From: Demequina maris
GTDB taxonomy: Bacteria; Actinomycetota; Actinomycetes; Actinomycetales; Demequinaceae
Reading direction: 5' to 3'
Length of the DNA: 64,000 bases
Assembly (NCBI RefSeq): GCF_000971155.1
Contig: NZ_BBLX01000003.1
Span: 62,001-126,000 of the forward strand
Below are positions 1 to 64,000 of this stretch, piece after piece; position 1 is the stretch's first letter, and each line of letters starts with the position of its first letter. The notes beneath the pieces were generated by a model. That model was not told where the DNA came from, did no database searches, and saw only the letters and a list, made by a program, of their open reading frames with translations. Both the position numbers and the translations under genes were made by a program.

Positions 1-816
1 GTCGTGATCGCAGTGGGCGCGGAGCTGTTCAGCTTCGACTCGGTGCGCGCGGTCGGAGCGTCGGTGCTGGCCTCGGCGGGCATCGCGTCGATCGTCGCGG
101 GCCTCGCGGCACAGTCGGTGCTCGGCAACATGTTCGCCGGCATCCAGCTGGTCTTCAGCGACGCGCTGCGCGTCGACGACGTCATCGTCGCCCAGGGCGA
201 GTGGGGTCGCGTCGGCGAGATCACGCTCAGCTACGTGGTGCTCGACCTGTGGGACGACCGCCGCCTCGTCCTGCCCTGCACCTACTTCACCACCACGCCG
301 TACGAGAACTGGACGCGGCAGGGCTCCGAGCTGCTCGGCTCGGTCGAGTTCGACCTCGACTGGCGGGTCTCCCCGCAGCGGATGCGCGAACACCTCGAGC
401 AGGTGCTCACCGAGACGCCGCTGTACGACGGCCGCGCCAACGTCCTCCAGGTCACCGAGGCGACCGCCGGCTACGTGCGCGTGCGCATCCTCGTCACCGC
501 GAAGGACGCGCCCACGTTGTACGACCTGCGGTGCTTCGTGCGCGAGGCCATGGTGCTGTGGATCCAGTCCGTGATGCCCGACGCGGCGCCCGCCCAGCGC
601 GTGCTCATCTCCGAGCAGGCGGCGCCCGCGCCGCGCAAGCGTGGCGGCGTGACCACGCGCGCCGAGCAGGCAGGCGACTCTGGCTTCTTCACCGGCTCCG
701 CCGAGGCCGAGGAGCGCGCCAGCCACTTCACGCACGCCATCCCGCGGGTCTCCGGGGAGGCGCAGGGGGACGATGCGGCGGTCGAGGAGCCGGAGGACGC
801 GCCCGTGCGGTCGTGA
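1..816 (+). CDS. MscS-family mechanosensitive channel, 5' end outside window
   Basis: The frame is open from the left edge to a TGA at 814-816, so the N-terminus is missing. The visible part starts in the Gly/Ala-rich pore helix (ASVLASAGIASIVAGLAAQS), continues into the MscS beta domain (SVLGNMFAGIQLVF, DDVIV, GEWGRVGEI) and the alpha/beta C-terminal vestibule, and ends in a polar tail of about 60 residues. Proteins of this family sit in the inner membrane and release solutes on hypo-osmotic shock. The GTG at position 4 is only the first start codon inside the window and is not proposed as the real start. The tail carries one copy of the GGACGATGC motif at 768. Confidence 0.85.
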   Translation, partial: VVIAVGAELFSFDSVRAVGASVLASAGIASIVAGLAAQSVLGNMFAGIQLVFSDALRVDDVIVAQGEWGRVGEITLSYVVLDLWDDRRLVLPCTYFTTTPYENWTRQGSELLGSVEFDLDWRVSPQRMREHLEQVLTETPLYDGRANVLQVTEATAGYVRVRILVTAKDAPTLYDLRCFVREAMVLWIQSVMPDAAPAQRVLISEQAAPAPRKRGGVTTRAEQAGDSGFFTGSAEAEERASHFTHAIPRVSGEAQGDDAAVEEPEDAPVRS

Positions 817-845
817 CGCGGCGGTGATGCGGCTGCACCGTCGAG

Positions 846-1463
846 CTATCGCCGCACCGCGCCGATCCAGGTCCGTACCTGTGCACGCGCGGCGTCCACC
901 TCTGCCCGTCGCGCGCGCAGCGCGTCGGCACTCGTATCCGCCTGCGTCGACGCCTCTGCGTCGACCGCGACCACGAGGCCGGTGTCGAGCGTCATGGACT
1001 CGCCGGGCTGGAGCTCGGCGGCGAGGATCGCCCCCTAGGGGGAGAGCAGCAGGTCGCCCGCGCCGGAGCGCGGCAGCAGGATGAGCCCCTCGCCGCTGAA
1101 AAAACACTTGCCGCCGCCTCACTTCGAGTCGATGTCGATGGTCGGGTCCGATGCGCTCCACGACCCGGACTGCACCATGAGCCCGGCGCTGCCGTCGAGC
1201 TTCACCGTCGCCATGTCGCCCGCGAGGGTAGACGCGACGCCCACCTGGCCGCCAATGCCGGAGTGGACGTCGTGGACGAAGAAGGTCTGGCCGCCGGGCG
1301 AGCGCTTGAGACCCTTCATGAACCCTCCGCGGGTGGAGGTCTCGATCTGGATGTCGCCGCGCGTCATCGCCATCACGCCGACCTCGACCCGCACGGAGCC
1401 GCCAGGAGGCATCGTCACCGCGCCCATCCCGAACGCGGGTCCCGCGAAGATGGTGACGTCCAT
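846..1463 (-). pseudogene. AIM24-family protein, broken by two in-frame stops
   Basis: From an ATG at 1463 with a good Shine-Dalgarno (AAGGAG) the frame reads MDVTIFAGPAFGMGAVTMPP and carries AIM24/TIGR00266-family features (SGSW-ASDPTIDIDSK). At 1121-1119 there is TGA where the family has Trp (DSK-W-GGGK). The same frame continues GGGKCFFSGEGLILLPRSG until TAG at 1037-1035, where a Tyr is expected, then reads on through ELQPGESMTLDTGLVVAVDAEA. The last 35 residues no longer resemble the family and stop at 848-846. The continuing homology after each stop shows a recently inactivated gene. Whether the unlike C-terminus comes from a deletion is inference. Confidence 0.8.
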
Positions 1464-1726
1464 TCCGTGCTCCTTGCCTCGTCGGTTACAGCCCGCAGTA
1501 CGGGCGCGGTGCGACCGTAGCGAGGGACGATGCGCGTGTCGCCTGGTCCGGCCGGGTGCGGCGAGTGTCGGCGGGCGTTGGTAGGGTCGGTGCTGGATCA
1601 CGAAGCCTGGCCACAAGCCCTCCAGCCGGCCAGCTGGCAACCGCGTCCCGACACGGTGCCCCTGGAGGAAGATCCGCCGCACGCCGCCCGGCGTGCGGAA
1701 GAACGGATTCTCTGAAGGAGAGAGCC

Positions 1727-2248
1727 ATGGCTGATGCCACGCGTCCGCGCTGCCTGTACTCGGCGAGCGGACACCTCGTCCACCTCATCCAGATCAAGCG
1801 CGCGTTGCGAGACGGACCGGCGCGCGACATGCGGATCGTCGGCGCCCACGAACGCGGCATCTACGCGGCGCCGCTGGACACCCCCGACCAGGTCGAGACC
1901 TGGTGCATGCACGACGAGTGGCGCGAGATCGCACACCAGGCCATCGCGCGGCACCGCACGCACATCCGTGCCTACTCGCATGGGCTCGCGGAGATCCTGG
2001 ACCGGAAGGTTTCGTACGTCTCGCCGGAACGCTGGCGCGAGTGCCCCGGGATCGCGGACCTGCGGGTCTGGGAGAGGCCGTGGGTCACGCGCGCGGAGTT
2101 CGAGGGCGAGGTGGCCGCCGGCCGATGGCCTGGCGCGGAGCCTCGGCCTGCATGGGTGTCGGCGCGCAGTTCCGGGTCGCGGCTCGCGGCTCGGAGCCGC
2201 CTTCCGGGCGCTCAGTCCTCGTCGACGCCGCGGACGTTTCGTGCGTGA
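1727..2248 (+). CDS. hypothetical protein, possibly 3'-damaged
   Basis: The gene starts at an ATG with a clear GAAGGAG ribosome site 6 bases upstream and gives 173 residues. The first 130 residues look like a folded soluble protein rich in His, Arg, Trp and Glu (DQVETWCMHDEWREIAHQAI, RKVSYVSPERWREC). I do not recognise the family. The last 40 residues are Ser/Arg/Ala-rich and converge with the end of the phospholipase-D pseudogene on the other strand, so the natural stop may have been lost. It has no signal peptide or membrane segment and sits between two pseudogenes, so it may itself be decaying. Confidence 0.5.
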   Translation: MADATRPRCLYSASGHLVHLIQIKRALRDGPARDMRIVGAHERGIYAAPLDTPDQVETWCMHDEWREIAHQAIARHRTHIRAYSHGLAEILDRKVSYVSPERWRECPGIADLRVWERPWVTRAEFEGEVAAGRWPGAEPRPAWVSARSSGSRLAARSRLPGAQSSSTPRTFRA

Positions 2249-3266
2249 AAGCCCAGGATCTGGTCGATCGTCCCCGTGCGGTGGGTCTCCAACGCGATCT
2301 CGCGCGTGCCGAGGCGCACGCCACCCTCCGCGAATATGTGCGACCCCGTGATCGTCGCACGCGCGCCATCCCGGCGGAAGAAGACCATCGCCTTGGCATG
2401 GAGATAGCGATCCCTCGTGAACATCGAGCGATGGCCGGTCCACTTCATCGAGGAGGCGATGAGCACGCGATTGGCGGGGCTGGCGTTACGTGGCGGGTTG
2501 AACCACAGCGCGTTGTCTCGTTCGCTGATCACCTTGACGAGCTCCCCCGTGGGGCGGTACTGAGACACGAGAAGCACCTGTCCGCCTGCCGTGCCCGCAA
2601 GAGTGCGTGGCGGTAGATGATCGAGTCGCCGCGGATGCCCCCGTCTACCAGCACCCGGTCGCTGCCGTCGCGGTCCTCGAGCGATTCGTGGCCGCGCTCG
2701 TGCGCGTTCATGTGCTGAATCTGGTGATACACCGTCTCAAGGTCGTCGGCGAGCCGCGCGTCGGCGATGCAAAGCACGAAGTCCGCATTCTCGACGCCCT
2801 TGCGGTCGAGGTTGACGCCGCCGAACGCATAGGCGGCGTCATCCACCACGCAGAACTACGTGTGCGTCCGGCGCCGCCACGGCAGTCCCTTCTCACGCCA
2901 CAGCCACGTGAAGCGGACGCCTTCTCGGATGAGCTTCGAGGCAAGAGTGTCCGACTTGCGCCACGCCTTGGTGCGATAGCCCGTGGGGACGAATGTGCCG
3001 GCGGCATCGGCGTAGGTGAAGACGTCCGCAGCGACCGATACCTCGACCCCGCGCCTGGCGGCCCACACGAGCGCCTCGCTGCGGTCGTCCGTGCGATGGT
3101 CGTGAGCGATGGTGAGCGTCGTCAGCAGCACTCGCCGCTTGGCGTCACGGATACGGCGGGTCGCGTCGGAGACGTAGTCCTCGCCCACGAGCAGCTGGGC
3201 CGGCGCGAGGCTTCCGCGGCGCTTCTGGGAGTGCTCGCCGTGTGGAGGTGCTGGTGCGCTGGTCAC
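2212..3266 (-). pseudogene. phospholipase-D (HKD) family protein, nonsense plus frameshift
   Basis: Two HxK(x)4D halves are recognisable. The N-terminal half starts at GTG 3266 (AGGAAG upstream) with LLVGEDYVSDATRRI and reaches the first HxK motif as RRRTHT-stop-FCVVDDAAYAFGGVN: a TAG at 2855-2853 replaces the catalytic Lys (H-T-K) and the same frame then continues. Near 2580 one base is missing (ARQADR, then VLLVSQYRPTG in another frame). The second half keeps RYLHAKAMVFF and ITGSHIFAEGG and ends at 2212. The architecture matches cardiolipin-synthase-like/PLD phosphodiesterases. With the catalytic Lys codon lost and the reading frame split, it is very unlikely to be functional. Confidence 0.8.
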
Positions 3267-3636
3267 AAATCCACGCTTCCTGACCGTCCTTTCAGTCTAT
3301 GGAGGCGCGGGGCGCGGTCGGGACGCGAGCGCGTCAAAGGGGTTGGGCGCGACTTGCTACTGGACCTCGTCCAGGGTCGGCGTGCAAGGTCGCCCTAGAG
3401 CTTTCGCCAACGCGGCACCGCGCCGGGCCCGCGCACCCCGAGATCGACCCTCACCTGCAAGACCACCGCCGAGCTATCGCATGTGCGGCACCGAGCCCGT
3501 TCATGGCGGTCAGCGCGCACTTCACGCGAACCAGTTGACCGGCAACCCCGTTTGGCTTGGGCTCAGGCTCTCATGTCGTGTGACCAGCATGTGCCTGCCC
3601 TGTGACCAGCCCGTGCCGACGAGGTCTCGTAGCTAA
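3267..3636. other. non-coding gap at the edge of the AT-richer island
   Basis: No frame here has codon use or similarity that supports a gene. A short imperfect direct repeat, TGTGACCAGC followed by (A/C)(T/C)GTGCC, occurs at 3579 and again at 3601, 22 bases apart. Base composition drops toward the right, marking entry into the AT-richer island. I found no tRNA-like fold. Confidence 0.4.
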
Positions 3637-4185
3637 CTAGCCAATCCTCGTCGTGATTGTCGTGCTGCGGGCGGCGCCATCCCGAGGCGGTTCGCCCGCA
3701 GTTACCTCCACGGTCCCGGTAGCACCGAGGAACTCAACGCGGGTTTCCGTGCCGTCAGCTTGCGAGTGAGTCACATACACCCTTGGCAACTCGGGGGTCG
3801 CGCCCATCGCATCGATCTTTTCACCCGCGAGCACACTGGCAACATTGCGCGCCAATGCCTTGAGTAGGTCGTACGTGAAGTTGCCTACGAGAGCGGGGGC
3901 GAGAATGTTGAGTACGCCGGACACGTCGAAGACAATGTGCAGGGGACTCCCGTACCCGATGCTCTTCACGGGGATACCACCATCCGGCAACCGCGCCAAG
4001 AAGGTAAGGACGGGACCCTCTACTTGGAGGTCGCCGCCACCTGCATCAACCATTGATTGCGCCACAATGCGATGCAGACTGGCCAGGCTTGCGAGCGACG
4101 CTTCGACAGGCGCACCACTCCCTGCGTCAATCGAAACCATCACTGCCAGGTCGGTTACTTCGCGTTCGCGATTGTCGTTTGTCAC
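3637..4185 (-). CDS. hypothetical protein (182 aa) of the AT-richer island
   Basis: An intact frame from ATG 4185 to TAG 3637 gives 182 residues. The N-terminus is polar. A central hydrophobic stretch (HIVFDVSGVLNILAPALVGN) is followed by an amphipathic helix (YDLLKALARNVASVLAGEKI), and the C-terminus is beta-rich and Thr-rich. It has no signal peptide and only a marginal membrane segment. I do not recognise the family. Codon use is more AT-tolerant than that of the flanking housekeeping genes and resembles the ATPase and HEPN genes upstream on the same strand, so the three may have arrived together. Its distance from the ATPase (470 bases) leaves co-transcription uncertain. Confidence 0.6.
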   Translation of the reverse strand: MTNDNREREVTDLAVMVSIDAGSGAPVEASLASLASLHRIVAQSMVDAGGGDLQVEGPVLTFLARLPDGGIPVKSIGYGSPLHIVFDVSGVLNILAPALVGNFTYDLLKALARNVASVLAGEKIDAMGATPELPRVYVTHSQADGTETRVEFLGATGTVEVTAGEPPRDGAARSTTITTRIG

Positions 4186-4655
4186 ACGGAGACAATAGCG
4201 CCTGGGCCCACCAATTCAGGACCAACCTTGTGACCCAGCATCTCGACGACGGAAATGACATCGCTATTGCCGCGGGCGAGCTGCCCGTGGCCAACTGAAA
4301 TTGGCGCGTGACATTGAGGCGGAACAAGATCAGCGCGAATGCTCCAAAGCCGTTAACGCCCGTCGTTCAAGCGGTCACGGTCGTCGAACGTCGTGGTGAG
4401 CTCACATCAGCCCCGCTGGGACTGGCCGAAGACTCCTTGAGCCACGGCGCGAGTCATGACTCGCTCGCCCCGCGCTGCCGTGAACAACACACTGCACAGG
4501 TGTGCCGCCACGGCGGCGACCTCGAAGTACCGACTATCTGCGTGAAACGAAGCCCGAGACGGACGAGCAGAACGATTGAAACCACAGATGACGCGACCAT
4601 CGCGGACGGAACCCGCCACCGAAACGGGCCTCAACTTGCAGCGAGCGGGCTACAG
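4186..4655. other. gap between the unknown gene and the ATPase; no supported gene
   Basis: The stretch has the low G+C of the island. The only notable frame is a minus-strand ORF at 4634-4407 (75 codons) with no recognisable motif and no ribosome site, so I do not call it. It could be a degraded third component or a 3' untranslated region. Confidence 0.35.
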
Positions 4656-6308
4656 CTACGCCGTCGAACGCGCGAGGACGAGGTCCGGCCCCGTGGCGTC
4701 GATGACCGGCCCGCGCCGCAATCGATCGCGAAACTTCGTGCCCGTCAAAGGCTCGACGCGCCCCTTTTCACCTGTCAGACGCCACGTCCAAAGTCCATCG
4801 TGCAGATCAAGGACGTTGAGACCCCGCTTGAGTCGAATATCAGCGAACTCACTCAGATCGAGCATGTATGCCTCATAGCGGACGCCCGGCCGGTGCTGGT
4901 CCGACAATGACGTCGACACAAGATGACAGAAGCGCAAATCTACGAGCCGCTCTAGGTGTTCATATGCGCCGCCCGATGCGACATCGACACGCACCCGGAA
5001 GTATGTGAAGCCCTCACCCTGAACGATGGTTGAAAGACCGTCCAGGTTCGCAAGCAGTTTCTGCGCGCTATCGTCACCGACGTCTTGCTCAAGATCATTG
5101 CGCTTTGTCCGAGCGGCCTGCCCAGCAGCCTGCGCGACATCCTCTCTACCCACCTCGCGTGCAAGCGCACGCGCCTTGCGCGCAACAACGATCGACGATG
5201 CGAGCAAGTTGAGATAGTCGCGCGGCACACCCCCCGACGCGAGTACTAGGCGCGCCAACGCCTCAGGCTTCGCAATTCGGCGGGGCGACGCGATCCCCGC
5301 CGCGAGCGTGTAGTCCGACAGCACTCGTTCGAGGAAGCGCTGTGCAGCCTGCGGGTCTTCGAGAGTTACATCAAGATTGATCGTCGTCGCGTCGTGAGGG
5401 GCTTCCAAACCGACTCGTGTACCCGAATCGAATGCACGTGTGAGCCGCTCGATACTCGCGACCTTGATCCAACCATCACAGTCCCTAAGCGCCGAGTGCA
5501 GATAGTCGAGCACGGCTGGCTGAGTAGACATGTCCAGGAGGTAGAAATCGTCAATATATACGTATAGACGCAACAGATCGGCCTTCAGTACATCACGCAG
5601 CGCTGCGTTAATATCTGGCACGACGGCCCCTACCGTATTCGAGTCGGCCTGCCCATCTGCTCGCATTCTTGAGACACGGTCTCGCAATGCTCGCAATGCG
5701 CTCGAGACATCACTTGTCGAATTCCCGAGCGATCGCCCAATATCGCCGCAAATCTGCTCCGCTATCGATAGGAATGCCATTTCGGGAGTAGTGCGTCGAA
5801 AGACCTGAGCGTTGAACCAGACAGCCACGTAGCCAGCCTGCTCGGCGATTCGTTTCGCTTCAAGCAACAACGCAGTCTTGCCGACACCCCGTCGCCCAAA
5901 GACGAACTGGTGCCGAGATGCAGCGACCGTACTCAAGCTCGCACGCGGGTCCTCCACATACCGAAGGCTCGGCAAGGCATCTGACGTCCTGGAACGCGCT
6001 TCCAGTAGCTGGATCAATTGGTCAATCTCGGAGCGATAGAGGCGCCCCTGTGAGACTGCGCTTGCGGGTGGCTGCTCGACTGTGCGCGCCGGCCGCACAA
6101 CGACGACCAGGTCGGCCGCATTCACACCGGCTTCGCGCACCGCAACCTCAATGAGGCCCACTGACGACTGTCCCACGGCCACCTGCGATGGCGCGACGTG
6201 GACCAGCACCCAATATTCATCGGGAAACTCTCGATCGGAAATCTCAACCGGCACGATCTCAACGCGAGATAGCACCTCTGTGACCGCCTCCCGGACGCCG
6301 TCACGCAT
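4656..6308 (-). CDS. AAA-type P-loop ATPase paired with a HEPN protein
   Basis: This 550-residue protein has an N-terminal domain of about 80 residues, a linker, then a P-loop ATPase. Walker A is GRRGVGKTALL (near residue 140), Walker B is LYVYIDDFYLL, and a sensor-like VASIERLTRAF and a helical lid follow, as in Cdc6/ORC-like or STAND-like ATPases. The C-terminal 130 residues have a winged-helix-like look (EHLERLVDLRFCHLVS) and no catalytic motif I know. The ATG at 6308 overlaps the HEPN stop by one base (TAATG), so translation is probably coupled. The family exists as 'ATP-binding protein' in accessory DNA. A role as sensor/regulator of the HEPN partner is inference. Confidence 0.75.
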   Translation of the reverse strand: MRDGVREAVTEVLSRVEIVPVEISDREFPDEYWVLVHVAPSQVAVGQSSVGLIEVAVREAGVNAADLVVVVRPARTVEQPPASAVSQGRLYRSEIDQLIQLLEARSRTSDALPSLRYVEDPRASLSTVAASRHQFVFGRRGVGKTALLLEAKRIAEQAGYVAVWFNAQVFRRTTPEMAFLSIAEQICGDIGRSLGNSTSDVSSALRALRDRVSRMRADGQADSNTVGAVVPDINAALRDVLKADLLRLYVYIDDFYLLDMSTQPAVLDYLHSALRDCDGWIKVASIERLTRAFDSGTRVGLEAPHDATTINLDVTLEDPQAAQRFLERVLSDYTLAAGIASPRRIAKPEALARLVLASGGVPRDYLNLLASSIVVARKARALAREVGREDVAQAAGQAARTKRNDLEQDVGDDSAQKLLANLDGLSTIVQGEGFTYFRVRVDVASGGAYEHLERLVDLRFCHLVSTSLSDQHRPGVRYEAYMLDLSEFADIRLKRGLNVLDLHDGLWTWRLTGEKGRVEPLTGTKFRDRLRRGPVIDATGPDLVLARSTA

Positions 6309-6964
6309 TATTCACCATTCACAATCTGTCCGAGGACAAAGTCTTCGACTGCGGCACAGAATCTCGACGCGCTGGCCGCCACTGCTCGCGCATCCTGCTC
6401 CCAAACCAGGTCGCTTGTTGGGTAAGGGTCATAGTCTGCGTCGTTTCTCAACAGGCGCGCATATTGCAAATCCTGCACGAGCGCTTCGCGATCCGGTAAT
6501 TCACCAGGAAGTTTTTGGGGTAGTACGGAGTGCTTCTCGTGGTCATCGCCGCGATAGAATGCAAATGCGGCCGACCTCGCTGTGTGATACATAGCGTAGT
6601 AGTAGCGGCCGATAGCCACTCTGTAGCGTTGGTCGCGCAATAGTTGATCAGCCACGACTAGGTGCGCGGCCGACAACTCAAGGCGATCTAGACACACCCT
6701 GCTGGTCATTTGCGCAATCGGCATGGTCGGCGCGTGATGAGGCGTCCCCTTAGGGCGCAGCCTGAGCTGCTCCACGCGATCTGCACTATAGGTCGCAAAC
6801 GATCGCAGCACTTGCTCTTCAAGACCAATGACCGGCAACGCTTCCCCCTGCCCCGGACAGACGACGTCCCGGCGTGCGATGTGAAACTGACCTTGGCCAT
6901 TTAACCAGGTGACCCGCCGCACCCTCGGTATTTGGCTCAACGCGCCATAAACTTCGTTTGCCAC
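6308..6964 (-). CDS. HEPN-domain protein with N-terminal accessory domain
   Basis: The C-terminal 135 residues form a HEPN domain of the UPF0332 kind: a helix with LVVADQLLRDQRYRVAIGRY, then YYAMYHTARSAAF, and the signature LLRNDADYDPYP. HEPN proteins are often RNases or toxin components. In this subclass the R-N-x-A-D-Y motif is typical, and the classic RxxxxH ribonuclease motif is not obvious. The frame is open further upstream to ATG 7036, but the pheT terminator hairpin (7001-7032) lies there, so GTG 6964 is preferred. ATG 6724 would leave only the HEPN domain (138 aa, a usual length). The upstream 80 residues resemble the ATPase N-terminus, which argues that they are coding. Confidence 0.65.
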   Translation of the reverse strand: MANEVYGALSQIPRVRRVTWLNGQGQFHIARRDVVCPGQGEALPVIGLEEQVLRSFATYSADRVEQLRLRPKGTPHHAPTMPIAQMTSRVCLDRLELSAAHLVVADQLLRDQRYRVAIGRYYYAMYHTARSAAFAFYRGDDHEKHSVLPQKLPGELPDREALVQDLQYARLLRNDADYDPYPTSDLVWEQDARAVAASASRFCAAVEDFVLGQIVNGE

Positions 6965-7000
6965 AAGGGTCCAGGTGTAGTCCCCGCCACAAACGCGAGC

Positions 7001-7032
7001 GGCGGCCGACGGGGAAGCCCCCTCCGGCCGCC
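7001..7032 (-). terminator. pheT terminator hairpin
   Basis: Arms GGCGGCCG (7001-7008) and CGGCCGCC (7025-7032) pair perfectly, with an inner GGGG/CCCC pairing. It begins 22 bases after the pheT stop codon and has no strong T tract, as is usual for G+C-rich actinobacteria. It separates pheST from the island genes and argues against an ATG 7036 start for the HEPN gene. Confidence 0.6.
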
Positions 7033-7053
7033 GCATCGTGCAATCGTGCGGAC

Positions 7054-9635
7054 CTACCGCAGCACAGCGCCGAACTTCTCCCCCGCCGCCGCGATGATCG
7101 CGTTGCGGACCTCGAGCACCTCGTCAGCAGAGAGCGTGTGGTCCGCGTCGCGCATGCGCACGTTGATGGCGAGCGACTTCTTGCCCTCGCCGATCTGCTC
7201 GCCCGTGTAGACGTCGAACACGCGCGCGTCCTCGACCAGCCCATCCCCAGCGGAGATCACCGCGTCGACCAGCGAGCCCGCAGCCACATCCGAGGAGACC
7301 ACGAACGCGAAGTCCTCCTTCGCCAGCACCTGGCCGGACACGGGCGACGCCGTCACCAGCACGCCCTCGGACTCATCGATCAGCGGGTCGAGCAGCAGCT
7401 CGAACGCCACGGTCCGCGCCGGCAGGCCGAGGTTCTCGCAGACCTTCGGGTGCACCTCGCCGGCGACGCCGACGATCTGACCCTCGAGCCGGTAGATCGC
7501 CACGCGGCCCGGGTGGAACGGCGCCGTCGACTGCCGCTCCCCCACCTCGTTCGAGATCTCGAGCACCACGCCGCACGCGCGCTCGACCTTCTCGACCATC
7601 GCGAGCGCGTCGGTCCACTTCCACGGCGTGGCGTGTCCGTCCCAGCCGGCGGCGATCTTGTTGCCTGACATGACGCCCGCGACGCGGCGCACCTGGCCGG
7701 GGATGGCCTCGTTGAGCGCCTCGACGTCGTCCGGGGTGATGGACGTGCCCGAGTAGGTCGCCGGGATGGCACCCACCAGGCGGCCCAGGTAGGCGCGGCC
7801 GGTCTCGTAGAGAGCCACGTCCTGCGCGCCACGGCCCAGGTTCACCTTGACCGCGTCCACGAGCGTCTCGAGGATCGCGGTGCGCAGCAGCGGCTGCTCG
7901 GCGCTGATCGGGTTCGCCAGGCGGATGACGTCGCGGCGGACGTCGTCCTCGGGCAGCATCACCTCGTCGAGGCGCGCCTCCGAGATGAACGGGTAGGTCA
8001 GCACCTGGGTGAGGCCGGCCTCGGCGAGCGAGCGAGCGACCGACTTCCGGACCAGCTGCGAGTGGGTGTAGCCGCGACCGGGAGGCGCGACAGGCAGCAC
8101 CGAGGGCAGGCCCTCGTAGCCCTGCAGCCGCGCGACCTCCTCGACCAGGTTGATCGGCCCCTCGAGGTCCGCACGCCACGTCGGGCGCGTGATGATCAGC
8201 ACCTCGCCGTCGCGCTCGACCTCGCAGCCCACCTGCTCGAGCGAGTCCATGACCTGCTCCGCGATGTAGGCCACGCCGACGATGCGCGACGGGTAGTCGG
8301 TGTCCATCTCGATGGGCTCCACGGCCGGGACGTTGTCGACGTCCGTGTAGACCTCCTCGATGACGCCCCCGCCGAACTCGACCAGCAGGTTCGCGGCACG
8401 CTGCACCGCGACCGGCGGCAGCGCGGTGTCGACGGCGCGCTCGAAGCGGCGCGACGCCTCCGAGCCGAGCTTGTGACGACGCGCGGTACGCGCGACGGTG
8501 ATCGGGTCGAAGTGCGCGCCCTCGAGCAGCACGTCGGTGGTCGACGACGACACCTCGGTCAGCGCGCCGCCCATGACGCCGGCGATGCCGATCGCGCGCT
8601 CCGCGTGACCGCCCTCCGAGTCCGTGATGAGCAGGTCCTCGCCGTGGAGGACCCGGGTCGCGTCGTCCAGCGTGACGATGCTCTCCGCGGGCCGCGCACG
8701 ACGCACGACGATGGGCGCGGTGAGCGTGCCGAGGTCGTACGCGTGCAGCGGCTGGCCGAGCTCGAGCATGACGTAGTTGGTGACGTCCACCGCGAGCGAG
8801 ATCGACCGCATGCCGGCCGCCTCGAGGCGCGTCTTCATCCACGTCGGCGACGAGGCCGAGGGGTCGAAGCCGCGCACGACGCGCGCGACGAACCGGTCGC
8901 AGCCGACGTTGCCCCGCACGGGCGCCTCGTCCTCGATGAGGATCGGGAAGCCCTCGCCCGCCGCACCCGTGACCGGCAGGCCGGCCGGGTCGGTGAACGA
9001 TGCGCCGGTGGCGTGGGCGTACTCGCGCGCCACGCCGCGGATCGAGAACGAGTAGCCGCGGTCGGGCGTCACGTTGATCTCGATGGTCTTCTCGTCGAGG
9101 CCGAGCAGCGCGATCGCGTCCTGGCCGGGCGTCAGATCAGAAGCGGAGAAGCCCATCTCGGTCAGCACGATGATGCCGGTGTGGTCGTCGCCGAGGCCCA
9201 GCTCGCGCGACGAGCAGATCATGCCGTCCGACCAGTGGCCGTACGTCTTGCGCCCCGAGATCGGGAACGGGCCGGGCAGGGTCGCGCCGGGCAGCACGAC
9301 GACCACCCAGTCGCCCTCGACGAAGTTGTGCGCACCGCAGACGATGCCCTTCGACGACGGGTACTCGACCTTGTTGTCAGGCTTGTGGCCCGGGCCCTCG
9401 GGGTCGTTGAACTCCCCCACGTCCACGCGGCAGTAGTTGATGGTCTTGCCGTTGGACTGCTCCTCCTTGACCAGCGACATCACGCGGCCCACGACGAGCG
9501 GGCCCTCGACACCCGAACCGTGGATGCCCTCCTCTTCCAGTCCGACGCGAGCGAGCGACGTGGCGATGTCCACGGGCGTCGCATCGGGCACCAGAGCAAC
9601 CGACTCCGCGAGCCAGCTGAGCGGAATCTTCGGCA

Positions 9636-9636
<1 letters not shown>
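7054..9636 (-). CDS. pheT: phenylalanyl-tRNA synthetase beta subunit
   Basis: This 860-residue PheT is of full length. It has the N-terminal substrate-recognition region (MPKIPLSWLAESV), an EMAP/OB tRNA-binding domain (GVEGPLVVGRV, IVCGAHNF), the B3/B4 editing module, B5 (PSRIVGVAYIAEQVMDSLEQ), the catalytic-like core and a C-terminal ferredoxin-fold anticodon-binding domain ending GEKFGAVLR. With PheS it forms the cytoplasmic alpha2beta2 enzyme charging tRNA-Phe. The ATG at 9636 overlaps the pheS stop by one base (TGATG), so the two are translated as a pair. The longer upstream frame is a shadow of pheS. Confidence 0.97.
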
Positions 9637-10958
<1,322 letters not shown>

Positions 10959-12470
10959 TCAGGCGTGCGAGCCCTCGTAGGCGACGCCCTTGCTGGTGCG
11001 CTTGCCCGAGACCATGGCGGCGTCCGCGGCGCGCACGAGGTTGGGAAGCCGGTACTCGCCCGCGGCGGTGTCCACCCAGCCGGCGCTCACGCCCACGTCG
11101 AAGCGGTCCCCCACGGCGCGCTCGAGGGTCATGTGCGCGCTCGTGCGGAGCCGTTCGACGGCGGTCGGGGCGTCCTCGTCGACGCCGAGCCACAGCACCG
11201 CGGCGAACTCGTCGCCGCCGAGGCGGCCGACCACGTCCCGCGGGCCCGACGCCCGGGCGAGGCCATCGGCGACGGCGCGCAGCGCATCGTCCCCGAACTC
11301 GTGCCCGGCGCCGTCGTTGACAGCCTTGAAGTTGTCGAGGTCGAAGACCGCGACCGCCACCGTCGCGCCGCGCCGGCTGGCGGCCTGCAGGACGTCGTTG
11401 CCGCGCACCTCGAAGTGGTGACGGTTGCTCAGCCCGGTGAGCGCGTCGGTGCGGGCGCGCACGGAGACCTCGCCGGCGGGGCGGCGGAGGGCCCACAGCA
11501 CCAGGACCATGATGAGCGTGACGACGACGATGACGACCGTGTAGAGCAGCATCGTGCGGTCGAGCGAGGCGACGGCCGGGAGGACCTCGTCCCCGTCGAC
11601 CACCACGGTGAGCGTCCACGGCAGGGTGTCGCTCACGGGGCGCGCGTAGGTCACCACGTCGCCCACGGCGACGGTGCCCGCGGAGGCCGGCTCGGTCGCC
11701 GCATCGTCCCCCATCGCGACCTCCCCGGCGCCGGCGAGGACCACGCCGTTCTCGCCCACCACGGACGCCTCGCCGTAGCTGGTCGCGGGAGACGCCTGCA
11801 GCAGCCGCGAGAAGACCTCGGCGTCGAGGCGCACCGCGACGACCGCGACGAGGTCGCCGCGCGGGCTGCGCGCGGCCATGGCGGCGTGGACGACGGTGCG
11901 GCCGACCTCGGGCACGGTGGCCGGGTCGCTCCACACCACCGACGTGGACCACTGCGCGTCCTCGAGCCAGGCGCGCTCAGGGCGGGCGCGGGCGGGGGCG
12001 TCGTCACGGGTCTCGACGGGCTCGAGCGACTCGTCGAGCACGGTGACGTCGACGGTGCCGTCGGCGGCGATGGTGCGGAAGACGAAGCCGGGCTCGCGGC
12101 GGTCGATCTCCGCCTCGGTGCCGTCGGCGGCGACCACGGTGATCGCGGCGAGGGTGGACTGGCCGTCCATGAGCGGGCCGAGCTCGTCGAGCATGCGCGC
12201 CGGATCCGTGAGGAGCGTGCGGTCGACGCCGATGGCGCCCGCGACCGTGCGGACGGTGGCCTCGGCGGGGCGCGTCGCGCCCTCGAGCTGGACCGCGGTC
12301 GCGTCGCCGACGAGGGTGGTGCCCTCGATCGCGGCGTGCGCGGAGTCGGCGGTGACGCTCGCGCGCACGCCCACCGTCGTGAGCCCGATGACGACGAGCG
12401 CGACGATCACCGACGCGAAGGCCCACGGCAACGGGTCCGACGGGCTGCGGACGGCGAGGCGGCGGGACAT
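10959..12470 (-). CDS. membrane-anchored diguanylate cyclase (GGDEF), sensor domain
   Basis: 503 residues. A membrane segment at about residues 16-37, an extracytoplasmic sensor region of about 270 residues (Cache-like, with VVHAAMAARSPRGDLVAVV), a second membrane segment (LLYTVVIVVVTLIMVLVLWA) and a GGDEF domain with RTDALTGLSNR, FDLDNFKAVND and the intact active site GRLGGDEFAAVL. It should make cyclic di-GMP. The product-inhibition RxxD site five residues before GGDEF is not conserved (GPRD). It shares architecture with the second GGDEF gene upstream, with a small membrane-protein gene between them, suggesting an old duplication. Confidence 0.88.
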   Translation of the reverse strand: MSRRLAVRSPSDPLPWAFASVIVALVVIGLTTVGVRASVTADSAHAAIEGTTLVGDATAVQLEGATRPAEATVRTVAGAIGVDRTLLTDPARMLDELGPLMDGQSTLAAITVVAADGTEAEIDRREPGFVFRTIAADGTVDVTVLDESLEPVETRDDAPARARPERAWLEDAQWSTSVVWSDPATVPEVGRTVVHAAMAARSPRGDLVAVVAVRLDAEVFSRLLQASPATSYGEASVVGENGVVLAGAGEVAMGDDAATEPASAGTVAVGDVVTYARPVSDTLPWTLTVVVDGDEVLPAVASLDRTMLLYTVVIVVVTLIMVLVLWALRRPAGEVSVRARTDALTGLSNRHHFEVRGNDVLQAASRRGATVAVAVFDLDNFKAVNDGAGHEFGDDALRAVADGLARASGPRDVVGRLGGDEFAAVLWLGVDEDAPTAVERLRTSAHMTLERAVGDRFDVGVSAGWVDTAAGEYRLPNLVRAADAAMVSGKRTSKGVAYEGSHA

Positions 12471-12495
12471 GGCCGGGGCTGGCGGCTGGCGGCGG

Positions 12496-12951
12496 CTAGA
12501 AGAAGAGGCTCGGGACGCCGATGAGGGTCAGCGCCATCGCCATCACCACGGTGTTGACCACCGGCAGGCCCAGACGCAGCCCCATGGGCATCTGCGGGTT
12601 CTTCACCAGCATGATGTTGGTGAGGAGCATCAGCACCGTGAGGATCGCGCCGATGAAGCCCCACAGGATGAGGATCACGGGGGCGAACATCGCGACCTTG
12701 ACCGCGGGCTCGACGTGGGCGCCCATCTTGAGGATCGGCTGGCCGTCGAAGTAGAGGGTCTGGAAGCCCGGGATGACGCCATTGGAGGTCAGCGCGGCGG
12801 TCTTGCCGTTGCGCATCGGGACGTCCCAGCGACCCTTGCGGCGCTTGACGACCTGGCCGTCGATCCGGACCTTGTAGAGGAGTCCCAGGACACCGTCGAC
12901 CTCGACCTTGCCGCGCGCTCCGGGGATCTCGAGCCGGCGCGTGTTCTCCAT
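12496..12951 (-). CDS. hypothetical membrane protein between two GGDEF genes
   Basis: 151 residues from ATG 12951 with GGGAGG upstream. The N-terminal 75 residues are beta-rich and basic ([31 protein letters not shown]) and look cytoplasmic. Then come two hydrophobic helices ([20 protein letters not shown] and [20 protein letters not shown]). I do not recognise the family. Same-strand position between two diguanylate-cyclase genes, 25 bases before the first and 10 bases after the second, suggests one transcript and a possible link with c-di-GMP output. That link is inference. Confidence 0.7.
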
Positions 12952-12961
12952 GGGGCCTCCC

Positions 12962-14650
12962 TCAGTTCCCGGGGAGACTATCAGCCTGCCGTGCGGGGTC
13001 CTCGGACCCGGCCGTCGCATCGTCTCCCACGGCGTCGCCCGCGGACTCGCTGCCCGCCGCGTGGCCGTACGCGTACGTGCGGCCCTTGCGGACACGCTTG
13101 CCGGCGACCAGCGCATCGTCCGCCGCGGTCTGGAGGTGCCGCGGGTCGTAGCCGACGTCGGCGGTGGTGGCGAAGCCGGCGGTCGCGCCGACGCCGGCGG
13201 CGCCCGCGAAGGACTCGTGGATCGCGGTGGCGACGTCGTCGCGGAGGCGGCGCGTGAGCTCGACGGGCGAGCCGCGCTCGCCCAGGCGCATCACGACGAC
13301 GAACTCGTCGCCGCCGACGCGCGCCGCGACGTCGCGCACGCGGACGGACTCCAGCAGCGTGTCGCCGACGGCCGCGAGGACCACGTCGCCCGCATCGTGG
13401 CCGTGCTCGTCGTTGACCTGCTTGAAGTTGTCGAGGTCGAGCGCGATGAGCAGGACGGTGTCCTCGGTGTGCTCGGCGGAGCGCAGGATCGCGCGGAGGC
13501 GGCGCGTGTACTCGTAACGGTTGGCGAGGCCGGTGAGGGCGTCGGTCGCCGCGCGGACGCGCATCGTGCGGATGGGGCGCCACAGGCGCAGGGCGACCAC
13601 GGCCGCGACGAGCACCATGAGGATCGAGATGATCGTGACCCAGGACGAGGCGCGCTTGAAGTCGTCGACCGCCGGGGTGAGGTCCGCGGTGCTGGCGTCG
13701 AGGTGGAGCACCCAGTCGAGGCCCGTGTCGGGGTCCATGGTGCGCTCGAGGCTGACGGTGTCGTCGCGGGTGCGGATGGCGTCGCCCTCGTCGTCGAGCG
13801 CGCTGGGCGCGACCGTGGGGAGGCCAAGGTCCTCCGCATTCGGGAGGCCGGCCTGCTCGTCGAGGAGGCGCTGCAGCTCGTCGCGGCGGGCGGTAGGCGC
13901 GGCGACCACCTGGCCGTCGCCGGTGAGGATGAAGGCGCGGGCGTCGGCGCCGATGGGGATGTCCTCGAGGAGCTCGCCGAGGAGGTCGAGGTCGAGGTCC
14001 GCGCCGACGATCGCCCTGACCTCGCCGTCGACCGTCACGGCGGTGACCGGGGAGACGACGATCTCGCCGGTGCGGACGGAGACGTACGGGTCCGTCCAGA
14101 CGATGCCGTCCGCAGCGAGGGCGTCGCGGTACCAGGGGCGCGAGGCCGCGGTGTAGGCGACGGTCGTGGTCTCGGTGGCGGTCTCGACGAGGTCGTCGTC
14201 GTAGTCGGTGCGCAGGACGGTGGAGCCGCTCGTGGTCGTGGGCGCGACGTCCAGGCGGGTGTAGCCGGTGTCGGTGCCCGCGAGCGCGAGGAGGTGGCCG
14301 TCGGTGTCGGCGACGAAGACGGTGCCGACGGAGGGCTCGCGCGACAGGCGGTCCGCGAGGGCGCGCACGAGGATGTCCTCGTCCATCGAGCCGCCGTGGC
14401 GGACGAGCTCCGACGCGGTGCCCGCGACCACGTCCTGGGCGGCGCCGGCGAAGTCGCCGACCCGCTCCGACATGAGGTCGCCGACGTACGTGTAGGTGTC
14501 CTCCGCCGCGGCCTGGAGGGCGCGGTCCGCGAGGACGGCGTTGAGGATCGAGGTGGCCATCTGGCCGATCAGGACGGTGGCGACGATGACGACCGCGACG
14601 ATGACGCCGCGCGAGCGCGCCATCCGCCATCTCAAGGTCCCGAACCACAT
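12962..14650 (-). CDS. membrane-anchored diguanylate cyclase (GGDEF) with dCache-like sensor
   Basis: 562 residues from ATG 14650. A membrane segment at residues 15-38 ([20 protein letters not shown]) is followed by an extracytoplasmic double-Cache-like sensor ([20 protein letters not shown] is a typical Cache strand-loop), a second membrane segment ([20 protein letters not shown]), and GGDEF with [30 protein letters not shown] and [12 protein letters not shown]. An RxxD inhibitory site (RVRD) lies five residues before GGDEF, unlike in its neighbour. The C-terminal 40 residues are polar and unstructured. An ATG at 14710 is also in frame but its extra codons look non-coding. Confidence 0.88.
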
Positions 14651-14729
14651 GTCTCTATTGTCCGTTCTTCCCGGTGAGTTCTGGGCCGGACCAGGGGTGG
14701 TCTTCGTCACAGGGTGTCTGTTCTGCCGC

Positions 14730-14757
14730 TTCGGGGGTCCGCTGCCGATCCCCCGAA
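14730..14757 (+). promoter_or_regulatory. inverted repeat in the divergent GGDEF/HNH promoter region
   Basis: TTCGGGGG (14730-14737) and CCCCCGAA (14750-14757) form an 8-bp inverted repeat with a 12-base spacer, 54 bases before the HNH gene and 80 bases before the GGDEF gene. It could be an operator or an RNA hairpin. No family of binder is recognisable. Confidence 0.35.
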
Positions 14758-14810
14758 TCCGACCTGTGGAGAACGTCCGAATTGTCTGACCCTGATGGTG
14801 GACTTGTCAC

Positions 14811-16304
14811 ATGGCGATCTCCACGGCCCGGCTCGAGACCTCGGTCGCCGGCGCGCGCGGGCTGGACGGGGCTGACCCGGGAGCGCTGAGCCGGGCGGAG
14901 CTGCTTGACGGCGAGGCAGTCGCGGCGGCGGTGATGGCGGCGTCGAAGGTGGTCTACGCGGCGTTCGCCGCCGAGATCTCGAAGAGGTCGATGGGCGGGG
15001 CGATCGGGCTCGCGCGGCAGGAGGGCTTCGCGTCGGCCGAGCGGATGATCGGCAGCCGCGCGGGGGTGTCGCCTGCCGAGGCGCGGCGGCTCATCGAGGC
15101 CGGGCTCGCGATGCTCCCGCCGGAGCCGGTGCCCGACCCGGGTCCGAAGCCTGGACCAGATCCGCAGCCTGAGAAGACGCCCGATCCGTCGCCCGAGGAC
15201 CCGGACGATGGCTCGGGCGACGACGAGGACCAGGACGACGAGCCGCTCTCCCCCGTCGGCGAGGCGCTCCGCGCCGGGCTCATCGGCGCCGAGGCGGCAT
15301 CCCTCATCGTCAAGGCGCTCGAGGGGATGGACGACGAGACGGCCATGGACGTCGAGGAGCGCCTCGTGAAGAAGGCCTTCCGGCTGGACATCCCGGACCT
15401 GCGACGCGCGTGCCAGCGGGAGCGCGAGGCGTACGACCACCGGCGCTTCCTCGAGGACGAGCGGCGGCGGCGCGACGCACGCCACCTGCTGGTGCGACAG
15501 GACGCGGACGGCATGGTGACGCTGACGGGCCGCTTGGACGCCGCGACCGCGCTTCCGATCGTCGCGTTGCTCGACGCGCACGTGAAGGACGCCTTCCAGC
15601 GACGCCGCGACCGCGAGCTCGACGACCATCGCACCGCCGGGCAGATCCGCGCCGACGTGCTCGCCGACCTCGCCCAGCACGGTCTCGACTGCTCGACCAT
15701 GACCAATGGCGTGAAGACGACCATGGTGGTGCACGTCGATCTCGAGGACCTGCGGCGCGGATCCGGGCTCGTCGATACGGAGCACCTGTCGACGCGTCTC
15801 AGCATCGAGTCGCTCCGGGGCCTTCTCGCGGACGCAGGTGTCATCCCTGCGGTGATGGGCGGGCAGTCCGTGCCGCTCGATCTGGGACGCCGGGAGCGGC
15901 TCTTCACGCGGTATCAGAAGATCGCGCTGGCGCGCCGTGATGGCGGCTGCGCCTGGTGCGGACGCCCGCCGGCCTGGTGCGACGCCCACCACATCCTCGA
16001 GTGGAGCAAGGGCGGCCGCACGGACCTGAGCAACGGGGTCCTCCTCTGCCGCTCGTGCCATGTGCAGCTCCACGCGACCGGATGGGAGATCGAGGTGCGG
16101 GACGGCCAGGTGTGGTTCATCCCCCCGCCCGAGGTGGACCCGTCGAGGGAGCCGAGGCTCGGCGGCAGCGCGCGAGTGGCCTCGAGCGGACCTGACGCAG
16201 GGGGTGGAGCGCGCGCGGGAGGCTCGCCGCCAGTGTCGCCCACCGCGACGCATGGGGTGAGGGCGTCGGCACCTACGCGGGGTGCGCCCACAGGGTTGTT
16301 CTAA
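14811..16304 (+). CDS. DUF222 and HNH endonuclease domain protein (13E12-type)
   Basis: 497 residues. Residues about 25-330 form a DUF222 domain split by a Pro/Asp-rich low-complexity insert (residues 103-145). The C-terminal HNH nuclease has CAWCGRPPAWCDAHHILEWS, then GGRTDLSNGVLLCRSCH: two Cys pairs for zinc and the catalytic His. Such proteins are abundant, often multicopy and mobile-looking in actinobacteria (REP13E12 in mycobacteria), and their biological role is unsettled. Here it stands alone on the plus strand between minus-strand genes, with no transposase or inverted ends visible, so mobility is not shown. Confidence 0.88.
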   Translation: MAISTARLETSVAGARGLDGADPGALSRAELLDGEAVAAAVMAASKVVYAAFAAEISKRSMGGAIGLARQEGFASAERMIGSRAGVSPAEARRLIEAGLAMLPPEPVPDPGPKPGPDPQPEKTPDPSPEDPDDGSGDDEDQDDEPLSPVGEALRAGLIGAEAASLIVKALEGMDDETAMDVEERLVKKAFRLDIPDLRRACQREREAYDHRRFLEDERRRRDARHLLVRQDADGMVTLTGRLDAATALPIVALLDAHVKDAFQRRRDRELDDHRTAGQIRADVLADLAQHGLDCSTMTNGVKTTMVVHVDLEDLRRGSGLVDTEHLSTRLSIESLRGLLADAGVIPAVMGGQSVPLDLGRRERLFTRYQKIALARRDGGCAWCGRPPAWCDAHHILEWSKGGRTDLSNGVLLCRSCHVQLHATGWEIEVRDGQVWFIPPPEVDPSREPRLGGSARVASSGPDAGGGARAGGSPPVSPTATHGVRASAPTRGAPTGLF

Positions 16305-16334
16305 CAACCGGCGCCGTGGAGGGCTCCGCGGGGG

Positions 16335-16658
16335 CTAGACAGCGAAGGCGCGTCCCGCCAGGGTCGCGACCGCGCCCCACGCGGTGAGCGCGAGGAGCAC
16401 CGCCAGCACGATGACGTGGCCGCGAGCCACGACGGGTTCCACCGCCGATCGCGTCCTGCCCGCCCGCACGAGCGCCGTCACGGCCAGCACCGCCGTCGAG
16501 GCGTAGAGGACGGGAAGTGCGTAGGCGTACGCGTGGGAGTTCGAACCGAGGTTCCAGTAGACGGTGCTCCACTGCGTCGCAAGGAGGTACGCGCCCCATG
16601 CCGCCGCGCCGAGGCAGATCGCGGCAAGCACGACCACGGCGGTCGATCGCCGCTTCAT
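16335..16658 (-). CDS. small integral membrane protein
   Basis: 107 residues from ATG 16658 (MKRRST). A GTG at 16688 is in frame and would add 10 residues. Three hydrophobic helices are visible: TAVVVLAAICLGAAAWGAYL, LPVLYASTAVLAVTALV and HVIVLAVLLALTAWGAVATL. The loop between helices 1 and 2 is aromatic (WSTVYWNLGSNSHAYAY). No family is recognised. It sits between the convergent HNH gene and the rRNA methyltransferase gene. Confidence 0.65.
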   Translation of the reverse strand: MKRRSTAVVVLAAICLGAAAWGAYLLATQWSTVYWNLGSNSHAYAYALPVLYASTAVLAVTALVRAGRTRSAVEPVVARGHVIVLAVLLALTAWGAVATLAGRAFAV

Positions 16659-16736
16659 CCCTGGTAGAGCCCTCGCCGACGCGTCCACCTGACAAGCATG
16701 GATGCGCGGCCGTGACGCGTCAAGCGCCCCCTGGCC

Positions 16737-17588
16737 CTAGGCCCGCTGCGCGGTCGCCGAGGCGTAGAGGCACACGGCGGCGGCGGTGCCGAGGTTGAGG
16801 CTCTCGGCGTGGCCGTGGATGGGGATCCGCACCACGGCGTCGACGAGCGAGAGCTCCTCGGGGCGCAGGCCCCACGCCTCGTTGCCGAACACCCACGCGG
16901 TGGGAGCGGCGAGCGACTCCGAGCCGCCCGCTCCGGCGCCGGCGGACGGGTCGCCCAGCAGGTCCTCGCCCGAGCCGTCGGCGGCCAGGACGGTGAGGCC
17001 GGCCCCGCGCAGCGCGGCGACGGCCTCGGCGAGCGGGGCGCGCGCGACCGGGAGGTGGAAGAGGCTGCCCGCGGTCGAGCGGATCACCTTGGGGTTGCCG
17101 GGGTCGACGGACTCGCCGGCGAGGACGACGGCGTCGGCGCCCGCCGCATCGGCGCACCGGATCACGGTGCCGGCGTTGCCGGGGTCGCGGACGTTGGAGA
17201 GCACCGCGACGAGCGTGGGCGCGGCCGCGATGACGTCGTCGAGCGAGGTACCCGTCGAGTCGATCACGGCGACGACACCCTGGGCGTCGGCGCTCATCGC
17301 CTCGAGGACCGCGTCGGTGCCGAGGTGGACGTACAGCCCGGCGGCGAGCGCCTCGGTGGCGATCTCGGGGTAACGCAGCGACGCGTCAGGCGACAGGTAG
17401 ACGTCGCGAACCCGCTCGGCGGCGAAGCGCACGGCCTCGCGCACGCCCTGCGGGCCCTCGACCAGGAGGGCACCCGCCCGCGAACGCGCAGAACGCCCCG
17501 CCAGGGCCGCGACTCTCTTGACCCGTTCCGCCTTCGGATTCGAAAGCGTGACGGTGAGGTCTGCTGGCCCAGCGGGGCGTTCTGTCAT
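16737..17588 (-). CDS. SpoU/TrmH-family RNA 2'-O-methyltransferase (TsnR-like)
   Basis: 283 residues. An N-terminal L30e-like substrate-binding domain (SRAGALLVEGPQGVREAVRF) is followed by the knotted SPOUT domain with its three motifs: LSNVRDPGNAGTVIRCADAA, AWVFGNEAWGL and IPIHGHAESLNLGTAAAVCL. It should methylate a ribose 2'-OH in rRNA using SAM. Position directly after rplT, before the pheST region, is the standard actinobacterial infC-rpmI-rplT-tsnR order. The exact target nucleotide cannot be told from sequence. Confidence 0.93.
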   Translation of the reverse strand: MTERPAGPADLTVTLSNPKAERVKRVAALAGRSARSRAGALLVEGPQGVREAVRFAAERVRDVYLSPDASLRYPEIATEALAAGLYVHLGTDAVLEAMSADAQGVVAVIDSTGTSLDDVIAAAPTLVAVLSNVRDPGNAGTVIRCADAAGADAVVLAGESVDPGNPKVIRSTAGSLFHLPVARAPLAEAVAALRGAGLTVLAADGSGEDLLGDPSAGAGAGGSESLAAPTAWVFGNEAWGLRPEELSLVDAVVRIPIHGHAESLNLGTAAAVCLYASATAQRA

Positions 17589-17615
17589 GCGGCGGGTGCC
17601 TTCCGTGGAGGCGTC

Positions 17616-17996
17616 TTACGCGGCGGGCGCGTTGACGTCGGCCGGGAGGGCCTTCTTCGCCGTGTCGACGAGGGTCGCGAAGGCGGCCTCGTCGTTCACC
17701 GCGAGCTCGGCGAGCATGCGGCGGTCCACCTCGATGCCAGCGGCCTTGAGGCCCTGGATGAAGCGGTTGTAGGTCATGCCGTTCGCACGGGCCGCAGCGT
17801 TGATGCGCTGGATCCACAGCTTGCGGAAGTCGCCCTTGCGCTTGCGGCGGTCGTTGTACGAGTAGACGAGGGAGTGGGTGACCTGCTCCTTCGCCTTGCG
17901 GTAGAGGCGCGAGCGCTGGCCGCGGTAGCCCGCAGCGCGCTCGAGGGTCGTCCGGCGCTTCTTCTGGGCGTTGACCGCCCGCTTGACGCGTGCCAT
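17616..17996 (-). CDS. rplT: 50S ribosomal protein L20
   Basis: 126 residues beginning [20 protein letters not shown], with the L20 signature around [20 protein letters not shown] and [20 protein letters not shown]. It binds 23S rRNA and is needed early in large-subunit assembly. It follows rpmI on the same strand with a 36-base gap and belongs to the infC operon. Confidence 0.98.
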
Positions 17997-18032
17997 TTCA
18001 GTTCTCCTAAAGGTACGTGTAGGGGGCGGGGC

Positions 18033-18227
18033 TTACTTGCCCAGCAGCTTCTTGATCTTCTTCGAGTCGGCGTCCGACAGGATCTGGTCCTGGGCCACGC
18101 GGCGCTTGCGCGAGGAGTGCTTCTCCTCGAACTTGTGGACGTTCATCGCCGAGGCGTGCTTCACCTTGCCGGTGCCGGTGAGCTTGAAGCGCTTCTTGGC
18201 ACCCGAGTGGGTCTTGTTCTTGGGCAT
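18033..18227 (-). CDS. rpmI: 50S ribosomal protein L35
   Basis: 64 residues, MPKNKTHSGAKKRFKLTGTG to KIKKLLGK, the full L35 length. The ATG at 18227 is preceded by AAGGAGAGGCAGCA. It is the middle gene of infC-rpmI-rplT. Confidence 0.98.
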   Translation of the reverse strand: MPKNKTHSGAKKRFKLTGTGKVKHASAMNVHKFEEKHSSRKRRVAQDQILSDADSKKIKKLLGK

Positions 18228-18321
18228 TGCTGCCTCTCCTTCTAGGTCTGGCTGGGCCCGGTGGAACCCAGCACGTTTCACGGGCGGCTGGCGCCCGAAG
18301 CCTGTGTGCGTCTCGCGACGA

Positions 18322-18984
18322 CTACTCGGCGGCCGACTCCTCGACCACCTCGGCGGCCGACTCCTCGGCTGCCTCATCGACACCCTTGTGGGGGCCCTTG
18401 CGCTCCTCGCGCGCCGCCGCCTCCGCGGCCTTGCGCTCCTCGCGCACCTTGCGCTGCTCCTCCTTGGCCTCCGCCTTCTTCTTCAGCGGACCCAGGACCA
18501 GCGACATGTTGCGGCCCTCCTGGTTCGGCGCGTTCTCCACGACGCCGAACTCCTGGACCTCCTCCGCGAGCTTCATCAGCAGGCGGCGGCCCATCTCAGG
18601 ACGGGACTGCTCGCGACCACGGAACATGATCGTGATCTTGACCTTGTCGCCACCCTTGAGGAACCGGACGACGTGACCCTTCTTGGTCTCGTAGTCGTGC
18701 TCGTCGATCTTCAGGCGGAACCGCATCTCCTTGATCTCGGTGTTCGCCTGGTTGCGACGTGCCTCGCGTGCCTTGACCGCAGCCTCGTACTTGAACTTTC
18801 CGTAGTCCATGAGCTTGACGACGGGAGGACGCGAGTTGGGCGCCACCTCGACCAGGTCGAGCTCGGCGTCCTGCGCCAGACGGAGGGCATCCTCGATGCG
18901 GACGATGCCGACCTGCTCGCCCTTCGGACCGACCAGGCGGACCTCGGGGACACGGATGCGCTCGTTGATGCGCGGCTCGTTGAT
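18322..18984 (-). CDS. infC: translation initiation factor IF-3, ATC start
   Basis: The homologous N-terminus reads [20 protein letters not shown], which begins at an ATC codon (18984) with AAGGAG five bases upstream. No ATG, GTG or TTG fits; the first ATG would remove the start of the N-domain. IF-3 genes classically use a rare start (AUU in E. coli) so that IF-3 limits its own synthesis. The product is 220 residues: N-domain, linker ([20 protein letters not shown]), C-domain ([19 protein letters not shown]), and an unusual acidic/Ala-rich C-terminal tail of about 45 residues common in actinobacterial IF-3. Confidence 0.95.
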
Positions 18985-19050
18985 AGCGGCTCCTTACCGT
19001 TGCTTCCTGAACGACCTCCCGGCCGGCGCCCTGCCCCAGAAACGGGAAAA

Positions 19051-19078
19051 GGCCCCTGCCCGAACACGAGCAGAGGCC
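19051..19078 (-). terminator. intrinsic terminator in the infC leader (attenuator)
   Basis: On the minus strand GGCCTCTGC pairs with GCAGGGGCC (one G-U pair) around a loop and is followed by TTTT (19050-19047). It lies 67 bases before the infC start. Because the only upstream gene is divergent, it cannot end another operon, so it probably controls read-through into infC-rpmI-rplT, as leader terminators do in other bacteria. The ligand (L20, ribosomes or other) is not shown. Confidence 0.65.
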
Positions 19079-19170
19079 ACCGCAGCAACGACGGCCCGTC
19101 ATACGGCGGCCGCCGGAACCGAGACCCTGGTCCTCGCGGTCCTAGGGTGGGAGGTGGACTCCACTTGCGT

Positions 19171-19190
19171 GTTGCGACACCTGCCGCAAC
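19171..19190 (+). promoter_or_regulatory. inverted repeat in the infC/DUF1844 divergent region
   Basis: GTTGCG (19171-19176) and CGCAAC (19185-19190) face each other across 8 bases, 26 bases before the DUF1844 start and in the likely infC promoter region. A TATTCT -10-like box for infC reads on the minus strand near 19208-19203. Operator function is a guess. Confidence 0.3.
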
Positions 19191-19215
19191 CGGTCGATGG
19201 ACAAGAATAGCAAGC

Positions 19216-19653
19216 ATGAGCAGCAATGACCAGGCAGCAGGTCCCGGTCCCTCCGGATCGGACGGACCAGAGGCCCACGATGAGACCACCGGAGCGCCTA
19301 TGACGGGCGTGCCCGGGGACGATGCGGGGGTCGCCGACGCGGCCCGCGACATCGCCGAGGTGGGCGCCGTGGAACTTATCACCACGGTAAGCGTTCATCT
19401 CCTGAGTGCCGCCGCGCTTCGGTGCGGTCTGGCGGAGGAAGGCGAGGACCTCAAGGACCTCGACGAGGCGCGGACGATCATCAACGCGCTTGCGGGACTC
19501 GTCACCGCCGCCGCCCCGGATCTCGGTGACACCCACGCGCGCGTCCTGCGGGACGGGTTGCGAAGCGTACAGTTGGCATTCCGGGAGGCCTCGGTGGTCC
19601 CGGACAGGCCCGGAGACGGGCCCGGCGAGAAGTACACGGGGGCGGTCACGTAG
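19216..19653 (+). CDS. DUF1844-domain protein
   Basis: 145 residues from ATG 19216. After a polar N-terminus of 45 residues comes the DUF1844 helical domain (AVELITTVSVHLLSAAALRC, DLKDLDEARTIINALAGLVT, LRDGLRSVQLAFREASVVPD). The family is small, acidic, of unknown function, and regularly found divergent from infC in actinobacteria. Its TAG stop overlaps the GTG start of the next gene by one base, so here it heads a five-gene operon with the coiled-coil/protease modules. One GGACGATGC motif lies inside (19317). Confidence 0.85.
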   Translation: MSSNDQAAGPGPSGSDGPEAHDETTGAPMTGVPGDDAGVADAARDIAEVGAVELITTVSVHLLSAAALRCGLAEEGEDLKDLDEARTIINALAGLVTAAAPDLGDTHARVLRDGLRSVQLAFREASVVPDRPGDGPGEKYTGAVT

Positions 19654-20534
19654 TGACGACTGGGGAGGACAGCCGTCGAGACGGCGCGAGGGGTGACCTC
19701 GTGATCTCGGCGAGCCCTCCCGAGGGTGTCAACCGCCCTCGCGTCCCGTTCCTCCCCGTCACGCAGCCCGATCCGGCCGCTGGCGAGCCCGCGGAGCCCA
19801 CCGACCACGTCGACACCGACGAGATCCCTGTCGCCGGCGGCGAGAGCGCCGGCGAGCGCGCGGCAACGCCCGAGCCCGCCGCGCCGCCCTCCTCCTCGCC
19901 CACCTCGTCCCCGACCATCGACGAGGCCCATCGCTACGGCGAGGACGACGACGCCGACCCCGTCGTGCCCGACGACCCCGAGGACGAGGCGGCCGCCGCG
20001 GAGACCGCGTACGCGCATCGTCCCCGCCCGGTCGGCCTGGTGGTGACGATCGCGATGCTCACCGTCCTCCTGCTCGCGGCCTCGGCGCTCATCGCGTACC
20101 TGTGGCGCGTGTCCGAGGCGTGGGAGGAGCGCGTGGTCGAGATGACCGCGTACAGCTACGGCCTGGGCGAGGACCTCGCCTCCGAGCGGGACACCCTGAC
20201 CACCACGCAAGAGCAGCTGGACCTCGTGTCGCAGCAGCTGTCCGCCTCGAAGGACACCGTGAGCCGCCTGCAGGCCGAGAACGCCCAGTGGGGCGACGAC
20301 GCCGCGTACGCGCAGGAGCAGATCGCGGGCCTGCAGGAGATCATCACGGACGCGACGTCGGTCGCGAACTCGCTGAGCCGCTGCATCCAGGGCCACGAGC
20401 AGCTCGCCGAGTACCTCGCGAACCCCGACGACCTCAAGCCCAAGGAGCTGCGCAGCTTCGAGGCGAGCGTCGACGAGCTGTGCCAGGCGGCCGCCGACGC
20501 CAACCTCACGTTCCAGCAGTCGGTGGCCCCGTGA
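19653..20534 (+). CDS. single-pass membrane protein with extracytoplasmic coiled coil (module copy 1)
   Basis: 293 residues from GTG 19653. Residues 1-125 are Pro/Glu/Ala-rich and probably cytoplasmic. One membrane helix spans about 127-150 (VGLVVTIAMLTVLLLAASAL). A coiled coil follows at 160-235 (ERDTLTTTQEQLDLVSQQLS), and a small C-terminal domain has two cysteines, C244 and C277, 32 residues apart. The gene at 21274 has the same layout and identical Cys spacing. The stop overlaps the GTG of the protease gene (GTGA). No enzyme motif is visible. A role as membrane partner or regulator of the adjacent protease is inferred from the repeated pairing. Confidence 0.8.
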   Translation: MTTGEDSRRDGARGDLVISASPPEGVNRPRVPFLPVTQPDPAAGEPAEPTDHVDTDEIPVAGGESAGERAATPEPAAPPSSSPTSSPTIDEAHRYGEDDDADPVVPDDPEDEAAAAETAYAHRPRPVGLVVTIAMLTVLLLAASALIAYLWRVSEAWEERVVEMTAYSYGLGEDLASERDTLTTTQEQLDLVSQQLSASKDTVSRLQAENAQWGDDAAYAQEQIAGLQEIITDATSVANSLSRCIQGHEQLAEYLANPDDLKPKELRSFEASVDELCQAAADANLTFQQSVAP

Positions 20535-21277
20535 TCCGCACCCGAGTCGCGGCCCTCACCCTCGCGGCCCTGGCGCTGACCGGCTGCGCGGCCCTGCCGC
20601 AGGCCCCCGGCGCGATGCCCGACGACTTCGTCCCCGAGCCCTCGGCGTCGCCGGGCGAGGTCGCGGTCGCCCTCTCCCCCGACGGCTTCTCCGCCGCGCA
20701 GCGCATGACGGTGCGCGTGCGGAACGTCGGCTGCGGGTTCATCGCCACCGGCACCGGCTTCGCGCTCAACGACCACACGCTGGTGACCAACCGCCACGTG
20801 GTCGCCGACGCCAAGCGCATCACCCTCACCACCTACGACGGCCGCTCGATCGCCGCGACCGCCGCCGCGACCACCACCATCGCCGACATCGCGATCATCA
20901 CCACCGAGGAGTCGCTCGGCTCGTCGTACGCGGTGCGGGCCGACGAGGACCCCGCCGAGGGCGACGTCATCACGGTGGTCGGCTACCCGAACGGCGGGCG
21001 CCTCACCACGTCCGCGGGCGTGGTGCTCGGACCGACCACGGACCCGCTGGGCGGCGCCGTCGGCACCGTGCTCGCGACGAGCGCGAAGGTCGAGCAGGGC
21101 TCCTCGGGCTCGCCCGTGCTCGACGAGGCCGGCACCGTGGTCGGCGTCATCTACGCGAAGAACTACTCGAACCAGAGCTTCATCGTGCCCATCTCGACCC
21201 TCAACACGCTGCTCGACGAGGCCTCGCTGTTCGTGCCCGAGTCGACCTGCACGTCGTCCAGCGTGGGGTCGACGTGA
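20531..21277 (+). CDS. trypsin-like serine protease lipoprotein (module copy 1)
   Basis: 248 residues from GTG 20531. The signal peptide ends in a lipobox LALTGC (C19), so the protein should be lipid-anchored outside the membrane. The chymotrypsin-fold triad is visible: H89 (VTNRHVV), D119 (IADIAII) and S192 (QGSSGSPV). C68 near the domain start and C240 near the C-terminus are conserved in the second copy and could form a disulphide. The fold resembles HtrA/trypsin-like peptidases without a PDZ domain. It is translated by 4-base overlaps with the coiled-coil genes on both sides, which points to a complex. The substrate is unknown. Confidence 0.85.
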   Translation: MIRTRVAALTLAALALTGCAALPQAPGAMPDDFVPEPSASPGEVAVALSPDGFSAAQRMTVRVRNVGCGFIATGTGFALNDHTLVTNRHVVADAKRITLTTYDGRSIAATAAATTTIADIAIITTEESLGSSYAVRADEDPAEGDVITVVGYPNGGRLTTSAGVVLGPTTDPLGGAVGTVLATSAKVEQGSSGSPVLDEAGTVVGVIYAKNYSNQSFIVPISTLNTLLDEASLFVPESTCTSSSVGST

Positions 21278-21873
21278 CCGAGGACGACCCGCGCGGCCCG
21301 AACGGCCCGCAGCCGGAGCCTGTTCCTGCGCCGGAGGCGGCGCAAGATTCCGCGCCCGCGCCCGTCCCCGCGCAGGATTCCGCGCCCGTCCCCGAGCCCA
21401 CCCCCGCTCCGGCGCCCGCCCGCCGGCGGGGCCTCGCGATCGCCCTCGGGCTCAGCCTCGTCGCCGTGGTCGCGCTCGCCGTCCCCCTCGCGATGCTCGC
21501 AACGGCGCGCTCGACGTGGGAGGGCCAGAACGACGAGCTGCGCGCCCATGTGGAGTCGCTCACCGACGAGGTCTCCGCTCAGAACGCGCGCATCGCCGAG
21601 CTCGAGCAGACCGAGGCGCAGCTGGCGACCCTCAAGGAGGAGTACTCCTCCGCCGTGAACCAGGGCGCGCAGGGCACCGAGCTCGTCGAGGAGCTCGAGG
21701 ACATCGCCGACGCGTACCAGAAGTGCGTGGAGGCGCAGCAGGAGCACTTCGACGTGCTGCGCAACTCCGAGCTGTACGTGCGGTCGAGCATCGACGACTC
21801 CGAGCAGTCGATCGTCGCGTTCTGCGACGAGGTGACGGCGGCGTACCAGGACTTCCGGGAGAAGCATGGGTGA
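21274..21873 (+). CDS. single-pass membrane protein with extracytoplasmic coiled coil (module copy 2)
   Basis: 199 residues from GTG 21274, overlapping the protease stop (GTGA). A Pro-rich cytoplasmic tail of about 50 residues, a membrane helix at 53-76 (GLAIALGLSLVAVVALAVPL), a coiled coil at 80-130 (HVESLTDEVSAQNARIAELE) and a C-terminal region with C151 and C184, 32 residues apart, exactly as in copy 1. Overall identity to copy 1 is low, so the duplication is old and the shared layout is under constraint. It overlaps the next protease gene by 8 bases. Confidence 0.78.
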   Translation: MTEDDPRGPNGPQPEPVPAPEAAQDSAPAPVPAQDSAPVPEPTPAPAPARRRGLAIALGLSLVAVVALAVPLAMLATARSTWEGQNDELRAHVESLTDEVSAQNARIAELEQTEAQLATLKEEYSSAVNQGAQGTELVEELEDIADAYQKCVEAQQEHFDVLRNSELYVRSSIDDSEQSIVAFCDEVTAAYQDFREKHG

Positions 21874-22576
21874 GCGGCGCCGCCTCGGCGTCGTCGCCCT
21901 GGCGCTCGCCTGCGCCACGGCCGTCTCGGCCTGCGTCCCCCTCGCTCCCCCGCCCTACGCGACCCCCAGCCCGGTGCTGGCCACCGCCGCCGCATCGTCC
22001 GACGACGGCTTCACCCACGCCGAGCGCATCGCGCTGCGCGTGTGGGCGATCAGCTGCGACGCGTACCGCAACGGCACCGCGTGGATGCTCGACGAGACCC
22101 ACGCCGTCACCAATCGCCACGTGGTCAGGGACACCACCCACATCGAGCTCACCGACTACCAGGGGCGCGAGTACCGGGTGGTGTCCGCCGAGTACTCGCG
22201 CGACGACGACCTCGCGCTCGTCACCATCGACGGCACCTTCCCCGAGGCCGGCACGCTCGCCTCCGACGAGCCCGCGCTCGGCGACGACCTGACCGTGAGC
22301 GGCTACGCGCTCGGCGGGCCGCTCGCCTCCGTGACCGGGCCGTACGTCGACCTGCGCGTCAACGACCTCGACCCCACCGGCGCCGAGATCTACTACCTCC
22401 GGCTGCTCGCGCGCGAGGGCAACTCCGGCTCGCCGGTGACCGACGCGGCCGGCGACGTGGTGGGCGTCGTCTTCTCGTCGGACGGCGAGAGGTACGCGGG
22501 CGCGGTCACGCTCCCGCGGCTCGAGGCCTTCCTCGCGGACGATGCGAAGCGCACCGAGGTCGACGCGTCCTGCTGA
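21866..22576 (+). CDS. trypsin-like serine protease lipoprotein (module copy 2)
   Basis: 236 residues from ATG 21866. Lipobox AVSAC (C23). Triad H85 (VTNRHVV, the same context as copy 1), D115 (RDDDLALV) and S177 (EGNSGSPV). C64 and the C-terminal residue C236 match the Cys pair of copy 1. The rest has diverged. It is the last gene of the operon headed by DUF1844. The linker after the lipobox carries a GCATCGTCC motif (21992, read as AASS) and the 3' end another on the opposite strand (22537, read as DDA). Confidence 0.85.
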   Translation: MGERRRLGVVALALACATAVSACVPLAPPPYATPSPVLATAAASSDDGFTHAERIALRVWAISCDAYRNGTAWMLDETHAVTNRHVVRDTTHIELTDYQGREYRVVSAEYSRDDDLALVTIDGTFPEAGTLASDEPALGDDLTVSGYALGGPLASVTGPYVDLRVNDLDPTGAEIYYLRLLAREGNSGSPVTDAAGDVVGVVFSSDGERYAGAVTLPRLEAFLADDAKRTEVDASC

Positions 22577-22594
22577 TCGCCGGGCCGGGTGGGC

Positions 22595-23320
22595 CTACGC
22601 CTGCGCGAGCCGCAGCTCGACGGAGTCGACGCGCTGCGCGACCACGTTGGAGCGCGCGAGCTCGTGCTGCACGCGCTCGACCACCGCGTTCACCTCGGGC
22701 TGCGTGAGGCCCGCGACCAGCCGCAGGACGATCGCGACCTCCGCTCCGCGGCCCACGACGGCGTCGACGCCCTTGAGCGCATCGTCCAACGCGACGGCCT
22801 CGGCGACGGCGGCGCGGATGTCCTCGGCCACCTGGCCGTCGACGACGGCGGGGCGCCAGGGCTCGCCCTGGCCGAGCGCCCACACCGCGGGGCGCGGGAT
22901 GAGCACCGTCTCCATGCCGGGGTTGAGCACCAGCGCGCTCCAGCCCTCGGCGACCGCGGCGAGCGCCGCACGCGGGCCCTCCGCGGGGATGGGACGGGCA
23001 CGCTCGTTCCACGCCTTGACGGCGTCGACGTCGGTGAAGACCGGCAGCGCGGTGCGGCCGTCCGGCATCTCGACGGCGACGACGCCGGTCGAGGCGACCT
23101 CGTCCTGCTCGAGGCCGTGCTTGCCGATGACGCGCTTCTCCCCCGACGCCAGCACGGGGATGAGGACGCGCGCGTAGGCGAGCGCGTCGACCACGTCGGT
23201 GAGCGGCGTCTTGCCGTGAGAGAAGCGGATGAGGGCCTGGGCGAGGCGCGCGTCGGCGCTGCCGTCGTCGTCCGCGAAGATCGACTCCGGGATCTCCTTG
23301 CGGGGCTCGTCGTCGCTCAT
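22595..23320 (-). CDS. SseB-family protein
   Basis: 241 residues from ATG 23320 (MSDDEPRKEIPESIF). SseB N-terminal features are clear: RVLIPVLASGEKRVIGKHG, then DGRTALPVFTDVDAVKAWN and the LVLNPGMETVLIPRPAVWAL segment. The C-terminal domain (VAIVLRLVAGLTQPEVNAVV) matches the SseB C-terminal region. SseB-like proteins are common in actinobacteria without a settled role. It converges with the protease operon, with 18 bases between the stops. A longer upstream frame is a shadow of the lipoprotein gene. Confidence 0.85.
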   Translation of the reverse strand: MSDDEPRKEIPESIFADDDGSADARLAQALIRFSHGKTPLTDVVDALAYARVLIPVLASGEKRVIGKHGLEQDEVASTGVVAVEMPDGRTALPVFTDVDAVKAWNERARPIPAEGPRAALAAVAEGWSALVLNPGMETVLIPRPAVWALGQGEPWRPAVVDGQVAEDIRAAVAEAVALDDALKGVDAVVGRGAEVAIVLRLVAGLTQPEVNAVVERVQHELARSNVVAQRVDSVELRLAQA

Positions 23321-23351
23321 GGGTCCCAGCCTAGAGGCAGGCGTCGACCGT

Positions 23352-23843
23352 TCAGAGACCCGCGAGCGTGTCGAGATCGCCGACGACGCCGTCCGGCGTC
23401 GAGAGCAGCCCGGGCTCGCCCGCGACCCGTGCCCAGCGGCAACCGTACGCGTCGACGAGGATGCTCGTGAGGTCCTCGCCGTCGGCGAGCGTGAGCAGGT
23501 ACGTGGGTCCGAGCTCGAGGGTGCAGGGCTGCAGGAGGTCGGCGGGCTCGAGCGCGTCGACCAGCTCCCGGACGCCGTCGAGATCCTCGATGGGCGCGGG
23601 CCCCTCGGAGAGCGTCCACTGGTCGCCCAGCGCGTAGACGCAGAGCCACGCGGAGTCGAAGGCGCCGATCCGGGGGGCCGCCTCCGCGGCCTCGACACCG
23701 CTCGCCTCGGGGGCGATCGTGTCGGGGCACGTCGGCATCACGGTCGCACCGCCGGACGAGCCGCCGCCCGCGTCATCGGCCGCGCTGCACCCGGCCAGCA
23801 CCGCGATCGCCATCGCCGCCACGACCATCCCCCGCCCGCGCAT
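23352..23843 (-). CDS. hypothetical lipoprotein
   Basis: 163 residues from ATG 23843, preceded by GAGAGGGG. The signal peptide ends in lipobox VLAGC (C19), followed by a Ser/Gly-rich spacer. The mature part has four cysteines (PTCPDT, AWLCVYA, LQPCTLE, YGCRWAR) that could form two disulphides. No family is recognised. It lies downstream of priA on the same strand with its own hairpin-bearing leader. Confidence 0.7.
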   Translation of the reverse strand: MRGRGMVVAAMAIAVLAGCSAADDAGGGSSGGATVMPTCPDTIAPEASGVEAAEAAPRIGAFDSAWLCVYALGDQWTLSEGPAPIEDLDGVRELVDALEPADLLQPCTLELGPTYLLTLADGEDLTSILVDAYGCRWARVAGEPGLLSTPDGVVGDLDTLAGL

Positions 23844-23853
23844 CGTCGCCCCT

Positions 23854-23876
23854 CTCGATACGTCCACCGTATCGAG
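23854..23876 (-). promoter_or_regulatory. perfect inverted repeat upstream of the lipoprotein gene
   Basis: CTCGATACG (23854-23862) and CGTATCGAG (23868-23876) pair perfectly around TCCAC. It begins 11 bases before the lipoprotein ATG and touches the ribosome-binding region, so it may be a translational hairpin or a repressor operator. Confidence 0.45.
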
Positions 23877-23902
23877 GGGCGGGCCGCTCGGTGCGGCGGG
23901 CG

Positions 23903-24640
23903 CTACGGGCGACCGGCGACGTCGAGCGCCTGCGGGAGCGTGAAGTTGCCGTTGTAGAGCGCCTTGCCCACGATCGCGCCCTCGATGCCGGCGCCCGTGA
24001 GGGTGCGCAGCGCGGCGATGTCGTCGAGCGAGCTGATGCCGCCGCTCGCGACCACGGGCGCGTCGGTGGCCTCGCACACCTGCTGGAGGAGCTCGAGGTT
24101 CGGGCCCGACAGCATGCCGTCCTTCTTCACGTCGGTGACGACGTAGCGGGCGCAGCCGGCGGCGTCGAGGCGCGCGAGCACCTCCCACAGGTCGCCGCCC
24201 TCGCGGGTCCAGCCGCGGCCGGCCAGCGTGGTGCCGCGCACGTCGAGGCCCACCGCGATGCGGTCGCCGTACGTGTCGATCGCGCGGGCCGTCCACTCGG
24301 GGTTCTCGAGCGCGGCGGTGCCGAGGTTGACGCGCGCGCAGCCGGTCGCGAGGGCACGCTCAAGAGACTCGTCGTCGCGGATGCCGCCGCTCATCTCGAC
24401 CTTGACGTCAACAGCCTTGACGACGCTCGCGAGCAGCTCGGCGTTGGAGCCGCGCCCGAAGGCCGCGTCGAGGTCCACCAGATGGATCCACTCCGCACCG
24501 CCGTTCACCCAGTCCTGCGCCGCGGACAGCGGGTCGCCGTAGCTGGTCTCGGAGCCGGCCTCGCCCTGCGTGAGACGGACGGCCTGGCCGTCCGCGACGT
24601 CGACGGCGGGCAGGAGCTCGAGGCGGGGGGTCTCGGTCAT
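23903..24640 (-). CDS. priA: phosphoribosyl isomerase A (HisA/TrpF bifunctional type)
   Basis: 245 residues from ATG 24640. A (beta/alpha)8 isomerase with the N-terminal phosphate-site motif [59 protein letters not shown] and [13 protein letters not shown]. In actinobacteria this enzyme usually serves both histidine (ProFAR isomerase) and tryptophan (PRA isomerase) synthesis. The bifunctional call rests on lineage, not on a residue test here. It is last in the hisC-hisB-x-hisH-SUMF1-priA group. Confidence 0.93.
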
Positions 24641-24748
24641 GGTCTCGCTTTCGTGGGACAACCTTGTGATGGAGGCCGATGCGGCGCATCCCAGGCTACC
24701 GGTACACGAGGAAGGACCGGTGCCGCGGGACGCGACGTGGGGCTCCGG

Positions 24749-25474
24749 TCAGTCGAGGAGCTCCCTCAACGGTGTCCAGCCGACCGGGAGAGGTCCGCGG
24801 ATGCCGGCGCGACGCCGGTCCTCATCGTCGGACCACCCCTGCCAGACCCCGTCGGCACCGCGGACTGCGCCACGCGCCACACGGAAGCCGACGTCCTCGA
24901 GCCGGACGTCGGGCGAGCTCCCCCGCCTCACGCCGACACGGCAGCTCCACGCGGCGTCGGCCCAGCCGCCGCCCTTGAGGGTGCGGTAGCCGCCGTAGCG
25001 CGCGGGATCCGCGTAGTCCCAGCACCACTCCCAGACGTTGCCGAGCATGTCGTGCAGCCCGAGCTCGTTGGGCGCCTTGAGGCCCACCGGTGCGGGCCCG
25101 TCGAGGGCGTCGTCCGCCGTCCAGGCGGTGTCGCTCAGGGGGCCGTACGTCGGGCCCTGCGTGCCCGCGCGGCACGCGTGCTCCCATTCGGCCTCCGTCG
25201 GGAGCCGGTAGCCGTCGGCGGTCGGGTCCCACCGCACCAGGGCCCGATCCGCCCGGTACGTAGGGAGCAGGCCGTGCGCGACGGAGGCCGCGTTGCAGCG
25301 TGCGACCGCGTCGTCCCACGCGACGCCCGTCGCGGGGAGATCGCCGACGGCGACCGGAAGCCTGCCGATCGCGTATGGCTCGAGGGCGACGGTCCGCACC
25401 GTGCCGCGTCGCGCGTCCCGCATCACGACGGTGCCGCCCGGCACGTCGACGAGGTCGACGTCCAGCGGCGCCAT
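24749..25474 (-). CDS. SUMF1/formylglycine-generating-enzyme-like domain protein
   Basis: 241 residues from ATG 25474. A GTG at 25483, two bases after the hisH stop codon, is also possible. Family features: YRLPTEAEWEHACRAGTQGP, NELGLHDMLGNVWEWCWDYA, TLKGGGWADAAWSCRVGVRR and a C-terminal GFRVARGAVRG. True sulfatase activators use two Cys in a specific copper site. Only one candidate (SCR) is placed suitably here, so activity as an FGE is doubtful and a binding or other C-type-lectin-like role is possible. Its location inside the his genes, tightly after hisH, is odd. Confidence 0.8.
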   Translation of the reverse strand: MAPLDVDLVDVPGGTVVMRDARRGTVRTVALEPYAIGRLPVAVGDLPATGVAWDDAVARCNAASVAHGLLPTYRADRALVRWDPTADGYRLPTEAEWEHACRAGTQGPTYGPLSDTAWTADDALDGPAPVGLKAPNELGLHDMLGNVWEWCWDYADPARYGGYRTLKGGGWADAAWSCRVGVRRGSSPDVRLEDVGFRVARGAVRGADGVWQGWSDDEDRRRAGIRGPLPVGWTPLRELLD

Positions 25475-25484
25475 CGCGGTCACG

Positions 25485-26141
25485 CTAGAGCGTCTCGACC
25501 CAGTTGCGCAGCAGCTGGAGGCCGGCCTCGCCCGACTTCTCGGGGTGGAACTGCGTCGCCATGAGCGGGCCGTTCTCGACCGCGGCGACGAAGCGGTCCT
25601 CGTCACCCTCGTGCCCCGCGGTCGACCACGTCACCAGCGGCGCCGCGAAGCGGCCCGTGTCCTCGGTGGTGCCGAGCGGGAACTCGCGTGCGCCGTACGA
25701 GTGCACGAAGTAGAAACGCTCGTCCTCCACGCCCTTGAAGAGCGTGGAGGCCTCCGGCGCCTCGACGGTCGCCCAGCCCATGTTGGGCACCACGGAGGTC
25801 TGGAGCAGCTCGACCGTGCCGGGCCACTGGTCGAGGCCCTCGGACTCGGTGCCGTGCTCGACGCCGCGCTCGAACATCACCTGCATGCCGACGCAGATGC
25901 CCAGCACCGGGCGGCCGCCGGACAGGCGGCGCCCGACGATCTGGTCGCCGCGGGCCGACTTGAGGCCGTTCATGACGGCCTCGAAGGCGCCGACGCCGGG
26001 GACCACGAGGCCGTGCGCGTGCTCGGCGACCGTGCGGTCGCTGGTGAGCTCGACTCTGGCGCCCACGTGCTCGAGGGCGCGGGTGGCGGAGCGGACGTTG
26101 CCGAAGCCGTAGTCGAAGACGCAGACGAGGGGCTGGGTCAT
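25485..26141 (-). CDS. hisH: imidazole glycerol phosphate synthase, glutaminase subunit
   Basis: 218 residues. Class I glutamine amidotransferase with nucleophile Cys in [12 protein letters not shown] and the His/Glu pair in [13 protein letters not shown]. It supplies ammonia to HisF to make IGP and AICAR. HisF is not in this window. The ATG at 26141 overlaps the stop of the preceding gene by 4 bases (ATGA). Confidence 0.96.
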
Positions 26142-26590
26142 GCGCCGATGTCCTTCCGTAGCGCGTTCGCCTCCTTGATCAGCTCGCGGTAGGCCTTGAT
26201 CCGGCCCAGGTGCGTGCTGTGGACCTTGTCCTCGTGGGTCTCGGCGATCTCGGCGAACGTGGAGGCGCGCGTGAGCAGCGAGGTCACCACGCCGGGCGAG
26301 TCCGCGAGCGCGAGCCCTGCGGGGACCTCGCGCTCCATCGCCCCGGCCTTCCACACCTGCACGCGGACGTTGCCCTCACGGCTCTCGGCGACGAGGAACT
26401 CCGGGCCCTTGATGAAGCCCGACACCGCCCGGGCGGCCTTCTCGACCGACGCCGGCTCCGCATCGTCCAGCACCGCGATGGGGCCACCGCTGGTCTCCAG
26501 GACGTGGCCGCGGATGCCGTTCACCGCGCACAGCGCGGTGAGGAAGCGGGGTCGCGGGATCGGCGTGAGGATGATCGCGACGTCGGTCAC
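26138..26590 (-). CDS. hypothetical protein embedded in the his genes
   Basis: 150 residues from GTG 26590, overlapping hisB (GTGA) and hisH (ATGA). The N-terminus [20 protein letters not shown] is followed by an alpha/beta domain ([32 protein letters not shown]) and a C-terminal helix ([18 protein letters not shown]). No motif points to an activity. Genes of this kind sit between hisB and hisH in related actinobacteria as far as I recall, so a his-linked role is plausible but unproven. Confidence 0.7.
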
Positions 26591-27186
26591 AGGGCTCCCT
26601 TGGTGGAGGGGATGCCGGTGACGCGCTCGTCCTTCGCGACCGCGAAGCGGAGCGCGCGGGCGAGTGCCTTGAACTGCGCCTCGACGATGTGGTGCGGGTC
26701 GCGGCCCGCGAGCACGCGCATGTGCACGCAGATGCCCGCGTGGTGCGCGATCGACTCGAGCGCGTGGCCCGTGAGGGAGCCCGCGAAGTTGCCGCCGATG
26801 AGGTGGGTGGCCTGGCCGACCGGCTCGCCCACGTGCACGAAGTACGGGCGCCCGGACACGTCGACGACGCACTGCGCGAGCGCCTCGTCCAGCGGCACCA
26901 GGGCGTCGCCGAAGCGCGAGATGCCGGCCTTGTCGCCGAGGGCCTGCTTGAGCGCCTCGCCGATGCAGATCGCGACGTCCTCGACCGTGTGGTGCGAGTC
27001 GATGTGCACGTCGCCCGTGGCGCGGACCGTGAGGTCCATGAGGGAGTGCTTGCCGAGCGCCGTGAGCATGTGGTCGTAGAACGGCACGCCGGTGCTGATC
27101 TCGGTGCGGCCCGACCCGTCGAGGTCCAGCTCGACCAGGACGGACGACTCGCTCGTGGTGCGCTCGATGCGACCGGTGCGGCTCAT
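26587..27186 (-). CDS. hisB: imidazoleglycerol-phosphate dehydratase
   Basis: 199 residues from ATG 27186. The two metal-binding signatures are present: [11 protein letters not shown] and [18 protein letters not shown], with FYDHML near the N-terminus. It catalyses IGP to imidazole-acetol phosphate. It is of the monofunctional length (no phosphatase domain). Start and stop overlap both neighbours. Confidence 0.97.
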
Positions 27187-28277
27187 GCAGTGACCTCCAG
27201 CAGCGCGCTGCGGAACAGCGCCATCTCCTGCGGCGTGCCGATCGACACGCGCAGCCAACCCTCGGGGCCGGTGACGCGGATGAGGACCCCGCGCGCGAGC
27301 AGGCCCTGGAATACCCTCTCACGATCCTCGAACGGCCCGAACAGCGCGAAGTTCGCATCGGTGTCCGCGACCGTGTAGCCCTGGGCGCGCAGCCAGTCGA
27401 CGGTCTCGTCGCGCTCGGCGCGGATCTCGTCGACCTGGGCCTGGAGCTCGCGGTGGTGCGCGAGCGCCGCGCAGGCCGTCGCCTGGGTGACGGCGCTGAG
27501 GTGGTACGGCAGGCGCACCACGCGCAGCACGTCGATGAACTCCTCGTGCGCGGCGAGGTAGCCGAGGCGGCCGCCCGCGAGCGCGAAGGCCTTCGACATG
27601 GTGCGGCTCACGGCGAGGTTCGGGTGGGCCGGCAGCAGCGACGCGGCGCTGGGGACGCCGCGGCGGCGGAACTCGGCGTAGGCCTCGTCCACCACGACGA
27701 CGCAGCCGCCTTCCACCTCGTTCGCCGCCGCGAGCAGCGCCTCGACCTGGTCGAGGGGCAGCGCGGTGCCGGTCGGGTTGTTGGGGCTCGCGACGATCAC
27801 CATCGCGGGCGACGTCTCGGCGATCGCGGCCACCGCGGCGTCGATGTCGAGCGTGAAGTCGTCGCTGCGCGGGAAGGTGACGTACTCGGTGAGGGTGTCG
27901 CGCGCGTACTCCGGGTACATCGAGTACGTGGGCGCGAAGCTCAGCACCGTGCGGCCCGGGCCGCCGAAGGCCTGGTGCAGGTGGAGCATGACCTCGTTGG
28001 AGCCGTTCGCGGCCCAGATGTTGCGCGCCTCGAGGAAGTCGACGTGGCTCTCGGCCGCGAGGTACGCGGCGAGGTCCTGACGGAGCGAGAGGAAGTCGCG
28101 GTCCGGGTAGCGGTTGAGGCCCTCGGCCGCCTTGCGGACGGCGGTCGCGATGGCGTCGACGACCGAGTTCGGCGGCGCGTACGGGTTCTCGTTGACGTTG
28201 AGGCGCGCGGTGACCTCGAGCTGCGGCGCACCGTACGGCTCGAGCCCGACCAGGTCGGGGCGGATCGGCAGGGTCAT
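27183..28277 (-). CDS. hisC: histidinol-phosphate aminotransferase
   Basis: 364 residues from ATG 28277. PLP-dependent fold-type I enzyme with the N-terminal [32 protein letters not shown] and the PLP lysine in [18 protein letters not shown]. It transaminates imidazole-acetol phosphate. It is now the first gene of this his group; hisD, its usual upstream neighbour, lies about 5.8 kb away. Confidence 0.96.
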
Positions 28278-28365
28278 GGGGCGATTCTAGTGAGCGTCGG
28301 CGCGGCGGCCGATCGCCGCATCGTCCCTGCGCACGGCGCCCTCGCGCGGGCCCGCGCGGGCGTCC

Positions 28366-29631
28366 CTAGATCTGCCCCGCGAACGTCAGCACCAGCAGCG
28401 CCCCGTTGAGCGCGACGATGAGCCCCACCACCGTCCACGCGACCACCTGCGTGGTGCGCGAGTTGACGTGCTCCCCCATGAGCGCGCGGTCGGACGTCAG
28501 GCGCACGAGCGGGATCACCGCGAACGGGATGCCGAGGCTCAGCACCACCTGCGAGATCACGAGCGCCCACGTGGGGTTCGCGCCCGCACCCAGCAGCACG
28601 AGCGCCGGGATCAGCGTGATCGAGCGGCGCAGCCACACGGGGATGTGGCGGTGCAGCAGGCCGCCCATGATCGCGGAGCCCGCGTAGCAGCCGACCGACG
28701 TGGACGCGAGGCCCGAGGCCAGCAGGCCCACCGCGAAGGCGCCCGCGATGATCGGGCCGAGCGCGGACTCGATGGCGGCGTGGGCGCCCTCGATCGAGTC
28801 GGTGCCGGAGACGCCGCGGAGGCTGCCGGCGGCGAGCAGCAGCATCGCGATGTTGACCGAGCCCGCGATGATGAGCGACGCCGCCACGTCCCACTTGCTC
28901 GCGTGGAGCAGGCGGCGCAGGCGCGGCTTGTCGTGGCCCACGCCATGGCGGTCGCGCGACAGCGAGCTGTGGAGGTAGATCACGTGCGGCATCACCGTCG
29001 CGCCGAGCATCGACGCGGCGAGCAGCACGGTGCCGGGGCCCTCGAAGCGGGGCACGAGGCCCGCGGCGGCGCCGCCCCAGTCGGTGTCGGACACCACGAG
29101 GCCCGCCATGAAGCCGATCGCGATGATCGCGAGCAGGAACATGATGACGAGCTCGAACTGACGCTGGCCGTGGCGCGACTGGACCGCGAGCAGCGCGAGC
29201 GAGACCAGGCCGACGATGAGGCCGCCGATCACCAGCGGCAGGTCGAAGAGCAGGTAGAGCGCGAGCGCGCCGCCGATCACCTCGGCGAGGTCCGTCATCG
29301 CGGCGACGATCTCCGCCTGGCCCCAGTAGGCGAGCCGGCCGCGGCGGCCCAGGCGGCCGCGCAGCAGCTCGGGCATCGAGTGCCCGGTCACGAGGCCGAG
29401 CTTCGCGGACGTGTACTGGATCAGCACCGCCATGAGGTTCGACACGACGAGCACCCACACGAGCAGGTAGCCGTACTCGGCGCCCGCGGTGAGGTTGGCG
29501 GCGACGTTGCCGGGGTCGACGTAGGCGACGGCCGCGACGAACGCCGGGCCGATCAGGGTGACGATGCGCCGGATCGGGCCGTGCGTGCGCTCCGCGCGCT
29601 CCCGGTTGCGCTCCACCAGCGTGCTCGACAC
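28366..29631 (-). CDS. mntH: Nramp-family divalent metal (Mn2+/Fe2+) transporter
   Basis: 421 residues with about 11 membrane helices. Nramp metal-site motifs are intact: AYVDPGNVAANLTAGAEYGY in helix 1 and LGATVMPHVIYLHSS in helix 6. It couples proton and manganese (or iron) import across the inner membrane. It reads alone on the minus strand from ATG 29631. A DtxR/MntR-type palindrome 107-126 bases upstream suggests metal-dependent repression. Confidence 0.94.
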   Translation of the reverse strand: MSSTLVERNRERAERTHGPIRRIVTLIGPAFVAAVAYVDPGNVAANLTAGAEYGYLLVWVLVVSNLMAVLIQYTSAKLGLVTGHSMPELLRGRLGRRGRLAYWGQAEIVAAMTDLAEVIGGALALYLLFDLPLVIGGLIVGLVSLALLAVQSRHGQRQFELVIMFLLAIIAIGFMAGLVVSDTDWGGAAAGLVPRFEGPGTVLLAASMLGATVMPHVIYLHSSLSRDRHGVGHDKPRLRRLLHASKWDVAASLIIAGSVNIAMLLLAAGSLRGVSGTDSIEGAHAAIESALGPIIAGAFAVGLLASGLASTSVGCYAGSAIMGGLLHRHIPVWLRRSITLIPALVLLGAGANPTWALVISQVVLSLGIPFAVIPLVRLTSDRALMGEHVNSRTTQVVAWTVVGLIVALNGALLVLTFAGQI

Positions 29632-29737
29632 CCGTCGGTCCCCTCTCGTGCGGTCGTCCGGCGCGGGGCCGGTCGAACGGTCGGTCGGCCCGGTGTCCCG
29701 GGACGGCGCGCGGGCCCGTCCGGGCGCCGTCGCACGA

Positions 29738-29757
29738 AAGTTAGGCTAGCCGAACTT
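29738..29757. promoter_or_regulatory. DtxR/MntR-type operator palindrome upstream of mntH
   Basis: The 20-bp element AAGTTAGGCTAGCCGAACTT is a palindrome except for one pair of positions (AAGTT-n-GGCTAGCC-n-AACTT). It resembles the DtxR/IdeR/MntR operator type (TTAGGTTAGsCTAACCTAA). It lies between divergent mntH and recQ, so a regulator bound here could affect either gene, mntH being the expected target. Confidence 0.6.
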
Positions 29758-29875
29758 CCGCGGTGCGCGAGCCGCAGGAGTGCGCGTGGCGCCGATGCGC
29801 GGCATCGATCGCGCGGATACCTGGGCTGGCGTCGTGGCGTGGAGGGCGGCCCGGCCCGGTGTCGGTGGCGGGCCC

Positions 29876-29881
29876 TACCAT
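29876..29881 (+). promoter_or_regulatory. -10 element of recQ (leaderless layout)
   Basis: TACCAT ends 7 bases before the recQ ATG (29889), and no Shine-Dalgarno is present. No clear -35 can be seen. Confidence 0.4.
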
Positions 29882-29888
29882 CGTGGCC

Positions 29889-32120
29889 ATGGTTCCCGAG
29901 GCTGTTCCCGTGACCGAGGCATCGTCCGCGACCGCCGCATCGTCCCTGCGCGAGGACGCCGAGGCCGCGCTGCGGCGCCTCGTCGGACGGGACGACGTCG
30001 CGCTGCGCGACGACCAGTGGACGGCCATCAACGCCCTGGTGTCGCGGCAGGAGCGCGCGCTCGTGGTGCAGCGCACGGGGTGGGGCAAGTCGGCCGTGTA
30101 CTTCGTCGCCACGCGGCTGCTGCGCGACCGCTGCGCCGGCCCCACCGTGATCGTCTCGCCGCTGCTCGCGCTCATGCGCGACCAGATCGCCGCGGCGGCA
30201 CGGGCCGGCATCCGGGCGGCGACCGTGAACTCGGCGAACGTGACGGAGTGGGAGGACGTGCACGCCGCGATCGCGCGCGGCGAGATCGACGTGCTGCTGT
30301 GCTCGCCCGAGCGGCTCAACAACCCGGCCTTCCGCGACGAGGTGCTGCCAAGGCTCGCAGCCGACGCGGGGCTCGTGGTCATCGACGAGGCGCACTGCAT
30401 CTCCGACTGGGGCCACGACTTCCGCCCCGACTACCGGCGCATCCGGACCCTGCTCGCGGACCTGCCCGCCGGGATCCCGGTGCTCGCGACCACCGCGACC
30501 GCCAATGCGCGCGTGACGGCGGACGTCGCGGAGCAGCTGGGGGTGACCGGCTCGGAGGTGGCGACGGAGGTGCTGGTGCTGCGCGGTCCGCTCGATCGGG
30601 AGTCGCTCCATCTCGCGGTGCTCGACCTGCCGGACCCGGCGGCGCGCGTGGCGTGGCTGGCGCAGTCGCTCGGCTCGATCGAGGGCTCGGGGATCGTCTA
30701 CTGCCTCACCGTGTCCGCGGCGGAGGAGGTCGCGTCGCAGCTCCGCGCGGCGGGGCTCGAGGTCGCGGCCTACACGGGCCAGACCGATCCCGCGGAGCGC
30801 GAGCGGCTCGAGGGCGAGCTCAAGGACAACCGGGTGAAGGCGCTGGTCGCCACGTCGGCGCTGGGGATGGGTTTCGACAAGCCCGACCTCGCGTTCGTGG
30901 TGCACCTGGGCGCGCCGTCGTCGCCCATCGCGTACTACCAGCAGGTGGGGCGCGCCGGCCGCGGCGTCGCGCGCGCCGTGGTCGTGCTGCTGCCGGGCAA
31001 GGAGGACCGCGCGATCTGGGAATGGTTCGGCTCACAGGCCTTCCCGCCGGAGGACACGGTGCGTGCGACGCTCGCGGCGCTCTCCCCCGACGCCGCGACC
31101 TCGATCCCCGCGCTCGAGGCGCGCGTGGACCTGCGCCGGTCACGGCTCGAGGCGATGCTCAAGGTGCTCGACGTCGACGGCGCGGTCCGCCGCGTGCAGG
31201 GCGGCTGGATCGCGACGGGCGCGCCATGGGAGTACGACGCGGAGCGCTACGCGCGGGTCGCGGCGGCGCGGCGGTCCGAGGAGGCCACGATGCTCGCCTA
31301 CGAGCGGCTCGAGCCGGGCGCGGCGGGGTCGTGCCGCATGGCGTTCCTGCGCGGAGTGCTGGACGACCCGGAGCTCGAGGACGGCTGGACGTGCGGACGA
31401 TGCGACGCGTGCGGCGGGGTGTCGCTGCCCGAGGCGCCCTCGGCCGAGGCGGTCGAGGCGGCGCAGGCGGGGCTCGACCGCGTGGGCGTCGAGGTGGTCG
31501 CGCGCCGGCAGTGGCCCACGGGGCTAGGCGCCCTGGGGCTGGACCTGCGCGGGCGCATCCCCGCCGACGAGCAGGCGGCGCCCGGGCGGGCCGTCGCCCG
31601 GCTCGACGGGCTCGGGTGGTCGGTGCAGCTGCGCGAGCTGCTCGAATCGCGGACCGAGAACGGGCTGCCCGTCGACGGCGAGACGCCCGTGCCGCTGCGG
31701 ACCGCGGCCGTGCGCGTGCTGCGCGACTGGGAGGCGCTGTGGGTCGACGGCGGCTCCGCCACGGTGATCGACGGCGTGGTCGCGGTGCGGTCCGTGTCGC
31801 GGCCCGTGCTGGTCGACCACCTGGCGCGAGGGCTCGCGCGGTGGCTCGAGGTGCCGTTCGTGGGCTCCGTCGGGCCGGTGCCCGAGCGCGAGGCGCCGGA
31901 GCGGCACGACGTGAACTCGGCGATCCGGCTCGCGGGCGTGGTGCGGCGCCTCGGGCTGGAGGTCTCGCCCGATGCCGAGGCGGGCGCACGGCTCGCCGGC
32001 GGGCGGCTGCTCCTCGTCGACGACTCCACCGACTCCGGCTGGACCCTCACCGTCGCGTCACGCCTCCTGCTGCGGGCGGGCGCGGAGGCGGTGCACCCGT
32101 TCGTGCTCGGGGTGCGGTAG
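29889..32120 (+). CDS. RecQ-family DNA helicase with phosphoribosyltransferase-like C-terminus
   Basis: 743 residues from ATG 29889. The SF2 helicase core has VVQRTGWGKSAVYF (motif I), VVIDEAHCISDWGHDFRPDY (motif II), TTATAN (III) and YYQQVGRAGRG (VI). A zinc cluster follows (SCRMAF and WTCGRCDACGG). The C-terminal 180 residues have a PRPP-binding-like motif GRLLLVDDSTDSGWT, typical of phosphoribosyltransferases, instead of an HRDC domain. The 10-20 N-terminal residues (EASSATAASS) encode two GCATCGTCC copies 18 bases apart, which looks like DNA-level rather than protein-level constraint. It unwinds DNA in repair; the tail's role is unknown. Confidence 0.88.
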   Translation: MVPEAVPVTEASSATAASSLREDAEAALRRLVGRDDVALRDDQWTAINALVSRQERALVVQRTGWGKSAVYFVATRLLRDRCAGPTVIVSPLLALMRDQIAAAARAGIRAATVNSANVTEWEDVHAAIARGEIDVLLCSPERLNNPAFRDEVLPRLAADAGLVVIDEAHCISDWGHDFRPDYRRIRTLLADLPAGIPVLATTATANARVTADVAEQLGVTGSEVATEVLVLRGPLDRESLHLAVLDLPDPAARVAWLAQSLGSIEGSGIVYCLTVSAAEEVASQLRAAGLEVAAYTGQTDPAERERLEGELKDNRVKALVATSALGMGFDKPDLAFVVHLGAPSSPIAYYQQVGRAGRGVARAVVVLLPGKEDRAIWEWFGSQAFPPEDTVRATLAALSPDAATSIPALEARVDLRRSRLEAMLKVLDVDGAVRRVQGGWIATGAPWEYDAERYARVAAARRSEEATMLAYERLEPGAAGSCRMAFLRGVLDDPELEDGWTCGRCDACGGVSLPEAPSAEAVEAAQAGLDRVGVEVVARRQWPTGLGALGLDLRGRIPADEQAAPGRAVARLDGLGWSVQLRELLESRTENGLPVDGETPVPLRTAAVRVLRDWEALWVDGGSATVIDGVVAVRSVSRPVLVDHLARGLARWLEVPFVGSVGPVPEREAPERHDVNSAIRLAGVVRRLGLEVSPDAEAGARLAGGRLLLVDDSTDSGWTLTVASRLLLRAGAEAVHPFVLGVR

Positions 32121-32193
32121 GCGCATCGTCCGGCGGTCGTGAGCGGGCGCGGCGGACGCGGTGGTGGGCGGGCGCGTCGGCGCCCGGACGCGC

Positions 32194-32225
32194 GGAGGGG
32201 GCGCCGCGTGTTCGACGCCCCCTCC
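32194..32225. terminator. bidirectional hairpin between recQ and the secreted repeat protein
   Basis: GGAGGGGGCG (32194-32203) and CGCCCCCTCC (32216-32225) form a perfect 10-bp stem with a 12-base loop. It lies between two convergent genes, 73 bases after the recQ stop and 17 bases after the stop of the minus-strand gene, so it could serve both. Confidence 0.5.
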
Positions 32226-32241
32226 GTGCGATGGCTCGCGG

Positions 32242-33930
32242 CTACGAGACGCGCGTGAGCTTCCCGCAGCCGAACGACGTGAGGTACTCGCCCTTGGCGA
32301 CGGTGACCTCGACGGGGTCGCCCACCTCGTAGTACGCCTCCTGCGTCGCCACGTCCATGACGCCGAGCGGCGCGCTCTCGACGATGATGACGCACATCTC
32401 GAACGGCTCGCCAGCGAAGCTGAAGCCGGTGGCCGCGGGGCTGCGGTACGTGCCCGCCTTGATGTCGGTGCCGACCGCGTAGGTGCCGACCTTCGCGGTC
32501 ACGGAGCTCTTGTTCGCGCCGGTGCCGTCGAAGCGGGTCCAGCCGCCGCAGTCCTCGGTGTAGAACCACTTGTCGGTCGACTTGATGGTGACGTAGGAGC
32601 GGCCGAGGCCGATGTTCGAGCCGTTGAGGGCGTCGGTGTCGTACGACTTGGCCGACAGGCGCTCCCAGTAGCAGATGCCCGTGCCGGTGCGGTAGTACGT
32701 GCCGGGCTTGATGTCCGTGCCGACGCGGTAGTAGCCGTCCTTCACCGCCACCTCGGGGCGCGCCTTGACCGTGACGGTCGCGGCGGACTTCTTGGTGACC
32801 GTGGCGAAGGCGGTCTTGCGGTACGTCACCTTGACGGCGATGCGCTTGCCCGCGTCGACGTTCTTGAGCGCGTACGTCGCCTTGGTGGCGCCCGCGATCG
32901 GGTTGCCGTTGCGCAGCCACTGGAAGGACTTCGCGACGGTCGACGGCTTGACCGTGCCCGTGCGGGCGGTGAGGGTCGAGCCGGCGCGGACCGTGCCGGT
33001 GATCGTCGGCGTGGGCGCCACGATGGTGCCCTTCGCGATCGCGGAGGTCGCGCCCGAGGTGCGGGACACGGTCGCGTAGCCGCTCTTGCGGCCGGTCACG
33101 GTGACCGCGATGCGGGCGCCGAGGTCCTTGGCCTTGAGCGCGTAGGTGCGGTTCGTGGCGCCGGAGATCGCGACGCCGTCGCGCTTCCACTCGTACGAGA
33201 ACGACGCGGTGGGCGACCACGGCTTGACGTTCGCGGTGAGCGTCTTGCCGACGGCGCGGGTCCCGGAGATGGTCGGCGCGGCGGTGGTCGAGAACGCCTT
33301 CTTCACGGTCGCCGACGCCTTCGCGATCGACACCTGCGTGAGGTAGCCGGGCTGGCTGCGCACGACGCGCACCGAGAGCACGTGGCCGGCGTCGATGGAC
33401 TTGACCGTGTACGTACGGGCGGTCGCGCCGGTGATGGCCTTGCCGTCGCGGCGCCACTGGACGGTGACGTCGCCGGTGGCCGGCAGGGCCGCCGTGAGCG
33501 TCCTGCCGACGACGAGCACGCCCGTGATCGAGGTCGTGAAGGCGTCGAGGACGCCGGCCGACACCGCGAACGGCTCCGACCAGGCGACGCCGTCGGGCGC
33601 ATCGGTGAGGTGCGCGGTCACCTTGAGCTGGAGGGCGCCGTCGAGGTCGGCGGCGGCGATCGTGTAGCTGTCGCCGGTCCCGACCGGCGCATCGTCCACG
33701 AACCACTCGTAGTCGAAGGTCTCGGGCTCGGGCGTCCAGATGCCCGGCTGGGCGGTCACGGTCTCGCCCACGAGGTAGGCGCCGCCGATGCTCGGCTGCT
33801 CGGTGTTCTGCGGTGCGTCCGCGGCGCGGGCGGCGGCCGGGACGAGGAAGGTCAGGGCCGCCGCGAGCGCGAGGATGCTCGCGATCAGGCGTCCGGACGG
33901 GCGCGCGGGCGCGCCTGCAACAGTGGTCAT
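32242..33930 (-). CDS. secreted multi-repeat surface protein
   Basis: 562 residues from ATG 33930 with GGGGGA upstream. A Sec signal peptide ends near AARAADAP. Four Ig-like repeats of about 85-95 residues follow (each with a W-R-x-G or W-K-R-D-G core: YEWFVDD, VQWRRDGKAI, YEWKRDGVAI, FQWLRNGNPI). Then come two C-terminal repeats of about 80 residues with VGTDIKPGTYYRTGTG / VGTDIKAGTYRSPAATG and paired Cys. No LPxTG anchor or catalytic motif is visible. The repeats resemble adhesion or sugar-binding modules of actinobacterial exoproteins. It stands between recQ and hisD and may be part of an insertion that split the his genes. Confidence 0.78.
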   Translation of the reverse strand: MTTVAGAPARPSGRLIASILALAAALTFLVPAAARAADAPQNTEQPSIGGAYLVGETVTAQPGIWTPEPETFDYEWFVDDAPVGTGDSYTIAAADLDGALQLKVTAHLTDAPDGVAWSEPFAVSAGVLDAFTTSITGVLVVGRTLTAALPATGDVTVQWRRDGKAITGATARTYTVKSIDAGHVLSVRVVRSQPGYLTQVSIAKASATVKKAFSTTAAPTISGTRAVGKTLTANVKPWSPTASFSYEWKRDGVAISGATNRTYALKAKDLGARIAVTVTGRKSGYATVSRTSGATSAIAKGTIVAPTPTITGTVRAGSTLTARTGTVKPSTVAKSFQWLRNGNPIAGATKATYALKNVDAGKRIAVKVTYRKTAFATVTKKSAATVTVKARPEVAVKDGYYRVGTDIKPGTYYRTGTGICYWERLSAKSYDTDALNGSNIGLGRSYVTIKSTDKWFYTEDCGGWTRFDGTGANKSSVTAKVGTYAVGTDIKAGTYRSPAATGFSFAGEPFEMCVIIVESAPLGVMDVATQEAYYEVGDPVEVTVAKGEYLTSFGCGKLTRVS

Positions 33931-34090
33931 GGGTCCCCCAGAGGAAAGCCGCCGACGGTGGCGGTGAGGTGATCATGACAGGTGCGGCGACCCGCGACGT
34001 ACATCCGGTGACAAAACCGACACGGCGTGTCGCGAGGGCAGGTCGCAGGACAGTCCGTCGCGGGTGCGGGCGGGGGCCCTCCCCGCGCGA

Positions 34091-35395
34091 TCAGCCCTCG
34101 AGGCGCGCCTGGATCGCGGCGCCGTGCGCCGGCAGGTCCTCCGCCTCCGCGAGCGCCACGACCTTCTCCCCCACCTGGGCGAGCGCGTCGGCGCTGTAGT
34201 CGATGAACGAGACCGCCTTGAGGAAGGCCGTGACGCCCAGGCCCGACGCGAACCGCGCCGTGCCGCCGGTGGGCAGCACGTGGTTCGAGCCCGCGAGGTA
34301 GTCGCCGAGCGGCACCGGCGAGTGCTCGCCGACGAAGATCGCGCCCGCGTTGCGGATGCGGCCGGCGACCTCCCGCGCGTCGACGGTGTGGATCTCGAGG
34401 TGCTCGGCCCCGTAGGCGTCCGCGACCGCGACCGACTGATCGATGCCCGAGGTCAGGATGACGGCGCTCTGGCGCCCCGTGAGCGCCTCCTTGGTGCGCG
34501 CGAGGTGCCTGGTGGCGTCCGTGAGCACGCCGAGCTCGCGCTCGACGGCCTCGGCCAGCTCGGGCGAGTCGGTGATGAGCACGGAGCCGGCCATGGGGTC
34601 GTGCTCGGCCTGGCTGAGCAGGTCGGCGGCGACGTAGCGCGCGTTGGCGGTGCGGTCCGCGATCACGGCAATCTCGGTGGGACCCGCCTCCGAGTCGATG
34701 CCGACCAGCCCGTTGACCGCGCGCTTGGCGGCGGCGACGTAGACGTTGCCCGGACCGGTGATGACGTCGACCGGGTCGCACAGACCCTCGACGCCGTGCG
34801 CGAGCATGGCGATCGCCTGGGCGCCGCCGACCGCGTACACCTCGGTCACCCCGAGCAGCGCGCACGCCGCGAGGATGGTCGGGTGCGGCAGCCCGTCGAA
34901 GGCGCGCTGCGGCGGGCTCGTCACCGCGATCGACGGCACGCCCGCCGCCTGCGCGGTGACGACGTTCATCACGACCGAGCTCGGGTACACGGCGAGGCCG
35001 CCCGGCACGTAGAGGCCCACGCGCCCGACGGGGATCCAGCGCTGGGACACGGTCGCGCCGGGCGCGAGCTCGACGTCGACCGGCGGCGGCACCGTGGCGC
35101 GGTGGAAGCGGCCCACGCGGTCGATGGCCTCCTCGAGGCCGTCGCGCACCGCGGGGTCGAGGGTCTCGAGGGCGTGGGTGATCGCGTCGGCGGGCACCCG
35201 GAGGTGCTCCGGGACGACGCGGTCGAAGCGCTCGCCGAGCTCGCGCAGCGCGTGCTCGCCGCGCACGCGGACGTCCTCGATGATGGGCTCGACGACCGCG
35301 AGCGCGTCGCCGACGTTGACGTCGGCGCGCGGCACGACGTCGAGCAGCTCGCGGGCGGAGAGGTCCTGGTCGCGCAGATCGATCCTGGAAAGCAC
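34091..35395 (-). CDS. hisD: histidinol dehydrogenase
   Basis: 434 residues from GTG 35395. HisD features: [55 protein letters not shown], the zinc-ligand region [13 protein letters not shown] and [15 protein letters not shown]-like ending (written [11 protein letters not shown]). It oxidises histidinol to histidine with NAD. It directly follows the DUF4260 gene (9-base gap). The rest of the his genes start at 28277, so the operon is split. Confidence 0.96.
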
Positions 35396-35404
35396 GGGTC
35401 GAGT

Positions 35405-35782
35405 CTACTGACCCGGACGGCCCCCGCCCTTGCCGATCCAGCCCAGGTGGGTGTGCTGGAAGTCGTCGGGCAGCTTCAGCCCGTAGCCGAGGGCGCGGTC
35501 CACCGCGACGTGGAAGGCCCAGCACAGGGCGACGAGCCCGAGCGCCGGCAGGTCGGCGACGAGGGCGATCGCGCCGAGCGCGGCCGGCACCGCGTAGTTG
35601 TGGGCCGCGTTGTAGAGCGCCGCGCCGACCCGCGGACCCGCGGCGTAGCCCGCCGCCGAGAGGTCGAAGGCGAGGAACAGCGCGAGCGGCCACCACCACG
35701 AGAAGCCCAGGACGAGCACCGCGACGTAGGCGGCGACGGCGACGACCGCTCCCTCGAGGCGCTGCCAGGCGATCGGCGTCAT
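35405..35782 (-). CDS. DUF4260-family membrane protein
   Basis: 125 residues from ATG 35782. Three to four hydrophobic helices (AVVAVAAYVAVLVLGF, WWPLALFLAFDLSAAGY, AALGAIALVADLPALGLVAL) and the family segments ALYNAAHNYAVP, FHVAVDRALGYGLK and FQHTHLGWIG. DUF4260 proteins are small integral membrane proteins of unknown function. The gene is between dnaE and hisD on the same strand. Confidence 0.82.
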   Translation of the reverse strand: MTPIAWQRLEGAVVAVAAYVAVLVLGFSWWWPLALFLAFDLSAAGYAAGPRVGAALYNAAHNYAVPAALGAIALVADLPALGLVALCWAFHVAVDRALGYGLKLPDDFQHTHLGWIGKGGGRPGQ

Positions 35783-35910
35783 GCCCCCAGCGTCGCCCAG
35801 TTCCCCGCAGGAGTCGAGGATCTCCGGAGAGCGTCGCTCACTTCCCCCAAGCCGAGGTGGGGTGGGGATGGCGCCGGGGCGCGCTGGAGACCGGGCGGGG
35901 GTGGGACTGC

Positions 35911-35931
35911 GCGGGGGCGGCGAACCCCCGC
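35911..35931 (-). terminator. hairpin after dnaE
   Basis: GCGGGGG (35911-35917) pairs with CCCCCGC (35925-35931) with a 7-base loop. It starts 6 bases after the dnaE stop codon on the minus strand and lacks a T tract. Confidence 0.4.
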
Positions 35932-35936
35932 TTCGC

Positions 35937-38900
35937 CTACGCCGCGCCCGAGAGGCAGCTCGGCCCGAGCGCCGCCTTGAGATCGCCGTAGAGCGCCGAC
36001 GAGCGCGCCACCCGGAACTCGTCCCCGAGACGCATCGTGAGCGGCTTGTCGGGACCCGTGAGCACCATGCGCACCTCGATCGAGCCGGGGTGGGACCGAA
36101 GGATGCCCTTGACCTGCTCGACCAGTGGCGGGGTCACCCGCGAGGCCGGCACCGTGATGGCGACCGGTGAGGTGTCCTGCTGGTTGAGGTTGGGGATGCG
36201 CACGTCGATGGCCGAGAACTGCAGCCCGCCGTCTCCCCGCTCGCGCCCGCGCACCTTGATCGCGATGACCGCGTCCTCCGCGAGGTCGCGCGCATAGGTC
36301 TCGTACGTCTTGGAGAAGAACGACACCTCGGTCTCGCCCGTCATGTCCTCGAGCGTGACGATCGCGTACGGGTTGCCCGACTTCGCAATGCGCCGGTCGA
36401 CGCGCGTGACGAGGCCCGCGAACGTGATCTGCGAGCCCTCCTGCACGCCGTTGGCCGGCGTCGCGTTGAGGATCTGGTGCGAGGCCTCGGAGCGGATGAT
36501 GTGGTCGAGGCCCGACAGCGGGTGGTCGGACACGTACAGGCCGAGCATGTCGCGCTCGAGGTTGAGCTTGGTCTTCTTGTCCCACTCCTCGAGCGTGGGC
36601 ACCTCGACCGTGACGCCGCCGCCGAGGTCGCCCGCGTCCGCGAACAGGTCGAACTGGCCGGTCGCCTCCTGGCGCTTGACGCCGATGACCGAGTCGATCG
36701 CCTGCTCGTGCACGGCGTTGAGCGCGCGCCGCGAGTAGCCCATCGAGTCGAAGGCGCCCGACTTGATCAGCGAGTCGATGGTGCGCTTGTTGCACACCGT
36801 CGCCGGCACCTTGTCGAGGAAGTCCGCGAACGACGTGAACGCGCCCTGCTCCTGGCGGGCCTTCACGATCTCCGCGACCACGTTCGAGCCGACGTTGCGC
36901 ACCGCGGTGAGGCCGAAGCGGATGTCGTCGCCGACGGCCGCGAACGTGCCCTTCGACTCGTTGACGTCCGGCGGCAGCACCGTGATGCCCATGCGGCGGC
37001 ACTCGGCCAGGTACAGCGCGGACTTGTCCTTGTCGGTGCCCACCGAGGTGAGCAGCGCCGCCATGAACTCCGTCGGATAGTGCGCCTTGAGGTACGCGGT
37101 CCAGAAGGACAGCACGCCGTAGGCCGCCGTGTGCGCCTTGTTGAAGGCGTAGTCGGCGAACGGGAGCATCGTCTCCCACAGGGCGTTGATCGCCTCGAGG
37201 GAGAAGCCGCGCTCGAGCGCGCCGTTCTTGAAGGGCTCGAACTCCTTGTCGAGGATCTCCTTCTTCTTCTTTCCCATCGCTCGGCGGAGCAGGTCCGCCG
37301 CGCCCAGCGTGTAGCCCGCGACGATCTGCGCGATGCGCTGCACCTGCTCCTGGTACACGATGAGGCCGTAGGTGATCCCGAGGACCTCGCGCAGCGGCTC
37401 GTCGAGCTCCGCGTGGATGGGCACGATCTCCTGGCGGCCGTTCTTGCGCTCCGCGTAGTTGGTGTGGGAGTTCATGCCCATCGGGCCCGGACGGTACAGG
37501 GCCAGCACCGCGGAGATGTCCTCGAAGCTGTCGGGCCTCATCTGGCGCAGCAGCTGGCGCATCGCGCCGCCGTCGAGCTGGAACACGCCGAGGGTGTCGC
37601 CGCGCGCCAGCAGGTCGAACGTGCCGTCGTCGGCGAGCTCGAGGTCCTCGAGGACCAGCGGCTCCTTGCCGTTGTCGACGATGTTCTCGAGCGCGTCGTC
37701 GAGGATCGTCAGGTTGCGCAGGCCCAGGAAGTCCATCTTGACCAGGCCGAGCGTCTCGCACGTCGGGTAGTCGAACTGCGTGATGACCGCGCCGTCCTGC
37801 TCGCGGCGCATGATCGGGATGATGTCGATGAGCGGGTCGGACGACATGATGACGCCGGCCGCGTGCACGCCCCACTGGCGCTTCAGGCCCTCGAGGCCCT
37901 GCGCGAGCTCGAACACCTGCTGCGCGTCGGGGTCCTGCGTGAGCAGCGCGCGGAAGTCCTGTCCCTCGTGGTGGCGCGGGTGCTTCTCGTCGGTGACGCC
38001 GATCAGGGGCATGTCCTTGCCCATGATCGCCTCGGGGTACGCCTTGGTGAGCTGCTCGCCCAGCGAGAACGGCTTGCCCAGCACGCGCGTCGAGTCCTTG
38101 AGCGCCTGCTTGGCCTTGATGGTGCCGTACGTGACGATCATGGACACGCGGTCCTGGCCGTACTTCTCGGTGACGTACTGGATGACCTCGCCGCGCCTGC
38201 GCTCGTCGAAGTCGATGTCGAAGTCGGGCTTGGACTCGCGCTCGGGGTTGAGGAAGCGCTCGAAGTAGAGCTGGTGGACGATCGGGTCGATGTCCGTGAT
38301 CTTCATCGCGTACGCGGCCATCGAGCCCGCACCCGAGCCGCGGCCCGGTCCGACACGGATGCCGTTGTCCTTGGACCACTGGATGAAGTCGGCGACCACC
38401 AGGAAGTAGCCCGGGTAGCCCTTGCCCGCGATGACCTCGATCTCGAAGTTCGCGCGCTCCTGCACGTGCGCGGGGATCTCGGGGCCGAAGCGCTCGTGCA
38501 GGCCCTTCTGGACCTCCTTGACGAACCACGAGTGCTCGTCCTCGCCCGGCGGGCAGTCGAAGACCGGCATGTAGTCGGCCTTGGTGTTGAACTCGACCTC
38601 GCACTGCTCGGCGATCGCGAGCGTGTTGGTGAGCGCCTCCGGGTAGTCGCCCCAGATGTCCCACATCTCCTCGGACGACTTCACGTAGTAGCCGTCGCCC
38701 GAGAACGCGAAGCGCTTGCCGCCCTGGTCGTACGTCGGCTCGCTCAGCGTCGAGCCCGACTGCACGCACAGGAGGGCCTCGTGCGCGGTCGAGTCCTCCT
38801 TCTTCGTGTAGTGGAGGTCGTTGGTGGCGACCAGCGGGGCGCCGATCGCCTTCGAGATACGCAGCAGGTCCTCGAACACGCGCTTCTCGATGTCGAGGCC

Positions 38901-39482
38901 GTGGTCCATCAGCTCGACGTAGTACGAGTCCTTGCCGAAGATGTCCTGGAACTCGGCGGCGGCGCGCAGCGCCTCGTCGTACTGGCCCAGGCGCAGACGC
39001 GTCTGCACCTCGCCCGACGGGCAGCCCGTGGTCGCGATGATGCCCTTCGAGAAGCGCTGCAGCAGGTCGCGGTCCATGCGCGCCTTGTAGAAGTGGCCCT
39101 CGAGCGAGGCGTAGGACGCGAGCCGGAACAGGTTGTGCATGCCGGCGGTGTCGCGCGCCCACATGGTCGCGTGCGTGTACGCGCCGCCCGAGCTGACGTC
39201 GTCCTGCTCCTGGCCGCGCTCGCCCCAGCGCACGCGCGTGCGGTCGCCGCGCGCGGTGCCGGGCGTGAGGTACGCCTCGAGGCCGATGATCGGCTTGACG
39301 CCCGTGGCCTGCGCCTTGTTCCAGAACTCGTACGCGCCGAACAGGTAGCCGTGGTCCGTGGTGGCGATCGCCTTCTGCCCGAGCCGCTCGGCCTCGCTGA
39401 AGAGGTCGCCGATCTTCGCCGCCCCGTCCAGCATCGAGTACTCGGTGTGGACGTGGAGATGGACGAAATCCTTGCCGGGCAT
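35937..39482 (-). CDS. dnaE: DNA polymerase III alpha subunit
   Basis: 1181 residues from ATG 39482 (MPGKDFVHLHVHTEYSMLDG). PHP domain at the N-terminus (HLHVHTEY), then the C-family polymerase palm with RVGPGRGSGAGSMAAYAMKI and the catalytic aspartates in KPDFDIDFDERRRGE, fingers (VHAAGVIMSSDP, YRPGPMGMNSHT), a helix-hairpin-helix and an OB domain (QITFAGLVTRVDRRIAKSGN) near the C-terminus. This is the housekeeping DnaE1-type replicase. A TAGAAT box ends 7 bases before the ATG and there is no Shine-Dalgarno, so the mRNA is probably leaderless. Confidence 0.97.
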   Translation of the reverse strand: MPGKDFVHLHVHTEYSMLDGAAKIGDLFSEAERLGQKAIATTDHGYLFGAYEFWNKAQATGVKPIIGLEAYLTPGTARGDRTRVRWGERGQEQDDVSSGGAYTHATMWARDTAGMHNLFRLASYASLEGHFYKARMDRDLLQRFSKGIIATTGCPSGEVQTRLRLGQYDEALRAAAEFQDIFGKDSYYVELMDHGLDIEKRVFEDLLRISKAIGAPLVATNDLHYTKKEDSTAHEALLCVQSGSTLSEPTYDQGGKRFAFSGDGYYVKSSEEMWDIWGDYPEALTNTLAIAEQCEVEFNTKADYMPVFDCPPGEDEHSWFVKEVQKGLHERFGPEIPAHVQERANFEIEVIAGKGYPGYFLVVADFIQWSKDNGIRVGPGRGSGAGSMAAYAMKITDIDPIVHQLYFERFLNPERESKPDFDIDFDERRRGEVIQYVTEKYGQDRVSMIVTYGTIKAKQALKDSTRVLGKPFSLGEQLTKAYPEAIMGKDMPLIGVTDEKHPRHHEGQDFRALLTQDPDAQQVFELAQGLEGLKRQWGVHAAGVIMSSDPLIDIIPIMRREQDGAVITQFDYPTCETLGLVKMDFLGLRNLTILDDALENIVDNGKEPLVLEDLELADDGTFDLLARGDTLGVFQLDGGAMRQLLRQMRPDSFEDISAVLALYRPGPMGMNSHTNYAERKNGRQEIVPIHAELDEPLREVLGITYGLIVYQEQVQRIAQIVAGYTLGAADLLRRAMGKKKKEILDKEFEPFKNGALERGFSLEAINALWETMLPFADYAFNKAHTAAYGVLSFWTAYLKAHYPTEFMAALLTSVGTDKDKSALYLAECRRMGITVLPPDVNESKGTFAAVGDDIRFGLTAVRNVGSNVVAEIVKARQEQGAFTSFADFLDKVPATVCNKRTIDSLIKSGAFDSMGYSRRALNAVHEQAIDSVIGVKRQEATGQFDLFADAGDLGGGVTVEVPTLEEWDKKTKLNLERDMLGLYVSDHPLSGLDHIIRSEASHQILNATPANGVQEGSQITFAGLVTRVDRRIAKSGNPYAIVTLEDMTGETEVSFFSKTYETYARDLAEDAVIAIKVRGRERGDGGLQFSAIDVRIPNLNQQDTSPVAITVPASRVTPPLVEQVKGILRSHPGSIEVRMVLTGPDKPLTMRLGDEFRVARSSALYGDLKAALGPSCLSGAA

Positions 39483-39489
39483 GGAGATG

Positions 39490-39495
39490 ATTCTA
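39490..39495 (-). promoter_or_regulatory. -10 element of dnaE (leaderless layout)
   Basis: TAGAAT on the minus strand is followed by 7 bases and then the dnaE ATG (39482). The -35 region is not clear. Confidence 0.45.
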
Positions 39496-39570
39496 GGAGC
39501 CCCGACCGACAGCGACGGGACGATGCGGCGGCCGGTCGGGAGTGTCGGCGCGAGTTGGGAGAATGTCGGG

Positions 39571-42500
39571 GTGAGCGAGGACACGAGGCCCCGGCGGAAC
39601 CGGCGCGGACGCGGGCGCGGACGGCGGGACGATGCGCGGGGCACCGGCGCGACCCGCTCGCCCGAGCATCGTCCCCGCGTGAGCCGGCGCGCCCTCGAGG
39701 CGGCCGCGGCGACGCGGGCGGCCGTCGAGGTCCCGCCCCTCACGTATCCCGCCGAGCTGCCCGTCTCCGCGCGCCGCGAGGAGATCGCGGCCGCGATCCG
39801 CGACCACCAGGTGGTGATCGTGGCGGGCGAGACCGGCTCGGGCAAGACCACGCAGCTGCCCAAGATCTGCCTCGAGCTCGGCCGCGGCCGTGCCGGCCAG
39901 ATCGGGCACACCCAGCCGCGCCGCATCGCGGCGCGCTCGGTCGCGGAGCGCATCGCGGAGGAGATCGGCACGGAGCTCGGCGGGATCGTCGGCTACCAGG
40001 TGCGCTTCACGGACCAGAGCTCCGACACCACGCTCGTCAAGGTGATGACGGACGGCATCCTGCTCGCGCAGATCCAGCGCGACCCCGACCTCCTCGCGTA
40101 CGACACGCTCATCATCGACGAGGCCCACGAGCGCAGCCTCAACATCGACTTCCTGCTCGGCTACCTCACGAACCTGCTGCCGCGCCGCCCCGACCTCAAG
40201 ATCGTCATCACCTCGGCGACCATCGACTCGGAGCGCTTCGCCCGCCACTTCGCGGCCGGGGGCCCGCTGCCGCAGCCCGCGCAGGTGGACGATGCGGCGG
40301 TCGCCGACGAGCGCGAGCACGACCCCCGCATGGCGCCCGTGGTCGAGGTCACGGGCCGCACCTATCCCGTCGAGATCCTCTACCGCCCGCTCGAGGGCGA
40401 GACCAAGGGCGACGAGAGGGACCTGGTGACCGGCATCGTCGACGCGTGCGACGAGCTCATGACCTGGGGCGACGGCGACATCCTCGTGTTCCTCTCGGGC
40501 GAGCGGGAGATCCGCGACACCGCCGACGGGCTCGAGGCGCACCTGGGCGACCGCGCCCGCGACCCGCGCCACCCGCGCCGGGTCGCGATCCTGCCGCTGT
40601 ACTCGCGCCTGTCGGCCGCGGAGCAGCACCGGGTGTTCGAGCGGCACTCGACCCGCCGCATCGTCCTCGCGACCAACGTCGCCGAGACCTCGCTCACGGT
40701 GCCCGGCATCCACTACGTCGTCGACCCCGGCACCGCCCGCATCTCGCGGTACTCGAAGGCCACCAAGGTCCAGCGCCTGCCGATCGAGCCCATCTCCCAG
40801 GCGAGCGCCCGCCAGCGCTCGGGCCGCGCGGGCCGTCTCGCCGACGGCATCGCGATCCGCCTCTACTCCGAGGAGGACCTCGAGTCCCGTCCCGCCTTCA
40901 CCGAGCCCGAGATCCTGCGCACGTCGCTCGCGGCGGTGCTGCTGCAGATGATCTCGGTGGGCGTCGTCGAGTCGCCCGAGGACGTCGCCCGCTTCCCGTT
41001 CGTCGAGCCGCCGGACACCCGCGCGATCCGCGACGGCGTGCAGCTGCTGTCCGAGCTGGGCGCGATCTCGACGCGCGACGGGCGCACCGCGCTCACCGCG
41101 GTGGGCCGCCAGCTCTCCCGGCTGCCGATCGACCCGCGCCAGGCCCGCATGATCGTCGAGGGCGCGCGCCACGGCGTCGCGCGCGAGGTCGCCGTGATCG
41201 CCGCCGCGCTGTCCATCCAGGACCCGCGCGAGCGGCCGGCCGAACGCCGCGAGGAGGCCGACCTCCTGCACCGGCGCTTCGCTGACCCGGGCTCCGACCT
41301 GCTCGCGTACCTCAACCTGTGGGAGCACGTCCGCGAGCGCCAGCACGCGCTGTCGGGCAACCAGTTCCGGCGCCTGTGCAAGGCGGAGATGCTCAACTTC
41401 CTCCGCATCCGCGAGTGGCAGGACCTGGTCCAGCAGCTGCGCGAGGCCGCCAAGTCCATGGACATCGCGATGGCGTACCGCAAGCCGTCGCCGGTCGAGG
41501 ACCCCGACGGCACCGGCGCGTTGCGCCACGTCTGGGACGACGACGCGATCCATCGCTCGATCCTCGCGGGCCTGCTGTCGCAGGTGGGCGCGCAGGACGT
41601 GCTGCAGCTCAAGGCGAGCTCCTTCTCGCACCTCAAGGGCGAGGCGCGCGCCAAGGAGATGCGGCGGGCGCGCAAGCGCGCGTCGAACGAGTTCATCGGC
41701 GCACGCGGGATCCGCTTCGCGATCAACCCCGGCTCTCCGCTGTCGAAGAAGCCGCCGGAGTTCGTGATGGCGGCGGAGCTGGTGGAGACGAGCCGGCTGT
41801 GGGCGCGCGACGTCGCCCGCATCGACCCGGCCTGGGCCGAGGACCTCGCCGGCGACCTCGCCAAGCGCACGTACTCCGAGCCGCACTGGTCGTCCAAGCG
41901 CGGCGCCGCGATGGCGACGGAGAAGGTGCTGCTCTACGGCGTGCCGATCGTCGCCGACCGCCCCGTGCTGTGGGCCAAGGTGGACCGCGAGGGCGCGCGC
42001 GACCTGTTCATCCGCCACGCGCTCGTGCAGGGCGAGTGGACCACGCACCACGGCTTCTGGCGCCGCAACCAGCGCGTCCTCGAGGAGGCCGCCGAGGTCG
42101 AGGCCCGCGCGCGCACGCGCGGCGTGATCGCCGACGAGGAGACGCTCGTCGCGTTCTACGACGCGCGGCTGCCCGAGTCGATCGTGTCCGCGGCCCACTT
42201 CGACCGCTGGTGGAAGGGCGCGCGCCTCGAGGACCCCGAGCTGCTCACGCTCACCCTCGACGAGCTGGTCCCCGAGCACGCCGCGGTGGACCCGTCCGCG
42301 TTCCCCGAGCGCTGGCCGCAGCTGGACCTCGAGCTGCCGCTCACGTACCAGTTCGAGCCCGGCACCGCGGCGGACGGCGTCACGGTGCACGTCCCGGTGG
42401 GGGTGCTCGCGCGCGTCCTCCCGGACGGCTTCGACTGGCTCGTGCCCGGCATGCTGCCCGAGCTCGTCACCGCGACCATCCGGGCCCTGCCCAAGCCCGT

Positions 42501-43833
42501 GCGGCGCCTGCTGGTGCCGGCACCCGACGCCGCCCGAGACATCGTCGCGTGGATGGAGGCGCACCTGCCCGCGTGGGCCGACATGGTGCGCGCCGGCGAC
42601 ATGGCCGAGCCCTTCCACGACGCGTTCGCGCGCGCCGTGCGCGAGCTGCGCGACGTGGACATCCCCGACGACGCGTGGGACGGCCTCGCCGAGCGCCTGC
42701 CCGCGCACCTGCGCATGACCTTCCGCGTGGTGGAGCCGCGCGGGCGCGGCGAGCGGATCCTCGACGAGTCGCACGACCTCGTGCTGCTGCAGCGCGCGCT
42801 CGCGCCGCAGGCCGAGGCCGCGGTGCGCACCGCGGTGCAGCGGGCGGCGGACGCCGCCACCCGCGGCGGACGGGACGATGCGCGACGCACCTCCCCCGCC
42901 GCCGGCGCCGGCCCCGGCCCCGCTCCGCGCCCCGCGAGCGCCGCGGTGGCCGAGGTCGACGCGCTGACCACCTGGCCCGACCTCGACGTGCTGCCCGACG
43001 AGGTCGAGGGCACCGTGCACGGCGTCGTGGCGCGCGGGTACCCGGCGATCGTCGAGGAACGGAAGGGCGGCCCGCGCGCCGCGCTGCGCGTGCTCGCCGA
43101 CGCCTCCGAGCGCGACACGACCCACGCGCGCGGCGTCCGCCGCCTGCTCGTGACCGAGGTGGGGCTCGCGACCAAGCGCGTGACGACCCGGTGGTCGCCC
43201 GCCGAGTCGCTCGCGCTCGGGGCGTCGCCGTACCGGAGCACCGACGCGCTGGTGGACGACCTCCAGCTCGCGGCGGTCGCGCGCCTTGCCCCCGACGCCG
43301 GTGCCGTGCGGGACCGCGCCGCGTACGAGGCGCTCCGCGCGCGCGTGCGGGACGGTCTCGAGGACACCGTCCTCGAGGTCGCCCGCCAGGCCGCGGCCGC
43401 GCTCACCGCGGCGCGCGAGCTCGACGTCGCGGTCCGGGGGGCGACCTCGCTGGCGCTGCTCGCGACCCTGCAGGAGCTGCGCGAGCAGTCCGCGGCGCTC
43501 GTGGGCGACGGCTTCGTGCGCGCCACCCCCGCCGACCGGCTCCCCCACCTCGCGCGCTACCTCAGGGCCGGCGCGCATCGCCTCGAGAAGGCGCAGCAGG
43601 ACCCGTCCAAGGACGCGCAGCTCGCGTGGCAGGTGGCCCAGGTGGTCGATGCCTACGACACGGTGCGCGCGGCGCACGCCAAGGGCCGCGCGGGCGCCGG
43701 CACCCTCGCCGCGCTCGACGGGGTGCGGTGGATGATCGAGGAGCTTCGGGTCTCGCTCTTCGCGCAGCGCCTGGGCACCGACGGGCCCGTGAGCGAGCAG
43801 CGCATCCGCAAGGCGCTGGCCGCGATCGGCTAG
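39571..43833 (+). CDS. hrpA: HrpA-type DEAH-box ATP-dependent RNA helicase
   Basis: 1420 residues from GTG 39571. Motifs: VAGETGSGKTTQLPK (I), GHTQPRRIAARSVAER (Ia), LIIDEAHERSLNID (II, DEAH), VITSATIDSERFARHF (III) and QASARQRSGRAGRLADGI (VI), then the HA2, OB and DUF3418 regions usual for HrpA. It unwinds RNA 3'-5' and in E. coli rescues stalled or collided ribosomes. Low-complexity inserts (N-terminus, near residue 240, near residue 1100) carry GGACGATGC/GCATCGTCC motifs read in different frames (DDA, EHRPR). It is divergent from dnaE. Confidence 0.95.
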   Translation: MSEDTRPRRNRRGRGRGRRDDARGTGATRSPEHRPRVSRRALEAAAATRAAVEVPPLTYPAELPVSARREEIAAAIRDHQVVIVAGETGSGKTTQLPKICLELGRGRAGQIGHTQPRRIAARSVAERIAEEIGTELGGIVGYQVRFTDQSSDTTLVKVMTDGILLAQIQRDPDLLAYDTLIIDEAHERSLNIDFLLGYLTNLLPRRPDLKIVITSATIDSERFARHFAAGGPLPQPAQVDDAAVADEREHDPRMAPVVEVTGRTYPVEILYRPLEGETKGDERDLVTGIVDACDELMTWGDGDILVFLSGEREIRDTADGLEAHLGDRARDPRHPRRVAILPLYSRLSAAEQHRVFERHSTRRIVLATNVAETSLTVPGIHYVVDPGTARISRYSKATKVQRLPIEPISQASARQRSGRAGRLADGIAIRLYSEEDLESRPAFTEPEILRTSLAAVLLQMISVGVVESPEDVARFPFVEPPDTRAIRDGVQLLSELGAISTRDGRTALTAVGRQLSRLPIDPRQARMIVEGARHGVAREVAVIAAALSIQDPRERPAERREEADLLHRRFADPGSDLLAYLNLWEHVRERQHALSGNQFRRLCKAEMLNFLRIREWQDLVQQLREAAKSMDIAMAYRKPSPVEDPDGTGALRHVWDDDAIHRSILAGLLSQVGAQDVLQLKASSFSHLKGEARAKEMRRARKRASNEFIGARGIRFAINPGSPLSKKPPEFVMAAELVETSRLWARDVARIDPAWAEDLAGDLAKRTYSEPHWSSKRGAAMATEKVLLYGVPIVADRPVLWAKVDREGARDLFIRHALVQGEWTTHHGFWRRNQRVLEEAAEVEARARTRGVIADEETLVAFYDARLPESIVSAAHFDRWWKGARLEDPELLTLTLDELVPEHAAVDPSAFPERWPQLDLELPLTYQFEPGTAADGVTVHVPVGVLARVLPDGFDWLVPGMLPELVTATIRALPKPVRRLLVPAPDAARDIVAWMEAHLPAWADMVRAGDMAEPFHDAFARAVRELRDVDIPDDAWDGLAERLPAHLRMTFRVVEPRGRGERILDESHDLVLLQRALAPQAEAAVRTAVQRAADAATRGGRDDARRTSPAAGAGPGPAPRPASAAVAEVDALTTWPDLDVLPDEVEGTVHGVVARGYPAIVEERKGGPRAALRVLADASERDTTHARGVRRLLVTEVGLATKRVTTRWSPAESLALGASPYRSTDALVDDLQLAAVARLAPDAGAVRDRAAYEALRARVRDGLEDTVLEVARQAAAALTAARELDVAVRGATSLALLATLQELREQSAALVGDGFVRATPADRLPHLARYLRAGAHRLEKAQQDPSKDAQLAWQVAQVVDAYDTVRAAHAKGRAGAGTLAALDGVRWMIEELRVSLFAQRLGTDGPVSEQRIRKALAAIG

Positions 43834-43836
43834 GTT
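43831..43836 (+). promoter_or_regulatory. possible -10 element of the hydrolase gene
   Basis: TAGGTT, which includes the hrpA stop codon, ends 7 bases before ATG 43844. No Shine-Dalgarno is present in between. It may equally be read by read-through from hrpA. Confidence 0.3.
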
Positions 43837-43843
43837 GCCCGTC

Positions 43844-44773
43844 ATGACCGACGAGACCTCGCCCCGCACCTCCCCGGCCTGGGAGGCCTGGACCATCCGC
43901 GGCGTCGCGGCGCTCGCGGTGGTCGTCGCCCTCGTGCTCGCCGCGATCGCGTGGGGCGCGGTCGTGCACGGCCACCCCGCCTACGCGATCATGCTCGCGG
44001 TCACCGTCGTGGTCGGCGGCCTCACGCTGTGGCGGTGGCGCCGCGCACGCCGAGCCGGCGGCGCGGGCCTGCTCGTCCTGCGCGTGGTGGGCATCTTCGC
44101 CGCCCTCGCGTGGGTCGGCATGATCGCGTGGCTCAAGCCCTTCGTCGCCACCGAGCCGGCGCTGTCCGCGATGACCTCGGACGACGCAGTGACCGTGACC
44201 GAGAGCGCGACCCGCATCGTGATGGAGCCCGCCGAGGCGACCGGCGCCGGCGTCGTGTTCTACCCGGGCGCACGCGTGGACCCGCGGGCCTACGCGGCGC
44301 ACCTGCGCGCGGTCGCCGAGGCGGGCCACGAGGTCGTCATCGTCAAGGAGCCGCTCGGCATCGCGTTCCTGTCGATGGGCGCGCTCGCGCCCGTCCTGGA
44401 CGAGCGAGGAGGCGCATGGGCGGTCGGCGGGCACTCGCTCGGCGGCACCGTCGCGGCCCTCGAGGCGGATCGGGAGGATCCCGCGGGCCTGCTGCTGTGG
44501 GCGTCCTACCCGGCCGGCGACATGTCGTCGTACGGCGGCGCCGTCGGATCCGTCTCCGGCTCGTTCGACGGCCTCGCGACGCCCGCCGACATCGACGCCT
44601 CGCGCGCGGACCTGCCGGACGCGGCCGTCTTCACGGAGGTCGAGGGCGCGGTGCACGCGCAGTTCGGCGCGTACGGCGCGCAGCCGGGCGACGGCGAGCC
44701 CGCGATCTCGGACGACGAGGCCCGCGCGGCGATCGTCACCGCTAGCCTCGCGCTGCTCGACGCGGCGGGCTGA
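43844..44773 (+). CDS. membrane-anchored alpha/beta hydrolase
   Basis: 309 residues from ATG 43844. Three membrane helices within residues 20-105 (ALAVVVALVLAAIAWGAV, YAIMLAVTVVVGGLTLW, GIFAALAWVGMIAWL) are followed by an alpha/beta hydrolase domain with the oxyanion strand VVFYPGARVDPRAYAAH, nucleophile elbow VGGHSLGGTVA (Ser in GHSLGG), LLLWASYPAGDMSS and a C-terminal His (AVHAQFG). Substrate unknown. It converges with rluD. Confidence 0.8.
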   Translation: MTDETSPRTSPAWEAWTIRGVAALAVVVALVLAAIAWGAVVHGHPAYAIMLAVTVVVGGLTLWRWRRARRAGGAGLLVLRVVGIFAALAWVGMIAWLKPFVATEPALSAMTSDDAVTVTESATRIVMEPAEATGAGVVFYPGARVDPRAYAAHLRAVAEAGHEVVIVKEPLGIAFLSMGALAPVLDERGGAWAVGGHSLGGTVAALEADREDPAGLLLWASYPAGDMSSYGGAVGSVSGSFDGLATPADIDASRADLPDAAVFTEVEGAVHAQFGAYGAQPGDGEPAISDDEARAAIVTASLALLDAAG

Positions 44774-44775
44774 GC

Positions 44776-45693
44776 TCAGCCGCGCAGGAGCTCGAGCGCG
44801 GCCGCCAGGTCGTCCGGGTAGTGCGACGTGACCCGCACCTCCCCGCCGCGCGTGGGGTGCTCGAACGCGAGCTCGTGCGCGTGCAGCCACTGGCGCGTGA
44901 GGTTCAGGCGCTTCGCGAGCGTCGGGTCCGCGCCGTACGTGAGGTCGCCCGCGAGCGGGTGGCGCATCGCGGCCATGTGCACGCGGATCTGGTGCGTGCG
45001 GCCGGTCTCGAGGTGGATCTCGAGCAGCGACGCGCTCGGGAACATCTCCAGCACCTCGTAGTGCGTGACGGACGGCTTGCCGCCCTCGACCACCGCGAAC
45101 TTCCAGTCGGAGCTGGGGTGACGCCCGATGGGCGCGTCGATCGTTCCCTCGGTCGGGTCGAGGTGGCCCTGCGCGACCGCGTGGTAGATCTTGTCGACCG
45201 TGCGCTCCTTGAAGGCGCGCTTGAGCGCCGAGTACGCGGGCACGGTGCGGGCGACCACCATGAGGCCCGACGTGCCGACGTCGAGACGATGCACGATGCC
45301 CTGGCGCTCGGGCGGACCCGCCTCCGCGAGCCGGTAGCCGGCCGAGGTCAGCGCGCCCACGACCGTCGGCCCGGTCCAGCCGGGCGACGGGTGCGCCGCG
45401 ACGCCGATGGGCTTGTTCACGACGACGATGTCCTCGTCCTCGTACGCCACCTCGAGGCCGCCCTCGATGGGCGGCTCGGGCGCGGCGGGCCGGTCCTCGG
45501 GGATGTCGACCGCGAGGATGCCGTCCGCGAGGCGATCGGAGCGGCCCACGCCGCGGCCGTCGAGCATGACGTGGCCGTCGTCGAGCAGGTCCGCGGCCTT
45601 GGTGCGCGACAGGCCGAGCATGCGCGCGAGCGCCGCGTCGGCCCGCTCCCCCACGAGCGCGTCGGGGACGGGCAGGTAGCGGGTGTCAGCCAC
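44776..45693 (-). CDS. rluD: RluD/RluC-family 23S rRNA pseudouridine synthase
   Basis: 305 residues from GTG 45693. An N-terminal S4 domain ([20 protein letters not shown]) is followed by the pseudouridine synthase domain with [20 protein letters not shown] (catalytic Asp in RLDVGTSG), [14 protein letters not shown] and [20 protein letters not shown]. It isomerises uridines in 23S rRNA. It follows lspA with an 8-base overlap, the usual lspA-rluD pair. Confidence 0.95.
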
Positions 45694-46285
45694 GCCGCTG
45701 CGCGCCGTCGGTGTCGACGTCGGAGCCTGCGTCCTCCGCGGACGCCTCGGGCGCCTCGGGCGAGGCGTCGGTGCCGGCGGACGTGACCGCCGCATCGTCC
45801 CCCGCCTCGCCGGCGGCGGGCTCGAGGATCGGCTTCGAGAGCAGGCCCGCGCCCACGATCGCGATCGCGGCGCCGACGATCGCGATGTCCGCGACGTTGC
45901 CGACGAACTGGTCGGCGTAGTTGATCATGTCGACCACGTGGCCCTCGCCGAAGGACGGCTGGCGGAGCAGGCGGTCGATGAGGTTGCCCAGCGCGCCGCC
46001 CAGGGCGATGCCGAACACGGCGGCGGCCCAGGGACGCTGGGCGCGCCGGCCGTAGACCACGATGCCGACGGTGACGAGCGCGGCGATGATCGTGAGGATC
46101 CACGTCGTCTCGTCGCCGAGGCTGAACGCCGCACCCGAGTTGAAGACCAGCTGGATGGACAGCAGGTCACCGATCACCGGGTGCTTCACGTAGGGCTCGA
46201 GGGTCTCGAGCGCCCACTGCTTGGTGAGCTGGTCGACGACGACCACGCCCGCGGCGTACAGCCAGAACGCCGGCCTCCAGGTCAA
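45686..46285 (-). CDS. lspA: lipoprotein signal peptidase
   Basis: 199 residues from TTG 46285, which overlaps the preceding stop (TTGA). Four membrane helices and the SPase II motifs: [34 protein letters not shown] and [15 protein letters not shown] (the two catalytic Asp lie in NLIDR and NVAD). It cleaves prolipoproteins, including the several lipoproteins in this window. The C-terminal 45 residues are an acidic, Ala/Ser-rich tail that holds a GCATCGTCC motif (45792). Confidence 0.95.
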
Positions 46286-46734
46286 CGACGCTCCTCGCGC
46301 TGCTTGCACGTCACGCAGAGGTTCGCGCGCGGGAACGCCATGAGGCGCGCCCGACCGATGCCCTGGCCGCACGACTGGCAGGCGCCGTAGGTGCCCACCT
46401 TGATGCGGCGCAGCGCGTCGACGCTCTGCTCCAGCATGTCGCGGGTGTTGTTGACGATCGACATCTCCTGCTCGCGCTCCAGCGCGGTCGAGCCGGCGTC
46501 GGCCTGGTCGTCGCCCGCACCCTCGGACGTGTGCAGCAGGTCGTCGAGCTCGTGCTCCGTGACGCCCAGCTCGGTGACGAGCCGCTCGACGTCGGAGTTG
46601 AGCACCTCGACGATCTGTCGGAGGTCCGAGATCTTCCAGGCGTCGTCACCCTCACGCACGGGAAGCTTCTTCACGTCCGCCGGCTTCAGCTCGGCGGGGT
46701 CCACCACCACGATGGTCACATCGGTGCTGCTCAT
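46282..46734 (-). CDS. TraR/DksA-type zinc-finger protein
   Basis: 150 residues from ATG 46734. A polar N-terminal third, a helical hairpin (ALEREQEMSIVNNTRDMLEQ) and a C-terminal Cys4 zinc finger ([33 protein letters not shown]). DksA relatives bind the RNA polymerase secondary channel. In actinobacteria this gene regularly lies between divIVA and lspA, and its function is poorly known. The stop overlaps the lspA start. Confidence 0.9.
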   Translation of the reverse strand: MSSTDVTIVVVDPAELKPADVKKLPVREGDDAWKISDLRQIVEVLNSDVERLVTELGVTEHELDDLLHTSEGAGDDQADAGSTALEREQEMSIVNNTRDMLEQSVDALRRIKVGTYGACQSCGQGIGRARLMAFPRANLCVTCKQREERR

Positions 46735-46793
46735 GACTGTCCTCGTCTCTGCCTGGTGAAAGGAGGGTAGTCCCCTCCGGAGCACATAGCAAA

Positions 46794-46817
46794 GCGCCGC
46801 GCCCGAAGGCGCGGCGC
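46794..46817 (-). terminator. divIVA terminator with UUCG loop
   Basis: GCGCCGCGCC (46794-46803) and GGCGCGGCGC (46808-46817) form a perfect 10-bp stem. On the minus strand the loop is TTCG and the stem is followed by TTTGCT. It begins 18 bases after the divIVA stop. Confidence 0.75.
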
Positions 46818-46834
46818 CGTGCGTGTCTCGAGCG

Positions 46835-47734
46835 TCAGCCCTGCTTGTCCTCGTCGCCCTCGGACGGCTGGCTCCAGGGGCTCTGCGGCGTGTACGGCGT
46901 GCCGTACTGCGTCGCCTGCGGCTGGTACGGCTGCTCCGCGAGCTTGGGCGTCATGCCGGTCACCGGCGCGAACGGGTGCGGCTCCTCGGCCTGCTCCTCC
47001 GACGCCTCGCCCTCGGGCTCCTCGGCGGTCTCGTCGCCCTCCTCGGACGCCTCGCCCTCAGGTGCCTCCTCGGCGGTGTCGGCGGCCTCGGCCGGCGCCT
47101 CCGCCGCGAAGTCCTCCTCGGCGGCGGCCTCGGGGGCCTCCTCCGCCGGGGCCTCGTCCTCCATGAGGTCCTCGCCCACGAACGACGCGACCGGCGCGGG
47201 CGCGGTGCCCTCGGCGTGGTCGAGGTCGCCCAGCAGGTTGGACAGGTACGACTTGAGGCGGGCGCGGTAGTCGCGCTCGAAGCGGCGCAGGTCGTCGATC
47301 TTGGTCTCGAGCAGCGAGCGCTCGGCGGTGAGCTCGTCCATGCGGGCCTGGGCGTCGGTCTCGGCGCGCTCGACGATGGACTCGGCCTTGGCCTTGCCCT
47401 CCTCGACGAGGCGCTCCTTCTCCTCCTCGCCGGCGGCGACGTACTCGTCGTGGAGCTTCTGCGCCATCGCGAGCATGCCGGTCGGGGTCGGGGGGTTGAC
47501 GTCGGTGGCCGCCTGGAGCAGGCCGGTCTCCTGCGTCGGCTCCGGGGCCGGGGCGGGTGCGACGCCGCCCTCCTGCACCTTCGCGGCGAGCTCGTCACGC
47601 TCCTGCGTGAGCTGCGCGATCGTGGCCGCGACCTCGTCGAGGAAGTCGTCCACCTCGTCCTGGTCGAAGCCCTCGCGGTACTTGGTCTTGGAGAAGGCCT
47701 TGTTGAGGACGTCCTCGGCGGTCAGCAATGCCAT
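46835..47734 (-). CDS. divIVA: DivIVA/Wag31 polar growth protein
   Basis: 299 residues from ATG 47734 (MALLTAEDVLNKAFSKTKYR). The N-terminal membrane-targeting DivIVA domain has YREGFDQDEVDDFLDEVAAT, then coiled coils (residues about 25-60 and 95-170) split by a Pro/Ala linker, and an acidic C-terminal tail ending in a Gln/Pro/Tyr-rich segment. In actinobacteria it marks the poles and directs wall growth. It follows yggT in the cluster. An in-frame GTG four codons upstream is an alternative start. Confidence 0.95.
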   Translation of the reverse strand: MALLTAEDVLNKAFSKTKYREGFDQDEVDDFLDEVAATIAQLTQERDELAAKVQEGGVAPAPAPEPTQETGLLQAATDVNPPTPTGMLAMAQKLHDEYVAAGEEEKERLVEEGKAKAESIVERAETDAQARMDELTAERSLLETKIDDLRRFERDYRARLKSYLSNLLGDLDHAEGTAPAPVASFVGEDLMEDEAPAEEAPEAAAEEDFAAEAPAEAADTAEEAPEGEASEEGDETAEEPEGEASEEQAEEPHPFAPVTGMTPKLAEQPYQPQATQYGTPYTPQSPWSQPSEGDEDKQG

Positions 47735-47836
47735 GTCGACTTCCACCTCACGCGGGTAGGGGCCGGTTCTCCCGGCCTTGCGGATACTTCGTCACTGTAC
47801 CGACATGTCTATCGGCACGCACTTGAGAGGTCCAGG

Positions 47837-48133
47837 TCAGCGGCTCATCGCGACGGCGCTGACGACCTGGTAGAGCAGGGACACCGCCAGGAAGACGATG
47901 AGGAACGCGAGGTCGATGCGCACCTGTCCCAGCGACAGCGGCGGCACCACGCGTCGCACGGCCTTGATCGGCGGGTCGGTCACGGTCAGCACGCCCTCGA
48001 CCGCGACCAGCGCCGCGCCGGTGGGGCGCCAGTCGCGCGCGAAGGCCATCACGAGGCTGACGATGACGCGGCCCAGCAGCGCCATCATGAACAGGAAGAG
48101 CACGAACTGCAGCGCGCCGAAGAGGAAGGACAC
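47837..48133 (-). CDS. YggT-family membrane protein
   Basis: 98 residues from GTG 48133. Two hydrophobic segments (LQFVLFLFMMALLGRVIVSL and IDLAFLIVFLAVSLLYQVVS) around the family signature TDPPIKAVRRVVPPLSLG. The family is linked to division genes in many bacteria and may act in osmotic or envelope homeostasis; the exact role is not settled. It lies between sepF and divIVA as in other Gram-positives. Confidence 0.92.
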   Translation of the reverse strand: MSFLFGALQFVLFLFMMALLGRVIVSLVMAFARDWRPTGAALVAVEGVLTVTDPPIKAVRRVVPPLSLGQVRIDLAFLIVFLAVSLLYQVVSAVAMSR

Positions 48134-48154
48134 GCTGCGAGCCTACCGCGAGGC

Positions 48155-48637
48155 TCAGGCCTGGTTGTAGAAGGCCTGGTCCTGGACGGGCTCCTCGTCG
48201 ATGCCGATCTCCACGTGCGCCGGCGAGAGCAGGAACACCGAGGTGGTGACGCGCTCGATCGAGCCGTGGAGGCCGAACGACAGGCCAGCCGAGAAGTCGA
48301 CGAGGCGCTTGGCATCCGCGTCGGTCATCTCGGTGAGGTTCATGATCACCGGCACGCCCATGCGGAACGCCTCGCCGATGAGCCGCGCGTCGTTGTAGCT
48401 GCGCGGCTTGATGGTCTGGATGCGGCGCAGGTCCTTCGCGGGCGCCTCGGCGGCCTCGCGCGGCGCACGGGCGTGCTTGGTGGGCGCCGCCTTCGGACCG
48501 TGCTGAGCCTGCTTGACCTCGGAGACGTCGTGCAGGTTCGTCACGGGCGCGAGCTCGGGCTCGGCGTAGTCGTACTCCTCCTGCTCGCTCACGTCGAATC
48601 CGAGGTACTGGATCGCCTTGCGCATTGCGCTCATCAT
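48155..48637 (-). CDS. sepF: cell division protein SepF
   Basis: 160 residues. An N-terminal amphipathic membrane-binding helix ([13 protein letters not shown]), a variable linker and the conserved SepF core ([60 protein letters not shown]). It anchors FtsZ to the membrane, essential in actinobacteria that lack FtsA, and no ftsA is seen in this cluster. The start is one of ATG 48637 or 48634. Confidence 0.96.
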
Positions 48638-48694
48638 GACCCCCTGGTCGTGGTGCCGTTCAACGCCTTCACGGTAGGGCCGCGACTCCCCTGG

Positions 48695-49426
48695 TCAGCG
48701 GACCGACACGCCGCAGACGATGACGCCGGCGTGCCGTCCCGTGACCCCGTCGCGACGATGCGAGAACAGCCGGGGGTCCTCGAGGGTGCACACCCGGTGG
48801 CGGACGACCGTCGTGAAGCCCAGCTCCCCCAGGCGCGTCTCGACGGCGCGCGGGAGGTCGAGCGCGGGCGTGCCCGCCCGTGTCGTCGAGCGCGCCGTGG
48901 GATGGCGCGAGGCGACGGCGTCCCGCATCTCCTGCGGGACCTCATAGCAGCGCCCGCAGGCCGCGGGGCCGATGCTCGCGGACATGCCCTCGCGCGCGCG
49001 CCGCTCGGCGGGGCTGCGGAGGTCGAGCAGCGCCGCGACCGCCGCGTCGACCGCGCCGAGGCGGACGCCCTCGCGGCCCGCGTGGACGGCCGCGACCGCG
49101 CCCGTCACCGCATCGTGCATGAGGATCGGGACGCAGTCGGCGGCGATCGCCGCGACCGCGACGCCGGGCGTGCGTGTGACGAGCACGTCCGCGACCGCGG
49201 GGTCCTCGCCCGGACGCGTCACCTCGGCGACCCGGATGCCGTGCTCCGCGTGAAGGAAGGACACGGGCGCCCCCGCCATGACGGAGACGGCCGCGCGGTT
49301 GAGCGCGACCGCGTCCGGGTCGTCACCCACGTGGGTGGCGAGGTTGAGCGACTCGTAGGGGGCGGCGGACGAGCCGCCTGCCCGGGAGGTGAAGAACGCG
49401 CGAACCGGCAGCCCGGCGTCGAGCAC
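48695..49426 (-). CDS. pgeF: PgeF/YfiH family (DUF152) protein
   Basis: 243 residues from GTG 49426. Family Cys/His site: LHAEHGIRVAEV, AAIAADCVPILM and AAVHAGREGVRLGAV, plus the C-terminal HRVCTLEDPRLFSHRRDG. In E. coli the homologue removes misincorporated L-Ser from UDP-MurNAc (peptidoglycan editing); other members are called multicopper polyphenol oxidases or purine nucleosidases. Position right after ftsZ (6 bases) fits the wall role. Confidence 0.92.
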   Translation of the reverse strand: MLDAGLPVRAFFTSRAGGSSAAPYESLNLATHVGDDPDAVALNRAAVSVMAGAPVSFLHAEHGIRVAEVTRPGEDPAVADVLVTRTPGVAVAAIAADCVPILMHDAVTGAVAAVHAGREGVRLGAVDAAVAALLDLRSPAERRAREGMSASIGPAACGRCYEVPQEMRDAVASRHPTARSTTRAGTPALDLPRAVETRLGELGFTTVVRHRVCTLEDPRLFSHRRDGVTGRHAGVIVCGVSVR

Positions 49427-49432
49427 CCGTCC

Positions 49433-50605
49433 CTACCGGAGGAACTCGGGCACGTCGAGCGTGTCCGCGGCGGGACGAGCCTGCGGCTTGAGCGGGATCG
49501 CGTCCGTGGCCGGGGCGGCGTCGCGCGCCTCGGCGGTCGGGCCGGCCGGGATCACGTCCGTCTCGACGGGCGCGTCGATCGGCTCGAGCTCCTCGGCCTT
49601 GGGCGCCGGGGCGGACTCGATCGCGCCCAGCGCGCCCGCGTGGGCACGGTGGGTCGGGGCGCCGCCGTCGAAGCCCGCCGCGATGACGGTGATGCGGAGC
49701 TCGTCACCCAGCGAGTCGTCGATCACGGTGCCGAAGATGATGTTCGCCTCGGGGTGGGCCGCCTCGCGCACCAGGCGGGCCGCGGTCTCGACCTCCTTGA
49801 TGCCCAGGTTCGAGCCGCCCGAGATCGACAGCAGCACGCCGTGCGCGCCCTCGATCGACGCCTCGAGCAGCGGCGACGCGATCGCGCCCTCCGCGGCCTC
49901 GAGCGCGCGGGACTCGCCGCGGGCGCTCGCCACGCCCATGAGCGCGGTGCCCGCGCCCTGCATCACGGACTTGACGTCGTTGAAGTCGACGTTGATGAGG
50001 CCCGGGGTGGTGATGAGGTCGGTGATGCCCTGGACGCCGCCCTGGAGCACCTGGTCGGCCGCGGCGAACGCGCCGAGCACGCTCAGCTGCGTGTCGGAGA
50101 TGTCGAGGAGGCGGTCGTTGGGGATGACGATGAGGGTGTCGACCTCGTCGCGCAGCGTCGCGATGCCGTTGTCGGCCTGGTCCGCGCGGCGGCGGCCCTC
50201 GAAGCCGAACGGGCGGGTCACGACGCCGACGGTGAGCGCGCCGAGCGAGCGGGCGATGCGCGCCACGACGGGTGCGCCGCCCGTGCCGGTGCCGCCGCCC
50301 TCGCCCGCGGTGACGAAGACCATGTCGGCGCCGCGCAGCGCCTCCGCGATCTCGTCCTCGTGGTCCTCGGCCGCCTTCTTGCCGACCTCCGGGTCGGCGC
50401 CCGCGCCGAGGCCGCGCGTGAGCTCGCGGCCGATGTCGAGCTTCACGTCCGCGTCGGACATGAGCAGCGCCTGCGCGTCGGTGTTGATCGCGATGAACTC
50501 GGCGCCCTTGAGGCCGACGTCGATCATGCGGTTCACGGCATTGACGCCGCCACCGCCCACGCCGACGACCTTGATGTGCGTGATGTAGTTCTGCGGTGCG
50601 GCCAT
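49433..50605 (-). CDS. ftsZ: cell division GTPase FtsZ
   Basis: 390 residues. GTP-binding signature [17 protein letters not shown]-terminal [18 protein letters not shown], synergy-loop region [17 protein letters not shown], then a flexible Ala/Pro linker and a C-terminal peptide ending [10 protein letters not shown], the SepF-binding tail. It forms the Z ring. The 166-base gap before it is the largest in the cluster and holds a palindromic element, so it probably has its own promoter. Confidence 0.98.
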
Positions 50606-50625
50606 GTGCCTGTCCCTTCAACCTT

Positions 50626-50657
50626 AACCCTCAAGTTGAGGGTTATAGTTATGTCAA
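50626..50657. promoter_or_regulatory. palindrome and TTGACA element in the ftsQ-ftsZ gap
   Basis: AACCCTCAA (50626-50634) and TTGAGGGTT (50636-50644) form a perfect inverted repeat around one base, too tight for an RNA hairpin and so better read as a protein operator. Next to it on the minus strand are TATAAC (50647-50642) and TTGACA (50657-50652), only 4 bases apart, so they are not a standard promoter pair. I recall a similar conserved block upstream of ftsZ in other actinobacteria. Confidence 0.55.
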
Positions 50658-50771
50658 GTCGTTCACTGACGAAGGTACGGGCGGGTCGCCCCGTTCCCGA
50701 GGCCGACACGCGCGTGTCGCGAAGAATTATCGGCGCGCATCGTGAAGCGCGGGGCCCGGCCGCCTGCCGCG

Positions 50772-51857
50772 TCAGGTGATGACGGGCAGCGTCGGCGCGG
50801 AGACGTCGATCTCGGTCGCGTCCTTCGCCTGCGCGGAGCGCAGCAGCACCTGCAGCACGCTCACCTTGAGCGCGGAGTCCTCGGCGCTCCCCCAGTCGAC
50901 GCGGGGCCCGTCGCGCAGCACGAACGTCACGGTGTCCTCCGTGGTCGCGCTGATGTCCTGGACCCGGTTGCGGAGCCTGGCGGGCAGCTGGTTCACGACG
51001 CCGAGCACGGACTCGAGGATGCGCTCGTTGCCCTTGCCCGTCGGGATGGTGACGACGGGGAGACGCGCAGGGGTCGCGTCCGAGCGGCCCACCCGGGTCG
51101 CCTCGGAGTCGAGGAGGTCGTAGCCGCCGTCGGTGCTCGGCACCGCGGCGACGGGCTCGCGCGAGGTCAGCTCGATGAGCAGCCCTCGGGGCCACACGCG
51201 CTCGACCGCGGCGTCGCGCACCCCGGGCACCTCGCGCAGCTCGTCCGCCACGCGCGACGAGGCGAGGGTCGCCAGCGAGTCGCCCTCGTGCGCGTCCACC
51301 ACCTTCGCGACGTCCTCCGGGTCGACGACGGTGCCGTAGCCCGTGACCTCGACCTGCTCGGGATCGAGCGCGAGCACGGGCGAGGCGAGCACGACCCAGG
51401 CGAGCGCGCCCGCGATGGCGACGTAGCCCGCGCGTCGCGCCCAGACCAGCGCCGACAGCCGGCGCTGCGCGGCCGCGCGCTCCTTGAGCCGCGACTGCAG
51501 GCGCAGCGTCACGTTGCCGAGCTGCTCGGCCGCAGCCTCCGCGCCCCGCGTGGTGCGGCGCCTCAGCAGGCCGCCCCAGCGGCGGCCGCGCGAGGGCGGC
51601 GCGGTCTCGGTCGTGCGGGTCGCGCCCGTGCCGGTGCTCCGGCGGCGCTCGCCGTCCCGGCGCCACGCGCGCGCGAGCTCGTCCGTCTCCGCGGTGACCG
51701 GCACCCCGGTCGAGCGCGGCCGCGTGCCGGTGGCGACGCTGCCCGACCGCGGGCGGTCGGTCGACGCGGTGGGCGCGGTGGGCGCGGTGGAGGCGGTGGG
51801 CGCGTCGCCCGGCGACCGGCGCGCGGCCGGACGCGGGGGGCGGCGGACCTCAGACAT
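50772..51857 (-). CDS. ftsQ: cell division protein FtsQ
   Basis: 361 residues. A long Pro/Thr/Arg-rich cytoplasmic tail (about 140 residues), one membrane helix (GYVAIAGALAWVVLASPVLA) and an extracytoplasmic POTRA domain (DPEQVEVTGYGTVVDPEDVA, LREVPGVRDAAVERVWPRGL) with the FtsQ beta domain. It is part of the FtsQLB divisome scaffold. The start overlaps the murC stop by 8 bases. Confidence 0.93.
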   Translation of the reverse strand: MSEVRRPPRPAARRSPGDAPTASTAPTAPTASTDRPRSGSVATGTRPRSTGVPVTAETDELARAWRRDGERRRSTGTGATRTTETAPPSRGRRWGGLLRRRTTRGAEAAAEQLGNVTLRLQSRLKERAAAQRRLSALVWARRAGYVAIAGALAWVVLASPVLALDPEQVEVTGYGTVVDPEDVAKVVDAHEGDSLATLASSRVADELREVPGVRDAAVERVWPRGLLIELTSREPVAAVPSTDGGYDLLDSEATRVGRSDATPARLPVVTIPTGKGNERILESVLGVVNQLPARLRNRVQDISATTEDTVTFVLRDGPRVDWGSAEDSALKVSVLQVLLRSAQAKDATEIDVSAPTLPVIT

Positions 51858-53205
51858 CGCGCTCCGCGAGGCGCGCGAGGATCCAGTCGGCCGCGAGCGT
51901 CACGGTGCCCGAGCCGACGGTGTAGACGGTGTCCCCCGCCCGCGCGGCATCCGCCGCGAGCCGCGCGGCGTGCTCGAGGTCGTCGGCGAGCGTGAGGGTC
52001 GAGCCCTCGGGCATGACCGCGTGCTCCGCGATCGAGGCCGAGGAGACGCCCGGGATCGGGTCCTCCCGGTCGCCGTGGACCGGCGCGAGCACCACGTCGG
52101 CGTCCGCGACGGACAGCGCCCGCCCGAAGTTCTCGGCGTGCATCTGCGTCCGCGTGAACAGCGCGGGCTGGAACAGCACCACGATGTGGCCCGCTCCCCC
52201 GTCCCGTGCCGCGCGCAGCAGCGCGGCCACCTCGGTCGGGTGATGCGCGTAGTCGTCGATGACGCGCACGCCCGCGGCCTCGCCGCGCAGCTGGTACCGG
52301 CGGCCCGTGCCCGCGAACGAGGCGAACGAGGCGGCGGCCGCGTCGGGGTCCGCGCCCATCTCGACCGCGGCGAGCCACGCCGCGGTCGCGTTGAGGCGGT
52401 TGTGCGCGCCCGGCGCGCTCACCGCGAGCGGGATCTCGCGCCCGTCGTACGCGATCGCGTCCGGCCCGACGACGGCGTCCGCCCCCGAGCCCTCCGAGCC
52501 GTACGTGAGGACCCGCGTGCCGGCGGCCCGCGCGGCGTCCGCGAGGCCCCGCACCACCGCATCGTCCACGCACGCGATAACGGTGCGGGACTGCGACGCG
52601 AAGTCCGCGAACGCGCGGTGGAGGTTCTCGACGGTGCCGTGGAAGTCGAGGTGGTCGGGCTCGATGTTGAGCAGGATCGCGACCTCGGGGTGGTAGCGCA
52701 GGAACGAGCCGTCGGACTCGTCGGCCTCGAGCACCGAGATGCCGGCCGTGCCCGCGTAGCCGCCGGCGACCGCGCCCTCGATGCCGAACACGCGCGCGCC
52801 CACCGCGAAGCCCGCGTCGACGCCCGCCGCGTGCAGCGCGTGGGCGACCATCGCGGAGGTCGTGGTCTTGCCGTGCGAGCCGGCGACCGCCACCAGCCGC
52901 TGCCCCTCGAGCGCGCGCACGAGCGCCTCCGAGCGGTGCCAGACGGGGATGCCGAGCGCGCGGGCGCGCGCCAGCTCGACGTTGGTCTCGCGCACCGCGG
53001 TCGACACCACGACCGCGGCGGCGCCGTCGACGAGCGCCGCGTCGTGGCCGAGCTGCACGTCCATGCCGGCGTCCGCGAGCGCCTGGAAGTACGCGGTCTC
53101 GGCGAGGTTGGTGCCGGACACCGTGTAGCCGCGCGCCGCGATGAGCCGCGCGACCGCCGACATGCCGGAGCCGCCGACGCCGATGAAGTGGATCCGCTCG
53201 CTCAC
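51850..53205 (-). CDS. murC: UDP-N-acetylmuramate--L-alanine ligase
   Basis: 451 residues from GTG 53205 (GTGA overlap with murG). HFIGVGGSGMSAVARLIAAR is the UDP-binding loop, VAGSHGKTTTSAMVAHAL the ATP loop, then VLEADESDGSFLRYHPEVAI and VIDDYAHHPTEVAALLRAAR. It adds L-Ala to UDP-MurNAc in the cytoplasm. Confidence 0.97.
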   Translation of the reverse strand: MSERIHFIGVGGSGMSAVARLIAARGYTVSGTNLAETAYFQALADAGMDVQLGHDAALVDGAAAVVVSTAVRETNVELARARALGIPVWHRSEALVRALEGQRLVAVAGSHGKTTTSAMVAHALHAAGVDAGFAVGARVFGIEGAVAGGYAGTAGISVLEADESDGSFLRYHPEVAILLNIEPDHLDFHGTVENLHRAFADFASQSRTVIACVDDAVVRGLADAARAAGTRVLTYGSEGSGADAVVGPDAIAYDGREIPLAVSAPGAHNRLNATAAWLAAVEMGADPDAAAASFASFAGTGRRYQLRGEAAGVRVIDDYAHHPTEVAALLRAARDGGAGHIVVLFQPALFTRTQMHAENFGRALSVADADVVLAPVHGDREDPIPGVSSASIAEHAVMPEGSTLTLADDLEHAARLAADAARAGDTVYTVGSGTVTLAADWILARLAERDV

Positions 53206-54314
53206 AGGGCCCCCTCGATGAGGTCCGCGAGGCGCGCGGCGCCGTCGGCGATGCCGATGCCGCGTGCGGCCTCGCGCATCGTCTCGCGCGCGTCGGCGTC
53301 GAGCAGCATGTGCTCGGCGTGCAGGGTGAGCGAGGCGGGCGTGAGGTCGGCGTCCCGCACCAGCACGGCCGCGCCGGCCTCGACCGCGGCGGCGGCGTTG
53401 AGCGCCTGCTCGCCGTTGCCGTGCGGCAGCGGCACGTACAGCGCGGGCAGGCCCAGCGCCCCGATCTCGCACACGGTGGCGGCGCCGGAGCGGCACACGA
53501 CGCCGTCGGCCGCGGCGAACGCGCTCGCCATGTCGTGCGCGTACTCGGACACCGCGTACATGCCGCGCGAGGCGGCGGGCAGCTCCGCGAGGGCGCGGTA
53601 GGCGTCCTCGGTCTTGCCCTTGCCCGTGAGGTGGATGACGTGCACGCCGTGGGACACGAGCGCGCCGACGGCCCGGGCGAGCGCCGCGTTGACGCTCGCG
53701 GCGCCGAGCGAGCCGCCGAAGACGAGCAGGACGTGGGCGTCCGGCGCCCAGCCGCGGGACTCGCGCGCCGCGGCGGCCGCGCGGGCGCGGCTGTCCGGGT
53801 CCGAGAGGGTGCGGGCGAGCGACTCGAGCTCGGGGCGCAGCGGCAGGCCCGTGACCGTCGCGTGGCGCAGCGGGGTGCCGGGGAACGTCACCGCGACGCG
53901 CTCGGTCAGGCGCGCGCCCAGCTTGTTGGCGATGCCGGGCTTGGCGTTGGCCTCGTGCACGACGATCGGAAGCCCGCGGCGTCGCGCCGCGAGGTACACG
54001 GGGGTGGACACGTAGCCGCCGAAGCCCACCACCGCATCGGCCTCGAGCCGGTCGATGGCCGCCTCGCAGTCGCGGATGGCCCGCCGCAGCCGCGACGGGA
54101 AGCGCAGCGCGGCGCCGTCGGGGCGGCGCGGGAACGGCACCTTCTCGATCTCGACGAGCTCGAGGCCCGCGCGCGGCACGAGGTCCGCCTCGAGGCCGTC
54201 GGGCGTGCCGACCGCGGTGACGTCGTGGCCCCGCTCGAGCAGCGTCGAGGCGGTCGCGAGCAGCGGGTTGACGTGGCCGGCGGTGCCCCCGCCGGCGAGC
54301 AGGAGCCTAGCCAC
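53202..54314 (-). CDS. murG: UDP-GlcNAc:lipid I N-acetylglucosaminyltransferase
   Basis: 370 residues from GTG 54314. GT-B fold with the glycine loops LLAGGGTAGHVNPLLA and VFGGSLGAASVNAA, acceptor-side VHEANAKPGIANKLGARL and the UDP-GlcNAc site CRSGAATVCEIGALGLPALY. It makes lipid II at the inner membrane face. The start overlaps the ftsW stop by 8 bases. Confidence 0.97.
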   Translation of the reverse strand: MARLLLAGGGTAGHVNPLLATASTLLERGHDVTAVGTPDGLEADLVPRAGLELVEIEKVPFPRRPDGAALRFPSRLRRAIRDCEAAIDRLEADAVVGFGGYVSTPVYLAARRRGLPIVVHEANAKPGIANKLGARLTERVAVTFPGTPLRHATVTGLPLRPELESLARTLSDPDSRARAAAAARESRGWAPDAHVLLVFGGSLGAASVNAALARAVGALVSHGVHVIHLTGKGKTEDAYRALAELPAASRGMYAVSEYAHDMASAFAAADGVVCRSGAATVCEIGALGLPALYVPLPHGNGEQALNAAAAVEAGAAVLVRDADLTPASLTLHAEHMLLDADARETMREAARGIGIADGAARLADLIEGAL

Positions 54315-55518
54315 GCCGGGTCCCCCGGGACAGCACGGCGAGCGAGCGGCGCACCACGGACGGGCGGGCCGCGAGCGCCTCGGCCGCGCCGGGCTCGTGA
54401 CGGGCGAAGGAGAGCAGGACGCCCATGGCGGCGAGCGACATGATGAGGGACGAACCTCCGGAGGAGACGAGCGGGAGCGGAACGCCCGTGACGGGCAGGA
54501 ACTCGAGGACGACCGCGATGTTGACGACGGCCTGGATGACGATCCACGCGCCGATCCCGGCGCCCGCGATCTGCACGAAGCGGTCGGTGCTGCGGGTGAC
54601 GATGCGCGTGACGGCCACGAGGATCATGGCGAAGGCCGCGAGGATGAGCAGCGTGCCGAGCAGGCCGAACTCCTCGCCGATGATCGCGAAGATGTAGTCG
54701 TTGTCGGCGGCGGGCAGCCAGCCCCACTTCTCGCGGCTCATGCCGGGGCCGAGCCCCCACAGGCCGCCCTGCGCGAGCGCCCACGTGCCGTGGGTCTGCT
54801 GCCAGCACGCGTCGCTCACGCACTCGCCCGTCAGCCACTGCTCGATGCGGGCGACGCGCGACTGCGCGGAGAAGACGAGCGCCGTGAGGCCCACGACGCC
54901 CACCACGCCGACCATGCCGAAGAAGCGGGCGGGCACGCCCGCGACCCAGAACGCGACGAGCACGATGACCATGAGGATCATCGCGGTGCCCATGTCCTTG
55001 CCCGCGAGCACGAGGCCGATCACGGCGATCGCCATGAGCCCGCCGGGCATCATGATGTCGCGCGGGTTCGTGAGGCGGTGGCGGAAGCGCGACAGCACCA
55101 CGCCGAGGTAGAGCGCGAGGCCCAGCTTGGCGATCTCGGACGGCTGCAGGCTGAAGCCGGCGACGCGGATCCACGCCTTGTTGCCGCCCACCGCGAAGCC
55201 GGTGGCGAGCACGACGGTCAGCAGCGCCATCGAGCCGTACAGCACCCATGGCGCGACGATCCGCCACGCCTTGATGGGCAGGCGCGAGCCGACGACGAGC
55301 GCCGCCATGCCGGCCGCGAGAGCGATGAGCTGCGTGATGAAGCCCGCGTACGCGTTGCCCTCGGTGGTCCGGATGGACGCGACCGACGAGCTCGACAGCA
55401 CGACGGCGAGGCCCACGAGCACCAGGATCGCGGTCGCCGCGACGAGCAGGTAGTACGAGGCGAGGGGCGAGCGCCAGGCGCTGACGGTGCTCTCGGGCCG
55501 TGCCGCGGTCGCCGTCAT
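54307..55518 (-). CDS. ftsW: SEDS peptidoglycan polymerase FtsW
   Basis: 403 residues from ATG 55518 with GGAGG upstream. About ten membrane helices, with SEDS motifs GGNKAWIRVAGFSLQPSEIA, AGKDMGTAMILMV, IFAIIGEEFGLLG and the C-terminal TGVPLPLVSSGGSSLIMSLA. With FtsI it polymerises septal peptidoglycan. It has a Cys pair in the large extracellular loop (GECVSDACWQQTHGTW). Confidence 0.96.
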   Translation of the reverse strand: MTATAARPESTVSAWRSPLASYYLLVAATAILVLVGLAVVLSSSSVASIRTTEGNAYAGFITQLIALAAGMAALVVGSRLPIKAWRIVAPWVLYGSMALLTVVLATGFAVGGNKAWIRVAGFSLQPSEIAKLGLALYLGVVLSRFRHRLTNPRDIMMPGGLMAIAVIGLVLAGKDMGTAMILMVIVLVAFWVAGVPARFFGMVGVVGVVGLTALVFSAQSRVARIEQWLTGECVSDACWQQTHGTWALAQGGLWGLGPGMSREKWGWLPAADNDYIFAIIGEEFGLLGTLLILAAFAMILVAVTRIVTRSTDRFVQIAGAGIGAWIVIQAVVNIAVVLEFLPVTGVPLPLVSSGGSSLIMSLAAMGVLLSFARHEPGAAEALAARPSVVRRSLAVLSRGTRRG

Positions 55519-55526
55519 GCCGCCTC

Positions 55527-56903
55527 CTAGCGGTCCCACGCCTCCACCGCCCTGGTGAACGCCTCTCCTCGGTCCGCGTAGCTGCGGAACTGGTCCATCG
55601 ATGCGCAGGCGGGTGACAGGAGGACGGTGTCCCCCGGTTCCGCGAGCCCCCGCGCGGCCTGGACCGCCCGGCTCATCACATCCTCCCCCGGGGGCACGGG
55701 GACCACCGGTATCTCGGGCGCGTGTGTCGCGAGGGCCGAGGCGAGCGGCTCCTGGTCCACGCCGATCAGCACGGCGGCCCGCACGCGGCCCGCGAGCGCG
55801 CGCACGAGCCCGGAGAACTCCTGGCCCTTCGCGAGGCCGCCGGCGATCCACACCACCGACTTGTCGGCTCGCCCGCCGAAGGCCGCCTCGACGGCGTGCG
55901 CGTTGGTCGCCTTCGAGTCGTCGACGTAGGACACCCCGTCGAGGTCGCGCACCCACGCGGTGCGGTGCTGGTCGAGGCGGAAGGAGCGCAGCCCGTCGCG
56001 CACCGCCTCGGCGGGCACGCCCACGGCGCGGCAGAGCGCGGCCGCGGCGAGCGCGTTGGTGGCGAGGTAGGGCGGCACGTCGCCGGCGACGAGGTGCGCG
56101 AGGTCGTCGACCTCGCCGAGCTCGGCGGCCTGGCGGTGGCGGTCGGGCACGAAGGCGCGGTCGAGCAGCAGCCCCTCGACGATGCCGAGCTGCGACGGCG
56201 CGGGGGACCCGAGCGTGACGCCGATCGCGCGCGCGCCCTCGACCACGTCCGCCTCGGCGACCATCGACTCGACGAGCGCGTCCGCCGCCGGGTACACGCA
56301 CGCCACCTGCACGTGCTGGTAGACCTTCGCCTTGTCGGCGCGGTACGCCTCGAGGCTGCCGTGCCAGTCCGTGTGGTCGTCGTCCGCGTTGAGGCACACG
56401 GCCGCGTGCGGCGAGATGGTGTGCGCGAAGTGCAGCTGCAGGCTCGCGATCTCCACGGCCACCAGGTCCGACTCCTCGCGCGCGGCGTGGATCACGGGGA
56501 TGCCCATGTTGCCGCACACGCGCACGTCGAGCCCGCCGGCCCGCGCGATCGCCCCGACCATCTGCGCCGTCGTCGTCTTGCCGTTGGTGCCGGTGACCAT
56601 CACCCACGGGATGCCCGGGCGGCGCACGCGCCACGCGAACTCCATCTCGGACCAGATCTCGAGTCCCGCGGCCTCGCACGCGCGGACGGCGTCGGAGTGC
56701 GGCGCGAAGCCGGGGGACGCCATCACCACGTCGAACGAGCCGAGGTCCACCTCCGACACGTCGCGGTGGTCGGCCGCGCCGTTGGCGTCGACCGTCACGG
56801 CCGTGCCTCCGAGCGAGCGCGTCACCTCGGCCGCGGAGGTGCCCGCGATGCCGACTCCGAGGATGAGGACGCGACGGCCCTCGAGGGTCGTCAGGTCCGT
56901 CAC
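55527..56903 (-). CDS. murD: UDP-N-acetylmuramoylalanine--D-glutamate ligase
   Basis: 458 residues from GTG 56903 (GTGA overlap with mraY). Rossmann-like N-domain (RRVLILGVGIAGTSAAEVTR), ATP loop VTGTNGKTTTAQMVGAI, the Mur ligase region LNADDDHTDWHGSLEAYRAD and SYVDDSKATNAHAVEAAF. It adds D-Glu to UDP-MurNAc-L-Ala. Confidence 0.97.
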   Translation of the reverse strand: MTDLTTLEGRRVLILGVGIAGTSAAEVTRSLGGTAVTVDANGAADHRDVSEVDLGSFDVVMASPGFAPHSDAVRACEAAGLEIWSEMEFAWRVRRPGIPWVMVTGTNGKTTTAQMVGAIARAGGLDVRVCGNMGIPVIHAAREESDLVAVEIASLQLHFAHTISPHAAVCLNADDDHTDWHGSLEAYRADKAKVYQHVQVACVYPAADALVESMVAEADVVEGARAIGVTLGSPAPSQLGIVEGLLLDRAFVPDRHRQAAELGEVDDLAHLVAGDVPPYLATNALAAAALCRAVGVPAEAVRDGLRSFRLDQHRTAWVRDLDGVSYVDDSKATNAHAVEAAFGGRADKSVVWIAGGLAKGQEFSGLVRALAGRVRAAVLIGVDQEPLASALATHAPEIPVVPVPPGEDVMSRAVQAARGLAEPGDTVLLSPACASMDQFRSYADRGEAFTRAVEAWDR

Positions 56904-57985
56904 AGCGAGGCCACCCACTCCGCGTAGAAGATCCCGACCCCGAGGCCGGTGAACATCGCCGCGATGATCCAGAACCGGACCACGATGGTGACCTCGCCCC
57001 AGCCCATCAGCTCGAAGTGATGGTGCAGCGGCGCCATCTTGAAGAGGCGTTTGCCGCCCGAGATCTTGAACCAGCCGATCTGCAGGACCGAGCTCGCGAC
57101 GACCAGCACGAACAGGCCGCCGACGATGACGCCGAGGAGCTCGGTGCGGGTGACGATCGTCATGCCCGCGATCGCGCCGCCGATCGCGAGCGAGCCGGTG
57201 TCGCCCATGAAGATCTTCGCGGGGCTCGCGTTCCACCACAGGAAGCCCAGGCATGCGCCCGCGATGGCGCCCGCCAGGATGGCGAGGTCCCAGGGGTCGC
57301 GCACCTCGTAGCACGTGGTGCCCGCGCCGGGGGCGCCGCACGCCTGGTTGATCTGCCACAGGTTGATGAGGATGTACGCCACGAAGAAGATCACGGCGGT
57401 GCCGCTCGCGAGGCCGTCGAGGCCGTCGGTGAGGTTGACCGCGTTGGACCAGGCCGTGATGAGCAGGTTCGACCACACCACGAAGAGGATGAGGCCGATG
57501 GTCGGCCCCCAGATCGCGAGGTCGAGCCTGGTGTCGCGCAGGAACGAGATCGCCGTGGAGGCGGGCGTGACGCCGCGGCCGTCCGGGAACTGCAGCGCGA
57601 GGATGCCGAACGAGATGCCCACGACGCCCTGGCCGAGGAACTTCCACCGCGCCCTCAGGCCCAGGGACCTCTCGCGCGAGATCTTGATCGCGTCGTCGAG
57701 GAAGCCGACGAGGCCGAGGCCGACCATGAGGTAGACGACCAGGATGGACGATGCGCTGGGCGCACGGCCGACGAGGAGGTTGCCCCCGAGCCACGCCAGC
57801 ACCGCCGCCAGGATGATGACGACGCCGCCCATGGTGGGGGTGCCGCGCTTGACGTGGTGGCTGGCCGGGCCGTCCTGACGGATGAACTGGCCGAACTGAC
57901 GGTGCGTCAGGTACCGGATGAGTACCGGGGTCGCGAGCAGCGACAGCAGCACTCCGAGCCCTGCCGCGAAGACGACGGCCTTCAT
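56900..57985 (-). CDS. mraY: phospho-MurNAc-pentapeptide transferase
   Basis: 361 residues from ATG 57985 (ATGA overlap with murF). Ten membrane helices with GTPTMGGVVI, GFLDDAIKISRERSLGL, NAVNLTDGLDGLASG, FMGDTGSLAIGG and MAPLHHHFELMGW, the HHH metal/UDP motif. It transfers phospho-MurNAc-pentapeptide to undecaprenyl phosphate (lipid I). Confidence 0.97.
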   Translation of the reverse strand: MKAVVFAAGLGVLLSLLATPVLIRYLTHRQFGQFIRQDGPASHHVKRGTPTMGGVVIILAAVLAWLGGNLLVGRAPSASSILVVYLMVGLGLVGFLDDAIKISRERSLGLRARWKFLGQGVVGISFGILALQFPDGRGVTPASTAISFLRDTRLDLAIWGPTIGLILFVVWSNLLITAWSNAVNLTDGLDGLASGTAVIFFVAYILINLWQINQACGAPGAGTTCYEVRDPWDLAILAGAIAGACLGFLWWNASPAKIFMGDTGSLAIGGAIAGMTIVTRTELLGVIVGGLFVLVVASSVLQIGWFKISGGKRLFKMAPLHHHFELMGWGEVTIVVRFWIIAAMFTGLGVGIFYAEWVASL

Positions 57986-59361
57986 CCGACTCCTCCCACG
58001 AGCTGGTCCGCGAGCTCCCACAGCCCGGAGCCGTGGGAGGCCTTGACGAGGACGGTGTCCCCGGGGCGCAGCGTCTCCTCGAGGAGCGCGCGCGCCTCGC
58101 CGATTGTATCGACGTAGGCCGCCTCGTCGCCCCACGAGCCCTCGCGGACCGCCGCCACGAAGGCGGGGCGGGCGCCCGCGCCGACGATGATCGTGCGGTC
58201 GATGCGCAGCCGCACGACGTCGGTGCCGATCTGCTCGTGGATGGTCACGGAGGCGTCCCCGAGTTCCCGGATCTCGCCGAGCACCGCGACCGTGCGGCCG
58301 CCGTCCGCGACGAGCTTGAGCGCGCGCAGCGCGGCGCGCACGGACTCGATCGAGGCGTTGTAGGCGTCGTCGATGATCGTGACGCCGTCCGCGCGCTCGG
58401 TCAGCGCCATGCGGTGCGCCGAGACCGGCCCGGCGGCGGCGACGCGCTCCCACGCGGTCGCGGGGTCGAGCCCGACCTCGAGGCACACCGCGAGCGCGGC
58501 GAGCGCGTTGGTGACGTGGTGCTCGCCCACGAGCGCGAGCGTGCGCCGCGGCAGCTCGAGCGGCGGCTCGCCCGCCCGCACCACCTCGAACGACGCGCGT
58601 CCGCGGTCCGAGGTGACGTCGTGCGCGGCGAGGTCGCCGTGACCGACGCCGAACATGACGGCGCGCTCGGCGAGCGCGGCCATCGGGGCGACCCGCGCAT
58701 CGTCCGCGTTGAGGACGGCGACGCCGCCGGGGACGAGGCCCGTGACGATCTCGCTCTTCGCCACCGCGACGTCGTCCGGGGAGGCGTACTCCCCCATGTG
58801 CGCGGTGCCGACCGTGAGCGCGACCGCGACGTCGAGCGGCGCGATCGACGTGAGGTAGTCGATGTGGCCGAGCCCGCTCGCGCCCATCTCGAGCACGAGG
58901 AAGCGGGTCGACAGGTCGGCGCGGAGCACGGTGAGCGGCATGCCGATCTCGTTGTTGAAGCTGCCGACCGGCGCGACCACGTCGGGCAGCGCCTGCGACA
59001 GGAGGTCCTTGGTGGTGGTCTTGCCGTTGGACCCGGTGATGCCGATGACCGTGATCCCGCCCTCGGCGCGCAGCAGCGCGAGGTACGCGCGGGCGAGCGA
59101 GCCGAGCGCGGCCTGCACGTCCGCGACGAGCACGTGCGGCGCGTCGACCGGCTCGGAGACCAGGCACAGCGACGCGCCGGCGGCGACCGCCTGGGGCACG
59201 TAGTCGTGCCCGTCGACCCGCTCCCCCACGAACGCGACGTAGAGGAAGCCGGGCTCGATCGCGCGCGAGTCCTTCTCGACGCCGCTCACCGGGGTGTCGA
59301 CGTCCGCGGCGAGCGTGCCGCCCACCGCGTTGGCGATCCACTGCGCGGTGACCGGCCTCAC
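57982..59361 (-). CDS. murF: UDP-MurNAc-tripeptide--D-Ala-D-Ala ligase
   Basis: 459 residues from GTG 59361 (GTGA overlap with murE). Motifs: VSGVEKDSRAIEPGFLYVAF, VIGITGSNGKTTTKDLL, LEMGASGLGHIDYLTSIAPL and TIIDDAYNASIESVRAALRA. It adds D-Ala-D-Ala to the nucleotide tripeptide. Confidence 0.97.
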   Translation of the reverse strand: MRPVTAQWIANAVGGTLAADVDTPVSGVEKDSRAIEPGFLYVAFVGERVDGHDYVPQAVAAGASLCLVSEPVDAPHVLVADVQAALGSLARAYLALLRAEGGITVIGITGSNGKTTTKDLLSQALPDVVAPVGSFNNEIGMPLTVLRADLSTRFLVLEMGASGLGHIDYLTSIAPLDVAVALTVGTAHMGEYASPDDVAVAKSEIVTGLVPGGVAVLNADDARVAPMAALAERAVMFGVGHGDLAAHDVTSDRGRASFEVVRAGEPPLELPRRTLALVGEHHVTNALAALAVCLEVGLDPATAWERVAAAGPVSAHRMALTERADGVTIIDDAYNASIESVRAALRALKLVADGGRTVAVLGEIRELGDASVTIHEQIGTDVVRLRIDRTIIVGAGARPAFVAAVREGSWGDEAAYVDTIGEARALLEETLRPGDTVLVKASHGSGLWELADQLVGGVG

Positions 59362-60896
59362 GCGCGCTCCTCGCGGACCGTGGCGAGGGCGGCCAGGAAG
59401 GCGCCGGCGTCCGTGTACGGGTGATGCACTCCGTCGATCTCCTGCGTGGTCTCGTGTCCCTTGCCGGTGGCGATGATGGTGTCGTCGGGTCCTGCCATGC
59501 GCACGGCGGCCTCGACGGCGGCCGTGCGCGGGAACACCTCGAGGACGTCGCGGCGGTCGGGCCGCTCGGCGTCGACCCCCTCGAGGATGCGGGCCCGGAT
59601 GTGCTCGGGCGGCTCGGTGCGGGGGTTCTCGTCGGTCACGATGACCACGTCGGCGTGGGTCGCGGCGGCCGTGCCCAGCCCCGGGCGCTTCGAGTCGTCG
59701 CGCAGACCGTCGCAGCCGAAGACGATGATGAGGCGTCCGGGGGTGACGAGGCGCATCGCCTCGAGGACGCTCGCGATGCCGTCGGGCGTGTGCGCGTAGT
59801 CGACCACGGTCATGGGGGTGTCCGCGTCGCGGGTGGTGACGATCTCGGTGCGGCCCGGCACGGGGCGCGCGATCTCGACGCCGCGGATCGCGTCCTCGAG
59901 CGGCACGCCGAGCGCGTACGCGGACACGATCGCGCCGGTCGCGTTGGAGACGTTGATGAGGCCCGGCAGCGGGATGTCGACGTCGTGACGCGAGCCGTCC
60001 GGCGCGACGAGCACGAAGCGCATGCCGCCGCGCGCGGTGGGCTGCGCGTCGACCGCGTTCCAGTCCGCGCGGGGCGAGCCGGGGCGGGTCGCGACGGTCT
60101 CGACCGGCACCGTCACCTCGTCGACGAGGAGACGGCCCCACTCGTCGTCGACCAGCACGACGGCGCGGTCGGCGAACTCGGGCGTGAAGATGCGCGCCTT
60201 CTCCTCGAAGTACTCCTCCATGGTGTGGTGGAAGTCGAGGTGCTCGTACGAGAGGTTGGTGAACAGCACGACCGCGAAGCGGGTGCCGGTGACGCGCTCG
60301 AGCGCGATCGCCTGGGACGAGGCCTCGGCGACGGCGGCGGTCACGCCCGCCTCGCGCATGCGCGCGAGCAGCCCCTGGAGCATGGGCGCCTCGGTGGTGG
60401 TGCGGGCCGCGGGCGCCGCCTCGTCGCCGATGCGCATCTCGACCGTGCCGAGCAGGCCCACCTTCTCGTGGACCGTGCGCAGCGCGCCCTCGGTGAGGAA
60501 CGCGGTGGTGGTCTTGCCGTTGGTTCCGGTGAGCCCGATGAGCGGGACGTCGCGCGAGGGGTCGCCGTAGACCTCCGCGGCGGCGAGGGCGCAGGCCCGG
60601 CGCGGGTGGGTCGTGACGAGCACGGGCACGCCGGTCGCGCGCGCCTCCTCGGCGCCCGCGCGGTCCGTGAGGATCGCGGCGGCGCCGTTCGCGACGGCCT
60701 GCGCCGCGAAGCGCGCGCCGTGGACGTTCTCCCCCGGCAGCGCGCAGAACAGGTCGCCCGGCCGGGCGTCGCGCGAGTCGACGGTCGCGCCCGTCACGCG
60801 CACGTCTGGTCCGTGCAGGTCCGCGCCCACGCGCGCCTCGATGGCGGTCAGCAGGGCGCCGGCGACGCGGGAGGGACGCATCGAGAGGTCCGGCAT
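59358..60896 (-). CDS. murE: UDP-MurNAc-dipeptide--diamino acid ligase
   Basis: 512 residues from ATG 60896; GTG 60902 is also possible and would overlap ftsI by GTGA. Motifs: TVDSRDARPGDLFCALPGEN, IGLTGTNGKTTTAFLTEGAL, FTNLSYEHLDFHHTMEEYF and TVVDYAHTPDGIASVLEAMR. The substrate motif, DNPR in meso-DAP enzymes, reads ENPR here (VTDENPRTEPPEHI). It adds the third-position diamino acid. Whether that is DAP, Lys or Orn is left open; Micrococcales commonly use Lys or Orn. Confidence 0.95.
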   Translation of the reverse strand: MPDLSMRPSRVAGALLTAIEARVGADLHGPDVRVTGATVDSRDARPGDLFCALPGENVHGARFAAQAVANGAAAILTDRAGAEEARATGVPVLVTTHPRRACALAAAEVYGDPSRDVPLIGLTGTNGKTTTAFLTEGALRTVHEKVGLLGTVEMRIGDEAAPAARTTTEAPMLQGLLARMREAGVTAAVAEASSQAIALERVTGTRFAVVLFTNLSYEHLDFHHTMEEYFEEKARIFTPEFADRAVVLVDDEWGRLLVDEVTVPVETVATRPGSPRADWNAVDAQPTARGGMRFVLVAPDGSRHDVDIPLPGLINVSNATGAIVSAYALGVPLEDAIRGVEIARPVPGRTEIVTTRDADTPMTVVDYAHTPDGIASVLEAMRLVTPGRLIIVFGCDGLRDDSKRPGLGTAAATHADVVIVTDENPRTEPPEHIRARILEGVDAERPDRRDVLEVFPRTAAVEAAVRMAGPDDTIIATGKGHETTQEIDGVHHPYTDAGAFLAALATVREERA

Positions 60897-60898
60897 TC

Positions 60899-62689
60899 TC
60901 ACTTCCAGGTGGTCGGGTACAGCGTGGGCTCCGACGTGGACGGAGGCACCCGCAGGGACTGCAACGCAAAGGTTGCCACATCCTTGAAGACGGGCGCGGC
61001 GGTGGTGCCGCCCCAGATCTCGGTCTTCGGGTCGCGAAGGATGACGGACACGACGATACGCGGGTCGTCGGCCGGCGCGATGCCCACGAACGACGCGACG
61101 ATGCTCGTGAGGCGGCCGTCGGCGCCCGCGGCCTGCGCGGTTCCGGTCTTGCCTGCGACGCGGTAGCCGTCGATGCGCGCGAGCACGCCGGTGCCGCCGT
61201 CCTGGGTGACGTCCTCGAGCATCGTCAGCACCTGCGTCGCCGTCGACTTCGAGATCACGCGCTTGGGCTCCTCGGACTCGCGCGCGGTGAACGTGCCGTC
61301 CTCGTCCTGGTAGCCCTTGACCACCGAGGGCTGCACCTTGAGTCCCTCGTTCGCGATGATCGAGAACACCTGGCTGGTCTGCAGCGCCGTGACCGCGAGG
61401 CCCTGGCCGAACGTGGTGGTCCACTTCTGGCGGCCGTCCCACTGGTCCCAGTCGGCGAGGATGCCCGCCGACTCGCCGTAGAGGCCCACGCCGGTGGTCT
61501 CGCCGAAGCCGAACTTCTTGAGGTACTTCCAGCGCGTCTCCGAGCTCATGAGCTCGCCCACCTGCACCGTGCCGGTGTTCGACGACGTCGCGAGGATGCC
61601 CGACAGCGTGAGCTTCTCCTTGTCGTGCTCGTGGGAGTCGGTGAAGGTCTGGTCGTTCTCGGTCGTGTACTTGTACGGCGCGGTGAAGTGCGTGAGCGGC
61701 GTCGCGACGCCCTCCTCGATCGCGGCCGCCATCGTGATGACCTTCGCCGTCGAGCCGGGCTCGAACACGGTCGACACCGAGCGCGCGCCGCGGTCGTCGG
61801 AGTCGGAGGCGGAGGGGTCGTTGGGGTCGACGCTGTCGGAGTCGACGAGCGCGAGGATCTCGCCCGTCTCGGTGTCCTGCACCACGACGGTCGCCTGGCT
61901 CGCGCCGGTCTCGGAGATCGCCTCCTGCGCGCGCTGCTGCGCGTACCACTGGATGTCGCGGTCGATCGTGAGGACCACGTCGTCGCCGGGGATCGCCTCG
62001 ATCTCCTCCTGGACGCCCGTGGGGATGAGGTAGGCGCCGGTCGAGTCGCGCTCGTACGTGATCTCTCCCGGGGTGCCCTCGAGGACGTCCTCGTAGGCCG
62101 CCTCGACGCCGGTGAGGCCCACGGTGCCGGAGCCCTCGGCGGCGCCGCCCATGAAGCCCACGACGTTGCCCGCGAGCGTGCCGTTCGGGTAGATGCGCTT
62201 CTCGACGAGCTCGGGCTCGATGCCGAGCACCTTCTCCGCGGCGATGAGGTCCCACGTCTCGGGCGAGATGTCCTTCACCAGGTAGGAGAACGTGCTGTCC
62301 CCCACCATCTTGGCGCCCAGCTCGTCCGGGTCCATGTCGAGGATCGGCGCGAGGATCTCGGCCGCGCCCACGGGGCCCGAGGCGACGACGACGCCGTCCT
62401 CGGTGCGCGTGAAGTCCTTGATCTTCTGCTGGTTGACGCCCACGTTGTAGCGCTGGACCGACGTCGCGAGCACCACGCCGTCGCGGTCGACGATGTCGGC
62501 GCGCGGGACGGTGATCTCCTTGGTGACGAGGCGCTCGGACAGGGCAGTCTCGGCGATGGCCTGCGCGTTGACCGCCTGGATCATCACGAGCCGGGCGGCG
62601 AACACGAGCAGCACGAGCAGCAGACCCGCCGCGATGATCCGCTGTCGCAGCCGCGGGTCCGCCAGGCGCGGAGCGCGGGGCGAGGGCAT
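60899..62689 (-). CDS. ftsI: septal transpeptidase FtsI (class B PBP3)
   Basis: 596 residues from ATG 62689. One N-terminal membrane helix (IIAAGLLLVLLVFAARLVMI), the PBP dimerisation domain (PRADIVDRDGVVLATSVQRY) and a transpeptidase domain with the active-site serine in FEPGSTAKVI (SxxK), SSNTG (SxN) and VAGKTGTAQ (KTG). It crosslinks septal peptidoglycan with FtsW. It lacks PASTA repeats. Confidence 0.97.
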   Translation of the reverse strand: MPSPRAPRLADPRLRQRIIAAGLLLVLLVFAARLVMIQAVNAQAIAETALSERLVTKEITVPRADIVDRDGVVLATSVQRYNVGVNQQKIKDFTRTEDGVVVASGPVGAAEILAPILDMDPDELGAKMVGDSTFSYLVKDISPETWDLIAAEKVLGIEPELVEKRIYPNGTLAGNVVGFMGGAAEGSGTVGLTGVEAAYEDVLEGTPGEITYERDSTGAYLIPTGVQEEIEAIPGDDVVLTIDRDIQWYAQQRAQEAISETGASQATVVVQDTETGEILALVDSDSVDPNDPSASDSDDRGARSVSTVFEPGSTAKVITMAAAIEEGVATPLTHFTAPYKYTTENDQTFTDSHEHDKEKLTLSGILATSSNTGTVQVGELMSSETRWKYLKKFGFGETTGVGLYGESAGILADWDQWDGRQKWTTTFGQGLAVTALQTSQVFSIIANEGLKVQPSVVKGYQDEDGTFTARESEEPKRVISKSTATQVLTMLEDVTQDGGTGVLARIDGYRVAGKTGTAQAAGADGRLTSIVASFVGIAPADDPRIVVSVILRDPKTEIWGGTTAAPVFKDVATFALQSLRVPPSTSEPTLYPTTWK

Positions 62690-62694
62690 GCGGT

Positions 62695-63084
62695 CTACTT
62701 CTCCCCTGTCTCGAGGACGATGCCGTCCGATAGTGACACGAAGCCCAGCGACGAGGCGGGAGCCATGCCGAGCCGCACCGCACGCTTCGCGAGCTCGGCG
62801 GGCGAGGCGTTCGTGTCGAGCGTCTCCTGGAGCGCGGCCTGCTGGACGTGCAGGTCGGCGATCTGGATCTTGAGGTCGCGGCGCTCGTACGCACCCTCGG
62901 CCATCGTCGTGTTGATGAGCAGCACCGAGGCGAGGGCGGCGAGCACGACGGCGACGCACGCGATCGCGAACGGCACGAGCGAGCGCGCCGTCTCGGGGGC
63001 CGCGACCGCGCGCAGGTGGCGGCGGGGCGCCGCCTCCGGCCGGGGCGCGTGGGCACGCTGCTGACGCAGGGGCGCGGCGCTCAT
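62695..63084 (-). CDS. ftsL: cell division protein FtsL-like
   Basis: 129 residues from ATG 63084 (ATGA overlap with rsmH). A basic cytoplasmic tail of 35 residues, a membrane helix (LVPFAIACVAVVLAALASVL) and a short coiled coil (QIADLHVQQAALQETLDTNA), then LAKRAVRLGMAP as in FtsL/DivIC. It is part of FtsQLB. Position between rsmH and ftsI supports the call, since FtsL is poorly conserved in sequence. Confidence 0.88.
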   Translation of the reverse strand: MSAAPLRQQRAHAPRPEAAPRRHLRAVAAPETARSLVPFAIACVAVVLAALASVLLINTTMAEGAYERRDLKIQIADLHVQQAALQETLDTNASPAELAKRAVRLGMAPASSLGFVSLSDGIVLETGEK

Positions 63085-64000
63085 GCGGTCCTCCTCAGAC
63101 GCTCGGGCGGGGTGGGACGGAGCCGCTCGGCGGCTCGCAGGCGGACGGGCTTGGATCGGGGGTTGGCCTCGGCCTCCTCGGGCGACGCCTTCTCGGCGCC
63201 GCGCGTGAGGAGCCGCAGGTAGGGCTGCGCGGAGTCCGGGATGACGGGCAGCCCGGGGGGCGCCTGCGTCTCCGCGCCCTCCGCGAAGGCCCGCTTCACG
63301 ATGCGGTCCTCGAGCGAGTGGTAGGACTCGACGACCACGCGGCCGCCCACGCCCACGCCCTCGATCGCGGCGGGGATCGCGCGCTCGAGCACCTCGAGCT
63401 CGCGGTTCACGGCGATGCGCAGCGCCTGGAAGGTGCGCTTGGCGGGGTTGCCGGCGCCCGGCGTGCGCGTCGCCGCGGGGATGCAGGCCCGCACGAGGTC
63501 CACGAGCGCGCCGGAGCGCGTGATCGGGTCGGTCTCGCGTCGGCGCACGATCGAGCGGGCGATCTTGGAGGCGAAGCGCTCCTCGCCGTAGACCCGCAGG
63601 ATGCGCGTGAGCTCGCGCTCGTCGGCGTCGCGCAGCAGGTCCGCCGCCGACACCGGGTCGCCCGGGTTCATCCGCATGTCGAGCGGCGCGTCCTGCGCGT
63701 AGGAGAAGCCGCGCTCCGCATCGTCGATCTGCAGCGAGCTGACCCCGAGGTCGAGCAGGATGCCGTCGGCACGGTCGACGCCGGCCGCGGCGAGCGCGCC
63801 CGGGATGTCGTCGTACTCGGCGTGGTGGGCGATGAAACGGTCGCCGAAGCGCGCGAGCCGCGCGGAGGCGAGGGCGATGGCCTGGGGGTCGCGGTCGATG
63901 CCGACCACGCGCGCCCGGGGGCAGCGCTCGAGGATGCCCTCGGTGTGGCCGCCCATGCCGAGCGTGCCGTCGATCGCGACCGCGCCGTCGTGGTCGAGGG
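63081..64000 (-). CDS. rsmH: 16S rRNA m4C1402 methyltransferase, 5' end outside window
   Basis: The frame is open to the right edge (residues LDHDGAVAIDGTLGMGGHTE span the edge), so the N-terminus is missing. Visible: the SAM-binding TLGMGGHTEGIL and VVGIDRDPQAIALA, the substrate region ILLDLGVSSLQIDDAERGFS, and VVESYHSLEDRIVKRAFAEG near the C-terminus. It N4-methylates C1402 of 16S rRNA and is the usual first or second gene of the division/wall cluster. Confidence 0.97.
   Translation of the reverse strand, partial: LDHDGAVAIDGTLGMGGHTEGILERCPRARVVGIDRDPQAIALASARLARFGDRFIAHHAEYDDIPGALAAAGVDRADGILLDLGVSSLQIDDAERGFSYAQDAPLDMRMNPGDPVSAADLLRDADERELTRILRVYGEERFASKIARSIVRRRETDPITRSGALVDLVRACIPAATRTPGAGNPAKRTFQALRIAVNRELEVLERAIPAAIEGVGVGGRVVVESYHSLEDRIVKRAFAEGAETQAPPGLPVIPDSAQPYLRLLTRGAEKASPEEAEANPRSKPVRLRAAERLRPTPPERLRRTA

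Follow-up and report, generated by a model that had tools for sequence, protein, structure and literature searches.

It is not obvious why an actinobacterium would encode, twice in succession, a coiled-coil membrane protein followed by a trypsin-like lipoprotein, and we asked whether the two products of each pair act together in the cell envelope, and as what. The two pairs lie in a 64,000-nucleotide stretch of Demequina maris DNA, referred to here as the window. A preliminary description made from the sequence had placed four open reading frames (ORFs) at 19653-22576, with intact catalytic triads and cysteines at defined positions, all of which was borne out by the ORFs and their translations (Table 1). 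The order is DUF1844-cc1-pr1-cc2-pr2, and successive genes overlap by 1, 4, 4 and 8 bases. The protease pr1 has the triad H89/D119/S192, a lipobox cysteine at position 19 and the cysteine pair C68/C240; the corresponding residues in pr2 are H85/D115/S187, Cys 23 and C64/C236. The cysteine pair of cc2 is C151/C184, and in both cc1 and cc2 the two cysteines are 33 positions apart, with 32 residues in between. Identity is 33% between pr1 and pr2, and cc1 and cc2 are weakly alignable (18% over 218 columns, E 4e-5).

Table 1. Features of the two-pair locus, in window coordinates
Feature	Position	Strand	Basis
DUF1844 protein, 145 aa, first operon gene	19216..19653	+	Pfam PF08899, 53.8 bits vs cut-off 27
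cc1, coiled-coil bitopic membrane protein, 293 aa	19653..20534	+	ORF/translation; predicted structure
cc1 C244 codon	20382..20384	+	invariant, 64-row coiled-coil alignment
cc1 C277 codon	20481..20483	+	invariant, 64-row coiled-coil alignment
pr1, putative lipoprotein protease, 248 aa, MarP-type chymotrypsin-fold domain	20531..21277	+	Trypsin_2, 82.1 bits
cc2, second coiled-coil membrane protein, 199 aa	21274..21873	+	found by the same profile as cc1
pr2, second putative lipoprotein protease, 236 aa	21866..22576	+	Trypsin_2, 64.9 bits

Pairing, junctions and duplication

The preliminary description had held that protease homologs usually occurring without the coiled-coil gene would speak against a joint function, and we searched for such proteases. 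None was found (0/166): a coiled-coil ORF was located directly upstream, on the same strand, of all 166 distinct family proteases, and co-occurrence is therefore strict. The set was drawn from 122 rows from surveyed genomes (window included) and 103 from named loci, 225 rows from which duplicates (identical protease sequences) were removed before counting. A pair was scored when the expected protease start followed the coiled-coil stop within 250 or within 200 bases, and proteases below 200 bits (G052, G045 and G172 L148) were left out of the counts. When 396 genomes were searched with the protease profile, we obtained 105 matches of at least 215 bits in 78 genomes, and the coiled-coil profile gave 104 matches at E 1e-8 in 77 genomes of the same set. 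All but one of the latter (103/104) sit upstream of a family protease; the exception, in genome G186, is not accompanied by a separate protease, and the two proteases that this search left without a coiled-coil match have a weaker one upstream instead. As a control, we inspected six trypsin-like proteases that bear a lipobox but do not belong to the family, and a coiled-coil gene was upstream of none of them (0/6). The pair is also present in G507, from another order, with a 4-base overlap and both cysteine pairs, and G186 holds a third copy of the pair on another contig. Among the 37 same-genus genomes, that of the window included, 29 have both pairs and the other 8 a single pair; given that the layout recurs in this way across Demequina, it is more than chance.

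The active sites are intact. The His and Ser active-site motifs are present in 166/166 distinct proteases, the catalytic Asp is invariant in two protease alignments (23 rows and 16 rows), and the lipobox Cys19 is invariant in the 23-row alignment. Counting from the lipobox cysteine, 165 of the 166 have exactly three cysteines. Both pr1 and pr2 bear a lipoprotein signal peptide with a lipobox cysteine and are predicted to be lipidated.

Exactly 4 bases are shared by cc1 and pr1 in 32 of 36 cases in Demequina, and cc2 and pr2 overlap by 4 or 8 bases in 24 of 29, whereas in 14 of 28 cases 10-116 bases lie between pr1 and cc2; start codons in the survey of same-genus genomes were those nearest the upstream stop, a choice that favors overlaps. 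Since junctions are tight within pairs but variable between them, the coiled-coil/protease pair is the conserved unit. The DUF1844 gene, which the preliminary description had placed at the head of the operon, does hold that position in all 43 Demequina loci, but not as a general rule: in 28 of 30 Cellulomonadaceae-group loci it precedes the pair on the same strand, in some cases not immediately, and the sequence retrieved from three other pair-bearing families and from the sister genus G186 did not contain it. Given this absence, the DUF1844 gene is a neighbor outside the core unit.

It had also been proposed that the pair was duplicated, as a whole, long ago, and both trees agree with this. 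The clades (Dq1+Dx1) and (Dq2+Dx2+Dx3) were recovered for the proteases and for the coiled-coil proteins alike, with the trees rooted on family f3 by choice. With the same root, the trees conflict on the Cellulomonadaceae group, which is a single clade for the proteases but not for the coiled-coil proteins. The tree topologies thus support a duplication of the whole pair before the sampled Demequinaceae genera parted, after which the copies diverged; as previously claimed, both have been kept intact.

The protease and its relation to MarP

MarP (Rv3671c) is a mycobacterial serine protease of acid and oxidative stress, and its control via the membrane part is only partly understood. The closest PDB sequences to pr1 were 3k6z, 3k6y and 3lt3, all of which are M. 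tuberculosis Rv3671c, and the Rv3671c entries were the best PDB sequence matches of pr2 as well. The pr1 model was superposed on 3k6y with a Z of 25.4 and an rmsd of 2.6 over 191 aligned residues (model 43-240 against chain 190-395). The MarP family NF033740 scored 90.6 bits for pr1 and 79.1 bits for pr2, below its curated cut-off of 250, and Pfam Colicin_V (CvpA) matched neither protein when E values up to 1 were allowed; in a canonical MarP from the same order, this domain scores 64.7 bits. Neither a CvpA domain nor a canonical MarP was found in the D. maris genome, and canonical MarP above cut-off was present in 0 of 37 same-genus genomes versus 13 of 22 from other families. However, the pair is not simply a MarP replacement, given that the two pair-bearing genomes among these 22 (G043 and G044) hold both. 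Judged from their sequences, pr1 and pr2 are MarP-type proteases with a putative lipid anchor instead of the CvpA domain. The earlier statement that no described system has this layout needs qualifying, given that the protease half has a described relative in MarP; the coiled-coil protein has no named relative.

The cysteines of the protease lead to the same relative. C68 of pr1 and C64 of pr2 share an alignment column with the first MarP cysteine, and the structural alignment runs as far as C240 of pr1 and 3k6y chain residue 395, the latter presumably the second MarP cysteine; the sequence aligner did not put the C-terminal cysteines of pr1/pr2 and MarP in one column. By alignment and model, the protease cysteine pair is the MarP pair, with no special match to the neighboring protein, and would form a disulfide. 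A disulfide predicted at 214-397 in a Mycobacterium avium subsp. paratuberculosis protein is, according to the accessible part of PMC4992679, present in MarP too, for which structural work is cited there.

The coiled-coil protein

In cc1, a low-complexity cytoplasmic N-terminal part is followed by a single transmembrane span and a long extracytoplasmic helix, and the protein ends in a hairpin that holds C244/C277. In the AlphaFold model from the span onward (mean pLDDT 88.4), helices were predicted at 4-87, 89-134 and 141-169, and the two cysteines (model C122 and C155) lie symmetrically about the hairpin loop at residues 135-140. The spacing of the cysteines ranges from 33 to 62 overall, and in the printed rows of the 64-row alignment the extra length falls in the hairpin loop; conservation in this alignment peaks around model residues 73-93 and in the hairpin. 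The model makes a disulfide staple within the coiled-coil protein likelier than a bridge to the protease. Six genomes, all from one family (g8), lack the hairpin and its cysteine pair. In these six, the GF motif before the protease domain is absent as well; nine hairpin-bearing members likewise fail the loose motif pattern, and G507 has the hairpin without GF, such that the two losses would at best represent one event.

The length of the cytoplasmic part varies widely among the coiled-coil proteins. No Pfam or NCBIfam family was found above cut-off for cc1 or cc2 (weaker matches only), no recognized domain in their cytoplasmic part and no PHROGs match, and a fold search with cc1 returned nothing (best E 0.81). 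A marginal PADLOC coiled-coil match of cc2 (E 0.00089) was taken as noise; this kind of match and general protease similarity were all that the defense and phage comparison gave. Our literature searches found nothing combining MarP, CvpA and serine protease and one paper with DUF1844, and no such protease/coiled-coil pair appeared in the accessible parts of the matches listed.

A proposed two-part envelope protease and its alternatives

With moderate confidence, we propose that the unit corresponds to a MarP split into two proteins and works as an envelope protease tethered to the membrane; we infer its physical complex, direction of regulation and substrates. The lipid anchor would hold the protease at the external surface of the membrane, and the MarP-type disulfide would brace its chymotrypsin-type domain. 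The translationally coupled, bitopic coiled-coil protein would replace, as a dedicated partner, the missing four-span CvpA part of MarP; its long helix would rise from the membrane and lead into a final hairpin that an internal disulfide probably staples, and the protein would most likely bind the protease and, under stress, position it toward substrates of the envelope or cell wall or gate its access to them. Duplication of the unit would have produced two diverged, intact devices in Demequina. More tentatively, the coiled-coil proteins could be dedicated partner subunits of a new class that make a lipid-anchored MarP-type protease a two-part envelope sensor-protease; in Demequina this device would stand alone, in the place that one-piece MarP takes in other actinobacteria, and would exist in two parallel copies, each with its own partner. 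A lineage in which the MarP-like membrane part is missing and a separate, testable partner is present could be used to investigate the tethering and switching of such proteases, and the duplicated copies are a built-in test of partner specificity.

Residue covariation between the two proteins had a top-20 mean of 0.327, versus 0.330 for partners shuffled within clusters, and the highest pair (0.582) was just above the maximum of 40 shuffles (0.575). Covariation is thus about what clade alone gives, with no clear interface signal. In the mirror-tree comparison, the cognate combination of copy 2 (cc2-pr2, 0.80) exceeded cc2-pr1 (0.57), but copy 1 had no cognate excess (cc1-pr1 0.77 versus cc1-pr2 0.79). 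Neither analysis gave a clear signal, and binding of the coiled-coil protein to the protease is thus inferred. Two candidate fusions were rejected. In G009, cc1 and pr1 share one open frame, which makes up one row among the 166 pairs; the pr1 ATG and lipobox are kept inside, another frame gives the usual overlapping stop, and it would be unusual for a signal peptide to follow an extracytoplasmic domain in a fusion; we read this as an indel or sequence error. The lipoprotein protease G172 L148, which has two extra cysteines, carries a C-terminal extension unlike the coiled-coil protein by eye and has no coiled-coil gene upstream. No fused ORF was found among the 103 pairs of named loci.

The coiled-coil protein could instead be a substrate or inhibitor of the protease, either a membrane signal relay that is cut or a tether that blocks the active site until stress. 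Strict pairing and tight junctions fit this equally well, an extracytoplasmic rod with a cytoplasmic part of variable length is as in substrates of regulated proteolysis, and in the accessible part of PMC9897464 a coiled coil of the RipA family blocks the catalytic cleft, there of a peptidoglycan hydrolase. We nevertheless consider it unlikely, given the lack of a recognized cytoplasmic domain in cc1 and cc2 and the widely variable length of that part; the conservation peaks are expected of a binding surface and fit inhibitor and scaffold alike. That the two proteins are only co-expressed and act separately in the envelope would agree with covariation hardly beyond clade and with the inconsistent mirror-tree excess, but is quite improbable given that pairing survives relocation (in the three families whose fetched stretches lack DUF1844, in the third copy of G186 and in another order) and that tight junctions are conserved within pairs and not between them. 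We rejected an intermolecular disulfide, which the two non-lipid cysteines kept in nearly all members of both proteins might suggest, as very improbable, and with it the earlier view of matching cysteine pairs, given that the protease pair coincides with that of MarP and stays in the six g8 genomes whose partner has no cysteine pair, and that the coiled-coil pair flanks its own hairpin loop.

Known systems resemble parts of the proposed two-part protease. HtrA and DegS share the fold (VIA-align Z up to 26.9, where rows within 1 of each other count as tied) and have membrane-tethered forms, but no PDZ domain was matched in pr1 or pr2 with E values up to 1, and both end soon after the protease domain. 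Two HtrA-like genes were noted elsewhere in the D. maris genome by reading translations. In RipA/Cg1735 and Cg1604 of the Corynebacteriales, an extracytoplasmic coiled coil likewise controls a cell-wall enzyme, and MarP can cleave RipA in vitro, as given in the accessible part of PMC9897464; however, these are other proteins and another enzyme class, cc1 and cc2 match no family above cut-off, and the fold search with cc1 gave no E below 0.8. Five NlpC/P60 matches, of interest for a possible RipA-like substrate, are present in the D. maris genome. MarP has in common with pr1 and pr2 the extracytoplasmic chymotrypsin-fold domain, a membrane tether, the triad and cysteines near the domain start and end, whereas pr1 and pr2 lack the four-span CvpA domain, are putatively lipid-anchored and always have a coiled-coil partner gene upstream.

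A conserved pair of genes

In this Demequina genome, the five genes of the operon run head to tail, and the successive junctions between these open reading frames overlap by 1, 4, 4 and 8 bases. Pairwise alignment gives 33% identity between pr1 and pr2 (243 columns) and 18% between cc1 and cc2 (218 columns).

Genes of the DUF1844 operon and its divergent neighbors in the window
Feature	Coordinates	Strand	Cysteines	Description
Neighboring genes	17616-18846	minus		Translated genes divergent from the operon; presumably rplT, rpmI and infC
DUF1844 gene	19216-19653	plus		Operon head
cc1	19653-20534	plus	C244/C277	Coiled-coil membrane protein
pr1	20531-21277	plus	C68/C240	Lipoprotein MarP-type protease
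cc2	21274-21873	plus	C151/C184	Coiled-coil membrane protein
pr2	21866-22576	plus	C64/C236	Lipoprotein MarP-type protease

The preliminary description had read these genes as a repeated module of a coiled-coil (cc) gene followed by a protease gene, and our surveys confirmed that this module is real, conserved and strictly paired. A protease profile search of 396 genomes of the order returned 105 family matches at 215 bits or more in 78 genomes, separated by a clean gap from all others, which scored at most 127 bits. At the fetched loci, each family protease was preceded directly by a cc open reading frame on the same strand. This held for 103/103 proteases in the best 80 of 146 confirmed loci, a set that comprises Demequina, Cellulomonas, Isoptericola, Cellulosimicrobium, Actinotalea and others, and for 166/166 distinct family proteases after duplicates were removed. 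A separate cc-profile search of the same 396 genomes gave 104 matches in 77 genomes, and 103 of these matches are immediately followed by a family protease gene. Among 394 genomes drawn from the class, a survey in which more divergent pairs scoring below the MarP level may go unseen, G507 was the sole genome outside the order to score in the family range (236.7 bits; runner-up, 121.0); in G507 too a cc gene overlaps the protease gene by 4 bases, and both Cys pairs are present. No cc gene was found upstream of six lipobox-bearing non-family proteases (two in G668 and one each in G172, G599, G260 and G647), and therefore a lipid-anchored trypsin-like protease alone need not bring a cc gene.

Within Demequina, where our choice of start codons was biased toward overlaps, the cc1-pr1 junction has a 4-base overlap in 32/36 cases, and cc2-pr2 overlaps by 4 or 8 bases in 24/29, whereas at the pr1-cc2 junction between pairs the genes overlap by 4 bases in 14/28 and are separated by 10 to 116 bases in the other 14. 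In genome G009, a single open frame (L084:3210-4568) holds both cc1 and pr1, with the pr1 start codon and lipobox retained inside; this is probably an indel or sequence error, not a working fusion. DUF1844 lies upstream of the pair at 43/43 Demequina loci and 28/30 Cellulomonadaceae-group loci, and was not found within the fetched stretches of G186, from the sister genus of Demequina, or of families f3, f8 and f17.

The coiled-coil partner

The cc protein starts with a cytoplasmic low-complexity part of variable length and crosses the membrane once; beyond the span, a long helix leads to a terminal hairpin. Shortly past the span lies a Trp that all 23 rows of one alignment share, but not all rows of a wider set of 64. 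Neither cc1 nor cc2 had an above-cutoff match among library families, and a fold search with cc1 matched no solved fold. The AlphaFold model of cc1 from the span onward, built with 64 sequences (mean pLDDT, 88.4; pTM, 0.56), contains helices at 4-87, 89-134 and 141-169, and Cys 122 and 155 of the model are about equidistant from the loop at 135-140, a predicted placement as expected for a disulfide staple.

Among the 166 distinct members, the Cys pair is spaced by 33 in 127, by 34 in 17 and by 36 to 62 in 15, and is absent from seven, namely six f8 genomes and L213. In the six f8 genomes the cc protein stops short of the hairpin, and their proteases retain both Cys; at these loci (L103 and L181-L185), the proteases also lack the GF motif ahead of the domain. 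At L213, the cc and protease genes both appear frame-shifted close to their ends, and at L075 (genome G027) cc1 is spread over two frames; sequence error or decay could account for either.

Duplication history and tests of interaction

Phylogenies built from 121 protease and 121 cc sequences have two deep groups in common. The first joins Demequina copy 1 with one G186 copy (support of 0.92 for the protease and 0.94 for cc), and the second joins Demequina copy 2 with the remaining two G186 copies (0.94 and 0.60). Thus, the duplication predates the split between Demequina and G186, in agreement with the old duplication proposed earlier. In both trees, f8 and f17 are nested in the clade with both Demequina copies, which could reflect an even earlier duplication or movement of genes between lineages. 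The placement of the Cellulomonadaceae group differs between the two trees. G186 itself (L142 and L143) has three cc-protease pairs, two of them on one contig, and an additional cc match without a protease of its own lies between those two.

Covariation and distance correlation are weak tests at the present depth, and they lend no support to cc-protease binding. With 110 effective sequences, the mean of the top 20 covarying cc-protease pairs was 0.327, compared to 0.330 for partners shuffled within clusters, and the highest pair reached 0.582 against a maximum of 0.575 in 40 such shuffles. Distance correlation favored the cognate partners in copy 2 only.

Relation to MarP

Both pr1 and pr2 match Trypsin_2, and their top-scoring NCBIfam family is MarP (90.6 and 79.1 bits, respectively, against a cutoff of 250). 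The top PDB sequence matches of both are three entries for Rv3671c, the Mycobacterium tuberculosis MarP. The AlphaFold model of pr1 (mean pLDDT, 80.4) aligned to 3k6y with a Z score of 25.4 over 191 residues, but the fold by itself cannot single out MarP, because several Deg proteases reach Z scores of up to 26.9. All of the 166 distinct family proteases retain the His and Ser motifs, and every row of two alignments (23 and 16 rows) retains the Asp of the triad.

The preliminary description had also argued that the kept cysteines imply interaction between the partners. In sequence alignment, C68 of pr1 and C64 of pr2 fall in the column of the first MarP Cys, while the C-terminal Cys residues did not line up. 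The structural alignment to 3k6y spans model residues 43 to 240 and chain residues 190 to 395, the last of which we take to be the second Cys of MarP. A disulfide in MarP is stated in PMC4992679. We therefore regard the protease Cys pair as a MarP trait. The argument from cysteines fails as it was stated.

Canonical MarP, scoring above the NCBIfam cutoff, was absent from the window's genome, as was any CvpA match; it was found in 0/37 genomes of the same genus and in 13/22 genomes from other families of the order. Of the lipoprotein MarP-like proteases without an upstream cc gene, those at L148:3099-4316 (G172) and L304 (G599) have a C-terminal extension with two further Cys, and the lone one at L302 (G668, another family of the class) has Cys close to the domain start and end.

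The layout had been thought to resemble no described system. That view stands for the partner, since, within the reach of our searches, both the cc family and its strict association with the protease are new, but not for the protease half, which is of a known kind. Unlike MarP, pr1 and pr2 have no CvpA domain and carry a lipobox. Most likely, the module is a split MarP-like protease, in which a lipid-anchored enzyme would be served by a dedicated membrane rod, with cc-protease binding, gating and substrates all inferred.
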